This document shows positions 1 through 64,000 of a stretch of DNA of 64,000 nucleotides, piece after piece. The notes beneath the pieces are model-generated. The model searched no databases and was not told the origin of the DNA. It saw nothing but the letters and a program-made list of their open reading frames with translations. Both the position numbers and the translations under genes were made by a program. The stretch lies in the NCBI RefSeq assembly GCF_008973825.1, contig NZ_WCHR01000016.1, forward strand, positions 310,001-374,000. Direction: 5' to 3'. Position 1 is the first letter of the stretch. Every line of letters begins with the position of its first letter. The DNA is from Gemmobacter serpentinus (GTDB lineage Bacteria > Pseudomonadota > Alphaproteobacteria > Rhodobacterales > Rhodobacteraceae).

Positions 1-391
1 TGTTGGCGGGGAAGGGCAGCGCCATCGCGTCGCCCACCACCCAGCCCAGCCTGTCGGCCATGCTGTCGGCCTCGGCCCGCAGGCGACCCTCAACCAGCAT
101 GGATTCGGTCATGTCCAGCACAACCGCCTCGGCCCCCGGCGCGCGTTTGAGGTAACGAAACGAGATATCGCCGGTGCCGCCCGCCACATCCAGCAGCCTT
201 GTGCCGGGGCGCGGGGCCAGCCAATCCATCATCGCATCCTTCCAGATGCGGTGGATGCCAAGGCTCATCGCGTCGTTCATCACGTCGTATTTGCTGGCCA
301 CCTTGGTGAAGACGCCATGCACCATGCCCGCCTTCTCGGCCTCGTTCACGGTCTGAAAGCCGAAATGCGTGGTCTTGGGCGCGTCGCTCAT
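1..391 (-). CDS. ubiE: UbiE, demethylmenaquinone / 2-methoxy-6-polyprenylbenzoquinol methyltransferase (3' end outside window)
   Basis: This is the N-terminal half of the SAM-dependent C-methyltransferase of ubiquinone biosynthesis. About 130 codons are visible and the gene runs off the left edge. The start is the ATG complement at 389-391 ([15 protein letters not shown]). The family pattern is clear: [18 protein letters not shown] in the first 50 residues, then the SAM-binding loop [11 protein letters not shown] near residues 66-76. The gene is divergent from mutM, with about 95 bp between the starts, so both promoters lie in 392-486. The family is well known; the call rests on these motifs. 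Confidence 0.93.
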
Positions 392-486
392 CTGTCTCAT
401 CCGGGGCTTGCCCATCCGGGCTTTGCCACCCCTTATAGGCCGCATCGCGCGCGCTGCAATGCGCCGGAATGTCGGGAGGCGGTGTC

Positions 487-1338
487 ATGCCGGAATTGCC
501 AGAGGTTGAAACCGTCCGTCGCGGGCTTTTGCCGGTGATGGAGGGGCGGGTGATTGCGCAGGCGGCGGTCAATCGGCCGGATCTGCGCTGGCCGTTCCCG
601 ACCGGCATGGCCGCGCGGCTGACCGGCGCGCGGGTCGAGGCGCTGCGGCGGCGGTCGAAATACATACTGGCGGATCTGTCCACGGGCGAGACGCTGCTGA
701 TCCATCTGGGCATGTCGGGGCGGATGCTGATCTCCGGCGCGCAACTTGGCGCGTTCCATCACGATCACCCGGCACCCGCCAAACATGATCATGTGGTGTT
801 CGACATGGAGGGCGGTGCGCGCGTCACCTTCAACGATGCACGGCGCTTTGGCGCGATGGATCTGATGCAGACCGCGGAGGCCGAGGCGCATCCGCTGCTC
901 TCCGTGCTGGGGCCGGAGCCCTTGGGCAATGACTTCCACGAAGCGCATCTGGCGGCGCGGCTCAAGGGGCGCGCGACACCGATCAAATCGGCGCTGCTGG
1001 ATCAGCATCTGGTCGCGGGTCTGGGCAATATCTATGTCTGCGAAGTGCTGTTTCGCGCAGGCATCCACCCGGCGCGGCTGGCGCGCGATGTGACGGGGGC
1101 GGAGGTGGCGCTTTTGGTGCCGCTGATCCGCGAGGTTCTGGCCGAGGCGATCGAGGCCGGGGGATCATCGCTGAAAGACTATCGTCAGGCCGATGGCGAA
1201 CTGGGCTATTTCCAGCACAGCTTCCGCGTCTATGACCGTGAGGGGCAGGCTTGCACGACGCCCGGTTGCGGGGCATCCCTGCTGCGGATCGTGCAATCGG
1301 GTCGATCCAGCTTTTTTTGCCCGACCTGTCAGCGGTGA
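487..1338 (+). CDS. mutM: Formamidopyrimidine-DNA glycosylase (Fpg/MutM)
   Basis: This base-excision repair glycosylase/AP lyase removes 8-oxoguanine and formamidopyrimidines. The protein is 283 aa. I chose the ATG at 487 and not the in-frame ATG at 469 because Fpg needs processed Pro2 as its catalytic amine, and the sequence from 487 reads [14 protein letters not shown]. The conserved Lys is in [11 protein letters not shown]. The C-terminal zinc finger has four Cys (CTTPGCG and FFCPTCQR). The length is normal for the family. It is divergent from ubiE. Confidence 0.97.
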
Positions 1339-1443
1339 CGTGCCGTCGCGGCCCTTGCCCCGAACTTCCACTGGGCTTGCACTGTGCGGCAGGGCTGATA
1401 GGTAGGCCCGGATCCATCGGCAGACCAAAGGGGAGCCTCAGGC

Positions 1444-2220
1444 ATGGCCTATGAAACGCTGATCGTCGAGATCGAGGATTATATCGCTCTGATCCGTCTC
1501 AACCGGCCCGATGCGCTGAATGCGCTGAACAGCAAGCTGCTGTCGGAACTGTCGGTGGCGCTGCAGGCGGCGGATCGCGACGATTCGGTGCGCTGCATCA
1601 TCATCACTGGATCGGAAAAGGCCTTTGCCGCCGGTGCCGATATCAAGGAGATGTCGAGCAAGGGCTTTGTCGAGATGTTCGGCGAGGACTTCTTTGCCGC
1701 CGAGGCCGATGCCATCACCCGCGTGCGCAAGCCGATCATCGCGGCGGTTTCGGGCTATGCTCTGGGCGGCGGTTGCGAGCTGGCCATGGCCTGCGATTTC
1801 ATCATCGCGTCGGATACCGCAAAATTCGGCCAGCCAGAGATCAATCTGGGTGTTGTGGCCGGGATCGGTGGCACACAGCGCCTGACCCGCTTTGTCGGCA
1901 AGTCGAAATCCATGGATATGCACCTGACCGGACGCTTCATGGATGCGGCCGAGGCCGAGCGTTGCGGGCTGGTCAGCCGGGTTTTCCCCGCGAAGGACCT
2001 GCTGGTCGAGACCCGCAAGATCGCCGCCAAGATCGCCGAGAAATCGGTGTTGACCGCCAAGGTCGTGAAGGAATGCGTGAACCGCAGCTACGAGACCACG
2101 ATGCGGGAAGGTATCCTGTTCGAACGCCGGGTCTTCCACGCGCTGTTTGCGACCGAAGACCAGAAAGAAGGCATGGCCGCGTTTCTTGAAAAGCGCCAGC
2201 CGCAATTCCGCGACAAATAG
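1444..2220 (+). CDS. Enoyl-CoA hydratase / isomerase family protein (crotonase)
   Basis: This 258-aa crotonase-fold protein probably hydrates short-chain 2-enoyl-CoA in fatty-acid or amino-acid breakdown. The oxyanion-hole segments [11 protein letters not shown] (near residue 63) and [14 protein letters not shown] (near 105-118) are present. So is the catalytic segment with Glu in [19 protein letters not shown], which is typical of hydratases. It lies 105 bp after mutM and before rpsT, an order common in this family of bacteria. Substrate chain length cannot be read from the sequence, so no symbol is given. Confidence 0.93.
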
Positions 2221-2368
2221 GCCTTTCCACCCCGGCCGCTTTCCTCTATAGGCCGGGGTCACATGCGCGTGGGCCCGCTTAGGCAAGAATCATGATCCTC
2301 CCATCAGGGGGCATCGGTCTTTGGGTCTATTGTTGCAACCGAAATCGAGATCTGAAGGATTCTGTCCC

Positions 2369-2641
2369 ATGGCAAATACGCCCCAGTCCAAAAAACGCGC
2401 CCGCCAGTCGGAAGCCCGCTATGCGGTCAACAAAGCCCGCCGTTCGCGCATCCGCACCTTCCTGCGCAAAGTCGAGGAAGCGATCGCTTCGGGCGACCAG
2501 ACCGCAGCGACCGAGGCCCTGAAGAACGCCCAGCCGGAACTGGACCGTGGTGTGACCAAGGGCGTTCTGCACAAGAACACCGTTGCGCGCAAAATGTCGC
2601 GTCTGGCTGCCCGTGTGAAGGCGGTTGCTGCCAAGGCCTGA
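2369..2641 (+). CDS. rpsT: 30S ribosomal protein S20
   Basis: This 90-aa, Lys/Arg/Ala-rich protein binds the 5' domain of 16S rRNA during 30S assembly. The start is the ATG at 2369 ([18 protein letters not shown]). A longer frame opens upstream at 2321, but S20 proteins begin at this methionine. The end, [17 protein letters not shown], is typical. The gene is monocistronic, with its own terminator 56 bp downstream, and precedes dnaA as in other Rhodobacteraceae. Confidence 0.97.
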
Positions 2642-2696
2642 GGCCTGGCTACGCCCGGCTTCGACCGAATCCGGGGGTATATGAAGAACATGCTCC

Positions 2697-2721
2697 AAGC
2701 GCGCCGAAAGGCGCGCTTTTT
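2697..2721 (+). terminator. Intrinsic terminator of rpsT
   Basis: A perfect 9-bp stem (AAGCGCGCC, 2697-2705, with GGCGCGCTT, 2710-2718) closes a GAAA tetraloop and runs into TTTTT. It lies 56 bp after the rpsT stop codon. Confidence 0.9.
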
Positions 2722-3170
2722 GCGTTTTCAAGCGGGAAAATCACCTGTTTCGTCGCTTTTCGCGGGGGTCGTGACCCATTTGCAAGGGGGGTAGGATTCG
2801 ATTTCGCGCGGGTGCCTGTCAACAGCGAAGATCGGTTGCAGGGCCAGCAGCGGGCTTGCTAGCTTGCCAGAGCGATTCACGGAGTCCTGGGGGACAGGCC
2901 GAGATTGCGTCGCCAAGAGGGGAAGCTGCCATCCCGCGTTCTGCGCGCGGGAATTTCCTTTGAAGGCTGCGCAACGCTTGCTTGATGGTCTGCGCTTTCA
3001 TCAGCGCGACGAACGATATTTGCGCGCGACAGGGCTGCCTGTCGTGACCGATGTCGTTTGCCCATCCTCTATGCCCGGAACGTGGCAGGCATTTGCCGGT
3101 CGTTTGAATGTGAATACGGGCATTTGCCCCAATCAGCCAAATCAATGGCGCGGGACGGGTTGAACAAAAA
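2722..3170 (+). other. 449-bp gene-free region upstream of dnaA
   Basis: No convincing gene is present; the open frames here are short and lack family features or a good ribosome site. It must hold the dnaA promoter and 5' leader. By eye there is no TTATCCACA DnaA box. The only near match is a 9-mer at 3109-3117 that reads GTATTCACA on the minus strand, one mismatch from TTATNCACA. There is no AT-rich unwinding tract either, so I do not call this oriC. Confidence 0.5.
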
Positions 3171-4544
3171 ATGACGAACGGCACTTGGGGTGAGATTCGT
3201 GAGCAGCTTGAAAAGCATCTTGGCAAGAACAACTACACGACCTGGATCGAGCCCCTTCGGTTCTCGGATCTGAAGAATGGTGTTGCGCGGTTCGAGGTTC
3301 CGACCTCGTTCTTCGGCGACTGGGTGAACCGCAATTTCGGCGATCATATCCGCTCACATCTGAACGCCCATGGCGCGCAGGTCGACCGGGTGGAGTTTTC
3401 GGTATCCCCGGCTGCGGGCCGGGCCGAGAAACCTGCGGCACGCGCCGCGGCCAAACCTGAGACCAAGCCGCGGGCCGTGGCCCGCCGTGTGGCGGATGAG
3501 GATCTGCCGGGCGCGCCGCTGGATGCGCGCTTTACCTTTGACAGTTTCGTGGTCGGCAAGCCGAACGAGTTGGCCCATGCCGCTGCACGCCGCGTGGCCG
3601 AAGGCGGGCCGGTGACCTTCAACCCGCTGTTCCTTTATGGCGGTGTGGGTCTCGGCAAGACGCACCTGATGCACGCCATCGCGCATGAATTGCAGACCCG
3701 TCAGCCGCATCTGCGGGTGCTGTATCTGTCGGCCGAACAGTTCATGTATCGCTTCGTGCAGGCGCTGCGCGACCGTTCGGTCATGGATTTCAAGGAAATG
3801 TTCCGCACCGTCGATGTGCTGATGGTCGATGATGTGCAGTTCATCGCCGGCAAGGATTCGACGCAGGAAGAATTCTTCCACACTTTCAATGCGCTGGTGG
3901 ACCAGAACAAGCAGATCGTGATTTCCGCCGACCGCGCCCCGGGCGAAATCAAGGATCTGGAAGAACGCATCAAAAGCCGCCTGCAATGCGGTTTGGTGGT
4001 CGATCTGCATCCGACGGATTACGAGCTGCGTCTGGGCATCCTGCAACAGAAGGCCGAACATTATGCCACGCAATATCGCGGGTTGGTGATCGCGCCGGGC
4101 GTGCTGGAATTTCTGGCCCATCGCATCACCACCAATGTCCGTGTGCTGGAAGGCGCGCTGACCCGGCTGTTCGCCTTTGCCAGCCTTGTTGGCCGCGAGA
4201 TCACGCTGGATCTGACGCAGGATTGCCTTGCCGATATCCTGCGCGCCTCGGACCGCAAGGTCACCATCGAGGAAATTCAGCGCAAAGTGGCGGAACATTA
4301 CAACATCCGCCTGTCGGATATGATCGGGCCGAAGCGGCTGCGCACCATTGCGCGGCCACGTCAGATCGCGATGTATTTGTCCAAACAGCTGACGCCGCGC
4401 AGCCTGCCCGAGATCGGGCGCCGCTTTGGCGGGCGCGATCACACCACGATCATGCATGGCGTGCGTAAAATCGAGGAGCTGATGGCAGGTGACAGCCAGC
4501 TGGCCGATGATCTGCAAATGCTGAAGCGCCTGCTGCAAGGCTGA
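3171..4544 (+). CDS. dnaA: Chromosomal replication initiator DnaA
   Basis: This AAA+ initiator (457 aa) binds DnaA boxes and opens the origin. Domain I is at the N-terminus (WGEIREQLEKHLGKNNYTTWIEPL). A linker rich in Ala, Arg and Pro spans about residues 80-115. The Walker A GGVGLGKTHL is near 157, Walker B VLMVDDVQF near 216, and the DNA-binding signature GGRDHTTIMHGVRKI begins near 420. The length is usual for alphaproteobacteria. It is followed by its own terminator, so dnaN is likely transcribed separately. Confidence 0.98.
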   Translation: MTNGTWGEIREQLEKHLGKNNYTTWIEPLRFSDLKNGVARFEVPTSFFGDWVNRNFGDHIRSHLNAHGAQVDRVEFSVSPAAGRAEKPAARAAAKPETKPRAVARRVADEDLPGAPLDARFTFDSFVVGKPNELAHAAARRVAEGGPVTFNPLFLYGGVGLGKTHLMHAIAHELQTRQPHLRVLYLSAEQFMYRFVQALRDRSVMDFKEMFRTVDVLMVDDVQFIAGKDSTQEEFFHTFNALVDQNKQIVISADRAPGEIKDLEERIKSRLQCGLVVDLHPTDYELRLGILQQKAEHYATQYRGLVIAPGVLEFLAHRITTNVRVLEGALTRLFAFASLVGREITLDLTQDCLADILRASDRKVTIEEIQRKVAEHYNIRLSDMIGPKRLRTIARPRQIAMYLSKQLTPRSLPEIGRRFGGRDHTTIMHGVRKIEELMAGDSQLADDLQMLKRLLQG

Positions 4545-4556
4545 GACGAGTGTGCG

Positions 4557-4581
4557 AAAGGGCCCATGCGGGGCCCTTTTT
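4557..4581 (+). terminator. Intrinsic terminator of dnaA
   Basis: The stem AAAGGGCCC (4557-4565) pairs with GGGCCCTTT (4571-4579) around a 5-base loop and runs into TTTTT. It begins 13 bp after the dnaA stop codon and implies that dnaN, 145 bp downstream, has its own promoter. Confidence 0.88.
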
Positions 4582-4726
4582 GCTGGCGCATTCCTGTCAC
4601 GCTTCTGCAGCCGTTTTGGCGGGCGGCTTGACGCCCCCGGCAATCCGGCGGAATGTCGCCAAAACTGCTTGAGAACCGGCGGGAACCGGGTCTATTTTGG
4701 TGTCCCGCAAGATAAGGGTGACAGGG

Positions 4727-5845
4727 ATGAAGATCAGCATTGAACGCGGCACGCTGCTGAAGGCCGTGGGTCAGGCGCAATCGGTGGTGGAACGTCGCAA
4801 CACCATCCCGATCCTCGCCAATGTGCTGATCGAGGCGGAAGGCAATACTGTCAGCTTCCGCGCCACCGATCTGGATATCGAGGTGGTGGACCGCGCAAGC
4901 GCCATGGTGGAGCGCGCGGGGGCGACCACCGTGTCCGCCATCATGCTGCATGAGATCGTGCGCAAGCTGCCTGACGGGTCGCTTGTCACGCTGTCCGAGG
5001 ATGCGGCGGCGGGCCGTCTGACGGTGACGGCGGGTCGGTCGACCTTCAATCTGGCGACGCTGCCGAAGGAAGATTTCCCGGTCATGGCCTCGTCGGAATA
5101 CACCACCAATTTCGGTGCCCCGGCCCTGGTGCTGCGCCGCCTGTTCGACAAGGCGAAATTCGCGATTTCCACCGAAGAAACCCGCTATTACCTGAACGGC
5201 GTCTATATGCATGTTTCCACTGGCGAAGATGGCCCGGTGCTGCGTTGCGTGGCGACCGACGGGCACCGTCTGGCCCGTATCGACGCCGCCCTGCCCGAAG
5301 GTGCGACCGGAATGCCGGGCGTCATCGTGCCGCGCAAGACAGTGAACGAGCTGCGTAAACTTCTGGATGATGATGAGGCGCAGATCGCGGTTTCGGTCTC
5401 GGAGACCAAGGTGCGCTTTGCCACCCCCTCGATCACGCTGACCTCCAAGGTGATCGACGGCACCTTCCCCGATTACACCCGCGTCATTCCGCAGAACAAC
5501 ACCCGTCGGCTTGAGGTGGATGCGAGCGATTTTGCCAAGGCAGTGGACCGGGTTGCAACCGTGTCGTCTGAGCGGTCGCGCGCGGTGAAGCTGAGCCTGG
5601 ATGAAGACCGCCTGGTTCTGTCGGTCAATGCCCCCGACAGTGGTGCGGCCGAGGAAGAGCTGGCCGTGGCCTATGGCGATGAGCGGCTGGAGATTGGCTT
5701 CAACGCGAAATACCTGCTGGAGATCGCATCCCAGGTGGACCGCGAGAATGCGGTCTTCCTGTTCAACTCTTCGGGTGATCCGACGCTGATGCGCGAGGGC
5801 AATGACACCTCGGCGGTCTATGTTGTAATGCCGATGCGCGTGTGA
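4727..5845 (+). CDS. dnaN: DNA polymerase III beta subunit (sliding clamp)
   Basis: This 372-aa processivity clamp forms a dimeric ring that tethers polymerase III and other repair enzymes to DNA. The start at 4727 (MKISIERGTLLKAVGQAQSVVERRNTIPIL) follows an ACAGGG ribosome site and matches the family; an in-frame ATG 30 bases upstream is not conserved. The three clamp domains can be followed, ending in the typical C-terminus DTSAVYVVMPMRV, which contributes to the partner-binding pocket. It lies between dnaA and recF. Confidence 0.98.
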   Translation: MKISIERGTLLKAVGQAQSVVERRNTIPILANVLIEAEGNTVSFRATDLDIEVVDRASAMVERAGATTVSAIMLHEIVRKLPDGSLVTLSEDAAAGRLTVTAGRSTFNLATLPKEDFPVMASSEYTTNFGAPALVLRRLFDKAKFAISTEETRYYLNGVYMHVSTGEDGPVLRCVATDGHRLARIDAALPEGATGMPGVIVPRKTVNELRKLLDDDEAQIAVSVSETKVRFATPSITLTSKVIDGTFPDYTRVIPQNNTRRLEVDASDFAKAVDRVATVSSERSRAVKLSLDEDRLVLSVNAPDSGAAEEELAVAYGDERLEIGFNAKYLLEIASQVDRENAVFLFNSSGDPTLMREGNDTSAVYVVMPMRV

Positions 5846-5850
5846 CGGGC

Positions 5851-5907
5851 CGCCGGGGGTTTCACACCCCCGGACCCCCGTGGGATATTTGTGAACAGAT
5901 GAAAGAG
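5851..5907 (+). repeat. Dispersed intergenic repeat, copy 1 (hairpin plus GGATATTT tail)
   Basis: A G/C hairpin (CCGGGGGT pairing with ACCCCCGG) is followed by GACCCCCGTGGGATATTT and GAACAGATGAAAG. A close relative of this arrangement occurs at 49195-49241. I recall similar elements between many genes of Rhodobacteraceae. Here it sits just before the recF start. Confidence 0.6.
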
Positions 5908-5915
5908 GCTGCCGG

Positions 5916-7013
5916 GTGAGCGGGTTGGCGATCCTTGCGCTGTCCATGTCGCATTTTCGCAGCCATCGCGCGGCGCGGCTGGGGTTTGACGGGCGCCCGG
6001 TTGCGCTGGTGGGGGCCAATGGCGCGGGCAAGACCAATATCCTTGAGGCGGTGTCGCTGCTGTCGCCGGGGCGGGGTCTGCGCCGGGCCGGGGCCGAGGA
6101 TCTGGCGCGCCGCCCCGAGGTGATCGGCTGGAAGGTTGTGGCCGAGGTGGCGGGCTTGAGCGCCGCGCATCAGGTGGAAAGCTGGGCTGAGGGCGGGGCT
6201 GCGCGACAGGTGCGCATCGACGGCAAGCTGGCACCGCAGGTGGCTTTGGCGCGGATTCTGCGCATGGTCTGGCTGGTGCCCAGCATGGACCGGCTGTGGA
6301 TCGAGGCGGCAGAGGGGCGGCGGCGCTTTCTGGACCGCATGGTGCTGAGTTTCGCCCCCGATCATGCCGAGGCGGTGATCGCCTATGAAAAGGCGATGCG
6401 CGATCGCAACCGGCTGTTGAAGGATCAGGTGACCGATCCGCATTGGTATGGCGCGCTGGAGGCGCAGATGGCGGCATCGGGGGCGCAGATCGTCTCCAAC
6501 CGGGCGCTGACCGTGGCGCGGCTGCTTGCGGCGCAGGAGGGGGCTGAGACGGTGTTCCCGCGCGCAGGCCTTGCGATCATCGACCCCGAAGGCGCGCCTG
6601 ACGATCTGGCGCAGGCCCTGGCCGCAAACCGCCGCCGAGACATGGCCGCCGGGCGCACGCTGATCGGGCCGCATCGCGCCGATCTGGCGGCGGAATTTGT
6701 GGCCAAGGGTGTCGCCGCCGACCAGTGTTCGACCGGCGAGCAGAAGGCGCTGCTGATCAGCCTGATCCTTGCCAATGCCCGCGCGCTGGCCGCAGATATG
6801 GGACGGGCACCGATCCTGTTGCTGGATGAGGTGGCGGCGCATCTGGATGCGGGGCGGCGGGCCGCGCTTTATGACGAGCTTTGTGCCCTTGGTGCGCAAG
6901 CCATCATGACCGGGACCGAGCCGGGGTTGTTTGACAGTCTGGGCGCGCGCGGGCAGACATTCGAAGTGACTGAGTGCGATGGCCAGTCCGAGATCAGGGA
7001 GATCAGCTTGTGA
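5916..7013 (+). CDS. recF: DNA replication and repair protein RecF
   Basis: This 365-aa SMC-like ATPase loads RecA at gaps together with RecO and RecR. It starts with GTG at 5916. Walker A GANGAGKTN is at residues 33-41 and the family segment IDGKLAPQ follows near residue 103. The signature CSTGEQKALLISL and Walker B ILLLDEVAAHLDAGRR are in the C-terminal part. Its stop TGA overlaps the GTG start of the next gene by four bases, which suggests translational coupling. Confidence 0.96.
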   Translation: MSGLAILALSMSHFRSHRAARLGFDGRPVALVGANGAGKTNILEAVSLLSPGRGLRRAGAEDLARRPEVIGWKVVAEVAGLSAAHQVESWAEGGAARQVRIDGKLAPQVALARILRMVWLVPSMDRLWIEAAEGRRRFLDRMVLSFAPDHAEAVIAYEKAMRDRNRLLKDQVTDPHWYGALEAQMAASGAQIVSNRALTVARLLAAQEGAETVFPRAGLAIIDPEGAPDDLAQALAANRRRDMAAGRTLIGPHRADLAAEFVAKGVAADQCSTGEQKALLISLILANARALAADMGRAPILLLDEVAAHLDAGRRAALYDELCALGAQAIMTGTEPGLFDSLGARGQTFEVTECDGQSEIREISL

Positions 7014-7453
7014 GTGCCCAGACCCATACTCCGCAGCGCGTGACGCTGATTACCCTTGGCGTGGCTGATCTGGCCGCGGCGCGTGCCTTTTATGGCAGCT
7101 TAGGCTGGCAGGAGCATGGTGAAAGCCAGCCGGGCGTTGCCTTCTACCAGATCAACGGCATGGCACTGGCGCTGTTCGGGCGTGCAGATCTGGCCAAGGA
7201 TCAGGGGCGCGAAGGTGCAGCACTTGGCGCGGGCGCGGTGACGCTGGCGCAGAATTTCGCCACCGAGGCCGAGGTGGATGCGGCCTATGCGGCGGCCCTG
7301 GCTGCGGGCGCGACCGCGCTGAAAGCACCCGAGAAAGTGTTCTGGGGCGGCTATTCCGGCTATTGGGCCGATGCCGATGGCCATGTCTGGGAAGTGGCGA
7401 TGAACCCGTTCTGGCCGCTGGAGGCCGACGGTTCGCTGCGCCTGCCGGGATGA
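7010..7453 (+). CDS. VOC-fold (glyoxalase/bleomycin-resistance/dioxygenase) protein
   Basis: This 147-aa protein has two beta-alpha-beta-beta-beta repeats: RVTLITLGVADLAAARAFYGSLGW at the start and GYWADADGHVWEVAMNPFW at the end. The likely start is GTG at 7010, inside the recF stop codon; a longer frame from 6974 would overlap recF by 40 bases. Members of this superfamily bind metal and act on small molecules, but the substrate cannot be assigned. It is coupled to recF in front and, through ATGA, to the LysE-type gene behind. Confidence 0.85.
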   Translation: MSAQTHTPQRVTLITLGVADLAAARAFYGSLGWQEHGESQPGVAFYQINGMALALFGRADLAKDQGREGAALGAGAVTLAQNFATEAEVDAAYAAALAAGATALKAPEKVFWGGYSGYWADADGHVWEVAMNPFWPLEADGSLRLPG

Positions 7454-8070
7454 CCATCACCTTCTGGCAATTGCTGACCTATGCGGGCGGCATGGTGGCG
7501 CTATGGGCGGTGCCAGGGCCGGTCTGGATGGCGCTGATGGCGCGATCGCTGTCGGGCGGGTTTCGCGCGGCATGGCCGCTGGCGGTGGGGGTGGCCGTCG
7601 GCGACCTGATCTGGCCGCTGGCCGCCATTCTGGGCCTTGGCTGGATCGTTTCGGTCTATGGTGATCTGCTGTCGCTGCTGCGATGGGTCGCGGCGCTGAT
7701 CTTTCTGGCCATGGGCGTGATGCTGATCCGCAAGCCTGCCGCCAAGCCCGGATCCGACAGCCGGTTGACGCGGCCGGGTGTCTGGGCCGGGTTCTCGGTG
7801 GGCATGGCGGCGGTGATCGGCAACCCCAAGGCGATCCTGTTCTATATGGGCGCGCTGCCGGGGTTCTTCGCGCTGGACCGGCTGACCACCGGCGATGTGG
7901 CGGCAATCATTCTGGTTTCGGCTCTGATCCCGATGGCGGGCAATCTGGCCTTGGCGCTGTTTCTGGATCGCGCCCGGCAATTGCTGTCCAGCCAGGAAAA
8001 CCTGCGCCGCCTGAACCTCGGGTCGGGGATCCTTCTGATCGTGGTCGCCTTGGTCATCCCCTTCCTCTGA
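7450..8070 (+). CDS. LysE family translocator
   Basis: This 206-aa inner-membrane protein has about six hydrophobic segments and the family features: an N-terminal helix with AVPGPVWMALM, GVAVGDLIWPL, and GNPKAILFYMGALPGFF near the middle. Family members export amino acids such as lysine, arginine, threonine or homoserine lactone. The substrate here is unknown. Its ATG overlaps the VOC gene stop (ATGA), so recF, the VOC gene and this gene form one coupled unit. Confidence 0.88.
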   Translation: MTITFWQLLTYAGGMVALWAVPGPVWMALMARSLSGGFRAAWPLAVGVAVGDLIWPLAAILGLGWIVSVYGDLLSLLRWVAALIFLAMGVMLIRKPAAKPGSDSRLTRPGVWAGFSVGMAAVIGNPKAILFYMGALPGFFALDRLTTGDVAAIILVSALIPMAGNLALALFLDRARQLLSSQENLRRLNLGSGILLIVVALVIPFL

Positions 8071-8121
8071 CAGCTAAATCTTGTGGCTCAGGGGTGACAT
8101 TCCCGCCCCCGGCGGCTATAA

Positions 8122-10602
<2,481 letters not shown>

Positions 10603-10639
10603 GACGCTTCAGGAGAAGACGGGGCAAGCAAAGAAAGCG

Positions 10640-10669
10640 GGGCGGCACCGGGAACGGTGCCGCCCTTTT
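10640..10669. terminator. Bidirectional terminator between gyrB and the NRPS gene
   Basis: An 11-bp perfect stem (GGGCGGCACCG, 10640-10650, with CGGTGCCGCCC, 10555+100 to 10665) closes a GGAA loop. TTTT follows on the plus strand. It stands between the convergent ends of gyrB and the synthetase gene, whose stop codon is at 10669-10671. Confidence 0.85.
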
Positions 10670-13600
10670 CATGTGTCGTGTTTCAGGCGCGTGGCCAGAT
10701 CAGCCGCAAGCTGCGCCACATTGCGATCCTCAAGGATCGACAGGTGATCACCGGGGATGTCGATCAGCTTGACCTCGCCGGTCGCAACCTGCGACCAGCC
10801 CAGCATGGTGCGCCGGGCCTCGGCACTGTCCCAGAAACTTTCTGCGGCGCGATAGACGATGATCGGGGCACCATAGGGCTGTGCCTGATACAGATCGACC
10901 GCCCGCACATTGGCAAGAACCAGATTGGCCCCGGTCACCTCGCCCGGCGGGGCAGAGGCCAGATCACGTTCGATCTGCCGGTTCTCGCGCTTGTAGCGCA
11001 ATACGCGGGAGATATGGCCGATACCGTGACGCCGGATTTCGCCCAGATGGGCCGCGATCTTGTCTAGGCCATGGCGTGACGGGCGCCCGCCCGGACCCAT
11101 GGCATCCAATACCGCAAGGAAGCGCACCTCGCGCCCGGCGCGCTGCAACAACTGCCCCAGTTCAAAAGCGAAATAGGCGGCCATGGATACGGCGATCAGT
11201 GCCACTGGCCCCTCTGGGAAGGCGCGCTGGATATCATCGAAATAGCGCCGCGCCATGCGTTCGACGCTGATTTCATCCAGATTCTTCGGCGGGCCCGATG
11301 TCAGTCCGTAAACCGGATAATCCGGACCAAGCCGGGCCGAAAGCGGCCGGAACAGGGCCTCTTTCTCGCCCAGAACATGGATGGCAAAGAGCGGGATCTG
11401 CGCCCCTTCGGGCTGGATCGGCACCACAAAGCGCGGTTCGTCGCCATCGGCTTCAAGAAAGCGCGCAAGGCTGCGCGGCGTCGGATGACGATAGAGGTCG
11501 GTGGTGACCACCGTGCGACCAAACCGTGCCTCGATCACCGAAGCAAGGCGCAGCGCCATCAGCGAATTGGCACCGTGATCGCGAATGTCGTCATCGGCGC
11601 GCAGATGCGGGGCATCCAGCACCCGCGCCATGCAGGACAGCAACGCGAAGGTCAGGCTGTCCATCGGCCCGTCCTCATCCGTGCCGGGGCCGCCGGGGGC
11701 CGCTGGGCGGGGCAGGCGGGCAGTATCGACCTTGCCATTGGGGCGCAGGGGAAAGGCCTCGACCGGCAGGATGATCGGCAGGGTCGCGCCTGACATATAG
11801 CGCGCGACATGTTCCACCAGCGCGGCCAATGCGGGACTATCGGGGCTGAGATCGGGGCCGCAGACCCAGGCGACCAGACGCGCGGCATCGGTATCGGGGG
11901 CGTCGATCCCGACGCGGGCATCGCGCAGGCCGGGAAACTGCATCAAGGCGCGTTCGACATCGCCCAGATCGATGCGATGGCCGCGCAGCTTGACCTGCCG
12001 GTCGCGCCGGCCAAGAAAGCGCAGATGACCCTCGGCATCCCAGGACGCGCGGTCGCCGGTATTGTAAAGCCGGGCCGGCGGCGCGCGGAACGGATCGACG
12101 ATAAAGCTGCGGGCGGTAATATCAGGGTGATTGAGATAGCCCGCCGTTACCGCAGGGCCACCGATGAACAGATTGCCATCCGCGCCCATCGGCGCAAGGC
12201 TGCCGTCAAAGGCCAGAATATGGGCGCGGGCATGGGCCATCGGGCGGCCGATCGGCACTTCCGTCAGGTCGGCAAGCGGCGCGCCCGCCAGATCAGGGGC
12301 GTGCAAGGTGCAGGTGATTGTCGTCTCGGTCGGTCCATAGCCGTTCATCCAGGCAGTGCCAGGGGCCAGGATCTGCCAACGCGCAAGGGCTGCGGCGGAA
12401 ATGCGTTCGCTGCCGGTGATGACAAGGCGCACCGAAGGTGGCAGGGGCAGGGCGCGGGCGTCCATCTCTTCCACCAGCAGGTGCCAGAAGCTGGCGGGCA
12501 GGTTCAGGACCGTGACGCCCTGCCGCGCCACCACATCAAGGAAGGCCTGAACCGAGGCGGTTTCTGCATCATCGCGCAGGATCAGCGTGGCCCCGGCCAG
12601 CAGCGTCGGCACGATCTCTTCCAGCGCCACGTCAAAGCCGGGGGCCGCGAAATGCAGCACCTTGTCGGTGGGTGTCAGGCCGAAGGCCGCAATCGCCGCC
12701 GAGGCATGGGCCGACAGCGCGCCGGTCGTGCCCATCACGCCTTTGGGGCGCCCGGTGGAGCCAGAGGTGTGGATGATATAGGCCAGCCGGTCGGCCTGCG
12801 GGGCCGCGCGGCGCGGCGGTGCTTCGCTGGTGGCCGTATTCGGCACCAGCAGCGGCACGCCAAGGCCCGCAATCCCGTCGCGGCCGATCACCGCAATCGC
12901 CCCGGCCTCGGTCGCGCGCAGACAGCGTTCCACCTCGGGCAAGGCGGGGTCCAGTGGCAGGAAGGCCGCGCCGGTTTTCAGAACCGCCAGCAGCGCCACG
13001 ACGAAATCGGGCCCGCGCGGCAGGTTCAGCGCCACCACGCTGCCGGGGCGCGCGCCCTGTTCCTGCAAACGATGCCCCAGATTATTGGCCCGCAGATAAA
13101 GTGTCTGGTAATCCAGCGCGGTGCCGGTCGCCTCGGATTGCAGCGCGATGGCAGTCGGGGCCGCCTCGACCGCCGCCTCGAACCGGGTGGCGATACAGGG
13201 TGGCGCATCGGGAAGAATCTGCGCAGGTTCGCCCAGAAGCATCAGCCCCGCCCGTTCGGCCGGATCCAGCATGTCCAGCTGTGACAGAGGTGTTTCGGGA
13301 TCGGCCGCGCCGATACTGTCCAGAAGGCGCAGGAAATGCCCGGCGATCCGGTTCAGCTGCGCCTCTGGCAAGGCGGCGGAGTCATATTCAAACAGGATCT
13401 CCAGCCGGTCGCGGCCATAGATCGCCAGTGTCAGGGGCATATCGCCCTCTTCCAGCAGGCTGGCCTCGCGCGTGGTCCAGGCGGGATCGGCCTGTTGCAG
13501 CAATGTCGGCAGATTGGCGGGCGAATAGACCAGCACCGAATCGAAGATCCGTGCGCCTGCACCCAGATCGGCCCATTTGCGGATGTCGCGCAATGTGGTG

Positions 13601-14631
13601 CCATGATGGGGGCGCAGGGCCTGCGTCTCGCTGCGGGCCTCGGCGATCAGGTCGCGCAGATTGCTGGCCTGTGCCGGATGCAGGCGCTGCGGCAGCGTGG
13701 CAATCAGCGCGCCAACCGTGCGGCTGTGATCGGGAAACAGCGACCGCCCGGCCAGGGTCAGGCCGAAGGTCGCGTCGCCCCGCCCGGTCCAGCGTGCAAG
13801 GACCAGGCTCCAGGCGGCCTGCAACGCCGCAAAAAGGCCTGCGCCGCAGCGATTGGCCTGCTGATGCAGCAAATGTGTCCGTGCCGCATTCAGTTCAAGC
13901 CGCAAGACCGACATGCGCCCGGTGGCGGCGACCGGAATGGAGAGAAGATTGCCACTTTCGAAATCCGCAAATCGTTCGGCAAAGAAGGCCTGCGCGGCGG
14001 ATATGTCGGATTGTGCGAGGGCTGCGTGAAAGGCGCGCAGCCCGGCGTCCTGCCGGGGCGGCAGATCGCGTCCCTGCAGCAGCCAGACCAGTTCCTCCAT
14101 CAGCACGGCCATGGCGGGCAGATCAAGCAGGGCGTGATGCGCGGTAAACAGCAGCCACAGGCCTGGCCCCCCTGTGGCATAGCTGACCCGCCAGCCGCCC
14201 CGCGCCAGATCGATGCCGCGCGCGCGATCCGCGCCCAGAAGGTCCGACCGCTCGGCTTCGGATTGCGGATGGGAGCAGATAGTGGTCTCGGGCGCGAAAT
14301 CCGGCATAATCCGCCAGATCGCCGTCCCATCACCCGTCACTTCGGCAACAAGGCGCAGGGCCGTATATCGCTGCGCAATCGTTTGGAATGCGCCCGTGAT
14401 TTGCGCATCATCGGCCATGATATCTGGCAGATGCAGCACGATCTGTTCCAGATTGGCCCAGGGTGCCCCGCCAGAGCGCGCCGCCATGATCATCGCTTGT
14501 TGAAAGGCGGTGGGGGTCAGAAAGGGGCTGTCACCCGTGGTGCATGGCGGCGCGGAATCTGCGGCCCCGCCGTCTGTCACCGGACCGGCGACCGTTGTCG
14601 CAGGCCGGTTTTTGTTAACGAAAACAGTCAC
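10669..14631 (-). CDS. One-module nonribosomal peptide synthetase, C-A-PCP-TE
   Basis: The protein is 1320 aa. The condensation domain (about 35-445) has HHALLDL at 165-171, where the usual HHxxxDG ends in Leu. The adenylation domain (about 475-975) has A3 HTSGSTGRPKG (621), A5 NGYGPTE (763), A7 YNTGD (856), A8 (873-888) and Lys967 in A10. By hand alignment to GrsA the specificity residues read D-V-E-N-V-T-G-I-T-K. The carrier domain has Ser1023 in DHGANSLMAL. The thioesterase (about 1070-1320) has its nucleophile in AVSMA (Ser1149) instead of GxSxG, Asp1176 and His1296. No phosphopantetheinyl transferase, MbtH or further module is nearby. The product is unknown. Confidence 0.92.
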   Translation of the reverse strand: MTVFVNKNRPATTVAGPVTDGGAADSAPPCTTGDSPFLTPTAFQQAMIMAARSGGAPWANLEQIVLHLPDIMADDAQITGAFQTIAQRYTALRLVAEVTGDGTAIWRIMPDFAPETTICSHPQSEAERSDLLGADRARGIDLARGGWRVSYATGGPGLWLLFTAHHALLDLPAMAVLMEELVWLLQGRDLPPRQDAGLRAFHAALAQSDISAAQAFFAERFADFESGNLLSIPVAATGRMSVLRLELNAARTHLLHQQANRCGAGLFAALQAAWSLVLARWTGRGDATFGLTLAGRSLFPDHSRTVGALIATLPQRLHPAQASNLRDLIAEARSETQALRPHHGTTLRDIRKWADLGAGARIFDSVLVYSPANLPTLLQQADPAWTTREASLLEEGDMPLTLAIYGRDRLEILFEYDSAALPEAQLNRIAGHFLRLLDSIGAADPETPLSQLDMLDPAERAGLMLLGEPAQILPDAPPCIATRFEAAVEAAPTAIALQSEATGTALDYQTLYLRANNLGHRLQEQGARPGSVVALNLPRGPDFVVALLAVLKTGAAFLPLDPALPEVERCLRATEAGAIAVIGRDGIAGLGVPLLVPNTATSEAPPRRAAPQADRLAYIIHTSGSTGRPKGVMGTTGALSAHASAAIAAFGLTPTDKVLHFAAPGFDVALEEIVPTLLAGATLILRDDAETASVQAFLDVVARQGVTVLNLPASFWHLLVEEMDARALPLPPSVRLVITGSERISAAALARWQILAPGTAWMNGYGPTETTITCTLHAPDLAGAPLADLTEVPIGRPMAHARAHILAFDGSLAPMGADGNLFIGGPAVTAGYLNHPDITARSFIVDPFRAPPARLYNTGDRASWDAEGHLRFLGRRDRQVKLRGHRIDLGDVERALMQFPGLRDARVGIDAPDTDAARLVAWVCGPDLSPDSPALAALVEHVARYMSGATLPIILPVEAFPLRPNGKVDTARLPRPAAPGGPGTDEDGPMDSLTFALLSCMARVLDAPHLRADDDIRDHGANSLMALRLASVIEARFGRTVVTTDLYRHPTPRSLARFLEADGDEPRFVVPIQPEGAQIPLFAIHVLGEKEALFRPLSARLGPDYPVYGLTSGPPKNLDEISVERMARRYFDDIQRAFPEGPVALIAVSMAAYFAFELGQLLQRAGREVRFLAVLDAMGPGGRPSRHGLDKIAAHLGEIRRHGIGHISRVLRYKRENRQIERDLASAPPGEVTGANLVLANVRAVDLYQAQPYGAPIIVYRAAESFWDSAEARRTMLGWSQVATGEVKLIDIPGDHLSILEDRNVAQLAADLATRLKHDT

Positions 14632-14795
14632 CCGTCACATATTCCGTTCCAGAAGGACGCAGCTGCGCCGGTCATGGTGTTGCGCCCACTCAATCATAGG
14701 GCAATGTGTCGAGGATATGGCCCGGAAGGGGCGATCGCACGACCTGCGGCAAATGGCCGGAGTTACTGATAAAGGTCACAAATCTGCGCTTTCCG

Positions 14796-15671
14796 CTATT
14801 CGGCGGCAAGCGCGCCGCCACCGCAGGCGAAGCCCCGGGCAATCTCTGCGATCACCCCTGTCATCAATCTGCGGAAGGCGTCGAAATCAGGGCGTTTTTC
14901 AATGCGGGCTTCGTCCATATATAGGCTGCGGTCAATCTCGATCTGGATGGCGTGCTGCCTGCGCGACGGGCGACCATAGGTCTGGGTGATATAGGCACCG
15001 GCAAAGGGGGCGTTGCGGCTGACACGCAGGCCGGCGCTTTGGAAGGCGGCTTCGATCCGGCCGGTGATGTCGCGCCCGGCTGCGGCCCCGAAGCGATCAC
15101 CCAGCACCACCTCCGGTTGGGGACTGCCGGGGCGGCCATGCATCTCGATCGCCTCATGTGGCATCGAATGGCAATCGATCAGCACGGCGCTGCCAAAATG
15201 GCGATGCGTCTCGTCCATCAGGGCGCGCAACGCGGCGTGATAGGGGTGCCAGAAACGCGTCAGCCGCTCATCCGCCTCGGAGCGGGCGATCTTGCCACGA
15301 TAGATCGGACGGCCCTGCGCGACCACGCGGGGAATCACCCCCAAGCCGGATGAGATGCGCGGATTATGTGGTGGCCGCGAGACGCCCTCGATCAAGGCCG
15401 GGTCCAATTCATCCGGGGCGCGGTTCAGATCCAGCCAGGCGCGCGGGGCATGTGCCAGCAGCAGCGGCGCGCCATGATCGGGGGCGGCTGCAAACAGGTC
15501 GTCCACAAAGGCATCCTCGGAAGACCGGATCAGCCGCGAATCGAGCTCGCTGCGCGCAAGGAAGGTTTTGGAATAGGCGCGACCGCTATGGGGCGATGAA
15601 AAGATCAACGGTTCCGTCTGCTGGACGGGACGGATCAGGTCATAGACTTCTGTTGCGGTGCGGAATGACAT
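14796..15671 (-). CDS. N-formylglutamate amidohydrolase family protein
   Basis: This 291-aa metallohydrolase-like protein belongs to the FGase family, whose known member HutG releases glutamate and formate from N-formylglutamate in histidine breakdown. Family features are FSSPHSGRAY near the N-terminus (the metal-ligand region), LDLNRAPDELDP, and VLIDCHSMPHE near residue 160. No other hut genes are in the window. It precedes the synthetase gene on the same strand with a 164-bp gap, so co-transcription is possible but not shown. The actual substrate may differ from formylglutamate. Confidence 0.88.
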   Translation of the reverse strand: MSFRTATEVYDLIRPVQQTEPLIFSSPHSGRAYSKTFLARSELDSRLIRSSEDAFVDDLFAAAPDHGAPLLLAHAPRAWLDLNRAPDELDPALIEGVSRPPHNPRISSGLGVIPRVVAQGRPIYRGKIARSEADERLTRFWHPYHAALRALMDETHRHFGSAVLIDCHSMPHEAIEMHGRPGSPQPEVVLGDRFGAAAGRDITGRIEAAFQSAGLRVSRNAPFAGAYITQTYGRPSRRQHAIQIEIDRSLYMDEARIEKRPDFDAFRRLMTGVIAEIARGFACGGGALAAE

Positions 15672-15712
15672 GACACAGATATAGCGCGGAATTTTTCTGC
15701 ACCGAAAGCCTC

Positions 15713-15740
15713 TTGATCCCCCCGGCGACTCTCTTTATAG
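15713..15740 (+). promoter_or_regulatory. Candidate sigma-70 promoter for tRNA-Val and rpmJ
   Basis: A -35-like TTGATC (15713-15718) and a -10-like TTATAG (15735-15740) are separated by 16 bases, about 75 bp before the tRNA. The call rests on fit by eye only. Confidence 0.45.
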
Positions 15741-15816
15741 ACCCCTCCACCGACGCGGGGTTGCCGCGCCTGCCAGTGTTTGGCAAAGGCGCAGCGGCGG
15801 CACCGAAACGGGGCGT

Positions 15817-15891
15817 GGGCGGTTAGCTCAGCGGTAGAGCACTACGTTGACATCGTAGTGGCCACTGGTTCGATCCCAGTACCGCCCACCA
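15817..15891 (+). tRNA. tRNA-Val (anticodon GAC)
   Basis: The acceptor stem GGGCGGT (15817-15823) pairs with ACCGCCC (15881-15887), and ACCA is encoded at 15888-15891. The D arm contains TAGCTCAGCGGTAGAGC. The anticodon stem CTACG/CGTAG closes the loop TTGACAT, giving anticodon GAC for valine codons GTC and GTT. The T arm is CTGG-TTCGATC-CCAG. All arms pair fully. Confidence 0.95.
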
Positions 15892-15959
15892 TTTTCACCG
15901 CTTTCGCAAGAAGGCACAAGTTTCAAGGCGCATGCGCGCCGCGATTGGGAGAGATGGCC

Positions 15960-16085
15960 ATGAAGGTCAAGAACTCGCTGCGCTCGCTGAAGACGCGTCA
16001 CCGCGACTGTCAGGTTGTGCGCCGTAAAGGCCGGGTCTATGTGATCAACAAGACCCAGAAGCGCTACAAGGCCCGTCAGGGCTGA
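15960..16085 (+). CDS. rpmJ: 50S ribosomal protein L36 (C-minus form)
   Basis: This 41-aa protein of the large subunit begins [15 protein letters not shown]. An in-frame ATG also occurs at 15954, but the ribosome site GGGAGAG (15947-15953) is six bases before the ATG at 15960, which decides the start. Zinc-binding L36 has three Cys and a His; this one has a single Cys (RDCQVV), so it is the zinc-independent form, which is standard for alphaproteobacteria. It lies just after tRNA-Val and has its own terminator. Confidence 0.95.
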
Positions 16086-16105
16086 GGCTTTGCCGCAGAT
16101 TGCAG

Positions 16106-16141
16106 AAAGGCCGTGCCAGCATTGCTTGGCGCGGCCTTTTT
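16106..16141 (+). terminator. Intrinsic terminator of rpmJ
   Basis: A long stem with one G-T pair (AAAGGCCGTGCCA, 16106-16118, against TGGCGCGGCCTTT, 16127-16139) closes an 8-base loop and runs into TTTTT. It lies 20 bp after rpmJ. Confidence 0.9.
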
Positions 16142-16413
16142 CTTTGTCTTGATCCATCCTGCCCCATCATGGGCAGGGAATCATCTTCGGACAGCCGGCA
16201 TATTTGCCGATATGGCGTAGAAATGTCTGCTTTGATACCGGGTGGCAGGACGCGGATTGCCGGGGCCGAGATGGCTCCGCGTTGCCAGCTTCCGTCCGAT
16301 CATGCCGTCTTTCATTCGGTCTGCCTGCATTGACAGTGCTGCCCTGCCCAAGTGAAATCGTTGATGCCAGCATGTGACGTGGCGGTATCACGTCGCGACA
16401 AGCCAGGGAGAAC
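16142..16413. other. Gene-free stretch between rpmJ and the GST gene
   Basis: No gene is seen. It contains a small perfect hairpin, CCTGCCC (16158-16164) with GGGCAGG (16171-16177), which lacks a T tract. The rest must include the promoter of the downstream glutathione transferase gene, which I cannot place. Confidence 0.5.
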
Positions 16414-17028
16414 ATGATGCGCCTGTTCCATTCACCGACCTCGCCCTATGTGCGCAAGGTCATGGTGGCGCTGATCGAGACCGGGCTGTTGCCGCGGGTC
16501 GATCTGGTGCCGGTGTCGGGCACGCCGGTCGCACCGGATGCCACGATCATCGCGCAGAACCCCCTGGGCAAGATCCCCGCGCTGGAGCTGGACAGTGGCG
16601 AGGTGATCTATGACAGCCGCGTCATCTGTCGTTGGATCGATATGCAGGCGGGTGCCGGGCTTTATGGCGCGGGCGATGTGGAATGGTCGGTGCTGACTCT
16701 GGAGGCCACGGCGGATGGGATCCTCGATGCGGCCCTTCTGATGGTTTACGAATGGCGTGTGCGCCCCGAGGACCGGCGGCATTCCCCATGGGTCGAGGGG
16801 CAATGGGGCAAGATTGCCCGGGCGCTGGACATGCTGGAAACGCGCTGGATGGGCCTGCTGAACGGGCCGCTCAACATGGGGCAGATCGCGGTGGGGGCAG
16901 CGCTCAGCTATCTGGATTTCCGCCATGGCGACCGCAGCTGGCGTGCCGATCACCCCCATCTTGCCGCCTGGGAGGCAGAGTTTTCAGGCTGCCCGGCGAT
17001 GCTTGCAACGCGCCCGCCGGTGGCGTGA
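16414..17028 (+). CDS. Glutathione S-transferase family protein
   Basis: This 204-aa protein has an N-terminal thioredoxin-like GST domain (MRLFHSPTSPYVRKVMVALIETG, then NPLGKIPALEL and the glutathione-contacting turn VIYDSRVICRWID), followed by an all-helical C-terminal domain. Ser9 or Ser/Tyr near residue 10 is the likely thiol-activating region. ATGs at 16414 and 16417 are both possible, with GGGAG just upstream. Bacterial GSTs of this type conjugate or reduce electrophiles; the substrate is not predictable. It stands alone between rpmJ and the bc1 operon. Confidence 0.9.
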   Translation: MMRLFHSPTSPYVRKVMVALIETGLLPRVDLVPVSGTPVAPDATIIAQNPLGKIPALELDSGEVIYDSRVICRWIDMQAGAGLYGAGDVEWSVLTLEATADGILDAALLMVYEWRVRPEDRRHSPWVEGQWGKIARALDMLETRWMGLLNGPLNMGQIAVGAALSYLDFRHGDRSWRADHPHLAAWEAEFSGCPAMLATRPPVA

Positions 17029-17305
17029 ATCAGGGATAAAACGACAGAAAAACAGTCGGGAAATAGGTATCTGAAATACCGGATTTTATCGTGCTGCATG
17101 GGCTGTTAGCGCCGTCATAGGAAGGGTGGGGCGCGCCTTCAAGGTCACACAGGGACAAAACCGTGGCTTCCTGACACCTGCGCGGCTTTGACCGCTGGAC
17201 GTAACAACACCGCTTGGCTAAAACCCGCCCATCAAGGTGTCGGGAAACCGCCGCCCAGATTTTGCATGGGTCGCAATGAGGCGGCCCTTGAGAGGGAGAA
17301 GATCC

Positions 17306-17866
17306 GTGTCCCACGCAGAAGATCACGCAGGCACCCGCAGGGATTTCCTGTATTATGCGACGGCCGGGGCCGGCGCGGTTGCCGCCGGCGCCGCTGTCTG
17401 GCCGCTTGTGAACCAGATGAATGCCTCCGCCGACGTGCGCGCCCTTGCCGCGATCTATGTCGACGTCTCCGCTGTTGCCGTGGGCTCGCAACTCACCGTC
17501 AAATGGCGCGGCAAGCCGGTATTCATCCGCCGCCGCACCCCGGAAGAGATCGAAGCCGGTCGTGCCGTTCAGCTTTCTGACCTGATCGACACCCATGCGG
17601 AAAATGCCAACAAGCCCGGGGCCGATGCCAAGGACGAGAATCGCACCCTTGATGAAGCCGGCGAATGGCTGGTGATGCTCGGGGTTTGCACCCATCTCGG
17701 CTGCGTGCCGCTCGGCAATGGCGCGGGCGAGTTCGGCGGCTGGTTCTGCCCTTGCCACGGGTCGCATTACGATACCGCAGGCCGCATCCGCAAAGGACCC
17801 GCGCCGCGCAATCTCGATGTTCCGCAGGCGCAGTTCACTGACGCAACCACCATCCTGCTGGGCTGA
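17306..17866 (+). CDS. petA: Ubiquinol-cytochrome c reductase Rieske iron-sulfur subunit
   Basis: This 186-aa subunit of the bc1 complex carries the 2Fe-2S cluster that accepts electrons from ubiquinol. The start is GTG at 17306, after GAGGGAGAA; from there the protein reads [15 protein letters not shown], very like Rhodobacter Rieske proteins, while a longer ATG frame from 17237 is not conserved. The RRDF twin-arginine motif (11-14) precedes the single membrane anchor. Cluster ligands are Cys128/His130 (CTHLGC) and Cys148/His151 (CPCHGSH), with the Cys133-Cys150 disulfide. It is first in petABC (fbcFBC). Confidence 0.97.
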
Positions 17867-17878
17867 GGAGAGACAGAC

Positions 17879-19189
17879 ATGGCCGGTATTCCGCACGACC
17901 ACTACGAGCCCAAGACGGGCATCGAGAAGTGGTTGCACGTACGCCTTCCCATCGTCGGGCTTGTCGTAGATTTCGTGACCTTCCCCACCCCCAAGAACCT
18001 CAACTGGATGTGGATCTGGGGCATCGTTCTGACCTTCTGCCTTGCGCTGCAGATCGTGACCGGCATCGTGCTGGTGATGCACTACACCCCGCATGTCGAT
18101 CTGGCCTTTGCCTCGGTCGAACATATCATGCGGGACGTGAATGGCGGTTGGGCCATTCGCTATCTGCACGCCAACGGCGCCTCGCTGTTCTTCGTGGCCG
18201 TCTACCTGCACATCTTCCGTGGTCTGTACTACGGGTCCTACAAGGCCCCGCGCGAAGTGACCTGGATCATCGGGATGATCATCTATCTGGTGATGATGGG
18301 CACCGCCTTCATGGGCTATGTTCTGCCCTGGGGCCAGATGTCCTTCTGGGGCGCGACCGTGATCACCGGCCTGTTCGGGGCCATTCCCGGCATCGGGCCG
18401 TCAATCCAGGACTGGCTGCTGGGCGGGCCTGCCGTCGACAATGCGACGCTGAACCGCTTCTTCTCGCTGCACTACCTGCTGCCCTTCGTGATTGCCGGTC
18501 TGGTTGCCGTTCACTTCTGGGCCTTCCACACCACTGGCAACAACAACCCGACCGGGGTTGAAGTGCGCCGCACCTCGAAAGAGGAAGCCGCGAAAGACAC
18601 CGTGCCGTTCTGGCCCTATTATGTGATCAAGGACCTGCTGGCACTGGCCGTCATCATGGTGGTGTTCTTCGCCATCGTCGGCTTCATGCCGAACTACCTT
18701 GGCCACCCGGACAACTATATCGAGGCGAACCCGCTGGCGACGCCTGCGCATATCGTTCCGGAATGGTATTTCCTGCCCTTCTACGCCATCCTGCGCGCCT
18801 TCACGGCCGATGTCTGGGCGGTGCAGTTCGTGCAGTTCATCACCTTCGGCATCGTCGACGCCAAGTTCTTCGGCGTGCTGGCGATGTTCGGCGCGATCGC
18901 GATCATGGCGCTGGTGCCGTGGCTGGATACCTCGCGCGTGCGTTCGGGCCGTTTCCGCCCGATGTTCAAATGGTGGTTCGCGCTGCTCTGCGTCGATTTC
19001 GTGGTGCTGATGTGGGTGGGCGCGATGCCGACCGATCCGCCCTATGACTGGATCTCGCTGGTGGCTGCAACGTATTGGTTCGCCTATTTCCTCATCATCC
19101 TGCCGCTGCTGGGCATCATCGAGAAGCCCCTGCCGCAACCGGCGACGATCGAAGAGGACTTCAAGGCCCATTACCCGGCAGCCGAGTGA
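17879..19189 (+). CDS. petB: Cytochrome b of the bc1 complex
   Basis: This 436-aa membrane subunit has eight predicted transmembrane helices and two b hemes, and forms the Qo and Qi quinone sites. Family features are [20 protein letters not shown], the heme-binding helix with [41 protein letters not shown], and the Qo-site [14 protein letters not shown]. The C-terminus has the last helix pair, [13 protein letters not shown]. The size matches Rhodobacter FbcB. It lies 12 bp after petA. Confidence 0.98.
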
Positions 19190-19206
19190 GAAAGGAACGG
19201 ACGAAG

Positions 19207-19998
19207 ATGCTTCGCAATATCGCAATCAGCGCCGTCTCGGCCCTTTGCCTGATGACGGGTGCCGCTTCGGCGGCTGGCGGCGAAAGCCATATCCCGGATG
19301 TGGATTTCGCCTATGAAGGCCCCTTCGGGACCTTCGACAAGAACCAGCTCCAGCGTGGGCTGCAGGTTTACACCGAGGTCTGCTCGTCCTGCCATGGCAT
19401 GAAATTCGTGCCGATCCGGACGCTGGCCGACGAGGGCGGGCCAGAACTGCCCGCCGATCAGGTGCGCGCCTATGCAGCGGGCCTCGACTCGGTCGTGCTG
19501 CCCAATGGTGATGAGCGCCCGCGCGAATGGACCGACAAGTTCCCGACCCGTTCGGGCGAAGGCATGGGGCCCGACCTCAGCCTGATGGCCAAGGCGCGTG
19601 CGGGCTTTCATGGCCCCTACGGCACCGGCATCAGCCAGTTGGTGAACGGCATCGGTGGCCCGGAATATATCCACGCCATCCTGACCGGCTATACCGGCGA
19701 GGAAAAGGTCGAGGCTGGCACCACCTTCTACGAGAACCACGCCTTCCCGGGCGGCTGGATCGCCATGCCCCCGCCGCTTGCGGCGGATCAGGTCACCTTC
19801 ATCGACGGCCACCCGGCCACGGTGGATGCGATGGCGCTGGACGTGTCGGAATTCCTGATGTGGACCGCCGAGCCAAAGCTGATGGCCCGCAAGAAGATGG
19901 GCTTCGTGGCCGTGATGTTCCTGATCGGTCTGTCGACCCTGCTCTATCTGACCAACAAGAAATTGTGGTCGGGTATCAAGGGCAAGAAGGCCGCCTGA
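19207..19998 (+). CDS. petC: Cytochrome c1 of the bc1 complex
   Basis: This 263-aa subunit passes electrons to soluble or membrane cytochrome c. The start ATG at 19207 gives a Sec signal peptide ([18 protein letters not shown], cleavage near ASAA). The c-type heme site is CSSCHG with Cys59, Cys62 and His63. A C-terminal transmembrane anchor ([16 protein letters not shown]) is followed by a basic tail. It is the last gene of petABC, 17 bp after petB, with a strong terminator beyond it. Confidence 0.97.
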
Positions 19999-20021
19999 TC
20001 GGCGCCTGACCTGAACAAGTC

Positions 20022-20054
20022 AAAAACCCCGCAAGCCTTGCTTGCGGGGTTTTT
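20022..20054 (+). terminator. Intrinsic terminator of petABC
   Basis: A perfect 14-bp stem (AAAAACCCCGCAAG, 20022-20035, with CTTGCGGGGTTTTT, 20041-20054) closes a CCTTG loop and ends in a T tract. It lies 23 bp after petC. Confidence 0.93.
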
Positions 20055-20278
20055 GTTTGGTGTGGAGCGAGAGGTGCCGGAGCACCCGGGTGCCGCAAGG
20101 GCTTTTCCACGGAATGGTCAGGATGCGGGCGAAGGCGACAGGTTTCTGGATCAAGGCCTACCCAGCGGGCGCGCAGAGCTGTGGCTGTTCAGATGCGCCG
20201 ATCAGGGGCTGCCCCGCGTCGCAGAAGGGCAGTCGCCCAACAACTGGCCGCGCGGAACGCCCCAGGGGGCGATGCAGG

Positions 20279-20461
20279 TCACTCCAGCGCGCGGGCCTCG
20301 GAGACCAGCATGATCGGGATGCCGTCGCGCACCGGGAAGGCCAGATTGGCCGCCTTGGAGATCAGCTCCTGCCGTTCTGCATCCCAGGTCAACTGGGCCT
20401 GCGTCACCGGGCAGACCAGCGCCTCCAGCATACGGCGGTCGGTTTGGGTCGTGTCGCTCAT
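20279..20461 (-). CDS. Trm112 family protein
   Basis: This 60-aa protein has the bacterial Trm112/YcaR pattern: [20 protein letters not shown], then [26 protein letters not shown]. Eukaryotic Trm112 activates methyltransferases; the role in bacteria is poorly known. The start at 20461 overlaps the stop of the Lon-N gene by four bases (ATGA), so it is translated from the same message. A longer minus-strand frame to 20644 overlaps that gene heavily and is unlikely. Confidence 0.88.
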
Positions 20462-21096
20462 TGCAGCGGATCTCCTTCGGTGCCGCCGCGCAGGGCGATC
20501 TCCATCAATGTATTCAAGGTCTCGCGGCGGGTCTGCAAAGACGGAGCTTCCAGCAGCGCCTGTTTGTCGGCAGGCTCGAACGGGCAGAGCATCGACAATG
20601 TGGTAATCAGCAAATCCGGTTCGGCTTCCTGCAGGCTGTCCCAATCGGTCGACAGGCCCTGTGCCGCGAAATAGCGCGCCAGAAGATCGAGGAACGCCGC
20701 ACGATCAAAATCCGGATCGGTTTCCGGCCCGGCCATGTCTCGGGCAAAGTCGGACCAGTCCGCGACATGGCGCGGATAGGGCGTAAAGCCCTGCACCTCG
20801 TCACGGATGCGGAACCGCGCGATGCCCGTCAGGGTAACCATATAGCGCCCGTCATCGGTTTCGGAAAAGCTGGTCAGCCGCCCGGCACAGCCGATGCTGT
20901 GCAGGCGGGTGCCGCCGGGCGTCTCATGCGGTTGCACCATGCCGATCAGCCGGTGATCGGTCTTCATGCAATCGGTCAGCATCGCCAGATAGCGCGGCTC
21001 GAAGATATGCAAGGGCAGGCGGCCACGCGGCAAAAGCAGCGCGCCGGGCAGCACAAAAACCGGAATCACCTCGGGCAGATCGATGGCGCGGGACAT
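20458..21096 (-). CDS. LON peptidase substrate-binding (Lon-N) domain protein
   Basis: This 212-aa protein consists of the N-terminal substrate-binding domain of Lon without ATPase or protease parts. It begins [38 protein letters not shown] and contains [29 protein letters not shown]. Such stand-alone proteins are common in alphaproteobacteria and their function is unknown. It lies 18 bp after the thioredoxin-TPR gene and overlaps the Trm112-like gene, so the three form one minus-strand operon. Confidence 0.9.
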
Positions 21097-21114
21097 GGAC
21101 CGCCTCCTTGGCCG

Positions 21115-22017
<903 letters not shown>

Positions 22018-22139
22018 GCGGTCCTCATGCGGGATAACGGGTTTGCCTTTATATGGGCGCTTGCATCGCAAAGGCCAAGAGGCTTTGCAGCCCGGCTGCC
22101 AAGCCGCTAGGCTGGTGGCAACCCATGCAAGAGGTGGCC

Positions 22140-22769
22140 ATGCCCGTGATCCTGACCTTCGGCGACAGCAATACCCATGGCTCGCCGCCGATGACCGACC
22201 GCATGACCTATGAGCGTTATGACGCCGCAACCCGCTGGCCGCAGGTCATGGCCCGCGCGCTTGGCTGGGACCTGGTCGAAGAGGGGCTGCCCGGGCGCAC
22301 CGCGCAATTCCCCGATCCTTGCATGGATGGCATGATGGACGGGGCGCCTGCGCTGCGGCAGGCGCTGCAAAGCCATGGGCCGCTGGATGCGCTGACCATC
22401 ATGCTGGGCACCAATGACGTGAAGACCCGCTTTGGCGCCAGCCCCGAGACGGTGATGGGCGGTGTGGCCTGCCTGCTGGATCTGGCCACCGGCATCGAGC
22501 TGCAAACCCGGCATGGCGGCTTCAAGATCCTGCTGATCTGCCCGCCGCCGGTGGTGGAAACTGGCATTCTTGCGCCGGATTTCTGGGGCGCTGCGGCCAA
22601 GTCGCAGGCTTTGGCACCGCTTTACGCGGATCTTGCCGCCTCGCGCGGGGTGGGGTTCCTTGATGCGGGGCAGGTGATTTCGGTCAGCCCGGTGGACGGC
22701 GTGCATTTCAGCGCCGAAAGCCATGCCCGTCTGGGGCAGGCCGTCGCCGAATCCGTGCGCCGCCTGTAA
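22140..22769 (+). CDS. SGNH/GDSL-type esterase
   Basis: This 209-aa hydrolase has all four SGNH blocks: LTFGDSNTHG (catalytic Ser10), a Gly in the second block (LPGRTAQ), MLGTNDVK with the oxyanion Asn, and VDGVHFSAESH with the Asp-His pair. The start at 22140 follows AAGAGGTGG. No signal peptide is evident, so it is probably cytoplasmic. The family includes arylesterases, acyl-CoA thioesterases and carbohydrate esterases; no substrate is assigned. It is divergent from the thioredoxin-TPR gene. Confidence 0.9.
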   Translation: MPVILTFGDSNTHGSPPMTDRMTYERYDAATRWPQVMARALGWDLVEEGLPGRTAQFPDPCMDGMMDGAPALRQALQSHGPLDALTIMLGTNDVKTRFGASPETVMGGVACLLDLATGIELQTRHGGFKILLICPPPVVETGILAPDFWGAAAKSQALAPLYADLAASRGVGFLDAGQVISVSPVDGVHFSAESHARLGQAVAESVRRL

Positions 22770-22774
22770 TGCAG

Positions 22775-22804
22775 AAAAGGGCCGGGGATGACCCCGGCCC
22801 TTTT
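22775..22804. terminator. Bidirectional terminator between the SGNH esterase gene and scoB
   Basis: A perfect 13-bp stem (AAAAGGGCCGGGG, 22775-22787, with CCCCGGCCCTTTT, 22792-22804) closes an ATGA loop. The A and T flanks make it work in both directions between convergent genes. Confidence 0.9.
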
Positions 22805-22830
22805 CTATATCCGGCCGCAATGGCCCGGCC

Positions 22831-23466
22831 TCAGTTCACCAACGTGGCCTCGGTCGCCGCGCGCAACTCGGCTTCGGTCACGCCATCTGCCAGTTCGACC
22901 AGCTTCAGCCCGCCTTCGACCACATCCAGCACCCCCATATTGGTGATGATGCGATTCACCACGGAACGCCCGGTCAGCGGCAGGGTGCAGGCTTTCAGCA
23001 CCTTCGATTCGCCCGCCTTGTTGGTGTGATCCATCACCACCACCACGCGGCCGACACCCGCGACCAGATCCATCGCGCCGCCCATGCCCTTGACCAGCTT
23101 GCCGGGGATCATCCAGTTCGCCAGATCGCCGGATTCGGACACCTCCATCGCGCCCAGAATCGCCATCGCGATCTTGCCGCCGCGGATCATCGCGAAGGAT
23201 TGGGCAGAATCGAAATAGGCGGTCTGCGGCAGTTCGGTGATGGTCTGCTTGCCGGCATTGATGAGATCCGGGTCTTCCTCGCCCTCATAGGGGAAGGGGC
23301 CCATGCCCAGCATACCGTTTTCCGATTGCAGCGTGACGTTCACGCCTTCGGGGATGTAGTTCACCACCAGCGTCGGAATGCCGATGCCGAGGTTCACATA
23401 CCAGCCGTCCTGCAATTCCTGCGCGGCGCGGGCGGCCATCTGGTTTCTGTCCCAACCCATAATCAA
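22831..23466 (-). CDS. scoB: 3-oxoacid CoA-transferase subunit B
   Basis: This 211-aa beta subunit activates acetoacetate (or a related 3-oxoacid) with succinyl-CoA. Family features are [19 protein letters not shown] and the catalytic glutamate in [16 protein letters not shown], followed by [27 protein letters not shown]. It overlaps the scoA stop by four bases (ATGA). With scoA it probably feeds ketone bodies or polyhydroxybutyrate-derived acetoacetate into acetyl-CoA. Confidence 0.94.
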
Positions 23467-24170
23467 GCCTCCCGTTTGCGCGTGGTGCGCTGTTCGATGC
23501 GCTTCTCGTGCTCGCCTTGGATGATGCGATGCACATAGATGCCCGGCAGGTGGATGTGATCGGGATCAAGGCTGCCCAGCGGCACGATCTCTTCGACCTC
23601 GACCACGCAGACCTTGCCGCAGGTCGCGGCGGGCGGATTGAAGTTCCGCGCGGTCTTGCGGAAGACAAGGTTGCCCGACGGATCAGCCTTCCACGCCTTC
23701 ACGATCGACAGATCCATGACAAGGCCGGTTTCCAGCACATATTCACGGCCGTTGAAGATCTTGGTTTCCTTGCCATCGGCAATGACGGTGCCCACGCCGG
23801 TTGCGGTGTAAAAGCCGGGGATCCCTGCGCCGCCTGCGCGCATCCGCTCGGCCAGCGTGCCCTGCGGGTTGAATTCCAGTTCGAGTTCGCCCGAAAGATA
23901 CTGGCGCATGAACTCGGCATTCTCGCCCACATAGGACGAGATCATCTTCTTGATCTGCTTGGTGTCGAGCAGTTTGCCCAGACCGAAGCCGTCAACGCCG
24001 CAATTGTTGGAGGCAATGGTCAGGTTCTTGACCTTGCTTGCCACCAGCGCGTCGATCAGCAATTCGGGAATGCCGCAAAGTCCGAACCCCCCCGCCGCGA
24101 TGGTCATGCCGTCGAACAGCAGACCATCAAGCGCCTCTCCCGCGCTGTTGTAGACTTTCGTAAATCCCAT
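23463..24170 (-). CDS. scoA: 3-oxoacid CoA-transferase subunit A
   Basis: This 235-aa alpha subunit partners ScoB. It has the family pattern [22 protein letters not shown] near residue 20, then [14 protein letters not shown] and [16 protein letters not shown]. The normal order is scoA then scoB, as here on the minus strand. Its promoter lies in the 156-bp gap shared with the divergent PAS-LuxR gene, which makes that gene a candidate regulator. Confidence 0.94.
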
Positions 24171-24286
24171 CTATTCCGCTCTCCGGTGAAGAAAAGCCCC
24201 AAGCAGACAGATGCTTCCCAGCTGGGCTGTCCGTGGATGGCTGCCGCTGATCCTGCGGGATTGCAGGATTGGCATCCATCCGTAAG

Positions 24287-24308
24287 AATACGTAGTCGGC
24301 TACGTATT
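24287..24308. promoter_or_regulatory. Perfect palindrome, candidate operator of the PAS-LuxR regulator
   Basis: AATACGTAG (24287-24295) and CTACGTATT (24300-24308) are exact reverse complements separated by TCGG. The element lies 19 bp before the PAS-LuxR start and 117 bp before the scoA start. No T tract follows, and the position in a divergent promoter fits a dimer-binding site better than a terminator. Confidence 0.6.
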
Positions 24309-24326
24309 TCTGGGGGGAGGCGGGAC

Positions 24327-24908
24327 ATGGCCATGGTGGCGGGGCCACGCGCGACGCCCGATATTGAACGGCTGGGCTTTCGCCACGCGCCCGATGCGAC
24401 GCTGGTTCTGGCTGATCGTGTGATCCTGCAGGCCAGCCTGATGGTGGAGACGGTGTTTGGCTGGCCCCCGCGCGAGTTGGAGGGGCAGTCGATCCGGCTG
24501 CTTTACCCCGGTGAGACGGATTATGAGGTGATCGGGGCGCGCGCCCGCAAGGCGATGCAGGATCGCGCGGTTTATACCGATGAACGCTTCATGCGACGCA
24601 AGGACGGGCAGGTGGTCTGGATGGAAGGGCGGGGCCGCGCGCTGGACCCAGATGATCCGCAAAGGCTGGCGATCTGGACCTATCGCCCGTTGGAGGCGCA
24701 GCGCGGGGCGGCAAGCCTGTTGACCGCGGCGGAGAAGCGCGTGGCGCGCTATCTCGTGAACGGCTTTACCAGCAAGGAAATCGCGCTGGCGCTGGATTGT
24801 TCGCCCCGCACGGTGGAAGTGCATCGGGCAAACATGATCCGCAAGATGCAGGTGCGCAACAGTTTCGAGCTGGTCAGCCGCTTGCTGGTGGCAGGCGATC
24901 CGGCCTGA
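24327..24908 (+). CDS. PAS domain / LuxR-type helix-turn-helix transcriptional regulator
   Basis: This 193-aa regulator has a PAS sensor domain (about 20-125: ASLMVETVFGWPPRELEGQS, then VYTDERFMRRKDGQVVWMEG) and a C-terminal GerE/LuxR domain (about 130-190: LTAAEKRVARYLVNGFTSKE, then DCSPRTVEVHRANMIRKM). The start at 24327 sits six bases after GGGGGGAGG. There is no receiver or AHL-binding domain, so the PAS domain probably senses a ligand or redox state. It is divergent from scoAB and has its own terminator. Confidence 0.9.
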   Translation: MAMVAGPRATPDIERLGFRHAPDATLVLADRVILQASLMVETVFGWPPRELEGQSIRLLYPGETDYEVIGARARKAMQDRAVYTDERFMRRKDGQVVWMEGRGRALDPDDPQRLAIWTYRPLEAQRGAASLLTAAEKRVARYLVNGFTSKEIALALDCSPRTVEVHRANMIRKMQVRNSFELVSRLLVAGDPA

Positions 24909-24937
24909 CCCAAGGGCGGGACATCCGGGCATGAAAA

Positions 24938-24958
24938 AAGGGGGCCGGTGGCCCCCTT
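24938..24958. terminator. Terminator between the PAS-LuxR and RND genes
   Basis: AAGGGGGCC (24938-24946) pairs with GGCCCCCTT (24950-24958) around GGT. The A run before it serves as a T tract for the minus-strand RND gene; the plus-strand T tract is poor. Confidence 0.75.
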
Positions 24959-24980
24959 CTGGTTTGGTCCGGCTGTGCCG

Positions 24981-27900
24981 TCAATGCGCTTCGCCGGGGC
25001 CGAATTCCTTCTCCACTGCGCGGCGATGCAGGGTGTAGGAGGCATCGCTGCGCGAGATCAGCGTGTAGAACATCGGCACCACGAACAGGGTGAAGATGGT
25101 GCCGATCAGCAGGCCGGTGAAGATCACCAGACCCATGGCCTGACGCGCCGCTGCGCCCGCGCCTTCGGCGATGATCAGCGGCACCACCGCCAGCGCCATG
25201 GCGGCGGTGGTCATCAGGATCGGACGCAAACGGGTTTTTGCGGCGGCCACGATGGCCGCACGACGCGACAGCCCGTGCTCCTCACGCTGCTGATTGGCGA
25301 ATTCCACCATCAGAATCCCGTGCTTTGTAATCAGACCGATCAGCGTGATCAGACCAACCTGCGTGTAGATGTTCAGCGTGCTGGCCCCCATGTAAAGCGG
25401 CAGCATGGCCCCGAACACCGACAGCGGCACCGACATCATGATGATGAAGGGATCGCGGAAGCTTTCGAACTGCGCCGCCAGCACCAGATAGATGACGATC
25501 AGCGCCGCACCAAAGGCCAGCAGGATGGTGTTGCCTTCGGTCTTTTCCAGTCGCGACTGGCCGGAATAATCCAGGAAGAAGCCATCGGGCATCACCTCGG
25601 CTGCGATCCGCTCCATCTCGGCCAGGGCGACCCCGGTCGAGACGCCCGGCATCGGCATGGCCGACAGCGTGGCAGAGTTCAACTGATTGAACTGCTCGAT
25701 CGCGGCGGCGGTCACGCCAGGCTCCATCGTCACCACCGAAGACAGCGGCACCATGGCCCCTGACGAGGCGCGCACGAAGAAATCGCCCAGCCGTTCAGGG
25801 TTGTCGCGCCAGTCGCGTGGCACCTGCGTGATGATGTCATAGCTGTTCGAATCGCGGTCGAACTGCGCGATGGCACCGCCACCGACCAGAAGGCCCAGCG
25901 TATTGCCGATCTCGCTGACCGGCACGCCCAGATTGGCCGCGCGGTCGCGATCGATCACCACACGGACCTGCGGCGCGTCAAAGGACAGGCTGTTCTGCAC
26001 CACGATGAACATGCCACTTTGCATGGCTTTCAGCCGCACTTCCTCGGCAATTTCCACCACGCGGTCGGGCGCATGGATCGACTGGATCACCATGGAAATT
26101 GGCAGGCCGCCCCCGGCACCTGGCAGCGATGGCGGTGCAAAGACATAGCCTTGCAGCCCCGGCGCGGTATCCAGCGCGCCCTGAATCTGCGCCTGCAATT
26201 CGGCCTGACTGCGGTCGCGTTCGGACCAGTCCTTCAGCGCCCAGATATAGAAGCCGGTATTGTCCGCCCCGCCCATGCCTGCCACCGAGAACGAGGTCTG
26301 CACCTCGGGGATGTCAGAGGTGCGCTTGCCGATTTCGGCGGTGAAGGCATCGGTATATTCCAGCGTCGCATAGCGCGGCCCGTTCAGGATGGCGAACAGC
26401 GCGCCCTGATCTTCCTCCGGGGCCAGTTCCGACGAGGTGTTCAGGAACATGAATCCCGTGGCACCCAGCAGCGACACCACCATCAAAAGCGTGACGGGCC
26501 GGTAATCCAGCGACGAGGACACCCGCCGCTCATACCAATTGGCGACACCGTTCAGCACCTTATCGACGATCTTCTGGAACCGCCCGGGTGTGCCATGGGT
26601 CAAAAGCCGGGCCGACATGGCCGGGGTGATGGTCAAGGCGACAAGGCCGGAAATCACCACAGACCCTGCCAGCGTCAGCGCAAATTCGGTGAACAGCGAC
26701 CCGGTCAATCCGCCGGTAAAGGCCAGCGGCGCCAGCACCGCGGCCAGCGTGATGGTCATGGCGATGACCGGCCCGGTGATTTCCTTCATGCCGAGGATGG
26801 CGGCACGGGCAGGTGATAGCCCGTCATCGATATGGCGGTGGATGTTTTCCACCACCACGATGGCGTCATCGACCACAAGCCCGATGGCCAGCACCATGGC
26901 CAGCAGCGTCAGCAGGTTGATCGAGTAACCAAGCGCCAGCATGATGGCACAGACCCCGATCAGCGATAGCGGGATGGTGACGATGGGCATCAGCACCGAC
27001 CGGAACGAGCCAAGGAACAGCAGGATCACCACGACCACGATGGCCACGGCCTCGGCGATGGTCTTGAACACCTCGCTGATCGAGGCGGCGATGGTTTCGG
27101 TCGAATCGTAGACCATCTTGATGGTCATGCCCTGCGGCAGCGTGTCGTTCAGCCGTGGCAGTTCCGCCAGCACATTGCCGGCCACATCCAGCTGGTTCTC
27201 GCCCGGGGCGGGAATAATGCCGATGAAGGTGCCGGGCTCGCCCGCGAAGGTCACGATGGCCTCACGCGCGCCGGAGGCAAGCTCCACCTCCGCCACGTCG
27301 CGCAGCCGCACCACGCCGTTCTTGCCCTGCACCAGCGGCAGCGCACCGAAGGCTTCGGCGGTCTGGATGGTGGATTCAAGCGTCAGCGAATAGATGAAAT
27401 ATTCGTTCTCGGTCTTGCCCGGCGCCGACAGGAAGTTCGACGACCGGACCGCTGCCAGAACCTCGGAGGCGGTGACCCCGCGCGCCGAAAGCTGCAACGG
27501 ATCCAGCCAGATCCGCATCGCATATTCCGACGCGCCCATGATCTCCATCTGGGCGACGCCGTCGATATTGGTGACACGCGGGCGCACCACGCGTTCCAGA
27601 TATTCGGTCAGCTGTTCGGGTGTCATATTGGGGTTCTGAACCGCCAGATACATCAGCGCGAAGGTCTGGCCGGTGCCCTTGACGATCACCGGATCATCCG
27701 ATTCCGACGGCAGCTGACCGCGCACCTGCTGCACCTTCGACATCACCTCGGTCAGCGCGATATCGGGGTCGGCCCCCAGCTTCATTTGCACCGTCACCGT
27801 CGAGGATGAAGGGCGCGAGGCCGTGGTCACATAATCGATATTCTCGGTGGTGGAGACCGCCGAGGCGATGGGGGCGGTGATGAAGCCTTGAATGAGATCG

Positions 27901-28067
27901 GGCGCGGCACCCGCATAAACGGTGGAAACGGTGATCACCGTCTCCTCCACCTCGGGGTATTGGCGCACCGGCAGATTGACCACGGCCGCAAGGCCAAGGA
28001 ACAGGATCAGCGCCGCCAGCACCGATGACAGGACCGGGCGTCGGATGAAGATTTCGGAGAAATGCAT
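24981..28067 (-). CDS. RND multidrug efflux transporter, inner-membrane permease (HAE1 family)
   Basis: This 1028-aa proton-driven pump has the twelve-helix RND fold with two large periplasmic loops. It starts MHFSEIFIRRPVLSSVLAAL. The proton relay is visible as IGLVVDDAIVVVENIHRHI in helix 4, with paired Asp. The second half repeats the pattern (MPMPGVSTGVALAEM, then GLITLIGLITKHGILMVEFA). The length fits MexB/AcrB-type pumps for hydrophobic drugs. It follows its adaptor by 14 bp. No outer-membrane TolC-type gene or regulator is adjacent. Confidence 0.95.
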   Translation of the reverse strand: MHFSEIFIRRPVLSSVLAALILFLGLAAVVNLPVRQYPEVEETVITVSTVYAGAAPDLIQGFITAPIASAVSTTENIDYVTTASRPSSSTVTVQMKLGADPDIALTEVMSKVQQVRGQLPSESDDPVIVKGTGQTFALMYLAVQNPNMTPEQLTEYLERVVRPRVTNIDGVAQMEIMGASEYAMRIWLDPLQLSARGVTASEVLAAVRSSNFLSAPGKTENEYFIYSLTLESTIQTAEAFGALPLVQGKNGVVRLRDVAEVELASGAREAIVTFAGEPGTFIGIIPAPGENQLDVAGNVLAELPRLNDTLPQGMTIKMVYDSTETIAASISEVFKTIAEAVAIVVVVILLFLGSFRSVLMPIVTIPLSLIGVCAIMLALGYSINLLTLLAMVLAIGLVVDDAIVVVENIHRHIDDGLSPARAAILGMKEITGPVIAMTITLAAVLAPLAFTGGLTGSLFTEFALTLAGSVVISGLVALTITPAMSARLLTHGTPGRFQKIVDKVLNGVANWYERRVSSSLDYRPVTLLMVVSLLGATGFMFLNTSSELAPEEDQGALFAILNGPRYATLEYTDAFTAEIGKRTSDIPEVQTSFSVAGMGGADNTGFYIWALKDWSERDRSQAELQAQIQGALDTAPGLQGYVFAPPSLPGAGGGLPISMVIQSIHAPDRVVEIAEEVRLKAMQSGMFIVVQNSLSFDAPQVRVVIDRDRAANLGVPVSEIGNTLGLLVGGGAIAQFDRDSNSYDIITQVPRDWRDNPERLGDFFVRASSGAMVPLSSVVTMEPGVTAAAIEQFNQLNSATLSAMPMPGVSTGVALAEMERIAAEVMPDGFFLDYSGQSRLEKTEGNTILLAFGAALIVIYLVLAAQFESFRDPFIIMMSVPLSVFGAMLPLYMGASTLNIYTQVGLITLIGLITKHGILMVEFANQQREEHGLSRRAAIVAAAKTRLRPILMTTAAMALAVVPLIIAEGAGAAARQAMGLVIFTGLLIGTIFTLFVVPMFYTLISRSDASYTLHRRAVEKEFGPGEAH

Positions 28068-28081
28068 GACCCAACCCGCCC

Positions 28082-29188
28082 TTATTCGCCCGCCGCCGCG
28101 TTCAGCGGCACCGAGTTGTCGATCTGCACCCGCGCGCCAGAGGTCAGGCGGTTCTGGCCCGAGGTCACGATCTCGTCGCCGGCAGCGATCCCCTTGACCA
28201 CCTCGATCCGCGCGCCGGAGCGGCGGCCAAGTGTCACGAAGACCTGTTCGGCCTTCAATTCATCGGCGGCCTCGCCCTCACCCTTGCGGATGACATAGAT
28301 CGAATCGCCATAAAGCGAGGAGGCGACAGCGGTTTGCGGCACCGCAATCACGCCTTCCTCGCTGGGCAGCGCGATGCGCACCCGCAGGAATTGCCCAGGA
28401 TAGAGCTTGCCGGAGGTATTCTCTACCTCGGCGCGCACGGTGACCAGACGCGAATTCGGATCGACCTTGGGCTCGATGGCGATGATCTGGCCTTTGGCGC
28501 TGAGATCGCCGACCTCGGAGGTGACGCTGACCGCGCCGCCCAGTTTCATATCGGCGATGCGCTGTTCCGGCACCGCGAAATCGACGCGCATCTGATCCAG
28601 ATCCTGCAGGGTCGCATAGACCGTGCCGGGCGAGACATATTGCCCAACCTCGATCTGCGGGATGCCGATCACGCCCGCGAAGGGCGCGGTCAGTTGTTTT
28701 TGATCCAGCGCGGTCTGCATCTGTGCCACCTGTGCGCGGGCGCTTTCGGCCTGCGCATCGGCGCTTTCCACGGTGGTCGCGGCCCCCACGCCACGATCCG
28801 ACAGGGTTTTCGCGCGCTTGGCTTCGGCCAGCGCGACATTCAGCGAGGCCGAAGCCGCCGCCAGTGCCGCGCGTTCGCTGTCATCATCGATCTGCACCAG
28901 ATGCTGCTTCTGGGTGATGGTGTCATTGCCTTTGAACAGGATCTCGCGGACCACGCCGCCGGATTCGATCGCCAGATCGACGCCGCGCGCGGACAGGGCG
29001 GTGCCGACGGCCTCAATGCCCGGCTCCCATGTGACCGCCTCGACGGTTTCGGCGTTCACCGCCACCGGCGGGGGCACCATGCCTGACAGGAACTGGGCGA
29101 TCATTCCATCGCGGAAGTATTTGAACCAGACGATCCCACCCACAACAAGGCCAAGTAGAACGATCGCTATGGCGAGCCGCTTGAACAT
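28082..29188 (-). CDS. RND efflux periplasmic adaptor (membrane fusion protein)
   Basis: This 368-aa adaptor links the pump to an outer-membrane channel. It has one N-terminal membrane helix (LAIAIVLLGLVVGGIVWF), a lipoyl half-domain, an alpha-helical hairpin (LAAASASLNVALAEAKRAKT to ARAQVAQMQTALDQ), the second lipoyl part QLTAPFAGVIGIPQIEVGQY, and beta-barrel and membrane-proximal domains. The start at 29188 has AGGAG upstream on the minus strand. The upstream frame to 29230 is less likely. It is co-transcribed with the permease. Confidence 0.94.
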   Translation of the reverse strand: MFKRLAIAIVLLGLVVGGIVWFKYFRDGMIAQFLSGMVPPPVAVNAETVEAVTWEPGIEAVGTALSARGVDLAIESGGVVREILFKGNDTITQKQHLVQIDDDSERAALAAASASLNVALAEAKRAKTLSDRGVGAATTVESADAQAESARAQVAQMQTALDQKQLTAPFAGVIGIPQIEVGQYVSPGTVYATLQDLDQMRVDFAVPEQRIADMKLGGAVSVTSEVGDLSAKGQIIAIEPKVDPNSRLVTVRAEVENTSGKLYPGQFLRVRIALPSEEGVIAVPQTAVASSLYGDSIYVIRKGEGEAADELKAEQVFVTLGRRSGARIEVVKGIAAGDEIVTSGQNRLTSGARVQIDNSVPLNAAAGE

Positions 29189-29517
29189 CCGGTTACTCCT
29201 GCAATTGCCATGTGGCACCGGATCGCGCAATCCGGCCTTCAGGTGCTTGTAAGCCCCGGACAGCTGTCCAAGTCAATTCACTCTTGCATCCCCGCAGGCA
29301 AGATTGCGGTCAGATATGGCCAAATCAGCCCAAGTTTAGGCGATTGGTGCGGCAATCGGTTGGTCTGGCCGGGCTTTGCCGTGATGTGACTGCGCGCAAA
29401 GGGGGGGCGGAGTGATCATGTGGGCTGTGATATGGGGGCGGGCTTGCGGCCCCTCTTGCGGAAAGGTAGTCGCTTAGGTAATAGTTATGATATAACATAT
29501 CAGTTTGTGAGGCCCTG
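29189..29517. other. 329-bp divergent intergenic region (RND operon / COG0523 gene)
   Basis: No gene is seen. It must hold promoters for both directions. It contains a perfect 12-bp palindrome, GGACAGCTGTCC (29258-29269), 70 bp before the adaptor start, which could be a repressor site for the pump. It also contains the Zur-like palindrome at 29484-29496. A run of seven G occurs near 29401. Confidence 0.6.
29484..29496 (+). promoter_or_regulatory. Zur-like operator before the COG0523 GTPase gene
   Basis: GTTAT-GAT-ATAAC is a perfect inverted repeat with a 3-base spacer, 21 bp before the start codon. It matches 12 of the 13 positions of the Zur core GTTATAnTATAAC. COG0523 metallochaperones are frequently Zur-regulated. 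The site would overlap the promoter and block it when zinc is sufficient. This is a motif match by eye. Confidence 0.6.
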
Positions 29518-30756
29518 ATGTCCGCCAGCCCGCACCGCGATGCCCGTCCGCGAAAAGATCCCCGCCTGCCCGTCACCGTTCTTTCGGGGTTTCTGGGGGC
29601 CGGAAAAACCACGTTGCTGAATCACATCCTGAACAATCGCGACGGCCGCCGTGTGGCGGTCATCGTCAATGATATGTCCGAGGTGAACATCGACGCTGAT
29701 CTGGTGCGCGGTGGCGCGGAGCTGTCACGATCTGAGGAAAAGCTGGTAGAGATGACCAATGGCTGCATCTGCTGCACCCTGCGCGACGATCTGCTGGCCG
29801 AGGTGCGCCGTCTGGCCGAGGCGGGGCGCTTTGACTATCTGTTGATCGAATCCACCGGCATCGCCGAGCCGCTGCCGGTGGCGGCCACCTTCGATTTCCG
29901 CGATGCCGATGGGGCAAGCCTGTCGGATGTGGCGCGCCTTGATACGATGGTGACGGTGGTCGACGCTGTGAACCTGACAGCCGATTTCTCCAGCCATGAT
30001 TTTCTGTCGGAACGCGGTGAAAGTCTGGGCGCGGATGATCCCCGCACGCTGGTCGATCTGCTGACCGACCAGATGGAATTTGCCGATGTCATCATCTTGA
30101 ACAAGGTGACCGAGGCCGGGCCTTTGCTGCTGGATCAGGCGCGCAAGATCGTGCGGGCACTGAACCCCGATGCCCTGCTGATCGAGACCGATTTCAGCCG
30201 CGTTGGTGCGGATGCGATCTTTGACACCGGGCGTTTCGATTTTGACCGCGCCCATATGCACCCGATGTGGGCGAAGGAGCTTTACGGTTTTGCCGATCAC
30301 CTGCCGGAAACCGAGGAATACGGCATTACCTCTTTCGTGTATCGCGCGCGCAAGCCGTTCGATCCGCGCCGCATCCATGCGGTGCTGAACGGCGATCTGC
30401 CCGGCGTCATCCGCGCCAAGGGGCATTTCTGGATCGCGACGCGGCCCGACTGGGCGGTGGAGTTTTCGCTGGCGGGGGCGATATCGACCGTGACTCCGAT
30501 GGGCGGATGGTGGGCTTCGGTCCCGCATGAGCGTTGGCCCGGCCATCCCGATGCGCTGGCCGAGGTGATGGCGCAGTGGCAGGATCCATGGGGCGACCGG
30601 CGGCAGGAGCTGGCCTTTATCGGTTCCGGGATGGATGAAGCGGCGATCCGGGCCGCATTGGATGCGGCGTTGGTGGCAGATCAGGGCTTTACGCCCGCGC
30701 GCTGGTTGGATCTGCCCGACCCCTTCCCGCAATGGGGCGGGCGCAAGGTCGCTTGA
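29518..30756 (+). CDS. COG0523 (CobW/ZigA-type) GTP-dependent metallochaperone
   Basis: This 412-aa G3E GTPase probably delivers zinc to client enzymes during zinc shortage. Walker [10 protein letters not shown] is at 24-32. The metal-binding CxCC motif is NGCICCTL (Cys83, Cys85, Cys86), with [12 protein letters not shown] as switch II and NKVTE as the guanine-specificity motif. The C-terminal CobW_C domain includes [19 protein letters not shown]. Family members handle zinc, cobalt or nickel; the upstream Zur-like site favours zinc. The stop is 4 bp before the next small gene. Confidence 0.92.
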
Positions 30757-30760
30757 TCCG

Positions 30761-31039
30761 ATGCGCCGCAACCTTGCCACAAGGCTGAAATGCCGTATCC
30801 GCGCCCGGCCCATGGATCGGTATGACCGGCTGCCCCTCACCTTGCGGCACTGGCTGGCGCAGGCGGCCCTGCCATGGAGCCCGCATTCCGCCCATAGGCT
30901 TTGGTTGCGGCTGCAACGCGAGGAAGCGGGTGATGTGCAGGCCATGCTGCGCCGGATGCAATTGACCGAACAGCGGATGCTGGCCCGGGATGTGCCAAAG
31001 ATCTGGGGCGCGGGGCATCCGGCCGCGGATCAGGGCTGA
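30761..31039 (+). CDS. Conserved hypothetical protein, probably DUF6525 family
   Basis: This 92-aa basic protein begins MRRNLATRLKCRIRARPMD and contains YDRLPLTLRHWLAQAALPWSPHS, a pattern I associate with the DUF6525 family of Rhodobacterales. It has no signal peptide or membrane segment. It starts four bases after the COG0523 stop codon and is probably in the same transcript, which would place it under the same zinc-linked control. The function is unknown. Confidence 0.7.
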   Translation: MRRNLATRLKCRIRARPMDRYDRLPLTLRHWLAQAALPWSPHSAHRLWLRLQREEAGDVQAMLRRMQLTEQRMLARDVPKIWGAGHPAADQG

Positions 31040-31046
31040 GGCCGGA

Positions 31047-31550
31047 TCAGACCTCGGCCTGCGGGGCGACAGGCGCATCCCAGTCGGGTGCAAGGCGAAA
31101 GCCGATACGGCGTGCGGGCTCTTCCGGCCCGCTATGGGGCACCGCACGCAGCACCACGTTCAACTGTGTCACATGTTGCACCAGCTGCATCTTCTGGCCG
31201 GCCTCGTCACGGCCATAAAAGGTCACCAGATCGGGGTCGAAATAGCCCAGCCCTTCGATCCTGAGCACGCCCGCTTCGCCACCGGCAAAGCCCATCGCGA
31301 CCTCTTGCCTGGCATCCAGCTGCTGTTCGAAATTGCGGATGTAAAGGATCAGCCGCTCATAGGCCCATTGGGCTTCGCTTTTATCCTCAACGGGTTGGCG
31401 GGCGACGGCTGCGGGCAAGGGCTGCTGTTCCGGCGTGGCCGGGGCATTCGGGTCGCAATGGACAACGCCCGCGCAGGGCAGGGCGGATGCCTCCATCACC
31501 TCGGCGGATGTCCTGATTTCCTGCCCCGCCCTGATGTCTTCACCGCTCAT
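31047..31550 (-). CDS. Conserved hypothetical protein, probably DUF6173 family
   Basis: This protein has 167 aa from the ATG at 31550, which overlaps the MBL gene stop as ATGA; an ATG 12 bases further upstream is less natural. The N-terminal 60 residues are low-complexity. The conserved part reads WAYERLILYIRNFEQQLDAR, VAMGFAGGEAGVLRIEGLGYF, then DPDLVTFYGRDEAGQKMQLV and ARRIGFRL at the end. I associate this with DUF6173. The function is unknown. It is last in the acyl-CoA dehydrogenase / MBL operon. Confidence 0.78.
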   Translation of the reverse strand: MSGEDIRAGQEIRTSAEVMEASALPCAGVVHCDPNAPATPEQQPLPAAVARQPVEDKSEAQWAYERLILYIRNFEQQLDARQEVAMGFAGGEAGVLRIEGLGYFDPDLVTFYGRDEAGQKMQLVQHVTQLNVVLRAVPHSGPEEPARRIGFRLAPDWDAPVAPQAEV

Positions 31551-32575
31551 GCCCGCTCCCATAGCCAGATCCCTTCAGGGGTCAGGAAGCGCCGGGCCAG
31601 CCCGCGATGCAAGAGGTAATTCAGATGCGCCACCGCCTCGACCAAGGCAAGGCCATATTCCGCCTCGCCGATCTGACGCTTGAACAGCACCGGGAAACAG
31701 GCGGTCGCGCTGCTGGGCGTAGCCAGGTGATCGAGCAGCCGGTTGATGGCGGAACGGTGGTTTTCCTCCATCTGGCGCAGGCGGATCGGCAAGCCGGAAA
31801 AGGGCAGCTTGTGGCCGGGCAGAACCAGATGCCGGGCTTCGGCATGGGCGGCAAGCCGGGTGCAGCTTTCGATCCAGTCGCCCAAGGGATCGGCCAGCGG
31901 CTCGGTCGGGTAGACCCCGACATTGGGCGAGATCGAGGGCAGCAACTGATCGCCGCCGATCACCAGATCATCGTCCTCGCTCCAGAAGGTCGCATGTTCG
32001 GGGGCATGGCCATCGCCCATGCGGATGGTCCAGCGCCGCCCGCCCATGGTGATCGTGCCGCCCTCGATGAGCCGGGTGAAGCCCGGCGGCAGCGGGTGGA
32101 CCATATCGGAAAAGTTGAAGGGGCGTTCGCCCGCGCGTTTGGACAGCAACGCGGGATCCATCCCTGCGCCGCGCCAGAAAGCCAGTTGTTCCGGCCCCGG
32201 CAGCGGCTGATTGTCCAGAACCAGCATCCGCGCGTAAAGCCAGCCGGTGCGCGGCATGGCAAGCTCGGCCCCCTGCGCCTGAAACCAGCCAGCCAACCCG
32301 ACATGATCGGGGTGGTGATGGGTGACCACCACGCGCCGCACCGGTCGCCCGGTCAGCGGGCCAGCCAGCAGCGCCTGCCATTCGGCGCGGGAGCGGCGGC
32401 TGTCAAAGCCGGTATCGATGATGGTCCATCCATCACCATCATCCAGCGCATAGGTATTCACATGATCCAGCGCCATCGGCAGCGGCAAGCGCATCCACAA
32501 CACGCCGGGCGCGACCTCGATGGCCGCGCCGGGTTCGGGCGGGGTGGCATGGGGGGTGCGGATCGCGGCGGTCAC
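31547..32575 (-). CDS. MBL-fold metallohydrolase with C-terminal winged-helix domain
   Basis: This 342-aa protein of the metallo-beta-lactamase superfamily has the metal motif HHHPDHVGL in VVVTHHHPDHVGLAGW, an upstream IIDTGFDS, and GDGHAPEHATFW with a further metal ligand. The C-terminal 80 residues form a winged-helix domain of the lactamase-like type (ALVEAVAHLNYLLHRGLARR). Related proteins include glyoxalase II-like and LACTB2-like enzymes. The substrate may be a CoA thioester, given its place directly after an acyl-CoA dehydrogenase gene and a four-base overlap with it. Confidence 0.9.
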   Translation of the reverse strand: MTAAIRTPHATPPEPGAAIEVAPGVLWMRLPLPMALDHVNTYALDDGDGWTIIDTGFDSRRSRAEWQALLAGPLTGRPVRRVVVTHHHPDHVGLAGWFQAQGAELAMPRTGWLYARMLVLDNQPLPGPEQLAFWRGAGMDPALLSKRAGERPFNFSDMVHPLPPGFTRLIEGGTITMGGRRWTIRMGDGHAPEHATFWSEDDDLVIGGDQLLPSISPNVGVYPTEPLADPLGDWIESCTRLAAHAEARHLVLPGHKLPFSGLPIRLRQMEENHRSAINRLLDHLATPSSATACFPVLFKRQIGEAEYGLALVEAVAHLNYLLHRGLARRFLTPEGIWLWERA

Positions 32576-34272
32576 GAGGCGAGGCGCTCCGGCGTCAGGG
32601 CGTAGATCCCGGCGGCACCTTCGCGCATCTGTGCGATCAGCGCCAGATGCTCGGGCAGCAGGCGCTTGATCGCGACAGCCGCCAGCGGCAGGCGGGTCAG
32701 GTCAGCCAGCGCCGCCTTAAGATGGTAATGTCCGCCCAGGACCCGGGCAAAAGCGCGCAGATAGGCGGTGGCACCCGCATTGCGGTCATCCGCCTCTTGT
32801 CCGACCAGCCAGTCGGTCGCATCACGCAACGCCTCGGCTGCATTCCAGACCGCACTTGCCAGGTCGGGCTGGGCTGCGCGCGCCTCGCCGGCGTGATCCT
32901 CGATCTCTTGCAGCAGGCGCTGGGCGGCGGCCCCGCCATCCATCATCTTGCGCCCGACCAGATCCATCGCCTGAATGCCGTTGGTGCCCTCATAGATCGA
33001 CGTCACCCGCACATCGCGGGCGAATTGCGCGGCCCCGGTTTCCTCGATGAAGCCCATGCCGCCATGGACCTGAAGGCCAAGCTGCGCCACCTCATTGCCG
33101 ATATCGGTGCCGAAGGCCTTGGCGATGGGTGTCAGAAGCGCCGCCCGCGCCGCCCAATCCGCCGACCCTGTGGCGCGCGCCATATCCAGCGCCACAGCGC
33201 AGGCAAGACCAATGGCGCGGGCGCTGAAGGTCTCGGTCTTCATCACCGCCAACATCCGGCGCACATCGGCATGGTCGATGATCGCGCCCGCCCCGAGCGG
33301 CGTCTTGCCCTGCTTGCGTTCCTGCGCATAGTCCAGCGCCTTTTGAAAGGCGGCCTCGGCCACTGCCACGCCCTGCATCCCGACCCCAAGGCGGGCATTG
33401 TTCATCATGGTGAACATCGCAGCCATGCCCTTGTGTTCCTCGCCGATCAGCCAGCCGGTGGCACCCGCATAATCCATCAGCGCCGTGGGTGAGCCATGCA
33501 GGCCCAGTTTATGTTCCAGACTGACCACGCCCAGACTATTGCGCGGTCCCGGATTTCCCGCCGCGTCAGGGATGAATTTCGGCACCATGAACAGGCTGAT
33601 GCCGCGGGTGCCCGGCGCACCATCGGGCAGGCGGGCCAGCACCAGATGGCAGATATTCTGCGCGAAATCGTTATCGCCCCAGGTGATGAAGATCTTTTGG
33701 CCGGTGATGGCATAGGTGCCGTCGCCGTTGCGCTCGGCCCGGGTGCGCAGCGCCCCCACATCGGACCCTGCGCCGCTTTCCGTCAGGTTCATGGTGCCGC
33801 ACCATTCGCCCGAGATCAGCTTGGGGATATAGAGCGCCTTGATCGCATCGCTGGCGTGATGCTCCAGCGCCTCGATCTGGCCTTGGGTCATCAGGGGGTT
33901 CAGTTGCAGCGCCAGACAGGCCGACCCGACCATCTCATTGACCGCTGTCGCGATGGAGAAGGGCAGACCCATGCCGCCATGTTCGGGATCCGCCGCCATG
34001 CCGATCCAGCCACCCGTCGCGATCGCGCGAAAGCCATCGGCGAAACCGGGCGAGGTGCGCACCACGCCATTTTCCAGCCGTGCCGGATGCAGATCGCCAT
34101 TGCGGTTCAGGGGCGCGAGAATATCCGTGCACATCTTGCCCGCCTCGGACAGAATCGCCTCCACCGTCTCGCCGGTGGCCTCGGCGAACAGTTCGGTCGC
34201 GGCGACCTGGTCCAGCCCGACCACATGGTCAAAGGTGAAAAGATATTCGGATACGGGCGCGCGATAGGGCAT
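32572..34272 (-). CDS. Acyl-CoA dehydrogenase, DmdC-like
   Basis: This 566-aa FAD enzyme is longer than ordinary acyl-CoA dehydrogenases and resembles the DmdC group, which oxidises 3-methylmercaptopropionyl-CoA in DMSP degradation. It begins MPYRAPVSEYLFTFDHVVGL and has MNLTESGAGSDVGALRT, IFITWGDND, GLQVHGGMGFIEETGAAQ and the active-site segment SIYEGTNGIQAMDLVGRK with its Glu. The C-terminal 120 residues form an extra helical domain. Whether the substrate is MMPA-CoA or a fatty acyl-CoA cannot be decided here. It is the first gene of a three-gene coupled operon. Confidence 0.9.
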   Translation of the reverse strand: MPYRAPVSEYLFTFDHVVGLDQVAATELFAEATGETVEAILSEAGKMCTDILAPLNRNGDLHPARLENGVVRTSPGFADGFRAIATGGWIGMAADPEHGGMGLPFSIATAVNEMVGSACLALQLNPLMTQGQIEALEHHASDAIKALYIPKLISGEWCGTMNLTESGAGSDVGALRTRAERNGDGTYAITGQKIFITWGDNDFAQNICHLVLARLPDGAPGTRGISLFMVPKFIPDAAGNPGPRNSLGVVSLEHKLGLHGSPTALMDYAGATGWLIGEEHKGMAAMFTMMNNARLGVGMQGVAVAEAAFQKALDYAQERKQGKTPLGAGAIIDHADVRRMLAVMKTETFSARAIGLACAVALDMARATGSADWAARAALLTPIAKAFGTDIGNEVAQLGLQVHGGMGFIEETGAAQFARDVRVTSIYEGTNGIQAMDLVGRKMMDGGAAAQRLLQEIEDHAGEARAAQPDLASAVWNAAEALRDATDWLVGQEADDRNAGATAYLRAFARVLGGHYHLKAALADLTRLPLAAVAIKRLLPEHLALIAQMREGAAGIYALTPERLAS

Positions 34273-34385
34273 CTGGTCTCCTTGCCGCGCTTGGCATCCG
34301 GGCCGCGCGGGTCTATCTGGGGCACATCTTTGGCCCTGAGACTAACGCAAGGTCAAACGGCCTCAACCTCAACGCTGCGTCACAG

Positions 34386-35336
34386 ATGACAGAAACCCGC
34401 ATCCTTGCGCCCGATCCTGCGGGCATCATTGAGGCCGCAGCGATCCTGAACGCGGGCGGTCTGGTCGCCATGCCGACGGAGACGGTCTATGGCCTGGCGG
34501 CAAATGCGGGCGATGACCAGGCCGTGGCCGGGATCTATGCCGCAAAGAACCGCCCCGCCTTCAACCCGTTGATCGTGCATCTGCCGGATCTGGCGGCGGT
34601 GGAACGCTACGCGGTGCTGACACCTGCGGCGCAGACTTTGGCTGCAAGATTCTGGCCCGGTCCGCTGACCATGGTTTTGCCGCTGCGCGCGGGGGCCCGG
34701 CTGTCGCCGCTGGTGACGGCGGGGCTTTCGACCGTGGCCATCCGGCTGCCCGCGCATCCGCTGGCGCAGGCCCTGCTGCGGGAATGCGGGCTGCCGCTGG
34801 CGGCACCTTCGGCCAATCCTTCCGGCCGGGTTTCAGCCACGCGGCCCGACCATGTGCTGGCCGGGCTTGCGGGGCGGATCGACGCGGTTCTGGATGGCGG
34901 TGCCTGCACGGTGGGGGTGGAAAGCACCATCATCGCAATGGATGGCGCAGCCGCGCTGCTGCGCCCCGGCGGCGTGCCGGTGGAGGATATCGAGGCGGCG
35001 TTGGGTCAGCCGCTGCTTTTGCCCGGTGATCCCGCCACGCCGAAAGCGCCGGGGCAATTGGCCTCGCATTACGCGCCAGAGGCCGGGGTCCGGCTGAATG
35101 CAACCGAGGCACGGCCGGGCGAGGTTCTGGTGGGCTTTGGCGCGGTGAAGGGGCAGCTTGCACTGTCAGAAACCGGCGATTTGCTGGAGGCTGCGTCGCG
35201 GCTGTTTCATGTGCTGCGCGAAGCGGACGCATTGGCGGGACCGGGCGGGGCGATTGCCTTTGCGCCCGTGCCCGAGCAGGGCCTTGGCCGTGCCATCAAT
35301 GACCGGCTGCGCCGTGCGGCTGCGCCCCGGCCCTGA
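34386..35336 (+). CDS. tsaC: L-threonylcarbamoyladenylate synthase (Sua5/TsaC)
   Basis: This 316-aa enzyme makes threonylcarbamoyl-AMP for the t6A37 modification of tRNAs that read ANN codons. The YrdC domain (about 10-205) shows MPTETVYGLAANAGDD, the K-x-R pair in AAKNRPAFNPLIVHL, and LPLAAPSANPSGRVSATRPDHV. A C-terminal Sua5 domain follows (PKAPGQLASHYAPEAGVRLN), so this is the long Sua5 form, not the short YrdC form. It is divergent from the acyl-CoA dehydrogenase operon. Confidence 0.95.
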   Translation: MTETRILAPDPAGIIEAAAILNAGGLVAMPTETVYGLAANAGDDQAVAGIYAAKNRPAFNPLIVHLPDLAAVERYAVLTPAAQTLAARFWPGPLTMVLPLRAGARLSPLVTAGLSTVAIRLPAHPLAQALLRECGLPLAAPSANPSGRVSATRPDHVLAGLAGRIDAVLDGGACTVGVESTIIAMDGAAALLRPGGVPVEDIEAALGQPLLLPGDPATPKAPGQLASHYAPEAGVRLNATEARPGEVLVGFGAVKGQLALSETGDLLEAASRLFHVLREADALAGPGGAIAFAPVPEQGLGRAINDRLRRAAAPRP

Positions 35337-35343
35337 GGCGCTG

Positions 35344-35364
35344 CGATTTTTCGACGAAAAATCG
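35344..35364. terminator. AT-rich hairpin between convergent tsaC and yidD
   Basis: CGATTTTTC (35344-35352) and GAAAAATCG (35356-35364) form a perfect 9-bp stem with a GAC loop, 8 bp after the tsaC stop. Its symmetry suits termination in both directions. There is no T tract after the stem on the plus strand, so efficiency is uncertain. Confidence 0.55.
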
Positions 35365-35389
35365 TGACCGTTCCGATCAGATTTCGGGA

Positions 35390-35641
35390 TCAGGTTTTGC
35401 CCGCGTCATGCGCGGGGTCAGCCCCCGGCACCGGATCATAGCCATGCCCGCCCCATGGATGGCAGCGGCACAGGCGATGCGCGGTCAGATAGCCGCCCTT
35501 CAGCCCGCCATGGCGTTGCAGCGCCTCCAGTGCAAAGGCGGAACAGGTCGGCTGAAAGCGGCAGCCATGCCCGACCCAGGGGCTGAGCACCAGCCGGTAG
35601 GCCCGCACCGGCAGCGCGATCAGATGCGCAAGCGGGGTCAT
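35390..35641 (-). CDS. yidD: Membrane protein insertion efficiency factor YidD
   Basis: This 83-aa, Cys-rich, membrane-associated protein helps insertion by YidC. The family signature [20 protein letters not shown] is complete, followed by [24 protein letters not shown]. The length is normal. It lies alone here, convergent with tsaC, and not beside rnpA/yidC as in many bacteria. Confidence 0.94.
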
Positions 35642-35818
35642 GCGGCGTGCCGCCCCGATCCGGTGCTGTGCAGGCTGATCGTCATGTGATGGCGCAATTC
35701 CATGACGCCCATTCTGCCGCAGGATGGGCCAAAGCGCCAGAGAGGGTGCCTGCCGCTTCGGGGTTTCGCGCGGCTTGTCTTTCGCCTAAAAGCGGGGCGC
35801 GATCATCGGGAGGCGACC

Positions 35819-36919
35819 ATGAGCTTCAACACCTTCGGCCATCTGTTCCGCGTCACCACCTGGGGCGAGAGCCATGGGCCGGCGCTTGGGGCCACGGTGG
35901 ATGGGTGCCCGCCGGGGGTGGAGATCGCGGCTGAGGCGTTGCAGCACTGGCTGGACAAGCGCAAGCCGGGGCAGAACAAGTTCACCACCCAGCGGCAAGA
36001 GCCGGACGCGGTGAAGATCCTGTCGGGCACCTTTGATGGCCGCTCTACCGGGACGCCGATCCAGTTGATGATCGAAAACACCGACCAGCGGTCGAAAGAT
36101 TATGGCGAGATCGCCAAATCCTTCCGCCCCGGTCATGCCGATATCACCTATCACCAGAAATACGGCTTGCGCGATTATCGCGGCGGTGGCCGGTCCTCGG
36201 CGCGGGAAACGGCGGCGCGGGTTGCAGCCGGTGGTGTTGCCCGTGCGGCGCTGGCGCAGCTGGTGCCGGGGCTGAAGATCACCGGCTATATGGTGCAGAT
36301 CGGCCCGCACAAGATTGACCGGGCGCGCTTTGACGCGGCCCAGATCGAGCAGAACCCGTTCTGGTGCCCCGATGCGGTGGCCGCAGCTGATTGGGCGGAT
36401 TATCTGGACGGTCTGCGCAAAAGCCACAACTCCGTCGGCGCGGTGATCGAGGTCGTGGCCTCGGGCGTGCCCGCAGGTCTTGGTGCGCCGCTTTATGCCA
36501 AACTCGACAGCGATCTGGCGGCGGCGATGATGTCGATCAATGCCGTGAAAGCGGTGGAGATCGGCGATGGCATGGCGGCCGCCGAGCTGACCGGGGTGGA
36601 AAACGCCGATGAGATCCGCATGGGCAATGACGGGCCGATGTTCCTGTCGAACCATGCGGGCGGAATCCTGGGCGGCATTTCCACCGGGCAGGATGTGGTC
36701 GTGCGTTTCGCGGTCAAGCCGACCTCGTCGATCCTGACCCCGCGCCGCACCATCACCGCGACGGGCGACGAGATCGAGCTGATCACCAAGGGCCGCCATG
36801 ACCCCTGCGTGGGCATCCGCGCCGTGCCGGTGGGCGAGGCGATGATGGCCTGTGTCATCCTTGATCATCTGCTGATGGATCGTGGCCAGACGGCGGGCGT
36901 TCGGGGCGAAATCGGCTGA
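35819..36919 (+). CDS. aroC: Chorismate synthase
   Basis: This 366-aa enzyme makes chorismate from EPSP with reduced FMN, the last step of the shikimate pathway. The start at 35819 ([20 protein letters not shown]) has the N-terminal signature. The second signature is [20 protein letters not shown], and the third lies around [20 protein letters not shown]. An in-frame ATG at 35702 is not conserved. The ribosome site is GGGAGG, seven bases before the start. Confidence 0.97.
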
Positions 36920-36991
36920 CATATCCTGTCACGGGTGGGGTTGGGCTGCCCTTCTGTTTGCGCTAGCATCCCGCGCAAAGAGGAGAACCCG

Positions 36992-38038
36992 ATGAGCCCG
37001 TTTCCCGAACGCTATCACCCCGCCGAGAACCGTTATGACCGGATGGTCTATCGCCGTTGCGGCAAGTCCGGCCTCAAACTTCCGGCGGTCAGCCTTGGCC
37101 TTTGGCATAATTTCGGCGAGGATACGCCGCATCAGGTGAAACGTGCGATCTGCCGCACGGCCTTTGATCACGGCATCACCCATTTCGATCTGGCCAATAA
37201 TTACGGCCCCCCCTATGGCAGCGCCGAAGAGGCATTCGGCCAGATCCTGAAACAAGATTTCGGGGCCTATCGTGATGAACTGATCATCAGCTCCAAGGCC
37301 GGTTACGATATGTGGCCGGGGCCTTATGGTGACCGGGGCAGCCGCAAATATCTGATCGCCTCTTGCGATCAAAGCCTTAAGCGGATGGGCCTCGACTATG
37401 TCGATATCTTCTATTCGCACCGCTTCGACCCTGAGACCCCGCTGGAAGAGACGATGGGGGCGCTGGATCATATCGTGCGGTCGGGCCGCGCGCTCTATAT
37501 CGGGATTTCCAGCTACAATTCCGCCCGCACCCGACAGGCGGTGGAAATCCTGCGCCAGATGGGCACGCCGCTGCTGATCCATCAGCCCAGCTACAATATG
37601 CTGAACCGCTGGGTTGAACGCGATGGACTGAAGGAGACGTTGGCAGAACTTGGTGTCGGCTCCATCGCCTTCACGCCGCTGGCACAAGGCATCCTGACCC
37701 GGAAATATCTGGGCGGCATCCCCGATGGCAGCCGCGCCGCGCAGGGTAAGAGCCTGAACCCCGCCACCATCACGCCCCGTGCCCTGGAAAGCGTGCGCGC
37801 GCTGGATGCGCTGGCGCAATCGCGCGGGCAGACGCTGGCGCAGATGGCGATTGCCTGGGTTCTGCGGCATGAGGGCATCACCACGGCGCTGATCGGGGCC
37901 TCAAAGCCAGAACAGGTGGTGGATTGCGCCGGTGCCATCGGCAATCTGGCCTTCACCGACGATGAGCTGGCCGAGATCGACCGCATCGCCTCGGATGAGG
38001 ATATCAACCTCTGGGCGCGGTCGTCCGAAAGCAACTGA
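36992..38038 (+). CDS. Aldo/keto reductase (YghZ/Gpr-like)
   Basis: This 348-aa NADPH-dependent reductase has the (beta/alpha)8 fold. The catalytic residues are in DLANNYGPPYGSAEE (Asp and Tyr), IISSKAGYDMWPG (Lys) and FYSHRFDP (His). The cofactor region GASKPEQVVDCAGAI is near the C-terminus. The Kv-beta-like subgroup with GPPYGSAE and a substrate such as L-glyceraldehyde 3-phosphate or methylglyoxal is the best match. The start at 36992 has AGGAGAA upstream. A tandem repeat overlaps the stop codon. Confidence 0.92.
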   Translation: MSPFPERYHPAENRYDRMVYRRCGKSGLKLPAVSLGLWHNFGEDTPHQVKRAICRTAFDHGITHFDLANNYGPPYGSAEEAFGQILKQDFGAYRDELIISSKAGYDMWPGPYGDRGSRKYLIASCDQSLKRMGLDYVDIFYSHRFDPETPLEETMGALDHIVRSGRALYIGISSYNSARTRQAVEILRQMGTPLLIHQPSYNMLNRWVERDGLKETLAELGVGSIAFTPLAQGILTRKYLGGIPDGSRAAQGKSLNPATITPRALESVRALDALAQSRGQTLAQMAIAWVLRHEGITTALIGASKPEQVVDCAGAIGNLAFTDDELAEIDRIASDEDINLWARSSESN

Positions 38039-38071
38039 GGGCGAAAGCAACTGAGGACGAAAGCAACCGGG
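38026..38071 (+). repeat. 16-bp tandem repeat over the aldo/keto reductase stop codon
   Basis: Two near-identical units, CGAAAGCAACTGAGGG (38026-38041) and CGAAAGCAACTGAGGA (38042-38057), are followed by a partial third, CGAAAGCAACCGGG (38058-38071). The first unit supplies the last codons and the stop codon of the reductase gene. The gap to the convergent DUF4105 gene is made up of this repeat. Confidence 0.85.
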
Positions 38072-38073
38072 CC

Positions 38074-39003
38074 TTACGACCGGATGGCGCGCGAGAAATC
38101 CGCGCCTTCCGGCAAGGCCTGGGCCTTCTCGCTGATCCGCGCAGCCTCGCGCAGATCGGCGAGGCTGCCGGTGCCGTCCAGCACACCCAGCTTGTAAAGC
38201 CAGTCGGGCAGCAGGCCGGGCAGCAACACGGCCGGGTGCAGCGGCAGATCGGGTTTCAGCGCCCGGATAAGATGCCAGACCACGGTGGCGCAATTGGCGG
38301 TCAGCGTGTTGTAGAAGGTGGGCACATGCGCCACCCGGTTGCCCAGATCGACATAGGCCAGAAAGATCGGGCGCAATTGTTCGGGTGTCAGGCGCAGCGG
38401 GTAAAGCCGCACGTCTTCATGCCGGTGATTGCTGCGCAGGCGGATGATGTCATCTTCGCGCGCGGCGATCAGCGCCAGCTCGAACTGGCGGAAAAAGCCC
38501 CCGATGCTGCTGAACTTTTCGTCCCGCTCGCGCCGGATCTCGACCGAGAACACCACGCGCTGGTCGGTTGCGAAATGAAAGCTGACCAGAAGATGCGCGA
38601 TCTTCGGATTGCCCCAGACCGAGGTGACCATATCGGCGCCGGTCAATTGGTCCAGGTCGAATGTCTCGGATGTCCAGTGTTCTTGCGCATGGTCGCGGTC
38701 CTGCCAGTGGAAGGCGCGGATATTGTGCAGCCTGACAAGGCTGCCCGCGACATCGCCGGTCACGATATGGGCGACATCTGGGGCCCAGGCTCGATCCAGC
38801 CGGGGGCGCAGGCGCAGATACCAGATCAGGATGGTCGCGATCAGCAGGGCAAGTGCTGCCCAGCCCCATTCGGTTGTCAGGTGCAACGCGATACTGGCCA
38901 GCAGACCAAGGCCAAAGGCCGCAAGCCCTGCCCGCTGCCGCTGCACCCGCAAGGCGGTGACCGCCCAAAGGCCAAAGATCAGGCAGACCGCCGCAAAGAT
39001 CAT
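38074..39003 (-). CDS. DUF4105 domain membrane protein
   Basis: This 309-aa protein has two or three N-terminal hydrophobic segments ([20 protein letters not shown], then [20 protein letters not shown]) and a large soluble part. The DUF4105 pattern is visible: [33 protein letters not shown], and [19 protein letters not shown], with a conserved Asn-Cys pair suggestive of a cysteine peptidase fold. The function is unknown. The start at 39003 overlaps the ubiG stop as ATGA, so it is translated downstream of ubiG. Confidence 0.85.
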
Positions 39004-39737
39004 GCGCGCTTCACGCTGGCGGTGACATAGTTCACCGACAGATCCCGATCCGACAGGCTCCACCGCCAGGAGACCGGGTTGAATACCATGCCCTTGCGAT
39101 CCACCGGGTCCAGCCCCGCGCGGCGGATCAGGTCGACCAGTTCATCGGGGGTGATGAACTTGCGCCAGTCATGCGTGCCCTTGGGCAGCCAGCGCATCAC
39201 CCATTCGGCGCCGACAATCGCCATGGCAAAACTCTTGGCATTGCGGTTGAGGGTGGAACAGATCATCAGCCCGCCCGGCTTCAACAGGCGCTGGCAGGCG
39301 GTCAGATAGGCCAGCGGATCGGCCACATGTTCGACGACCTCCATATTCAGCACAACATCGAACACCTCGCCCGCATCGGCCAGGGCCTCGGCCGTGGTGT
39401 TGCGATAGTCGATGGTCAGGCCGGATTGTTCGGCATGGACCTGCGCCACGGGGATATTGCGCGGGGCGGCATCGGCCCCGACCACCGTGGCCCCCAGCCG
39501 CGCCATCGGTTCCGACAGCAAGCCCCCACCGCAGCCGATATCGAGCAGACGCAACCCGGCAAAGGGCTGCGGCCCGGTCAGGTCGCGGTCAAATTCGGCG
39601 GCGATCTGGCGGGTGATATAGTCCAGCCGGCACGGGTTCATCTCGTGCAGCGGCTTGAACTTGCCGGTGGGGTCCCACCATTCTGCCGCCATGGCCTCGA
39701 ATTTCGCCACTTCATCGGCGTCGATCGTGCTGGTCAT
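39000..39737 (-). CDS. ubiG: Ubiquinone biosynthesis O-methyltransferase UbiG
   Basis: This 245-aa SAM-dependent enzyme carries out both O-methylations in ubiquinone synthesis. It begins [32 protein letters not shown], typical of UbiG. The SAM loop is [19 protein letters not shown], followed by [15 protein letters not shown] and the family segment [14 protein letters not shown]. It leads an operon with the DUF4105 gene and is divergent from pip, with 48 bp between the starts. Confidence 0.96.
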
Positions 39738-39785
39738 CGTGGTCTCCCGTGGCAGAATGGTTCCGGGTCGTTATATAGTAGGTCC

Positions 39786-40769
39786 ATGGATCACAGATCA
39801 GGCCAAAAGCGCGCAGTCGAGTATCTTTATCCGCCGATCGAACCTTTCGATCAGCGTCAGATCGATATGGGCGATGGGCATCGCATCTATATGGAGCAAT
39901 GCGGCCGCCCCGATGGCGTGCCGGTTCTGGTGTTGCATGGCGGGCCGGGGGGCGGGTGCAGCCCGGCAATGCGGCGCTATTTCGACCCCGAAATTTACCG
40001 GGTGGTGCTGTTTGACCAGCGTGGCTGCGGGCGGTCGCGCCCCACGGCCTCGGTGCAGGGCAATACGACCTGGGATCTGATCGCCGATATCGAGGTGATC
40101 CGCGAGATGCTGGGGATCGAGCGGTTCATCCTGTTCGGAGGCAGCTGGGGGGCAACGCTGGCCCTGGCCTATGCGATCAGCCATCCCGCAAGGGTGCGCC
40201 ATCTGGTGCTGCGCGGCGTGTTCCTTGGCACGCAGGCCGAGCTGGACTGGTTCTATGGTGGCGGGGCAGGCGCGTTCTTCCCGGAACTTTGGGCGCGGTT
40301 TGTCGAGCCGATCCCGCAGTCCGAGCGCGATGATCTGATCGCGGCCTATCACCGGCGGCTGTTTTCCGGGCATATGCCAGAGGAAATGCGCCATGCCCGT
40401 CTGTGGGCGCAGTGGGAAAATGCCCTCGCCTCGGTCTATTCCGACGGGGTGATGCATGAAAGCCCGTCGGAATATGCGCGCGCCTTTTCACGGCTGGAGA
40501 ATCACTATTTCGTCCATGGCTGTTTCTTCGACGGCGATGGCTGGATTCTGGCGAACCGTTCCCGGATCGAACATCTGACCGCGACGGTGGTGCAGGGGCG
40601 CTATGACATGATCTGTCCGCCAGTCAGCGCCTATCGGCTGGCCGAGGGCTGGCGCGGATGCGATCTGCGCATGATCGGTCTGGCGGGCCATGCGCTTTCG
40701 GAACCGGGCATATCTTCGGCGCTTGTTCAGGTGATGAATGATTTGCGCGATGAGATGAAGGAGGGCTGA
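39786..40769 (+). CDS. pip: Prolyl aminopeptidase (proline iminopeptidase)
   Basis: This 327-aa alpha/beta hydrolase of family S33 removes N-terminal proline. Features are LYPPIEPFDQRQIDMGDGH, LVLHGGPGGGCSPAMRRYFDP (oxyanion hole), VLFDQRGCGRSRP, the nucleophile elbow FGGSWGATLALAYA, then the Asp in VQGRYDMICPP and the His in LAGHALSEP. The start is the ATG at 39786; the frame is open far upstream but that overlaps ubiG on the other strand. It is one base ahead of tspO. Confidence 0.94.
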   Translation: MDHRSGQKRAVEYLYPPIEPFDQRQIDMGDGHRIYMEQCGRPDGVPVLVLHGGPGGGCSPAMRRYFDPEIYRVVLFDQRGCGRSRPTASVQGNTTWDLIADIEVIREMLGIERFILFGGSWGATLALAYAISHPARVRHLVLRGVFLGTQAELDWFYGGGAGAFFPELWARFVEPIPQSERDDLIAAYHRRLFSGHMPEEMRHARLWAQWENALASVYSDGVMHESPSEYARAFSRLENHYFVHGCFFDGDGWILANRSRIEHLTATVVQGRYDMICPPVSAYRLAEGWRGCDLRMIGLAGHALSEPGISSALVQVMNDLRDEMKEG

Positions 40770-40770
40770 A

Positions 40771-41259
40771 ATGGACCCGACAATGGCGACTACCGGCTTT
40801 GACTGGCCGCTTTTCGGGCTGTTTCTGGGCGCAAGCCTAGCGGCGGGGCTGACCGGATGGCTGTTCAAGCCCGGCGAATGGTATGAGGCGCTGGTGAAGC
40901 CCGACTGGCGCCCGAAGAACTGGATGTTCCCGGTCGCCTGGACCTTGATCTATATCCTGTCGAGCTTTGCTGCCACCCGCGTGGCCCCGCTTGGCGGCAA
41001 CGCCTTTGCGATGGGCTTCTGGGCCTTGCAGATCGCGCTCAATACGCTGTGGACACCTGTGTTTTTCGGGGCGCGGCGCATGGGGATGTCGGTCGCGGTC
41101 ATGGCCGCGCTGTGTTTTGCGGTGCTGGGAATGTTCTGGACATTCTGGTCGCTGGATGGCTGGGCCGCGATCCTGATCCTGCCCTATATCCTTTGGCTGG
41201 CTTTGGCCGCGCCGCTGAACTGGCGGGTCTGGCGCGACAATCCCGGCGCGGGCAGCTGA
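40771..41259 (+). CDS. tspO: TspO/MBR family tryptophan-rich sensory protein
   Basis: This 162-aa protein has five predicted membrane helices and many Trp. Family features are KPDWRPKNWMFPVAWTLIYI, ALQIALNTLWTPVFFGARRM and LPYILWLALAAPLNWRVWRDN. In Rhodobacter, TspO binds porphyrins and modulates photosynthesis gene expression in response to oxygen. Here its start is one base after the pip stop codon, so the two are co-expressed. No photosynthesis genes are in the window. Confidence 0.93.
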   Translation: MDPTMATTGFDWPLFGLFLGASLAAGLTGWLFKPGEWYEALVKPDWRPKNWMFPVAWTLIYILSSFAATRVAPLGGNAFAMGFWALQIALNTLWTPVFFGARRMGMSVAVMAALCFAVLGMFWTFWSLDGWAAILILPYILWLALAAPLNWRVWRDNPGAGS

Positions 41260-41471
41260 AGGCGCTTTCGGCAAAAGAATCTCAAGAAATTTCGGTCGGG
41301 GGGCTTGAACACCGCTTTCGCGTTCACATTTAGGCGAGGCGGGACCGGGCCCCTCTGACGGCAATGCCGTGATGTCGGACCGCATCGAGTGCGCTCGATG
41401 TCAGCCCGGACGTGTTCTTTCGCGGGAACCGGGACAAGGCATTGGCGCTTGTCATGCGAAACGAGGTCCCG
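41260..41471 (+). other. 212-bp leader region before the TerC-family gene
   Basis: No gene is seen. It contains a perfect hairpin, CATCGAG (41383-41389) with CTCGATG (41394-41400), and smaller inverted segments (CGGCAATGCCG near 41359). Leaders of TerC/Alx-type genes in other bacteria carry the Mn-sensing yybP-ykoY element, but I cannot match its conserved core here. Confidence 0.4.
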
Positions 41472-42461
41472 ATGGAATTTCTGACAAGTCTGTTTTTGGG
41501 AACACAGGTCTGGATGTGGCTTGTGTTCATTGCAATCGTCCTCACCCTGCTGGTGCTGGATCTGGGGGTCTTCAACAAGGAAGACCATGAGATCGGCGTG
41601 GCCGAAAGCCTGAAGATGTCGGCTTTCTATATCCTGCTGGGCCTGGGCTTTTCCGGCTTTGTCTATTGGCAACTGGGCAGCACCGCCACGGCGCAATATC
41701 TGACCGCCTTTGTTGTGGAAAAGACGCTGGCGCTGGACAATATCTTTGTCATCGCGCTGATCTTCAGCTTCTTCGCCATTCCGCGCATGTATCAGCACCG
41801 CGTGCTGTTCTGGGGTATCCTGGGCGTGATCGTGTTGCGTGGCATCATGATCGCCTTGGGTGCGAGCATCGTCGCCTCGTATCACTGGGTGCTCTATATC
41901 TTTGCGGTCTTCCTGATCCTTACGGGCATCAAGATGCTGTTTTCCTCGGATGAGGAGCCGGATCTGGCCAATAACAAGCTGCTGAAGTTCATGAAGGGGC
42001 GGTTCCGCATCACCGATGAGCTACATGGCAACCAGTTCTTCGTGAAGCAGCCCGATCCGAAAACCGGCCGCCTTGTGCGCAGCATGACCCCGCTGTTCCT
42101 TGCGCTGCTGATGATCGAATTTGCCGACCTGATCTTCGCGGTCGACTCGGTGCCCGCAGTCTTCACCATCACCACCGACACATTCATCGTCTACACCTCG
42201 AACATCTTCGCGATCCTTGGCCTGCGGGCGCTGTTCTTCGCGCTGTCGGCGATCCTGCACCGCTTTGCCTATCTGAAATACGCGCTGTCGGTTCTGCTGG
42301 TCTTCATCGGCTCCAAGATCTTCATCGCCAAGGCGATGGGTTGGGAAAAATTCCCGCCGGAATGGTCGCTTGGCATCACCTTCGCCATTCTCGGCGCGGG
42401 CGTGCTGGTGTCGCTGTGGAAGACCAAGGATGGTCAGGCTGACCATTCCAGCAAGGCCTGA
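41472..42461 (+). CDS. TerC family integral membrane protein
   Basis: This 329-aa protein has about nine membrane helices and belongs to the TerC/Alx family, whose E. coli member exports manganese and whose plasmid members are linked with tellurite resistance. Features are LLVLDLGVFNKEDHEIGV, VEKTLALDNIFVIALIFSFF (acidic residues in membrane), LFLALLMIEFADLIFAVDSVPAVF and TSNIFAILGLRALFFAL. I chose the start at 41472 (MEFLTSLF) because the upstream frame lacks a good ribosome site and is hydrophilic. A terminator follows. Confidence 0.9.
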   Translation: MEFLTSLFLGTQVWMWLVFIAIVLTLLVLDLGVFNKEDHEIGVAESLKMSAFYILLGLGFSGFVYWQLGSTATAQYLTAFVVEKTLALDNIFVIALIFSFFAIPRMYQHRVLFWGILGVIVLRGIMIALGASIVASYHWVLYIFAVFLILTGIKMLFSSDEEPDLANNKLLKFMKGRFRITDELHGNQFFVKQPDPKTGRLVRSMTPLFLALLMIEFADLIFAVDSVPAVFTITTDTFIVYTSNIFAILGLRALFFALSAILHRFAYLKYALSVLLVFIGSKIFIAKAMGWEKFPPEWSLGITFAILGAGVLVSLWKTKDGQADHSSKA

Positions 42462-42475
42462 CCGGCCGCAAATCA

Positions 42476-42504
42476 GGGGATGGCGGTAACGCCATCCCCT
42501 TCGG
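42476..42504 (+). terminator. Hairpin terminator after terC
   Basis: GGGGATGGCG (42476-42485) and CGCCATCCCC (42490-42499) form a perfect 10-bp stem with a GTAA loop. The T tract is weak (TTCGGGCTT). It lies 14 bp after the stop codon. Confidence 0.7.
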
Positions 42505-42587
42505 GCTTGCATTTCAGGCCCAACCGGCCTATATGGCCTTCAACAGCGGCGCTTGCGGGTCCAAACCGGAAGCCCATCGAAAGATGC

Positions 42588-42613
42588 AAACGGGCCCTGT
42601 GCGCCCGTTTTTT
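42588..42613 (+). terminator. Terminator-like hairpin in the rimP leader (possible attenuator)
   Basis: AAACGGGC (42588-42595) pairs with GCCCGTTT (42603-42610) and runs into TTTTTT. It ends 17 bp before the rimP start and is separate from the terC terminator about 90 bp upstream, so it is likely to lie inside the rimP-nusA transcript. Confidence 0.7.
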
Positions 42614-42630
42614 GTATTTGGAACCCAGGC

Positions 42631-43242
42631 ATGACCGATCTCATCGCCAAGACCGCCATCGACCGCCGGTTGGCCGACATCATCGGCCCCGTCATCGAGG
42701 GGCTCGGATTCGAACTGGTCCGTATCCGCCTGATGGGCGGCAAGACCCGTATCCTCCAGATCATGGTGGATCGCCCCGATGGCGGGATCGAGGTGGATGA
42801 ATGCGCGACCTGCTCCACCGCAGTTTCTGCGGTGCTGGATGTGGAAGATCCGATCGAGGACAACTATGTTCTTGAAGTGTCTTCTCCCGGCATCGACCGG
42901 CCGCTGACCCGGCTGAAGGATTTCGACATGTGGGTCGATTACGAGGCCCGCCTGGAAACCACTGAACTGATCGATGGTCGTCGCCGCTTTAAGGGTGTGC
43001 TGCAGGGCACCGAGGGCGACGAGGTGCTGATCGAGATCGAGGAAGGCGGCGAGACGTTGACCATCGGTCTGCAATTCGACTGGCTGTCGGATGCGAAATT
43101 GCTGCTGACCGACGAGCTGATCGCCGAGGTGCTGCGTCAGCGCAAGGAATCTGGGGTCATCGACGAGTCGAAATTCGACGAGATCGAGGAATCCGAGGGC
43201 GATGAGGAAGACGATACCGATGCCCCGGTGACCAGGCACTGA
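42631..43242 (+). CDS. rimP: Ribosome maturation factor RimP
   Basis: This 203-aa protein assists 30S assembly. The start at 42631 reads [20 protein letters not shown]. Family features are [28 protein letters not shown] and [36 protein letters not shown]. The last 30 residues are very acidic ([10 protein letters not shown]), an extension often seen in alphaproteobacteria. It opens the rimP-nusA-rnpM-infB operon, with a hairpin and T run just in front. Confidence 0.95.
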
Positions 43243-43332
43243 GCCAGGCACTGAGACTGCAAGGCAGCCAGGCTGCCAAGTATGACGACTGAACGAGTAA
43301 CGACCGAACACTGACCGGCCAAGAGGACAATC

Positions 43333-44949
43333 ATGGCGATTACGTCTGCGAACCAGCTGGAGCTTCTGCAAACCGCCGAGGCCGTCGCGCGCGAGAAGAT
43401 GATCGACCCGGATCTGGTGATCCAGGCGATGGAGGAATCCCTCGCCCGTGCCGCGAAATCGCGTTACGGCACCGAGCTGGATATCCGCGTGAAGATCGAC
43501 CGCAAGACCGGCCGCGCCACCTTTGCGCGCGTCCGCACCGTGGTGGCCGATGAAGAGTTCGAGAACCATCACGCGCATCTGACCGTGAAACAGGCGAAAT
43601 CCTATCTGGCCGATCCGCAGCTGGGCGATGAGGTCATTGACGAGGTGCCGCCGGTCGATCTGGGCCGGATCGCCGCGCAAAGCGCCAAGCAGGTCATCCT
43701 GCAAAAGGTGCGCGAGGCCGAGCGTGACCGTCAATATGACGAATTCAAGGAGCGCAAGGGCACCATCATCAATGGTGTGGTCAAGCGTGAGGAATACGGC
43801 AATCTTATCGTCGATATCGGCCGGGGCGAAGGCATCCTGCGCCGCAATGAGAAGATCGGCCGCGAAAGCTATCGCCCGAATGACCGGATCCGCTGCTATG
43901 TGAAAGACGTGCGCCGCGAGACCCGGGGGCCGCAGGTCTTCCTGTCGCGCACCGATCCGCAATTCATGGCGGAACTGTTCAAGATGGAAGTGCCGGAAAT
44001 CTATGACGGCATCATCGAGATCAAGGCCGTTGCCCGTGATCCGGGTTCGCGCGCCAAGATCGCCGTCATCAGCTTTGACAACTCCATCGATCCGGTCGGT
44101 GCCTGCGTCGGTATGCGCGGCTCGCGCGTGCAGGCGGTGGTGAACGAGCTGCAGGGCGAGAAGATCGACATCATTCCGTGGAATGACGATACCGCGACCT
44201 TCCTCGTGAACGCGCTGCAACCGGCCGAAGTGTCGAAAGTGGTGTTTGACGAAGAGGCGGGCAAGATCGAGGTTGTGGTGCCGGATGAGCAGCTGTCGCT
44301 GGCCATCGGCCGTCGCGGCCAGAACGTGCGTCTGGCCTCGCAACTGACCAGCCTTGATATCGACATCATGACCGAGGCCGAGGAATCGGCGCGTCGTCAG
44401 GCCGAGTTCGCCGAGCGCACCAAACTTTACATGGATACGCTCGACATCGACGAGATGATGGCGCAGCTTCTGGTCGCCGAAGGCTTCACCAATCTGGAAG
44501 AAGTCGCCTATGTCGATCTGGACGAGTTGCTGTCGATCGACGGTTTCGACGAGGGGACCGCGTCCGAATTGCAGGCCCGTGCCCGCGATTATATCGAAGA
44601 ACAGAACCGCAAGGCCATCGAGACCGCGCGCGAGCTGGGCGTCGAGGACAGCCTGTTCAACTTCGAAGGCCTGACGCCGCAAATGATCGAGGCACTGGCC
44701 AAGGACGGCATCAAGACGCTGGAAGACTTTGCGACCTGCGCCGACTGGGAACTGGCTGGTGGCTGGACCACCGAAAACGGTCAGCGCAAGAAGGATGAAG
44801 GCGTGCTCGAGAAGTTCGAGATGACGCTGGAAGAGGCGCAGACCCTGATCATGACCGCGCGGGTCATGCTGGGTTGGGTTGACCCGACCGAGATGGAGGC
44901 TGCCGAAGCCGACGAGGAAGATGACGCCGATGCGGAGGCCGAGGCCTGA
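43333..44949 (+). CDS. nusA: Transcription termination/antitermination protein NusA
   Basis: This 538-aa RNA polymerase-binding factor affects pausing, termination and antitermination. The order is an N-terminal polymerase-binding domain (1-130), the S1 domain (about 135-200: [19 protein letters not shown]), two KH domains (about 230-345, with [19 protein letters not shown] and [15 protein letters not shown]), and C-terminal helix-hairpin repeats. An acidic tail ([12 protein letters not shown]) ends the protein. It lies 90 bp after rimP and 14 bp before rnpM. Confidence 0.97.
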
Positions 44950-44963
44950 GCCTCGGATCTTCG

Positions 44964-45604
44964 ATGACGCGCGGCGGTCACAAGGACGCGGATGAAGGCC
45001 CGGAACGGCGTTGCATCGTTTCGGGCGAGGTCGGGCCGAAGGCCGGGCTGATCCGTTTTGTCGCCGGGCCGGATGGCGTGGTGGTGCCCGATCTGATGGG
45101 CAAGCTGCCGGGCCGGGGTTTCTGGGTGACCAGCAGCCGCGAGGCCCTGGATCGTGCCGCGGGCAAGGGACTGTTTTCCCGCGCGGCGCGGGCCAAGGTG
45201 ACGCCGCCCGCCGAACTGGCAGACCTCATCGAAGGGATGCTGGCGAAGCGCGTGGTGGAACTGCTGAGCCTTGCCCGCAAGGCGGGGCTGGCGGTGACCG
45301 GCTACGAGAAGGTGAAGGGCTGGCTGGTGGATGGACGGGCAACCGTCTTGATCCAGGCCAGTGACGGGTCGGAACGGGGCAAATCGAAGCTTCGCCCGCC
45401 TGCGAAGACGGGGTTGTTTATAGGCTGCCTGACCGGTCAGGAAATCGGTTTGGCTTTTGGCCGTGAAAGTGCCATACACGGCGCGCTTGCGGCTGGTGGA
45501 CTCAGCAACCGTGTTGTAGAGGAAGCGGCAAGGCTGGCAGGGCTCCGGGGTGGAGCAGGCCAGCAGGACGGCGGCGAGACCGCCGGAGAGGATACGAAGA
45601 CGGT

Positions 45605-45608
<4 letters not shown>
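44964..45608 (+). CDS. rnpM: RNA-binding protein of the YlxR/RnpM family with L7Ae-like domain
   Basis: This 214-aa protein has an N-terminal DUF448/YlxR domain ([21 protein letters not shown], then [15 protein letters not shown]) and a C-terminal L7Ae/L30e-like fold ([26 protein letters not shown]). The YlxR protein of Bacillus was recently named RnpM for its effect on RNase P; the alphaproteobacterial two-domain form is standard between nusA and infB. Its stop overlaps the infB start by four bases. The name is by family, not by test in this group. Confidence 0.9.
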
Positions 45609-48235
<2,627 letters not shown>

Positions 48236-48255
48236 TGCTGACGGACGGGACTTTG

Positions 48256-48286
48256 CAAAGGGCCGGACGTGATGTCCGGCCCTTTG
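48256..48286 (+). terminator. Intrinsic terminator of the rimP-nusA-infB operon
   Basis: CAAAGGGCCGGAC (48256-48268) pairs with GTCCGGCCCTTTG (48274-48286) as a perfect 13-bp stem around GTGAT. It lies 21 bp after the infB stop. The T tract is only three T followed by GG. Confidence 0.82.
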
Positions 48287-48438
48287 GCTTTGAGCCAGAT
48301 TTGACGTTGGTTGGATTGCAGTTGGCCGGTTGGAAGCTGGCTGGCACATCCCGTCGTCATGATCCGGCCAAGCTCAATCCGGGTTCTACTGGGGGATACC
48401 CCGTCGCGTGTTTTGGGGCCCGCTTGCCGACAGCAGGC

Positions 48439-48483
48439 CAAAAAGACAAAGGCCGGGCACTGTGCCCGGCCTTTGTCTTTTTG
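48439..48483. terminator. Very long perfect hairpin (21-bp stem, 3-base loop)
   Basis: The arm at 48439-48459 (starting CAAAAAGACAAAGG) and the arm at 48463-48483 are exact reverse complements around CTG. The ends are A5 and T5, so it can terminate in both directions. It lies 36 bp beyond the stop of the 46-residue ORF on the minus strand and is probably its terminator. It also lies about 150 bp beyond the infB terminator. Confidence 0.85.
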
Positions 48484-48518
48484 CTGGTATAGCCACCGCA
48501 CTGGCGGCCATTGCTGGC

Positions 48519-48659
48519 CTAGCGTGCGTGGGCCTGAACCACCGGAACGCCGACAAAGGTCTTGTCATCGACCCGAACCATCAGCTTGCCGTCTTGCGTT
48601 GAGCCGACGACGATACCCTGCACCGAAATGCAAGTGCCCAAGGAAATGGTACGCAGCAT
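48519..48659 (-). CDS. Small conserved-looking protein of unknown function, 46 aa
   Basis: The minus strand encodes MLRTISLGTCISVQGIVV, then GSTQDGKLMVRVDDKTFVGV and PVVQAHAR, ending with TAG. A strong ribosome site, GGGGGG, lies four bases before the ATG at 48659. Alternating hydrophobic residues suggest a small beta-sheet protein; it has one Cys and no signal peptide or membrane helix. I have the impression of similar short proteins in related genomes but cannot name a family. It has its own candidate terminator (48439-48483). Alternatively it is a chance frame. Confidence 0.62.
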   Translation of the reverse strand: MLRTISLGTCISVQGIVVGSTQDGKLMVRVDDKTFVGVPVVQAHAR

Positions 48660-48767
48660 GAATCCCCCCGAATTGCTACCTAAGTGCGATCTAGCCTCAA
48701 AAAAGTCATAAAAGGAATAAGAAAAAATTAAGCAGTCGAGGAAATTTTTGGAGAAATAATATGCAGA

Positions 48768-49166
48768 TCAGAGCCAGTCGCGCAGGATCGGGATCAAGGG
48801 GATATCGGCCGGGGGCATCGGATAGTCCTTCAGCGCATGGGCGCGCACCCAGGCCAGGTTCTGCCCTTCGCGCCCGGTAGGAATCCCCTCCCAGCGGCGG
48901 CAGGCAAACAGTGGCATCATCAGGTGGAAATCTTCGTAGCTGTGGCTGGCGAAGGTCAGCGGCGCCAGGCAGGATTTCCAGGTGTCGATGCCCAGCTCTT
49001 CCTTCAATTCGCGGATCAGACAGGCCTCCGGCGTCTCGCCGGGTTCGATCTTGCCGCCAGGAAACTCCCATAGCCCCGCCAGAGACTTGCCCTCGGGGCG
49101 CTGCGCCAGCAGCACGCGGCCATCGGAATCGATCAGGGCGACGGCGGCAACGAGAAGAAGTTTCAT
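48768..49166 (-). CDS. mutT: 8-oxo-dGTP diphosphatase MutT
   Basis: This 132-aa Nudix hydrolase clears oxidised dGTP from the nucleotide pool. The Nudix box is complete: GGKIEPGETPEACLIRELKE followed by ELGID. The start MKLLLVAAVALIDSDGRVLLAQRPEGKSLAGLWEFPG matches MutT. It lies downstream of argJ on the same strand, separated by a dispersed repeat of about 75 bp. Together with mutM it forms two arms of the GO repair system in this window. Confidence 0.93.
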   Translation of the reverse strand: MKLLLVAAVALIDSDGRVLLAQRPEGKSLAGLWEFPGGKIEPGETPEACLIRELKEELGIDTWKSCLAPLTFASHSYEDFHLMMPLFACRRWEGIPTGREGQNLAWVRAHALKDYPMPPADIPLIPILRDWL

Positions 49167-49194
49167 AGGGCGGGCGGTCCACTGGGCCGGGACC

Positions 49195-49241
49195 CCAGGG
49201 GCGTTGCCCCCGGACCCCCGGGATATTCGGAAAAGAAGAAA
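49195..49241 (+). repeat. Dispersed intergenic repeat, copy 2
   Basis: A G/C hairpin (CAGGGGC and GCCCCCG) is followed by GGACCCCCGGGATATT and AAAAGAAGAAA. It shares CCCCCGGACCCCCG and GGATATT with the copy at 5851-5907. Here it fills the gap between argJ and mutT, oriented opposite to both genes. Confidence 0.6.
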
Positions 49242-50636
49242 TCAGGAGCGGTAATCCGCATTGATTTCGATATAGCGATTGGTCAGGTCGCAGGTCCAGA
49301 CCGTGCGCTTGGCGCGACCCATGCCGAGATCGACGCTGATGACCAGCTCTTGCTGCTTCATGTAGCTGGCCCCGGCCTCTTCAGAGTAAGAGGGCGCGCG
49401 CCAGCCTTTTTCGGCGACAAGAATATCGCCGAAGGAAATGCGCAGCTTGTCGCGTTCGGCTGCCGCGCCGGATTTGCCGACCGCCATGACGATGCGGCCC
49501 CAATTCGGGTCCTCGCCTGCCACGGCGGTTTTCACCAGCGGGCTGTCGGCGATGGCCTTGGCGACGCGGTCCGCGTCCTCCGGATTGGCGGCGCCCGTCA
49601 CCCGGACCTCGACAAATTTGGTGGCGCCTTCGCCATCCTTCACCACCTGATGCGCCAGATCGCGCATGACGGCGTGCAGGGCGGTCTCAAAGGCCTTGGC
49701 GACGGGCCCGGTGGCCTTCACCTCAGCGGCAGGGCTTTGGCCGGTGGCGGCAAGGATCAGCGCGTCGGAGGTGGAGGTGTCGCTATCGACGGTGATGGCA
49801 TTGAAGGTGTCATCGGTATTACGCGACAGCAGCTTTTGCAGATTGGTGGGTGAGATCTTCGCATCGGTGAAGATATAGACCAGCATCGTTGCCATATCCG
49901 GCGCGATCATGCCCGACCCTTTGGCGATGCCGGAAATATGGATCGGACCGCCTTCGCCCTCGATCACAGCGGCCGCGCCTTTCGGGAAGGTGTCGGTGGT
50001 CATGATGGCCTCTGCGGCCATCTGGATCGATTCCTCGCGCAAATCGGCCACCAGAGCCGGGATCACTGCGGTGATGCGCTCATGCGGCAGCGGCTCGCCA
50101 ATGACGCCGGTGGAGGAAGAGAAGACCCGGCTGGCGGGCAGATCAAGGGCTGCGGCAGTCGCGCCGGTGACGGCGGCCACGGCCTCATCACCGACCTTGC
50201 CGGTGAAGGCATTGGAATTGCCGGAATTCACCACGATGGCCGCACCCGCACCGGCGGGGACTTTCATCGCCAGTTTGTCCTGACAATCACGCACGCAGCC
50301 CGCCCGGGTGCTGGATCGGGTGAAGACACCCGCAATGGAGGTGCCCGGGCAAAGGCTGACCAGCATCACGTCACGGCGGTTCTGGTATTTGATGCCCGCG
50401 CCGATGGCGGCGAAGGCTGCGCCCTTGATGACGGGCAAAGCGGGGAAGGCGGCGGGAGCCAGCGGCGAGATCTGCTTGGCCGGTTTCGCGGCTTTGGCCA
50501 CGCTGGCAAGCGCCTCGCCTGCCGAGGCGACCACGCCGGAGCGCAGCCCCTCAAGCTCGGATGACAGGGCCTCGATCTTTTTCCTGAGCTTCTTCTTCAG
50601 GGTCTTCGCTTCGGATTTCCAGTCGGTCTTGGCCAT
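49242..50636 (-). CDS. argJ: Bifunctional ornithine acetyltransferase / N-acetylglutamate synthase ArgJ, with N-terminal extension
   Basis: This 464-aa enzyme recycles the acetyl group in arginine synthesis. The self-cleavage site is KGSGMIAPDMATMLVYIF, where Thr of ATML becomes the nucleophile of the beta chain; VNSGNSNAFTG and GEDPNWGRIVMAVGKSG are also typical. Usual ArgJ is 400-415 aa and starts near the present residue 55 (SPLAPAAFPALPVIKG). The extra N-terminus is Lys/Glu/Ala-rich and probably helical (SEAKTLKKKLRKKIEALSSE). The start has GGGAGGG upstream, so the extension is probably translated. Confidence 0.94.
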   Translation of the reverse strand: MAKTDWKSEAKTLKKKLRKKIEALSSELEGLRSGVVASAGEALASVAKAAKPAKQISPLAPAAFPALPVIKGAAFAAIGAGIKYQNRRDVMLVSLCPGTSIAGVFTRSSTRAGCVRDCQDKLAMKVPAGAGAAIVVNSGNSNAFTGKVGDEAVAAVTGATAAALDLPASRVFSSSTGVIGEPLPHERITAVIPALVADLREESIQMAAEAIMTTDTFPKGAAAVIEGEGGPIHISGIAKGSGMIAPDMATMLVYIFTDAKISPTNLQKLLSRNTDDTFNAITVDSDTSTSDALILAATGQSPAAEVKATGPVAKAFETALHAVMRDLAHQVVKDGEGATKFVEVRVTGAANPEDADRVAKAIADSPLVKTAVAGEDPNWGRIVMAVGKSGAAAERDKLRISFGDILVAEKGWRAPSYSEEAGASYMKQQELVISVDLGMGRAKRTVWTCDLTNRYIEINADYRS

Positions 50637-50656
50637 GGTTCCGCCCTCCCACGGGG

Positions 50657-51502
50657 TTACTTGTCCAGAAGGGTTTCATCCTTGAGCAGCGCCGGGTCAA
50701 TCCCCTCGCCGGGCTTTTCGATCTTGGCGGCGGCGGTCAGGGCCTCGACCTCGGCCATGACGGCGTTCTGTTCCAGTTCGGCGGCCAGTTCGTCGCGCAC
50801 GTCATCCAGCGTCGGCTGCGCGGCGGTGCGGGTCTCGACCAGCTTGATCAGGTGCCAGCCGAAATCGGTTTGCACCGGGCCTTTCAACTCGCCTGCCTTC
50901 ATGGAGGTGACGGCATCCTCAAAGGGTTTCACCATCATGCCGGTGCCGAACCAGCCCAGATCACCGCCCGAGGCTGCGGTGCCATCGGTGCCATGGGTGC
51001 GCGCGGCATCGGCGAAATCGACGCCGCCCTCGATCTGCGCCTTGATCTCTTTCGCCTTCTCTTCACTATCCACAAGGATATGCGAGGCGCGGTATTCGGT
51101 GCCGGGCACGAAATCCTTGAACTTCGCGTCATAGGCGGCCTGCAGCGCCGCATCGGTGACGGCGGATTTCACGATACCGTCGATGGCGAAGGCGGCGGTG
51201 GCCGAACGCTGGTCATTGGCCAGCTGGATCTTCTGGCGGAGCGTCAGGGTCGGTTCGGTCTTCTGGGCCAGCACGGTTTGCTGCACCAGCTGATCCAGAA
51301 TGCCCTTGAACAGCAGGTCATCGGCCAGTTGCTGATATTGCGGCGGCAGACCCGCGCGCGTGGCGATCATCTGGCCCAGCGTGATTTCGGTGCCATTCAC
51401 GGTGGCCACGACGGTTTCGGCCGTCGGCCCCTCGGCCCGCGCCGGGGCGGCCATCACCACCGCAAGGGCGAGCGCGCCGAGGAATGTCGTCTTTTTCGCC
51501 AT
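50657..51502 (-). CDS. Parvulin-type peptidyl-prolyl isomerase, exported
   Basis: This 281-aa protein has a Sec signal peptide (MAKKTTFLGALALAVVMAAP, cleavage near ARA-EG), a helical SurA-like N-terminal part, and a PpiC rotamase domain (EYRASHILVDSEEKAKEIKA, GTAASGGDLGWFGTGMMVKPF, and TDFGWHLIKLVETR). It probably folds envelope proteins in the periplasm. The start at 51502 is preceded by GGAGACG on the minus strand. It is divergent from secA, so export and folding genes are neighbours, and lies 20 bp ahead of argJ. Confidence 0.92.
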   Translation of the reverse strand: MAKKTTFLGALALAVVMAAPARAEGPTAETVVATVNGTEITLGQMIATRAGLPPQYQQLADDLLFKGILDQLVQQTVLAQKTEPTLTLRQKIQLANDQRSATAAFAIDGIVKSAVTDAALQAAYDAKFKDFVPGTEYRASHILVDSEEKAKEIKAQIEGGVDFADAARTHGTDGTAASGGDLGWFGTGMMVKPFEDAVTSMKAGELKGPVQTDFGWHLIKLVETRTAAQPTLDDVRDELAAELEQNAVMAEVEALTAAAKIEKPGEGIDPALLKDETLLDK

Positions 51503-51702
51503 GATCACCGTCTCCTGATCGGTTGCGCCGAATGCGCCGCGTTGACTTGGCGGTCTGGCCCCCTTAAATCGCGAAGGTCGCGCGAGACGGGGCACCTGTT
51601 CCGCACCTTTCCCGGTTCTTCTATGAAAGCTGGATGAGGCGGGCAAGGGCCAGACGCTTCAACCGCCCGCACGATCATGTCAGAAGGGACAGCGGAGAAA
51701 AC

Positions 51703-54414
51703 ATGCTTGGTCTCGGAACGCTCGCGAAGAAGGTTTTTGGCACACCGAATGACCGCAAGGTGAAATCGGTGCGGCCGCTGGTCGCGAAGATCAACGCGCT
51801 GGAACCGCAGTTTCAGGCCCTGTCGGATGAAGGGCTGATCGCGAAAACGCGGGAACTGCAGGATCGCGTGCAGAACAGGGGCGAAAGCCTCGACTCCATC
51901 CTGCCAGAAGCCTTCGCCAATTGCCGCGAAGGCGCGCGTCGGGCGCTTGGCCTCAGGGCATTCGATGTGCAGCTCAAGGCGGGGATCTTCCTGCATCAAG
52001 GCAATATCGCCGAGATGAAGACCGGCGAAGGCAAGACGCTGATGGCCACCTTCCCGGCCTATCTGAACGCGCTTGCGGGCAAGGGAGTGCATGTCGTCAC
52101 GGTGAACGACTATCTTGCCAAGCGCGATGCCGAATGGATGGGCAAGGTCTATGCCCAGCTGGGGCTGAGCTGCGGGGTGGTCTATCCCTATCAGCCCGAT
52201 GGTGAAAAGCACGCGGCCTACCGCGCCGACATCACCTATGCGACCAATAATGAGCTGGGCTTCGATTACCTGCGCGACAATATGAAGGGCAGCATCGAGG
52301 AAATGAGTCAGCGTGGCCATTTCTTTGCCATCGTCGATGAGGTAGACAGCATCCTGATCGATGAGGCGCGCACGCCGCTGATCATTTCGGGGCCAAGCCA
52401 GGACCGCAGCGATCTTTACAAGCTGGTCGATGCGATGATGCCGGAAATCCTGCCCGAGCATTACAAGCTGGACGAGAAGACCCGCAACGCCACCTTCACC
52501 GAGGAAGGCAACGAATTTGCGGAGCGTCGCCTGCGCGAGCTTGGTCTGCTGCCGGTGGATCAGACGCTGTATGATCCCGAAAGCACCACGCTGGTGCATC
52601 ATCTCAATCAGGCGCTGCGGGCGCATAAGCTGTTTCATCGCGACCAGAACTACATTGTCCGCGATGGCGAGGTGATGCTGATCGACGAATTCACCGGGCG
52701 CATGATGCGCGGCCGCCGCCTGTCGGACGGGCTGCATCAGGCCATCGAGGCGAAAGAGGGCGTGCAGATCCAGCCCGAGAACGTGACCCTCGCCTCGGTC
52801 ACCTTCCAGAACTACTTCCGCCTTTACGCGACGCTGTCGGGCATGACCGGCACCGCGCTGACCGAGGCCGAGGAATTTATGGAAATCTACAAGCTGGGCG
52901 TGGTGGAGGTTCCGACCAACCGCCCCGTGCAGCGTGTTGACGATCACGATCAGGTCTACCGTTCCGCCCGCGAGAAATATGCAGGCATCGTGAAGACCAT
53001 CAAGGAAGCTCATGAGAAGGGTCAGCCGATCCTTGTCGGCACGACCTCCATTGAAAAATCGGAATCGCTGTCGGATCTGCTGAAGGTCGAAGGCATCCCG
53101 CATAATGTGCTCAATGCCCGCCAGCACGAGCAGGAGGCGCAGATTGTCGCCGATGCCGGGCGTCTGGGGGCGGTGACCATCGCGACCAACATGGCCGGTC
53201 GTGGCACCGATATCCAGCTGGGCGGCAATGTGGAGATGAAGGTTCTGGCGGCGATCACCGCCGATCCGCATCTGCACCCCGATGAGGTCCGCGCGCGGAT
53301 CGAGGCCGAGCACGCCGACGAAAAGAAAAAGGTGCTGGAGGCGGGCGGTCTGTTCGTTCTGGGCACCGAGCGCCATGAAAGCCGCCGCATCGACAACCAG
53401 TTGCGCGGTCGTTCGGGCCGTCAGGGCGATCCGGGCCGGTCATCCTTCTTCCTGTCGCTGGAAGACGATCTGATGCGGATCTTCGGCTCGGAGCGTCTGG
53501 AATCGGTGCTGTCGAAACTGGGGATGAAAGAGGGCGAGGCCATCGTTCACCCCTGGGTCAACAAATCGCTGGAACGCGCGCAGGCCAAGGTCGAGGGGCG
53601 CAACTTCGATATCCGCAAGCAATTGCTGAAGTTCGACGATGTGATGAACGACCAGCGCAAGGCGATCTTCGGCCAGCGGCTTGAGATCATGCAGGCCGAG
53701 GATCTGTCCGAGATCGCGCAGGACATGCGCTATCAGGTGATCGATGATCTGGTGGAGGAGTTCATGCCCTCCAAGACCTATCCCGAGCAATGGAACATGC
53801 CGGGTCTTTACGCCGCCATCATCGAGAAGATGAACCTTGATGTGCCGGTCATCGACTGGGCCAAGGAGGAAGGCGTCGATCAGGACGTGCTGCGCCAGCG
53901 TCTGGAAGAGGCCAGCGATAAGGCCATGGCCGAAAAGCTGGAGGCCTTTGGCGGCGAAACCATGCGCTCCATCGAGAAGCAGCTGCTGTTGCAGACCATC
54001 GATGGCAAATGGCGGGAACACTTGCTGCGGCTGGAACACCTGCGTTCTGTCGTGGGCTTCCGCGGTTATGCGCAGCGCGATCCGTTGTCGGAATACAAGA
54101 CCGAGGCCTTCGCCCTGTTCGAAAGCATGTTGAACAGTCTGCGTCTGGATGTGACCCAGAAACTGTCGCTGGTGCGTCCGGTCTCGGAGGAAGAACAACA
54201 GCAGATGATGGCGCAATACATGGCGCAGCAGCAGGCGGCACAGGCGGCAGCCGACGCCGCCGCGGCGGCAGGCGTGCATGAGGCCGTCGAACATATCGCC
54301 GCTGCGGGCTTTGTCGAGGCCGACCCGTCGACCTGGGGCAACCCCTCGCGCAACGATCCTTGCCCATGCGGCTCGGGCGAGAAGTTCAAGCACTGCCATG
54401 GCCGCATCGTCTAA
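51703..54414 (+). CDS. secA: Preprotein translocase ATPase SecA
   Basis: This 903-aa motor drives proteins through SecYEG. Walker A is [13 protein letters not shown] near residue 104, followed by [13 protein letters not shown], the [18 protein letters not shown] box, [15 protein letters not shown] and [21 protein letters not shown] Gln/Ala-rich linker precedes the C-terminal zinc motif [14 protein letters not shown], which binds SecB and lipids. The start at 51703 follows AGCGGAGAAA; the frame from 51634 is not conserved. A terminator follows at 54440. Confidence 0.98.
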
Positions 54415-54439
54415 GACGATCAGCCGCGCGAGATGATAG

Positions 54440-54466
54440 AAACGGGGGCCGTTTGGTCCCCGTTTT
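54440..54466 (+). terminator. Intrinsic terminator of secA
   Basis: AAACGGGG (54440-54447) pairs with CCCCGTTT (54458-54465) around a 10-base loop and runs into TTTTATTTT. It lies 26 bp after secA and close to the end of the convergent small gene. Confidence 0.85.
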
Positions 54467-54480
54467 ATTTTGGGCGGATC

Positions 54481-54783
54481 CTATCGCGCGCAGGCACGCA
54501 TGGTCATGGCCGTCGCCTCCATCTCGGCCAGATAGGCGTTCAAGATAGGCATCAGTTCCTTCTGCGCTGCGTCCAGCCTGCGCAGCTGCTCGGCCTCGGT
54601 GCCGCTGAACTGGGCAATGGCCTGTCCGTAATCGATGGATGTCATGGCCTGTGACATGGATGACAATCCGTCTGATGCCTCCAACATGCTGGGCGCGACG
54701 GCTGCGCATTTCTCACGTGTGGTTTGTGATAGGGCAGGGCTGGCTATCAGACATGCGATGGAAATCAGGACTGCGGAGCGCAT
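54481..54783 (-). CDS. Small secreted protein of unknown function
   Basis: This protein has 100 aa from the ATG at 54783, which has GAGG six bases upstream on the minus strand; another in-frame ATG lies at 54795. A signal peptide (MRSAVLISIACLIASPALSQ) is followed by a helical mature part of about 80 residues with two Cys, one near the N-terminus (REKCAAVAPS) and one at the end (MRACAR), which may form a disulfide. I do not recognise a family. It is convergent with secA. Confidence 0.72.
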   Translation of the reverse strand: MRSAVLISIACLIASPALSQTTREKCAAVAPSMLEASDGLSSMSQAMTSIDYGQAIAQFSGTEAEQLRRLDAAQKELMPILNAYLAEMEATAMTMRACAR

Positions 54784-54944
54784 GGGGAACCTCATTGAAA
54801 ATGGCTTGAAGCAACAGTGATGATCAGGAGAATACACGTCCAGCGTGAATCCAAAAGGGTCTCTGCTGGAAACATTCCCCGCTTTCGCCACGGATCGGCC
54901 CGAATCGCGGGGCATATTCCAGTGAAATCGAGGGGAGCCCCGTC

Positions 54945-55907
54945 ATGAAAATGCAACGCCGCCTTGCTCTTGCCGTGTCGCTTGTGGCCATTGGTCTGGG
55001 CGCGGGGCATCTGGTGCAGAGCCGAGCCGCCAAACCTGTCGCATCTGCGCCGGGAACCGATCAGGCCGCCTTGTCGGATGAGGCGCTGGCGCGCCCCCGC
55101 AATGTCGAACAACTGGCCGCAGGGGCCGATGATCTGGCGCCCGCGCCCGGCCTGCCGCTTGCCGGCCTGTCAGGTCCGGTAGGTTCCGGCGGCACGCTTG
55201 GCGCGGCTCCTGCGACCGGCCTGCCGGATGCGAGCGCGGCCGCCGATTGCCCGATCACGCTGGATCTTCTGGCCGATACCAATGCGATGATTGGCGTCAC
55301 CTTGATCGCGCCTTGCCGCCCCGATCAGCGGGTGATGGTGAAACATGCGGGCCTGTCGGTCACCGCCAAGACATCTGCCACTGGCACGATGTTCCTCAAT
55401 CTTCCGGCGTTGGAGGCCGATGCGCGCATCGAGCTGAGCTTTGGCGATGGTGAAAAGATTGCCTCGCGCGTGGAGATGCCCGAGGTGAAGGCAATGCAGC
55501 GCTTTGCGGTGCAATGGCTTGATCAAGACCAGTTCCAACTGCAAGCCTTTGAAAATGGCGCGGATTATGGCCAGGCTGGTCATGTCTCGGCGGCCGCGCC
55601 GCATAGCCCGGCACCCGGCCTGCCTGCTAAGGGCGGATTCCTGACGCTATTGGGTGATGCCACGGTCGATCTGCCCATGCTGGGTGAGGTCTATACTTTC
55701 CCGGCCAATGGCGCGGCCGAAGTTGTGCTGGAGGCGGCCATCACGCCTGAAACCTGCGGGCGTGAGCTGATGGGCGAGACGATCAGCGCCACCGGCGGCA
55801 AGGTCTCGGTCTCCGAACTGACGCTGGCCATGCCGGAATGTGACGCGGCTGGCGACATTCTGGTCTTGAAAAACCTTGTCCCGGAGATGAAACTCGCCGC
55901 CAGGTAA
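54945..55907 (+). CDS. Exported protein of unknown function, upstream of a PstS-OmpA fusion
   Basis: This 320-aa protein has a signal or anchor sequence (RLALAVSLVAIGLGAGHLVQ), a Pro/Ala/Gly-rich region to about residue 95, and a Cys-containing beta-rich C-terminal part (DCPITLDLLADTNAMIGVTL; further Cys near 124, 273 and 299). Similar proteins next to secA in Rhodobacteraceae are sometimes labelled translocase, without evidence I know of. GAGGGGAG precedes the start. The next gene begins 14 bp later, so the two are one transcript. Confidence 0.75.
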   Translation: MKMQRRLALAVSLVAIGLGAGHLVQSRAAKPVASAPGTDQAALSDEALARPRNVEQLAAGADDLAPAPGLPLAGLSGPVGSGGTLGAAPATGLPDASAAADCPITLDLLADTNAMIGVTLIAPCRPDQRVMVKHAGLSVTAKTSATGTMFLNLPALEADARIELSFGDGEKIASRVEMPEVKAMQRFAVQWLDQDQFQLQAFENGADYGQAGHVSAAAPHSPAPGLPAKGGFLTLLGDATVDLPMLGEVYTFPANGAAEVVLEAAITPETCGRELMGETISATGGKVSVSELTLAMPECDAAGDILVLKNLVPEMKLAAR

Positions 55908-55921
55908 TTGGCAGGGCCGAC

Positions 55922-57436
55922 ATGGGGTTGAGTTTGTGGCGCGCGGCGGGTTTCGCCGCGCTGCTGTTTTGGGGATCCGCCCTGGCGGCGCAGGATGTCA
56001 CGCTGACGGCGCGCGACGGATCGCTGTCCATAGACGGATCGCTGATCGGGTTTGATGGTGAATTTTACCGCGTCGACACCCGCTATGGCCCGCTGACCGT
56101 CGATGGCGAGGGCGTGATCTGCGATGGTCCCGGCTGTCCCGATCTGACGGCCACATTGGCCGTGCTGCGCATCACCGGGGCCGATCAGGCCGGGGTCGCG
56201 CTGCTGCCGGGCCTGTTTGCCGCCTATGCCGAAACGCGGGGCCTGACCATCGCGACCAAGCCCGATGGCGCGGGTTTCCAGACCGAAATGACCGATCCGG
56301 GGACGGGCCAGGTTCTGGCCAAGATCGGCTTTGCCCCCGCCCCGCCCGAAGAGGCGCGGCAGGCATTGTTGGGCGGTCAGGCCGATCTGGTGGTGGCGAT
56401 GACCGCCGACAAGGGTTTTGGTGCCCATGCCATGGCGCTGGATGCGTTGGTGCCGATCGTGGCGCGCGACAATCTGCATCCGCGGATCTCCACCCCGGAT
56501 CTGGCGGCGGCGCTGTCGGGCAAGATCAGCAATTGGAAGGAATTGGGCGGCCCGGATATGCCGATTGCGCTTCATGCGCTGAAATCCGACACCACGCTGC
56601 AAGAGGCCTTGGTGAACCGTCTTGGCCGCAAGGTGCAGGCGGTCGCCGAGCACGACACACCGCAGGAATTGGCCGAGGCGGTGGCGCGTGACCCCTGGGC
56701 GCTGGCGATCACCGGCCTGTCGGCGGCGGGGCCTGCGCGGGTGCTGCCGCTGACCGATAGCTGCGGCTATCCGCTGTTGCCGGGGCCTGCCTCGGTCAAG
56801 GCCGAAGATTACCCGCTGACCCTGCCGATCCAGCTTTTGACGCCGCGCCGCCGCCTGCCGCTTTTCGCGCGGGAGTTTCTGGATTTCCTCGACCATCCCG
56901 GTGCGCAGGCGGCGGTGGCCGCGGCGGGCTATGTCGACCGTGCGCCCGAAATCACGCCCATGACCGATGACGGGTTGCGGCTGTTGAACGCGATCAAGGG
57001 CGCGGGGGCTGATGTGCCGCTGGAACAGTTGCAGCATCTGGCCGACGTGATGCGCGACTCCAGCAGATCCTCGCTGACCTTCCGGTTCGAGGATGGGTCG
57101 ATGCAGCTGGATGCGCGCTCGCGCGAGAATCTGAAGCTGCTGGCGCAATTGCTGGCGGTGGACGCGTTCCGCGGCAATGAGGTCATTCTGGCGGGCTTCT
57201 CCGATGGGTCGGGGGCGGGGGCTGCCAATATGGACCTTTCGGAAAGCCGGGCAATCGGCGTCGCAACGGCCCTTTCCGATCTGGCGACCGATCTGCCGGA
57301 AGGTGCCGCGATGCCGCGCGTCATGGCCTTTGGCGAGGCGCTGCCGATGGCCTGTGACACCACCGCCGCCGGGCGGCGCGCCAATCGCCGGGTCGAGGTC
57401 TGGCTGCGCCCTATGGCGGTTACAGGTAGCGACTAG
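55922..57436 (+). CDS. Fusion of a phosphate-binding-like (PstS/PBP) domain and an OmpA-type domain
   Basis: This 504-aa protein has a signal peptide (LWRAAGFAALLFWGSALAAQ), a periplasmic-binding-protein domain (about 75-330: LPGLFAAYAETRGLTIATKP, LLGGQADLVVAMTAD, ALSGKISNWKELGGPDMPI) and an OmpA peptidoglycan-binding domain (about 380-500: NVILAGF-like EVILAGFSDGSG, LSESRAIGVATALSD, GRRANRRVEVWL). The Asp and Arg that bind diaminopimelate can be assigned to DLSESR and RRANRRVEV. The ligand is unknown. Its last 17 bases overlap the 3' end of radC on the other strand. Confidence 0.85.
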   Translation: MGLSLWRAAGFAALLFWGSALAAQDVTLTARDGSLSIDGSLIGFDGEFYRVDTRYGPLTVDGEGVICDGPGCPDLTATLAVLRITGADQAGVALLPGLFAAYAETRGLTIATKPDGAGFQTEMTDPGTGQVLAKIGFAPAPPEEARQALLGGQADLVVAMTADKGFGAHAMALDALVPIVARDNLHPRISTPDLAAALSGKISNWKELGGPDMPIALHALKSDTTLQEALVNRLGRKVQAVAEHDTPQELAEAVARDPWALAITGLSAAGPARVLPLTDSCGYPLLPGPASVKAEDYPLTLPIQLLTPRRRLPLFAREFLDFLDHPGAQAAVAAAGYVDRAPEITPMTDDGLRLLNAIKGAGADVPLEQLQHLADVMRDSSRSSLTFRFEDGSMQLDARSRENLKLLAQLLAVDAFRGNEVILAGFSDGSGAGAANMDLSESRAIGVATALSDLATDLPEGAAMPRVMAFGEALPMACDTTAAGRRANRRVEVWLRPMAVTGSD

Positions 57437-58193
57437 CGCGAAAGCTCAGCTCGCGTTCCTTGCCGATGATCAGATGGTCATGCAGCACGATGCCCAGCAC
57501 ATCACCGGCATCGCGGATCTGCATGGTCATGCTGATATCGGCATCCGATGGTGTGGGATCGCCTGACGGATGGTTATGCACAAGGATCAGGGCAGAAGCA
57601 TTCAGTTCGAGCGCGCGCTTCACCACCTCGCGCGGGTAGACCGGCACATGATCGACCGTGCCGCGCGCCTGTTCCTCATCCGCGATCAGCACATTCTTGC
57701 GATCCAGAAACAGGATGCGGAACTGTTCGGTCTCGCGATGCGCCATGGCGGTATGGCAGTAATCCAGCAGCGCATCCCAGGATGACAGGACGGGGCGTTG
57801 CATCACCCGCGCCCGCGCCATGCGCTGCGCGGCTGCTTCAAGGATTTTCAGATCCTGAATGACGGCATCCCCCACGCCTTTCACCGCAGCAAGGCGCGGC
57901 ACCGGGGCAGAGATCACCCGGTTGAAATCGCCGAACGTGTCCAGCAAGAGCCGGGCCAGCGGTTTTACGTCCTGACGCGGAATGGCCCGGAACAGGACAA
58001 GTTCCAGCAGTTCATAATCCGGCATGGCGCTGGCACCGCCCTCCATGAAGCGTTGGCGCAGGCGCTTGCGGTGATCGGCGATGTATGAGGGCAGGCGACC
58101 GGGCAGCGGCAACGCTTCGGCCTCATCCGTATCGCCGGGCGGGGCGAAAAGCGGCAGCAGAGGTTCACTAAAGGCAGGGTTCCGGTCACGCAT
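57420..58193 (-). CDS. radC: RadC family protein (JAB/MPN domain)
   Basis: This 257-aa protein has an N-terminal helix-hairpin-helix part (LAAVKGVGDAVIQDLKILEA) and a C-terminal MPN/JAMM metal site (HNHPSGDPTPSDAD) with the upstream Glu in DYCHTAMAHRETEQF. The start is the ATG at 58193; a TTG two codons earlier is also open. RadC was first linked to repair, but the role is now doubtful. This copy is chromosomal and not beside prophage or toxin genes. It is convergent with the PstS-OmpA gene and overlaps it by 17 bases. Confidence 0.93.
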   Translation of the reverse strand: MRDRNPAFSEPLLPLFAPPGDTDEAEALPLPGRLPSYIADHRKRLRQRFMEGGASAMPDYELLELVLFRAIPRQDVKPLARLLLDTFGDFNRVISAPVPRLAAVKGVGDAVIQDLKILEAAAQRMARARVMQRPVLSSWDALLDYCHTAMAHRETEQFRILFLDRKNVLIADEEQARGTVDHVPVYPREVVKRALELNASALILVHNHPSGDPTPSDADISMTMQIRDAGDVLGIVLHDHLIIGKERELSFRASRYL

Positions 58194-58256
58194 CCGCAAA
58201 GCCTGCCGCAGAATGGTAAAGCGCAGGTTAATTCGGACGGCGATCTGCGCGCGGCC

Positions 58257-59294
58257 TCAGCCTTCCAGCTGTTGAAACCGCATCAACAGATCCTGTCCCA
58301 GACGTGGCGGCAGCGCGGAAGACCCCGCCGCGTGCAGGCAGCCGGTATACAGCCGATAGGCCTCTGGCCGCCGCAACAGGGCCTGCGCCTGCTGGCGATG
58401 CCAGTCAAAGGCAGCGCCATGCAGATCCGCCACGCCGGGCAGGGCTTTCAGCGCGGCAATCTCTTGCGCAAGCGGGGTCTGCAAGGCCAAAGCCGCCTCG
58501 TTGAGCACGGAATTGAAGTTCCGCTCCACCCAGTAATGCAGATCGATCTGCTTCACGCTGCGATTGGGCAATCCGCGTTCGGATTTCACAATGAAGCTTT
58601 CGACGGAACGCAGCGAATAGTGATGCATCTCGGCCAAGGCGCGATAGCCGGTCAGCGGCAGCAAGGACAGGCGCTTGTCATTCCCGGAATGCAGATCGGG
58701 CAGGGCGCGGCCGCTGCCATCGACCCATTGCGCAGGCGGCGCATCGGGTGCGCGCAGGGGGCGATGCACGCCGGGCTTGCGGAAGGCACGCGGGCGGAAC
58801 AGGGTCTTGAAGTAGCTCGCCCCGATGGGATGGACCATATCGGGCGGGGCCGAACGCAGGAATTGCGCCGTCACCGGCTGGTCCACAAGCCCAAGAACAC
58901 CATTCGCGCCGAACAGCCGCCAGCCTAGCGCCACCGCCTCGGTGGTCTCCGGCAGGGCGGCCAGCAGATCGGCAAAGCGATGCGCGCCGATATGGATCAT
59001 CGGAAATTCATCCACATCCGAAACCAGCATCCAGTCGGCATGCTTGCGCAGCGGGTGTTGCCAGGCCGATTTCAGCGCCTGCCATTGCACACTTTTCTCG
59101 GGCGGGGCCTGATGCGGGACATGGGTCAATACACCCGCCTGCGCCAATGCCTCCAGCATCCGGTCTGACCCATCACTGCAGTCGTTGGAAAAGACAAGAA
59201 AATCCGTGACACCCAGCAGGCGGTGCCAAGCCAGCCATTCCAGCAGGAAGGGGCCTTCATCCCGGATCGCCGTTACGGAAAGGATGCGTGTCAT
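58257..59294 (-). CDS. Glycosyltransferase family 2 protein
   Basis: This 345-aa protein has a GT-A-like N-terminal half: ILSVTAIRDEGPFLLEWLAW, FSNDCSDGSDRMLEAL, and the metal-binding DxD in WMLVSDVDEFPMIH. The middle contains MHHYSLRSVESFIVKSERG, a pattern of the Glyco_tranf_2_4 type found near polysaccharide genes. The acceptor and donor are unknown. No other surface polysaccharide genes are nearby, so it stands alone. Confidence 0.87.
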   Translation of the reverse strand: MTRILSVTAIRDEGPFLLEWLAWHRLLGVTDFLVFSNDCSDGSDRMLEALAQAGVLTHVPHQAPPEKSVQWQALKSAWQHPLRKHADWMLVSDVDEFPMIHIGAHRFADLLAALPETTEAVALGWRLFGANGVLGLVDQPVTAQFLRSAPPDMVHPIGASYFKTLFRPRAFRKPGVHRPLRAPDAPPAQWVDGSGRALPDLHSGNDKRLSLLPLTGYRALAEMHHYSLRSVESFIVKSERGLPNRSVKQIDLHYWVERNFNSVLNEAALALQTPLAQEIAALKALPGVADLHGAAFDWHRQQAQALLRRPEAYRLYTGCLHAAGSSALPPRLGQDLLMRFQQLEG

Positions 59295-59404
59295 CGTGGG
59301 TCGAACCTGTCACCGTTGCATGGTCAGGGCCGGTCAACCCCGGTCTGATCTGAGCACATCGCAGCGCGATCATGTCAAGGCAACCCGCGCATTGCGGGGG
59401 GGTA

Positions 59405-60793
59405 TCACCGCCCGCTGAGCCGGTTGGCAAGCGTTGCCAGTCGCGATGTGGCGCGACCGCCGCGCGCGGCCTCGCGCCGGTCGGCCAGATGGTAAAGCCA
59501 ATACATGCCATGAACCCCAAGCCAGCGCAGCGGCTCGGGCTCCCATTTGCGGGGCTTGCGGTTGACCCAAGGGAGCGCGGTGCGCTCGGTCTCGCGGTCC
59601 AGAACCAGATCGGCCAGCGTCTGCCCCGCGAAGTTGGAGGTGGCGACGCCCAGCCCGACATAGCCACCCGCCCAGCCGATGCCGGTCGCCGGATCAAGGC
59701 CGGCCGTCGCGCACCAGTCGCGCGGCACGCCCAGCACGCCACACCATGCGTGATCAAGTTGCACCCCCTGGGTCTGTGGCAGCATCCGATAGAGGATCTC
59801 TTGCAGCTTTGCGACCGTGGCCTCCTGCGTCTGGCCGTTCACATCGGTTTTCGAGCCAAAGCGATAGGGCACGCCGCGCCCGCCCATGGCGATGCGGTTG
59901 TCGCGGGTGCGTTGCGCATAGCAATAGGCATGGGCGGCATCGCCAAATACTTCATAACCCTGCCAGCCGATCTCGTCCCAGAGGGCGTCGGGCAGCGGTT
60001 CGGTGACCACGATGGCGCTGTTCATCGGCAGCCATTCGCGCGTGTTGCCGGGAATGCCATGGGTGAAGCCTTCAGTGGCGCGGATGATGCGATGGGCGGT
60101 GACCGTGCCGCGATCGGTGCTGACGCGGCCCTTCTCGATGCCGGTCACGGTGGTCTGTTCATAGATTGTGGCACCGCGCCGCTCTACCGCAGCGGCCAGA
60201 CCGCGCACCAGCTTGGCGGGCTGCACCCGCGCGACGCCGCCGGTGACCAACGCGCCCTGCACATTCTGGATGCGGATGCGGGCGGCAGCCTCGGCCGCGC
60301 CAATCAGATGGCTGCGCGCCTCGGGCACCTGCCATGCCATGTCGCTGTCATGTTCAGCGCGCAGGCGCTGCATCTGTGCCGGCGAACAGGCAAAGGTCAG
60401 GCAATCGGTGCGGCGGATATCGGCGTCGATCCCTTCGGCCTCGCAGACCCCGATCACCGCATCGACGCTGCCGCGCAGCTGGCGTTCAAAGTCGATGATA
60501 CTCGCGCGGCTGCCGGTCGACAGATAGCGTTCCCGGCTCCAGCCGAAGCTGCCACTGCACCAGCCGCCATTGCGGCCCGAGGCACCGAAACCTGCAAATT
60601 CCCGCTCCAGCACCGCGATGGATAGTCCGGGTTGTGCGGCTTGCAGGTAGTAGGCGGTCCAGAGCCCGGTGAACCCCGCGCCGATGATGCAGATATCGAC
60701 ATCCAGATCGCCGGGCAACGCGGGCCTACAGCCGGGCACACCACCCATATCGGCATACCAGAACGAGACCCCGCCATTGCGTTTGACCTGCAT
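59405..60793 (-). CDS. FAD-dependent oxidoreductase of the DAO family (PuuB/OrdL-like)
   Basis: This 462-aa flavoprotein has the Rossmann motif DICIIGAGFTGLWTAYYL near residue 33 and the signature FAGFGASGRNGGWCSGS near residue 68, typical of gamma-glutamylputrescine oxidase-like enzymes. The C-terminal FAD part reads AWCGVLGVPRDWCATAGLDP and GIGWAGGYVGLGVATSNFAG. It probably oxidises a secondary or primary amine. It begins 105 bp from the broken LysR gene and could have belonged to the same lost catabolic locus, but it is intact. Confidence 0.9.
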   Translation of the reverse strand: MQVKRNGGVSFWYADMGGVPGCRPALPGDLDVDICIIGAGFTGLWTAYYLQAAQPGLSIAVLEREFAGFGASGRNGGWCSGSFGWSRERYLSTGSRASIIDFERQLRGSVDAVIGVCEAEGIDADIRRTDCLTFACSPAQMQRLRAEHDSDMAWQVPEARSHLIGAAEAAARIRIQNVQGALVTGGVARVQPAKLVRGLAAAVERRGATIYEQTTVTGIEKGRVSTDRGTVTAHRIIRATEGFTHGIPGNTREWLPMNSAIVVTEPLPDALWDEIGWQGYEVFGDAAHAYCYAQRTRDNRIAMGGRGVPYRFGSKTDVNGQTQEATVAKLQEILYRMLPQTQGVQLDHAWCGVLGVPRDWCATAGLDPATGIGWAGGYVGLGVATSNFAGQTLADLVLDRETERTALPWVNRKPRKWEPEPLRWLGVHGMYWLYHLADRREAARGGRATSRLATLANRLSGR

Positions 60794-60897
60794 GAACGTT
60801 CCCTTTCAGATGCCGCCCGGGCCGGGCACGCCGCCATGTGGCGCAATTTGATCATATCTCCCGGCGCGGTCAAGTTCCCCCGGCTGCATCGCGAGTT

Positions 60898-61270
60898 TCA
60901 GCCTTCCGTGACACCGTAAGGGCCGCTTGCCTCGCCCAGCAGGCGGTGCAATTCGGAAATCACCGGGCCGCGTGTGCTGTTCTCCCGCTCAACGAGACCG
61001 ATATCGCGGTGCAACTGCGGCTGGCCGAAAGGCAGACACAACAGATCGGCGTTACAATCATCAATGGCGATCTGCGGCACGACCGAGACGCCCAAGCCCT
61101 CAGCCACGCATGAGGGGATCGCTGAAACCGTATCGATTTCGGCCACCTCGTTCAGCGGCAGGTTCATCCGTGCCAGTTCCAGATCGATGATATGCGCCAA
61201 AGGCACGTTGGAGCGGAAACGAATATAGGGCAGCCGTTGCAGAAGCGTCGCGATGTCCGCCGGTGGGGCC
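60898..61270 (-). pseudogene. LysR-type regulator, 3' fragment (HTH half deleted)
   Basis: Only the last about 125 codons remain: the substrate-binding domain from LLQRLPYIRFRSNVPLAHII through VAEIDTVSAIPSCVAEGLGV and SVVPQIAIDD to the stop at 60898. The normal 300-residue protein with an N-terminal winged helix is missing about 175 residues. Upstream of about 61270 the minus-strand frame stays open but is the shadow of the dehydrogenase gene on the plus strand. The regulator can no longer bind DNA. Confidence 0.85.
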
Positions 61271-61987
61271 GTGGCAGTGACCTCCGGGGCCAATGCGGTT
61301 TCGGTGGCCGAACATGCGATGGCGTTGCTGTTTGCGGTGGCCAAGCAGATCGTGCCGCTGGATGCGGGCCTGCGCGCGGGCCGCTGGGACAAGCCCGGCT
61401 TCAAGAGGCGCGAACTGGCCGGGCAGAGCATCGGATTGTTCGCCTTCGGTGCGATTGCCCGCCAGACCGGCGCTTTTGCCAAGGCCTTCGGAATGGAGGT
61501 TCTTGCCTGCGATCCTTTCGCATCTGACGCGCAGTTTGCGGCAGATGGGGTGATGCGGGTAGATACGCTGGATGCGCTTTGTGCCCGTTGTGAGGTCATC
61601 AGCCTTCATGCGCCGCTGACGCCTGCGACGCGTGGCATCATCAATGCCGAGCGGATCGCATTGATGAAGCCCGATGCGATCCTGATCAACACCGCGCGCG
61701 GCGCGCTGATCGACGAGGATGCCTTGTGCGATGCGCTGGCCGCCGGGCACCTGGCAGGGGCCGGGCTCGATACATTCGCGCAAGAGCCGCCCCCCGCCGA
61801 TCACCGCTATTTCGCGGAGCCGCGCGTGGTCATCTCGCCCCATATCGGGGGCGTCACCACCGCCGCCAATACGCGCGTCGGCGTCGAGGCGGCACAGGCC
61901 ATCGTCGATCATCTGGCGGGGCGCGGAATCGCGCCGTCGCGCATCGTCAACCGCGCGGCCCTTGCGCCGCACACCATCACCGCATGA
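61265..61987 (+). pseudogene. D-2-hydroxyacid dehydrogenase, 5'-truncated
   Basis: The remaining about 240 codons start inside the protein at VTSGANAVSVAEHAMALLFA, equivalent to about residue 95 of a 310-330-residue enzyme. The NAD-binding loop is GLFAFGAIAR (first Gly of GxGxxG replaced). The catalytic Arg (INTARGALIDED), Glu (DTFAQEPPP) and His (ISPHIGGVT) are kept. The N-terminal substrate-binding part, start codon and promoter are gone. It abuts the LysR fragment at about 61265, so one deletion explains both losses. An internal ATG at 61253 could start translation of a non-functional remnant. Confidence 0.85.
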
Positions 61988-62003
61988 CCCGGGTGAGTGA
62001 AGA

Positions 62004-62685
62004 ATGACCATCGGTTTCCGCATCTTGGTGCGCGCGCGCGCCGTCCCGGCGGAGCTTGTCGCGCGCTTTGCCGCACTTCCGGTCGCCAATGTCAGCGACA
62101 GCATGTCCCGCATTGCTGCGGCAGGCCCCGCCTGACCCGGATGCATCGTGACGGCGTGCTGGCCGGGCCCGCCCTGACGGTGAAAACCCGCCCGGGCGAC
62201 AATCTGATGCTGCACAAGGCCATCGACATGGCGCAGCCGGGCGATGTCATCATCTGTGATGCGGAGGGGATCTGACCAATTCGCTGATGGGCGAGCTGAT
62301 GCTGGCCCATGCGGTCAACCGTGGTGTGGCGGGTTTCGTGCTGAACGGGGCGATCCGGGATGCCGACGTGTTTCTGGCGACCAATCTGCCGGTCTTTGCC
62401 GCGGGCATCACCCATCGCGGCCCCTATAAGGACGGCCCCGGCGAGATCAACGTGCCGATTGCCATCGCTGACAGGGTGATCGCGCCCGGCGATCTGATCC
62501 TTGGCGATGCCGATGGCGTGGTTTCGGTGCCGTTTGACGCAGTCGAGGCAGTCTATGCCCGCACCGTCGCCAAGCAGGAAGCCGAACAAAAGCTGATGGA
62601 GGCAATCAAGGCCGGCACCACCGACAGATCATGGATCGACGCGGCATTGCGCCGCTTGGGCTGCGAAATCCCGCAAGGGGTGTAG
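62004..62685 (+). pseudogene. RraA-like aldolase (HMG/CHA aldolase family), two frameshifts
   Basis: Three consecutive frames together encode one RraA-family protein of about 227 aa. The first, from ATG 62004 (MTIGFRILVRARAVPAELVA), ends at TGA 62133. The second (TRMHRDGVLAGPALTVKTRP) ends at TGA 62273. The third continues NSLMGELMLAHAVNRGVAGF to the normal end. Each break fits loss of one base in a C run (about 62127) or G run (about 62266). The active-site Arg-Asp pair is in VLNGAIRDADVF. In relatives, such aldolases split 4-hydroxy-4-methyl-2-oxoglutarate or 4-carboxy-4-hydroxy-2-oxoadipate. Confidence 0.85.
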
Positions 62686-62731
62686 GAAGAGGGCGCGGGA
62701 GAGGCGCCGGGCAATCAGGGAGGAGACACGG

Positions 62732-63354
62732 ATGAAACGGCTAACATCGGCAGCACTGGCTGCTGCATTCACGATGTTTGGCGCAGGTGTGGCGCAGGCA
62801 GACTGGCCGACAGATCGGCCGATCAACCTGATCGTGTCCTTCGCGCCCGGCGGCGGCACCGATATCATGCTGCGGGCGCTTGCCCTCAATCTGGAGGCCG
62901 ATCTGGGCAGCCAGATCCCGGTGATGAACCGCCCCGGGGCTGCGGGCAAGATCACCTATACGGCGCTTTCGCAGGAACCGGCGGATGATTACACCATCTC
63001 CTCGCTGAACACGCCGGGCTTCCTGCCCCGCCTTGTCAGCCTGATGCTGATCGGAATGGGGGCGCTGGTGGGCGTGCCCGCGCTGCGTCGCCCGGCTGCC
63101 GGGATCGAGACGATACGGGTGCGGCCAGGTCGGGTCATCACCTGTCCATCGTGGTCTTCGCCTATGCGGCGACACATCTGGGCTTTGTGATCGCCTCGCC
63201 CGGACTGATCATCGTCGGGTCGCTGGCCGATCCGGGTGTTCGCTGGCGTCAGGTGCTGGCGCTGGCCATCGGCCTCACGCTGTTCGGGGCCCAGGTCTTT
63301 GTCTGGGGTCTGGGTGTGCAGGTGCCGCTCTGGCCACCATTCCTTCCGATCTGA
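62732..63354 (+). pseudogene. tctC'-'tctB fusion remnant (TTT transporter)
   Basis: From 62732 a signal peptide (MKRLTSAALAAAFTMFGAGV) and the first about 95 residues of a TctC binding protein are read (RPINLIVSFAPGGGTDIMLR, PADDYTISSLNTPG). At about residue 97 the sequence passes in frame into a TctB-like membrane protein ([20 protein letters not shown]). About 220 TctC residues and the TctB N-terminus are missing. Near 63100-63135 the frame changes, and the TctB C-terminus ([40 protein letters not shown]) is in another frame to 63354. Confidence 0.8.
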
Positions 63355-63428
63355 TCCGCTATCTGCAAGGCCGGCCCCGCCCCGCTGGGCCGGTTCCGCC
63401 CAACGTTTCTGCGCCTGGGGAGGGCCGG

Positions 63429-64000
63429 ATGTCATTCCTTGATCTGCTTCTGATGGGGTTCACCGAAGCCCTGACCTGGCAAAACCTGCTGTTCTGCCTG
63501 ATCGGTGCCCTGCTGGGCACGCTGATTGGGGTGTTGCCCGGCATCGGGCCTACGGCGACCATTGCGGTGCTTTTGCCGATCACCTTTTATCTGCCGCCGC
63601 TTGCGGGCATCATCATGCTGGCCGGCATCTATTACGGTGCCCAATATGGCGGATCGACCACCGCCATTCTGTCAACCTGCCGGGCGAGGCCTCGGCCGTG
63701 GTGACGGCGCTGGATGGCTATCAGATGGCGCAGCAGGGCAGGGCGGGATCCGCACTGGCCGTGGCCGCACTGGGATCGTTCTTTGCGGGCACGGTTGCGA
63801 CCTTTGCCATTGCCTTGGCGGGGCCGATGCTGTCGCAATTCGCGCTGAATTTCGGCCCGGCCGAATATGTCTCACTGATGGTGTTCGGCCTTCTGGCCGC
63901 GACAATTCTTGCCAGCGGCTCGGTTCTCAAGGCCATCGGCATGATCCTGGTCGGGCTGCTTCTGGGCATGGTTGGCACCGATCAGGAAACCGGGGCAGAA
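63429..64000 (+). pseudogene. TctA, large membrane subunit of TTT transporter, frameshifted and cut by window edge
   Basis: The gene starts at 63429 ([20 protein letters not shown]) with GGGGAGG upstream and has the conserved [20 protein letters not shown] and [14 protein letters not shown]. At 63671 one base is missing (CTGTCAACCTG where CTGGTCAACCTG is expected), and the frame ends at 63704. The second frame resumes [20 protein letters not shown] from 63674 and stays open to the window end (LLLGMVGTDQETGAE). The full protein would be about 500 aa. Without correction it is non-functional. Confidence 0.85.

Follow-up and report, generated by a model that had tools for sequence, protein, structure and literature searches.

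A single-module nonribosomal peptide synthetase of Gemmobacter serpentinus as a possible detached part of an exopolysaccharide pathway in Rhodobacteraceae

Introduction

The genome of Gemmobacter serpentinus encodes a single-module nonribosomal peptide synthetase (NRPS) composed of condensation (C), adenylation (A), peptidyl carrier (PCP) and thioesterase (TE) domains. This module is proposed here, with a probability of roughly 0.55, to be a detached accessory part of a conserved Rhodobacteraceae pathway, in which a Wzx-type exopolysaccharide is decorated by polyketide synthase (PKS) and NRPS-like enzymes. The module probably adds an amino-acid group to the surface polysaccharide. Its link to the exopolysaccharide pathway is well supported, and rests on the co-occurrence and physical linkage observed in relatives. 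Related to this, an earlier note on this DNA had suggested a small acyl-amino-acid, a dipeptide or a signal molecule as the product; the genomic context of the family points to a surface polysaccharide instead.

The available text of two papers (PMC4062626, PMC8273931) counts PKS and NRPS genes from Phaeobacter and Paracoccus among the secondary-metabolite genes, with no known product. Among the open-access papers listed in literature searches, none deals, judging by titles and abstract beginnings, with an NRPS together with a flippase or a glycosyltransferase in the making of exopolysaccharide by Rhodobacteraceae, and the A-domain code strings of the module were not found in print in the open-access literature.

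The gene and its domains

The features of the window, which is the whole stretch of 64,000 nucleotides analysed, are collected in Table 1. The NRPS gene starts with GTG and its frame is intact, and all four Pfam domain matches lie above the gathering score (the AMP-binding match covers residues 484-833, 5e-67). The catalytic residues are kept, namely the HHxxxD of the C domain, the PCP serine and the Ser/Asp/His triad of the TE, with two departures from the usual motifs: L replaces the last G in the C motif, and the TE has AVSMA where GxSxG is usual. The base composition is ordinary (66.3% G+C, 75% at third positions). The previous description of a complete one-module C-A-PCP-TE enzyme is confirmed; the module is undecayed, and the idea that it needs parts made elsewhere is supported.

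Table 1. Position of the NRPS gene, its domains and the flanking genes in the window
Feature	Position	Strand	Basis
gyrB (flanking, context only)	8152..10602	+	TIGR01059
Single-module NRPS, C-A-PCP-TE, 1320 aa	10669..14631	-	ORF and profile searches
Type I thioesterase domain, residues 1080-1311	10699..11394	-	PF00975, 5.2e-14
Peptidyl carrier domain, residues 997-1059, serine conserved	11455..11643	-	PF00550, 7e-14
Adenylation domain, about residues 484-973	11713..13182	-	PF00501 and TIGR01733
Condensation domain, residues 41-463, motif HHALLDL	13243..14511	-	PF00668, 6.9e-35
N-formylglutamate amidohydrolase-like gene (flanking, context)	14796..15671	-	PF05013
tRNA-Val(gac) (flanking, context)	15817..15891	+	
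GST, Rieske protein and cytochrome b genes (context)	16414..19189	+	Profile matches

The ten-residue code of the A domain is DVENVTGITK, read at the positions that we take to correspond to those of GrsA. Among solved C-domain sequences, those of PvdL, McyB and tyrocidine synthetase 3 score best, which does not assign the domain to a subtype such as the starter (lipo-initiation) type. In the alignment of 39 family members, from which the locus L107 was left out on account of its stops, the A-code positions 235, 239, 278, 331 and 517 are invariant, as are the catalytic residues of PCP and TE. The catalytic histidine of the C domain is kept in 37 members and lost in two genomes, G010 and G639, so a joining of acyl groups by this domain could not be universal. 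With the family C profile, G010 scores 24.5 bits and G639 is not listed; the latter forms a very long branch in the gene tree and this copy may be decaying.

Surroundings in the window and in the genome

No second module, MbtH protein or phosphopantetheinyl transferase was seen adjoining the NRPS gene, in agreement with the earlier note. Elsewhere in the genome (G000) there are one MbtH match (C26:21409) and two 4'-phosphopantetheinyl transferase matches (C26:18719 and C30:72264). Profile searches of the genes scanned beside the NRPS revealed neither a donor carrier protein nor an upstream module; carrier proteins are present in a separate main PKS/NRPS-Wzx locus, located at 42.9-73 kb of contig C10, and the NRPS gene lies on the same contig at 320.7-324.6 kb, about 250 kb apart. 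In the window no polysaccharide-related gene adjoins the NRPS, and physical linkage to the main locus is absent there, which speaks against the proposed role. The statement that there is no transporter nearby has to be corrected: an RND pump of AcrB type is encoded, together with its adaptor, within the window at 24981-29230, around 10 kb off, and need not be connected with the NRPS.

The location next to gyrB had been taken as a sign of long residence in the dnaA-gyrB core, and the synteny comparison does not bear this out. Carriers of the module are 3 of the 11 genomes of the genus, the window genome included, and the gene neighbours are different in all three. The N-formylglutamate amidohydrolase-like gene is matched in the 11 genomes, and gyrB was not found beside it in any of the 10 congeners (about 1-12 kb on the relevant side, 1 kb only in G004). 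Core-region residence was consequently rejected. Loss in most close relatives together with signs of decay had been named as evidence against the original proposal: the absence is found (no module in 8 of the 11 genomes) and the decay is not, the window copy being undecayed. Besides, in Tabrizicola oligotrophica and in two congeners the orthologue lies next to a run homologous to the GST-Rieske-cytochrome b genes.

Orthologues and the Wzx flippase

Orthologues of the module, with about 35-63% identity, are found across the family Rhodobacteraceae (L031-L034 were dropped as duplicates of L106, L050, L116 and L048). Of 40 loci, 18 have a gene coding for a Wzx-type oligosaccharide flippase directly upstream of the module and on the same strand. 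When any position within the fetched stretches is counted, 23 loci have such a gene, so that a missing transporter does not characterise the family. No flippase was seen in the stretches of the other 17 loci, to which the window gene belongs; some of the stretches are short. The gap between flippase and module goes from -124 to +36 bp, according to the gene calls made in this analysis. The flippase belongs to PF13440 and its best NCBIfam model is a MOP flippase, below the cut-off.

In the genus g152 the flippase is linked to the module at all 13 carrier loci; in one of its genomes (G161) the module-linked flippase is the sole close match, the other match being 25% identical, and the PKS locus is on a contig other than the module's. 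The genome G152 contains an overlapping run of PKS, glycosyltransferase, partner protein (see below), short frame, module and glycosyltransferase, flanked by Wzx, Wzz-like and sugar-transferase genes, and the module is thus inside the exopolysaccharide locus. In Paracoccus tibetensis, P. liaowanqingii and P. marcusii, whose copies share a clade with the window gene (SH-aLRT 100), the module adjoins a WecG-type transferase, followed by flippase, PKS and partner. Loci with linkage to the main locus or its flippase include L056, L116, L118, L170 and L171, and two genomes of the Paracoccus genus (G537 and G646) have the flippase with the module and the partner on a different contig. The label "in main locus" given to L117 in the tree rests on flippase and sugar genes, its partner being on another contig. 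Gene calls in the 40 stretches revealed no NRPS besides the partner, except for a second fragment of the broken module in the genome G434, and the only further A-like frames, of 571 and 449 aa, are weak.

Partner protein and co-occurrence

The partner is a formyltransferase-A-monooxygenase-PCP protein, abbreviated FT-A-LLM-PCP, encoded with the PKS in the exopolysaccharide locus, and it is present in 145 of 394 family genomes. Single-module carriers are 12 in the same survey and all of them have the partner (hypergeometric 4.6e-6, a value that assumes independent genera and overstates the association, since genera are not independent). The main locus is far commoner than the module (145 vs 12 of 394), which makes the module optional; G003, G006 and G009 have the partner and no module. 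The partner was also found in 35 of the 36 carrier genomes searched by hand, and the exception, G434, has two in-frame stops in its module and no flippase match. G421, a non-carrier from a genus with 13 carriers in 16 genomes, has no partner and its best flippase match is only 37%. Three non-carriers from carrier genera (G427, G433 and G436) and three carriers (G426, G428 and G429) were left out of the partner search. G344 was rejected as an orthologue, its match of 3.3e-107 being one stretch of a 3426-aa multi-module frame; this genome is not among the 145 with partner.

Plasmid-borne copies

The module is also carried by Phaeobacter plasmids of 68-71 kb, near the size of the biofilm replicon of 65 kb that is known. 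In the two plasmids viewed, a polysaccharide pyruvyl transferase and a GT4 gene precede the module and YjbF/YjbH genes come after it, as does an amino-acid ABC transporter whose best score is that of a cystine importer, below the cut-off; in one of the plasmids, P92, rml genes appear further along. In a Sulfitobacter plasmid, rfbC, rfbB and rfbD follow the module. Five Mycetohabitans plasmid records were rejected as orthologues, the listed ones having 29-30% identity.

The accessible text of PMC4062626 places the P. inhibens NRPS Inhi_3983 / PGA2_71p110 on plasmids of 69 and 71 kb, lists it merely as NRPS with no product given, and reports the homologue of strain DSM 17395, PGA1_c28490, as chromosomal. 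The protein PGA2_RS19315, encoded on the 70,384-bp plasmid of P. inhibens strain 2.10, is probably PGA2_71p110, and it has the same layout and active sites as the window NRPS and a near-identical A code.

Proposed role and alternative explanations

In the proposed pathway, to which the module would contribute in trans, the A domain would load one amino acid, presumably the same throughout the family, onto its own PCP. In most members the C domain would join the amine of this amino acid to an acyl group coming from another carrier protein, possibly the PKS carrier of the main locus. The TE would then release this aminoacyl product onto one sugar in the repeat unit while the latter, linked to its lipid, is still on the inner membrane side; finally, the Wzx flippase would move the decorated unit out. 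In a bolder version, which seems improbable, unloading onto the lipid-linked sugar before flipping would make a nonribosomal aminoacyl group a covalent substituent of biofilm exopolysaccharide, added by a portable, often plasmid-borne module, and in its boldest form the amino acid would be cysteine and the slime thiol-bearing. There are only hints of cysteine, namely the cystine-importer score of the Phaeobacter transporter and the code ending GITK, as a fungal cysteine code does. The code of the cysteine enzyme PchE, as printed in the available part of PMC11253843, is DLFNLSLIWK and differs from DVENVTGITK.

A stand-alone synthetase, unrelated to polysaccharide, from which TE hydrolysis would free a small diffusible product (an N-acyl amino acid, a dipeptide or a signal), is rather unlikely. 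It would agree with the C-A-PCP-TE layout found also in AB3403, an enzyme of a pathway that the available text of PMC8150014 describes as uncharacterized, with the 17 loci, that of the window included, without flippase in the fetched stretch, and with the amino-acid ABC transporter of the two Phaeobacter copies viewed; however, it does not account for the partner of the PKS/Wzx locus in all survey carriers and in all but one of those chosen by hand, nor for the several genera in which genes for glycosyltransferases or flippases overlap the module or lie next to it. It is doubtful, too, that the C domain is not a working condensation site and that an A-PCP-TE core attaches a single aminoacyl group to an amine or hydroxyl group of a sugar, much as teichoic acids are D-alanylated: the catalytic histidine is kept in nearly the whole alignment, and G639 is the possibly decaying long branch, although both copies that lost the C motif still have the A-code residues at the invariant positions, as well as the serine of the PCP and the triad of the TE.

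The module might also serve another NRPS assembly line encoded in this genome, such as one for a siderophore. Large NRPS frames occur on contigs C26, C51 and C56, and C26 has the MbtH and one phosphopantetheinyl transferase match; nevertheless, this reading is very unlikely in view of the absence of such NRPS genes from the gene calls of the 40 stretches, apart from the partner and the G434 fragment, and of the flippase/PKS locus being the factor common to the carrier genera. That the gene is a functionless relic in the window species has hardly any probability, as its frame is intact, with catalytic residues and base composition as described above, in spite of the patchy presence in the genus and the stop codons of the G434 copy.

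If decoration of a surface polysaccharide is the true role, a widespread set of genes, with its marker in more than a third of the family genomes surveyed, builds and decorates this polymer, and the product should be sought in the slime and not in culture extracts. As an optional, single gene that occurs in Phaeobacter, the orphan module offers a clean handle on the pathway; targeted gene deletion is practised in Phaeobacter according to the accessible text of PMC11481893.

Comparison with known systems

EntF, SrfA-C and AB3403 (Acinetobacter) have the same four domains in the same order as the window NRPS, and phmmer matches them with 2e-69, 3.6e-103 and 2.5e-71, respectively. In contrast to these enzymes, the window NRPS has no adjoining donor carrier or partner gene and its family context consists of polysaccharide genes; with the EntF-specific model it reaches 247.5 bits, the cut-off being 2400.

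Regarding release, the TE of Pks13 delivers its product on polyols, with trehalose preferred, according to the available text of PMC9210659. The best PDB sequence matches of the window TE are with Pks13 (3e-14, low identity), which joins fatty acids and not amino acids, and a match to the Pks13 model that stays under the cut-off (595.8 vs 2100 bits) is also found for the main-locus PKS. In the fold comparison, Pks13, EntF, AB3403 and other TEs are within about 2 Z units, and sugar-transferring TEs are not singled out.

The Dlt system (DltA, DltC and DltB) D-alanylates teichoic acids; its A protein is separate from its carrier protein, an acyltransferase in the membrane takes part, and the system is not known to include a C or TE domain. 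The window NRPS, with A and PCP in one chain and 176.2 bits against the DltA cut-off of 476, is not of Dlt type; the likeness is that both would use an adenylation activity together with a carrier to attach an amino acid to a polymer of the cell surface.

Domain organisation of the orphan module

The nonribosomal peptide synthetase (NRPS), here called the module, contains condensation (C), adenylation (A), carrier (PCP) and thioesterase (TE) domains, each above its Pfam cut-off and in intact order, so the earlier note was right in describing a single-module C-A-PCP-TE enzyme. Among the models shown, the general adenylation-domain model is the only NCBIfam model over its cut-off, and the enzyme-specific models fall below theirs (MxcG, 387 bits of 2300; EntF, 247.5 of 2400). 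The G+C content is 66.3% versus 63.6% for the window, the composition being that of the region, and we judge the long frames of the other strand to be shadows in G+C-rich DNA.

Coordinates of the module, its variant copies and associated features
Feature	Location	Strand	Basis or remark
Module NRPS, 1320 aa	window 10669-14631	-	reading frame
GST-Rieske-cytochrome b run	window 16414-19998; L050:11897-15443; L106:11971-15467		adjoins orthologue in Tabrizicola oligotrophica (L050) and a congener (L106)
AcrB-type RND pump and adaptor	window 24981-29230		
Homologues of pump and adaptor	L049:2813-7084 (G010)		
Main exopolysaccharide locus (L141, L142)	G000:C10:42872-73044 (window genome)		type I PKS and partner; conserved
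Flippase	C10:65060-66418 (window genome)		genome search
Module with decayed C domain	L049:7969-11586 (G010)		
Module with decayed C domain	L118:8039-11164 (G639)		
Amino-acid ABC transporter	L169:20194-22417 (Phaeobacter plasmid)		

Genomic position

The window covers 64 kb of contig C10 in a genome of 4.26 Mb. Here the module lies between gyrB and a stretch with an N-formylglutamate amidohydrolase-like gene, tRNA-Val, GST, Rieske protein and cytochrome b. Within the genus it is present in 3 of 11 genomes, the window genome counted (3 of 9 when only nearly complete genomes are taken). Its neighbours are a CobB/CobQ-like gene and a 722-aa protein lacking a Pfam match in congener G005, and an RND pump pair, a TetR regulator and a periplasmic binding protein in congener G010. 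The amidohydrolase-like gene and tRNA-Val are found in all ten other congeners, and gyrB was not found beside this gene in any of them (about 1 to 12 kb of the relevant side, only 1 kb in G004); the contact between module and gyrB is thus seen in the window species only. The suggestion of long residence as an old core gene is therefore not supported, since the module is patchy in the genus, its neighbours differ and the gyrB contact was seen in the window species only. Orthologues abut or nearly abut the GST-bc1 run in T. oligotrophica (G204) and its congeners G434 and G435, and accordingly the location near these genes, which lie about 2 kb from the module in the window, may be older than the contact with gyrB.

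The RND pump and adaptor of the window lie about 10 kb from the module, and their homologues directly adjoin the module in G010, on a contig different from that of the G010 amidohydrolase-like gene.

Association with an exopolysaccharide locus

When the neighbourhoods of 40 loci were compared with a simple gene caller of our own, one gene family stood out near the module, a Wzx-type oligosaccharide flippase (PF13440; best NCBIfam model MOP flippase, below cut-off), which immediately precedes the module, in the same orientation, in 18 loci and lies anywhere in the fetched stretch in 23. Genome searches gave a flippase match in 19 of 20 genomes (only 37% in G421) and none in G434. In the window genome the main exopolysaccharide locus holds a 2129-aa type I polyketide synthase (PKS) with its own TE and a 1523-aa protein, here called the partner, consisting of a formyltransferase, an A domain split by a MupA/Atu3671 luciferase-like monooxygenase, and a PCP. 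It also contains several glycosyltransferases, a WecG/TagA/CpsF-type transferase, a ParA-like ATPase, Wzz, a sugar transferase and a protein of 547 aa whose O-antigen ligase/polymerase match is sub-threshold. Its gene order is kept in G005, in G003 except at the edges, and in large part in G161 and G432, whose fetched stretches stop about where the flippase would be; the whole-genome search of G161 gave one close flippase, adjoining the module. The genes called in the 40 stretches include no further NRPS apart from the partner and the second piece of a broken copy. The main locus, with its PKS and partner, merits separate study.

In several relatives the linkage is physical. In G152 the module lies inside the locus, in a one-strand run of mostly overlapping genes (PKS, glycosyltransferase, partner, short frame, module, glycosyltransferase) adjoining homologues of window main-locus genes, namely the flippase, Wzz, the sugar transferase and two more glycosyltransferases. 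In Paracoccus tibetensis it is placed between a Wzz homologue and a WecG-type transferase, followed by flippase and PKS, with the partner further on, and in G639 it adjoins homologues of Wzz, ParA, sugar transferase and flippase, the partner being within 10 kb. On plasmids of Paracoccus liaowanqingii and P. marcusii the order is glycosyltransferase, module, WecB/TagA/CpsF transferase, flippase, PKS, glycosyltransferase and MupA/Atu3671 protein, with other genes interspersed; in G537 and G646, of the genus Paracoccus, the module has only the flippase next to it, the partner lying on a separate contig. In the gene tree the window gene groups with G005 and G010, and this group joins the Tabrizicola, P. 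tibetensis, G525, P. liaowanqingii and P. marcusii copies (SH-aLRT 100), which indicates that near kin of the orphan module reside in the locus; G639, G537 and G646 are placed elsewhere. G152 has two partner copies (G152:C6 and G152:C47), one of them adjoining the module (L056).

Related to this, the partner was found in 145 of 394 family genomes, and all 12 module carriers of that draw are among them (hypergeometric 4.6e-6 assuming independent genera, which they are not). In a hand-picked set of 40 genomes, to which carriers G426, G428 and G429 and non-carriers G427, G433 and G436 did not belong, the partner is present in 38 genomes and in 35 of 36 carriers, the exception being G434, whose module has two in-frame stops. 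The partner is also present in three of the four non-carriers (G003, G006, G009), which makes the module an optional addition; the fourth, G421, lacks the partner and belongs to g152, a genus otherwise rich in the module. Loss of the locus thus accompanies loss or breakage of the module in two genera, with one genome each, and in G434 the pathway looks as if it were being lost together. In the G434 copy (L107) the two stops are TAG codons, and the genome search matched neither partner nor flippase. Taken together, the orphan module likely has a pathway, that of the polysaccharide locus.

Distribution and conservation of the module family

In the family draw (394 genomes, nearly one per genus; E 1e-100 or better) 13 genomes match the module, and 12 after removal of G344, where the match falls within a multi-module frame of 3426 aa. 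The module occurs in 13/16 genomes of g152 (the genus of G161) and in 3/4 of the genus of G204, one copy there having two in-frame TAG codons. An orthologue used as query against an order-wide draw matched 17 of 390 at 1e-150, and a scan of named genomes, an insensitive method that depends on exact short peptides, gave four loci, all from Rhodobacteraceae or Paracoccaceae.

The comparison set comprised 40 loci from 39 genomes, of which 39 were aligned and L107 was omitted as broken. On what we take to be the GrsA numbering, positions 235, 239, 278, 331 and 517 of the A-domain code (D, E, N, T, K) are invariant in 39/39, the overall code being D-V/I-E-N-x-x-mostly G-mostly I-T-K, and the PCP serine and the TE Ser, Asp and His are equally invariant. 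The natural reading of these residues is that a single substrate would be common to the whole family.

The second His of HHxxxDG is kept in 37/39 members. The C domain is decayed in G010 and in G639 (from the genus of P. tibetensis, a very long branch in the gene tree): with a profile built from the other 37, G010 scores 24.5 bits and G639 is unlisted, versus 460 bits or more for the 37. Both retain the A, PCP and TE motifs despite this decay; either condensation is dispensable there or the genes are decaying.

Plasmid copies

At 1e-100, 63 plasmid records match the module: 50 from Phaeobacter (68-71 kb among the matches listed), five from Paracoccus, three from Sulfitobacter and five from Mycetohabitans, the last being ordinary NRPS at 29-30% among the matches listed. 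In P. inhibens the tblastn piece spans A-PCP-TE only, yet the C domain is present (596 bits in P92). The P92 module is adjoined by polysaccharide pyruvyl transferase, GT4, YjbF/YjbH and an amino-acid ABC transporter, and farther off lie a sugar transferase, an export protein and rml (rhamnose) genes; the near neighbours in strain 2.10 are the same, and in a Sulfitobacter plasmid the module is followed by rfbC, rfbB and rfbD. The invariant code positions and catalytic residues are kept in all five plasmid copies read. In one study (PMC4062626) the gene appears as Inhi_3983 and PGA2_71p110, listed as an NRPS, on plasmids of 69 and 71 kb, and the homologue in DSM 17395 is given as chromosomal, for which reason the published experiments on biofilm plasmids do not test the module gene.

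The amino-acid ABC transporter adjoins the module on the fetched Phaeobacter stretch (L169). The best-scoring models for its binding protein and permease are cystine transporter parts, below cut-off, and this cystine-like likeness is possibly a hint at the module substrate.

Proposed role and comparison with known systems

Its domain content implies that the module charges its PCP with a single amino acid and that the TE carries out the release. An N-terminal C domain usually accepts an acyl group from another carrier, and the C domain here may do so, the nearest candidate donor being the carrier of the main-locus PKS. Judging from genomic context, the TE might then transfer the product to a sugar. 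The best sequence match of the TE is Pks13, which, according to PMC9210659, releases its product on polyols, trehalose being preferred. This likeness is a mere hint, because the TE model (mean pLDDT 74) matches cyclising and hydrolysing TEs about equally well.

In the open-access text searched, no report was found of a termination module tied to a polysaccharide locus. The solved relatives are ordinary NRPS modules, including the single modules SrfA-C, AB3403 and EntF; considered as an enzyme, the module is an ordinary termination module, unusual in belonging with a polysaccharide locus.
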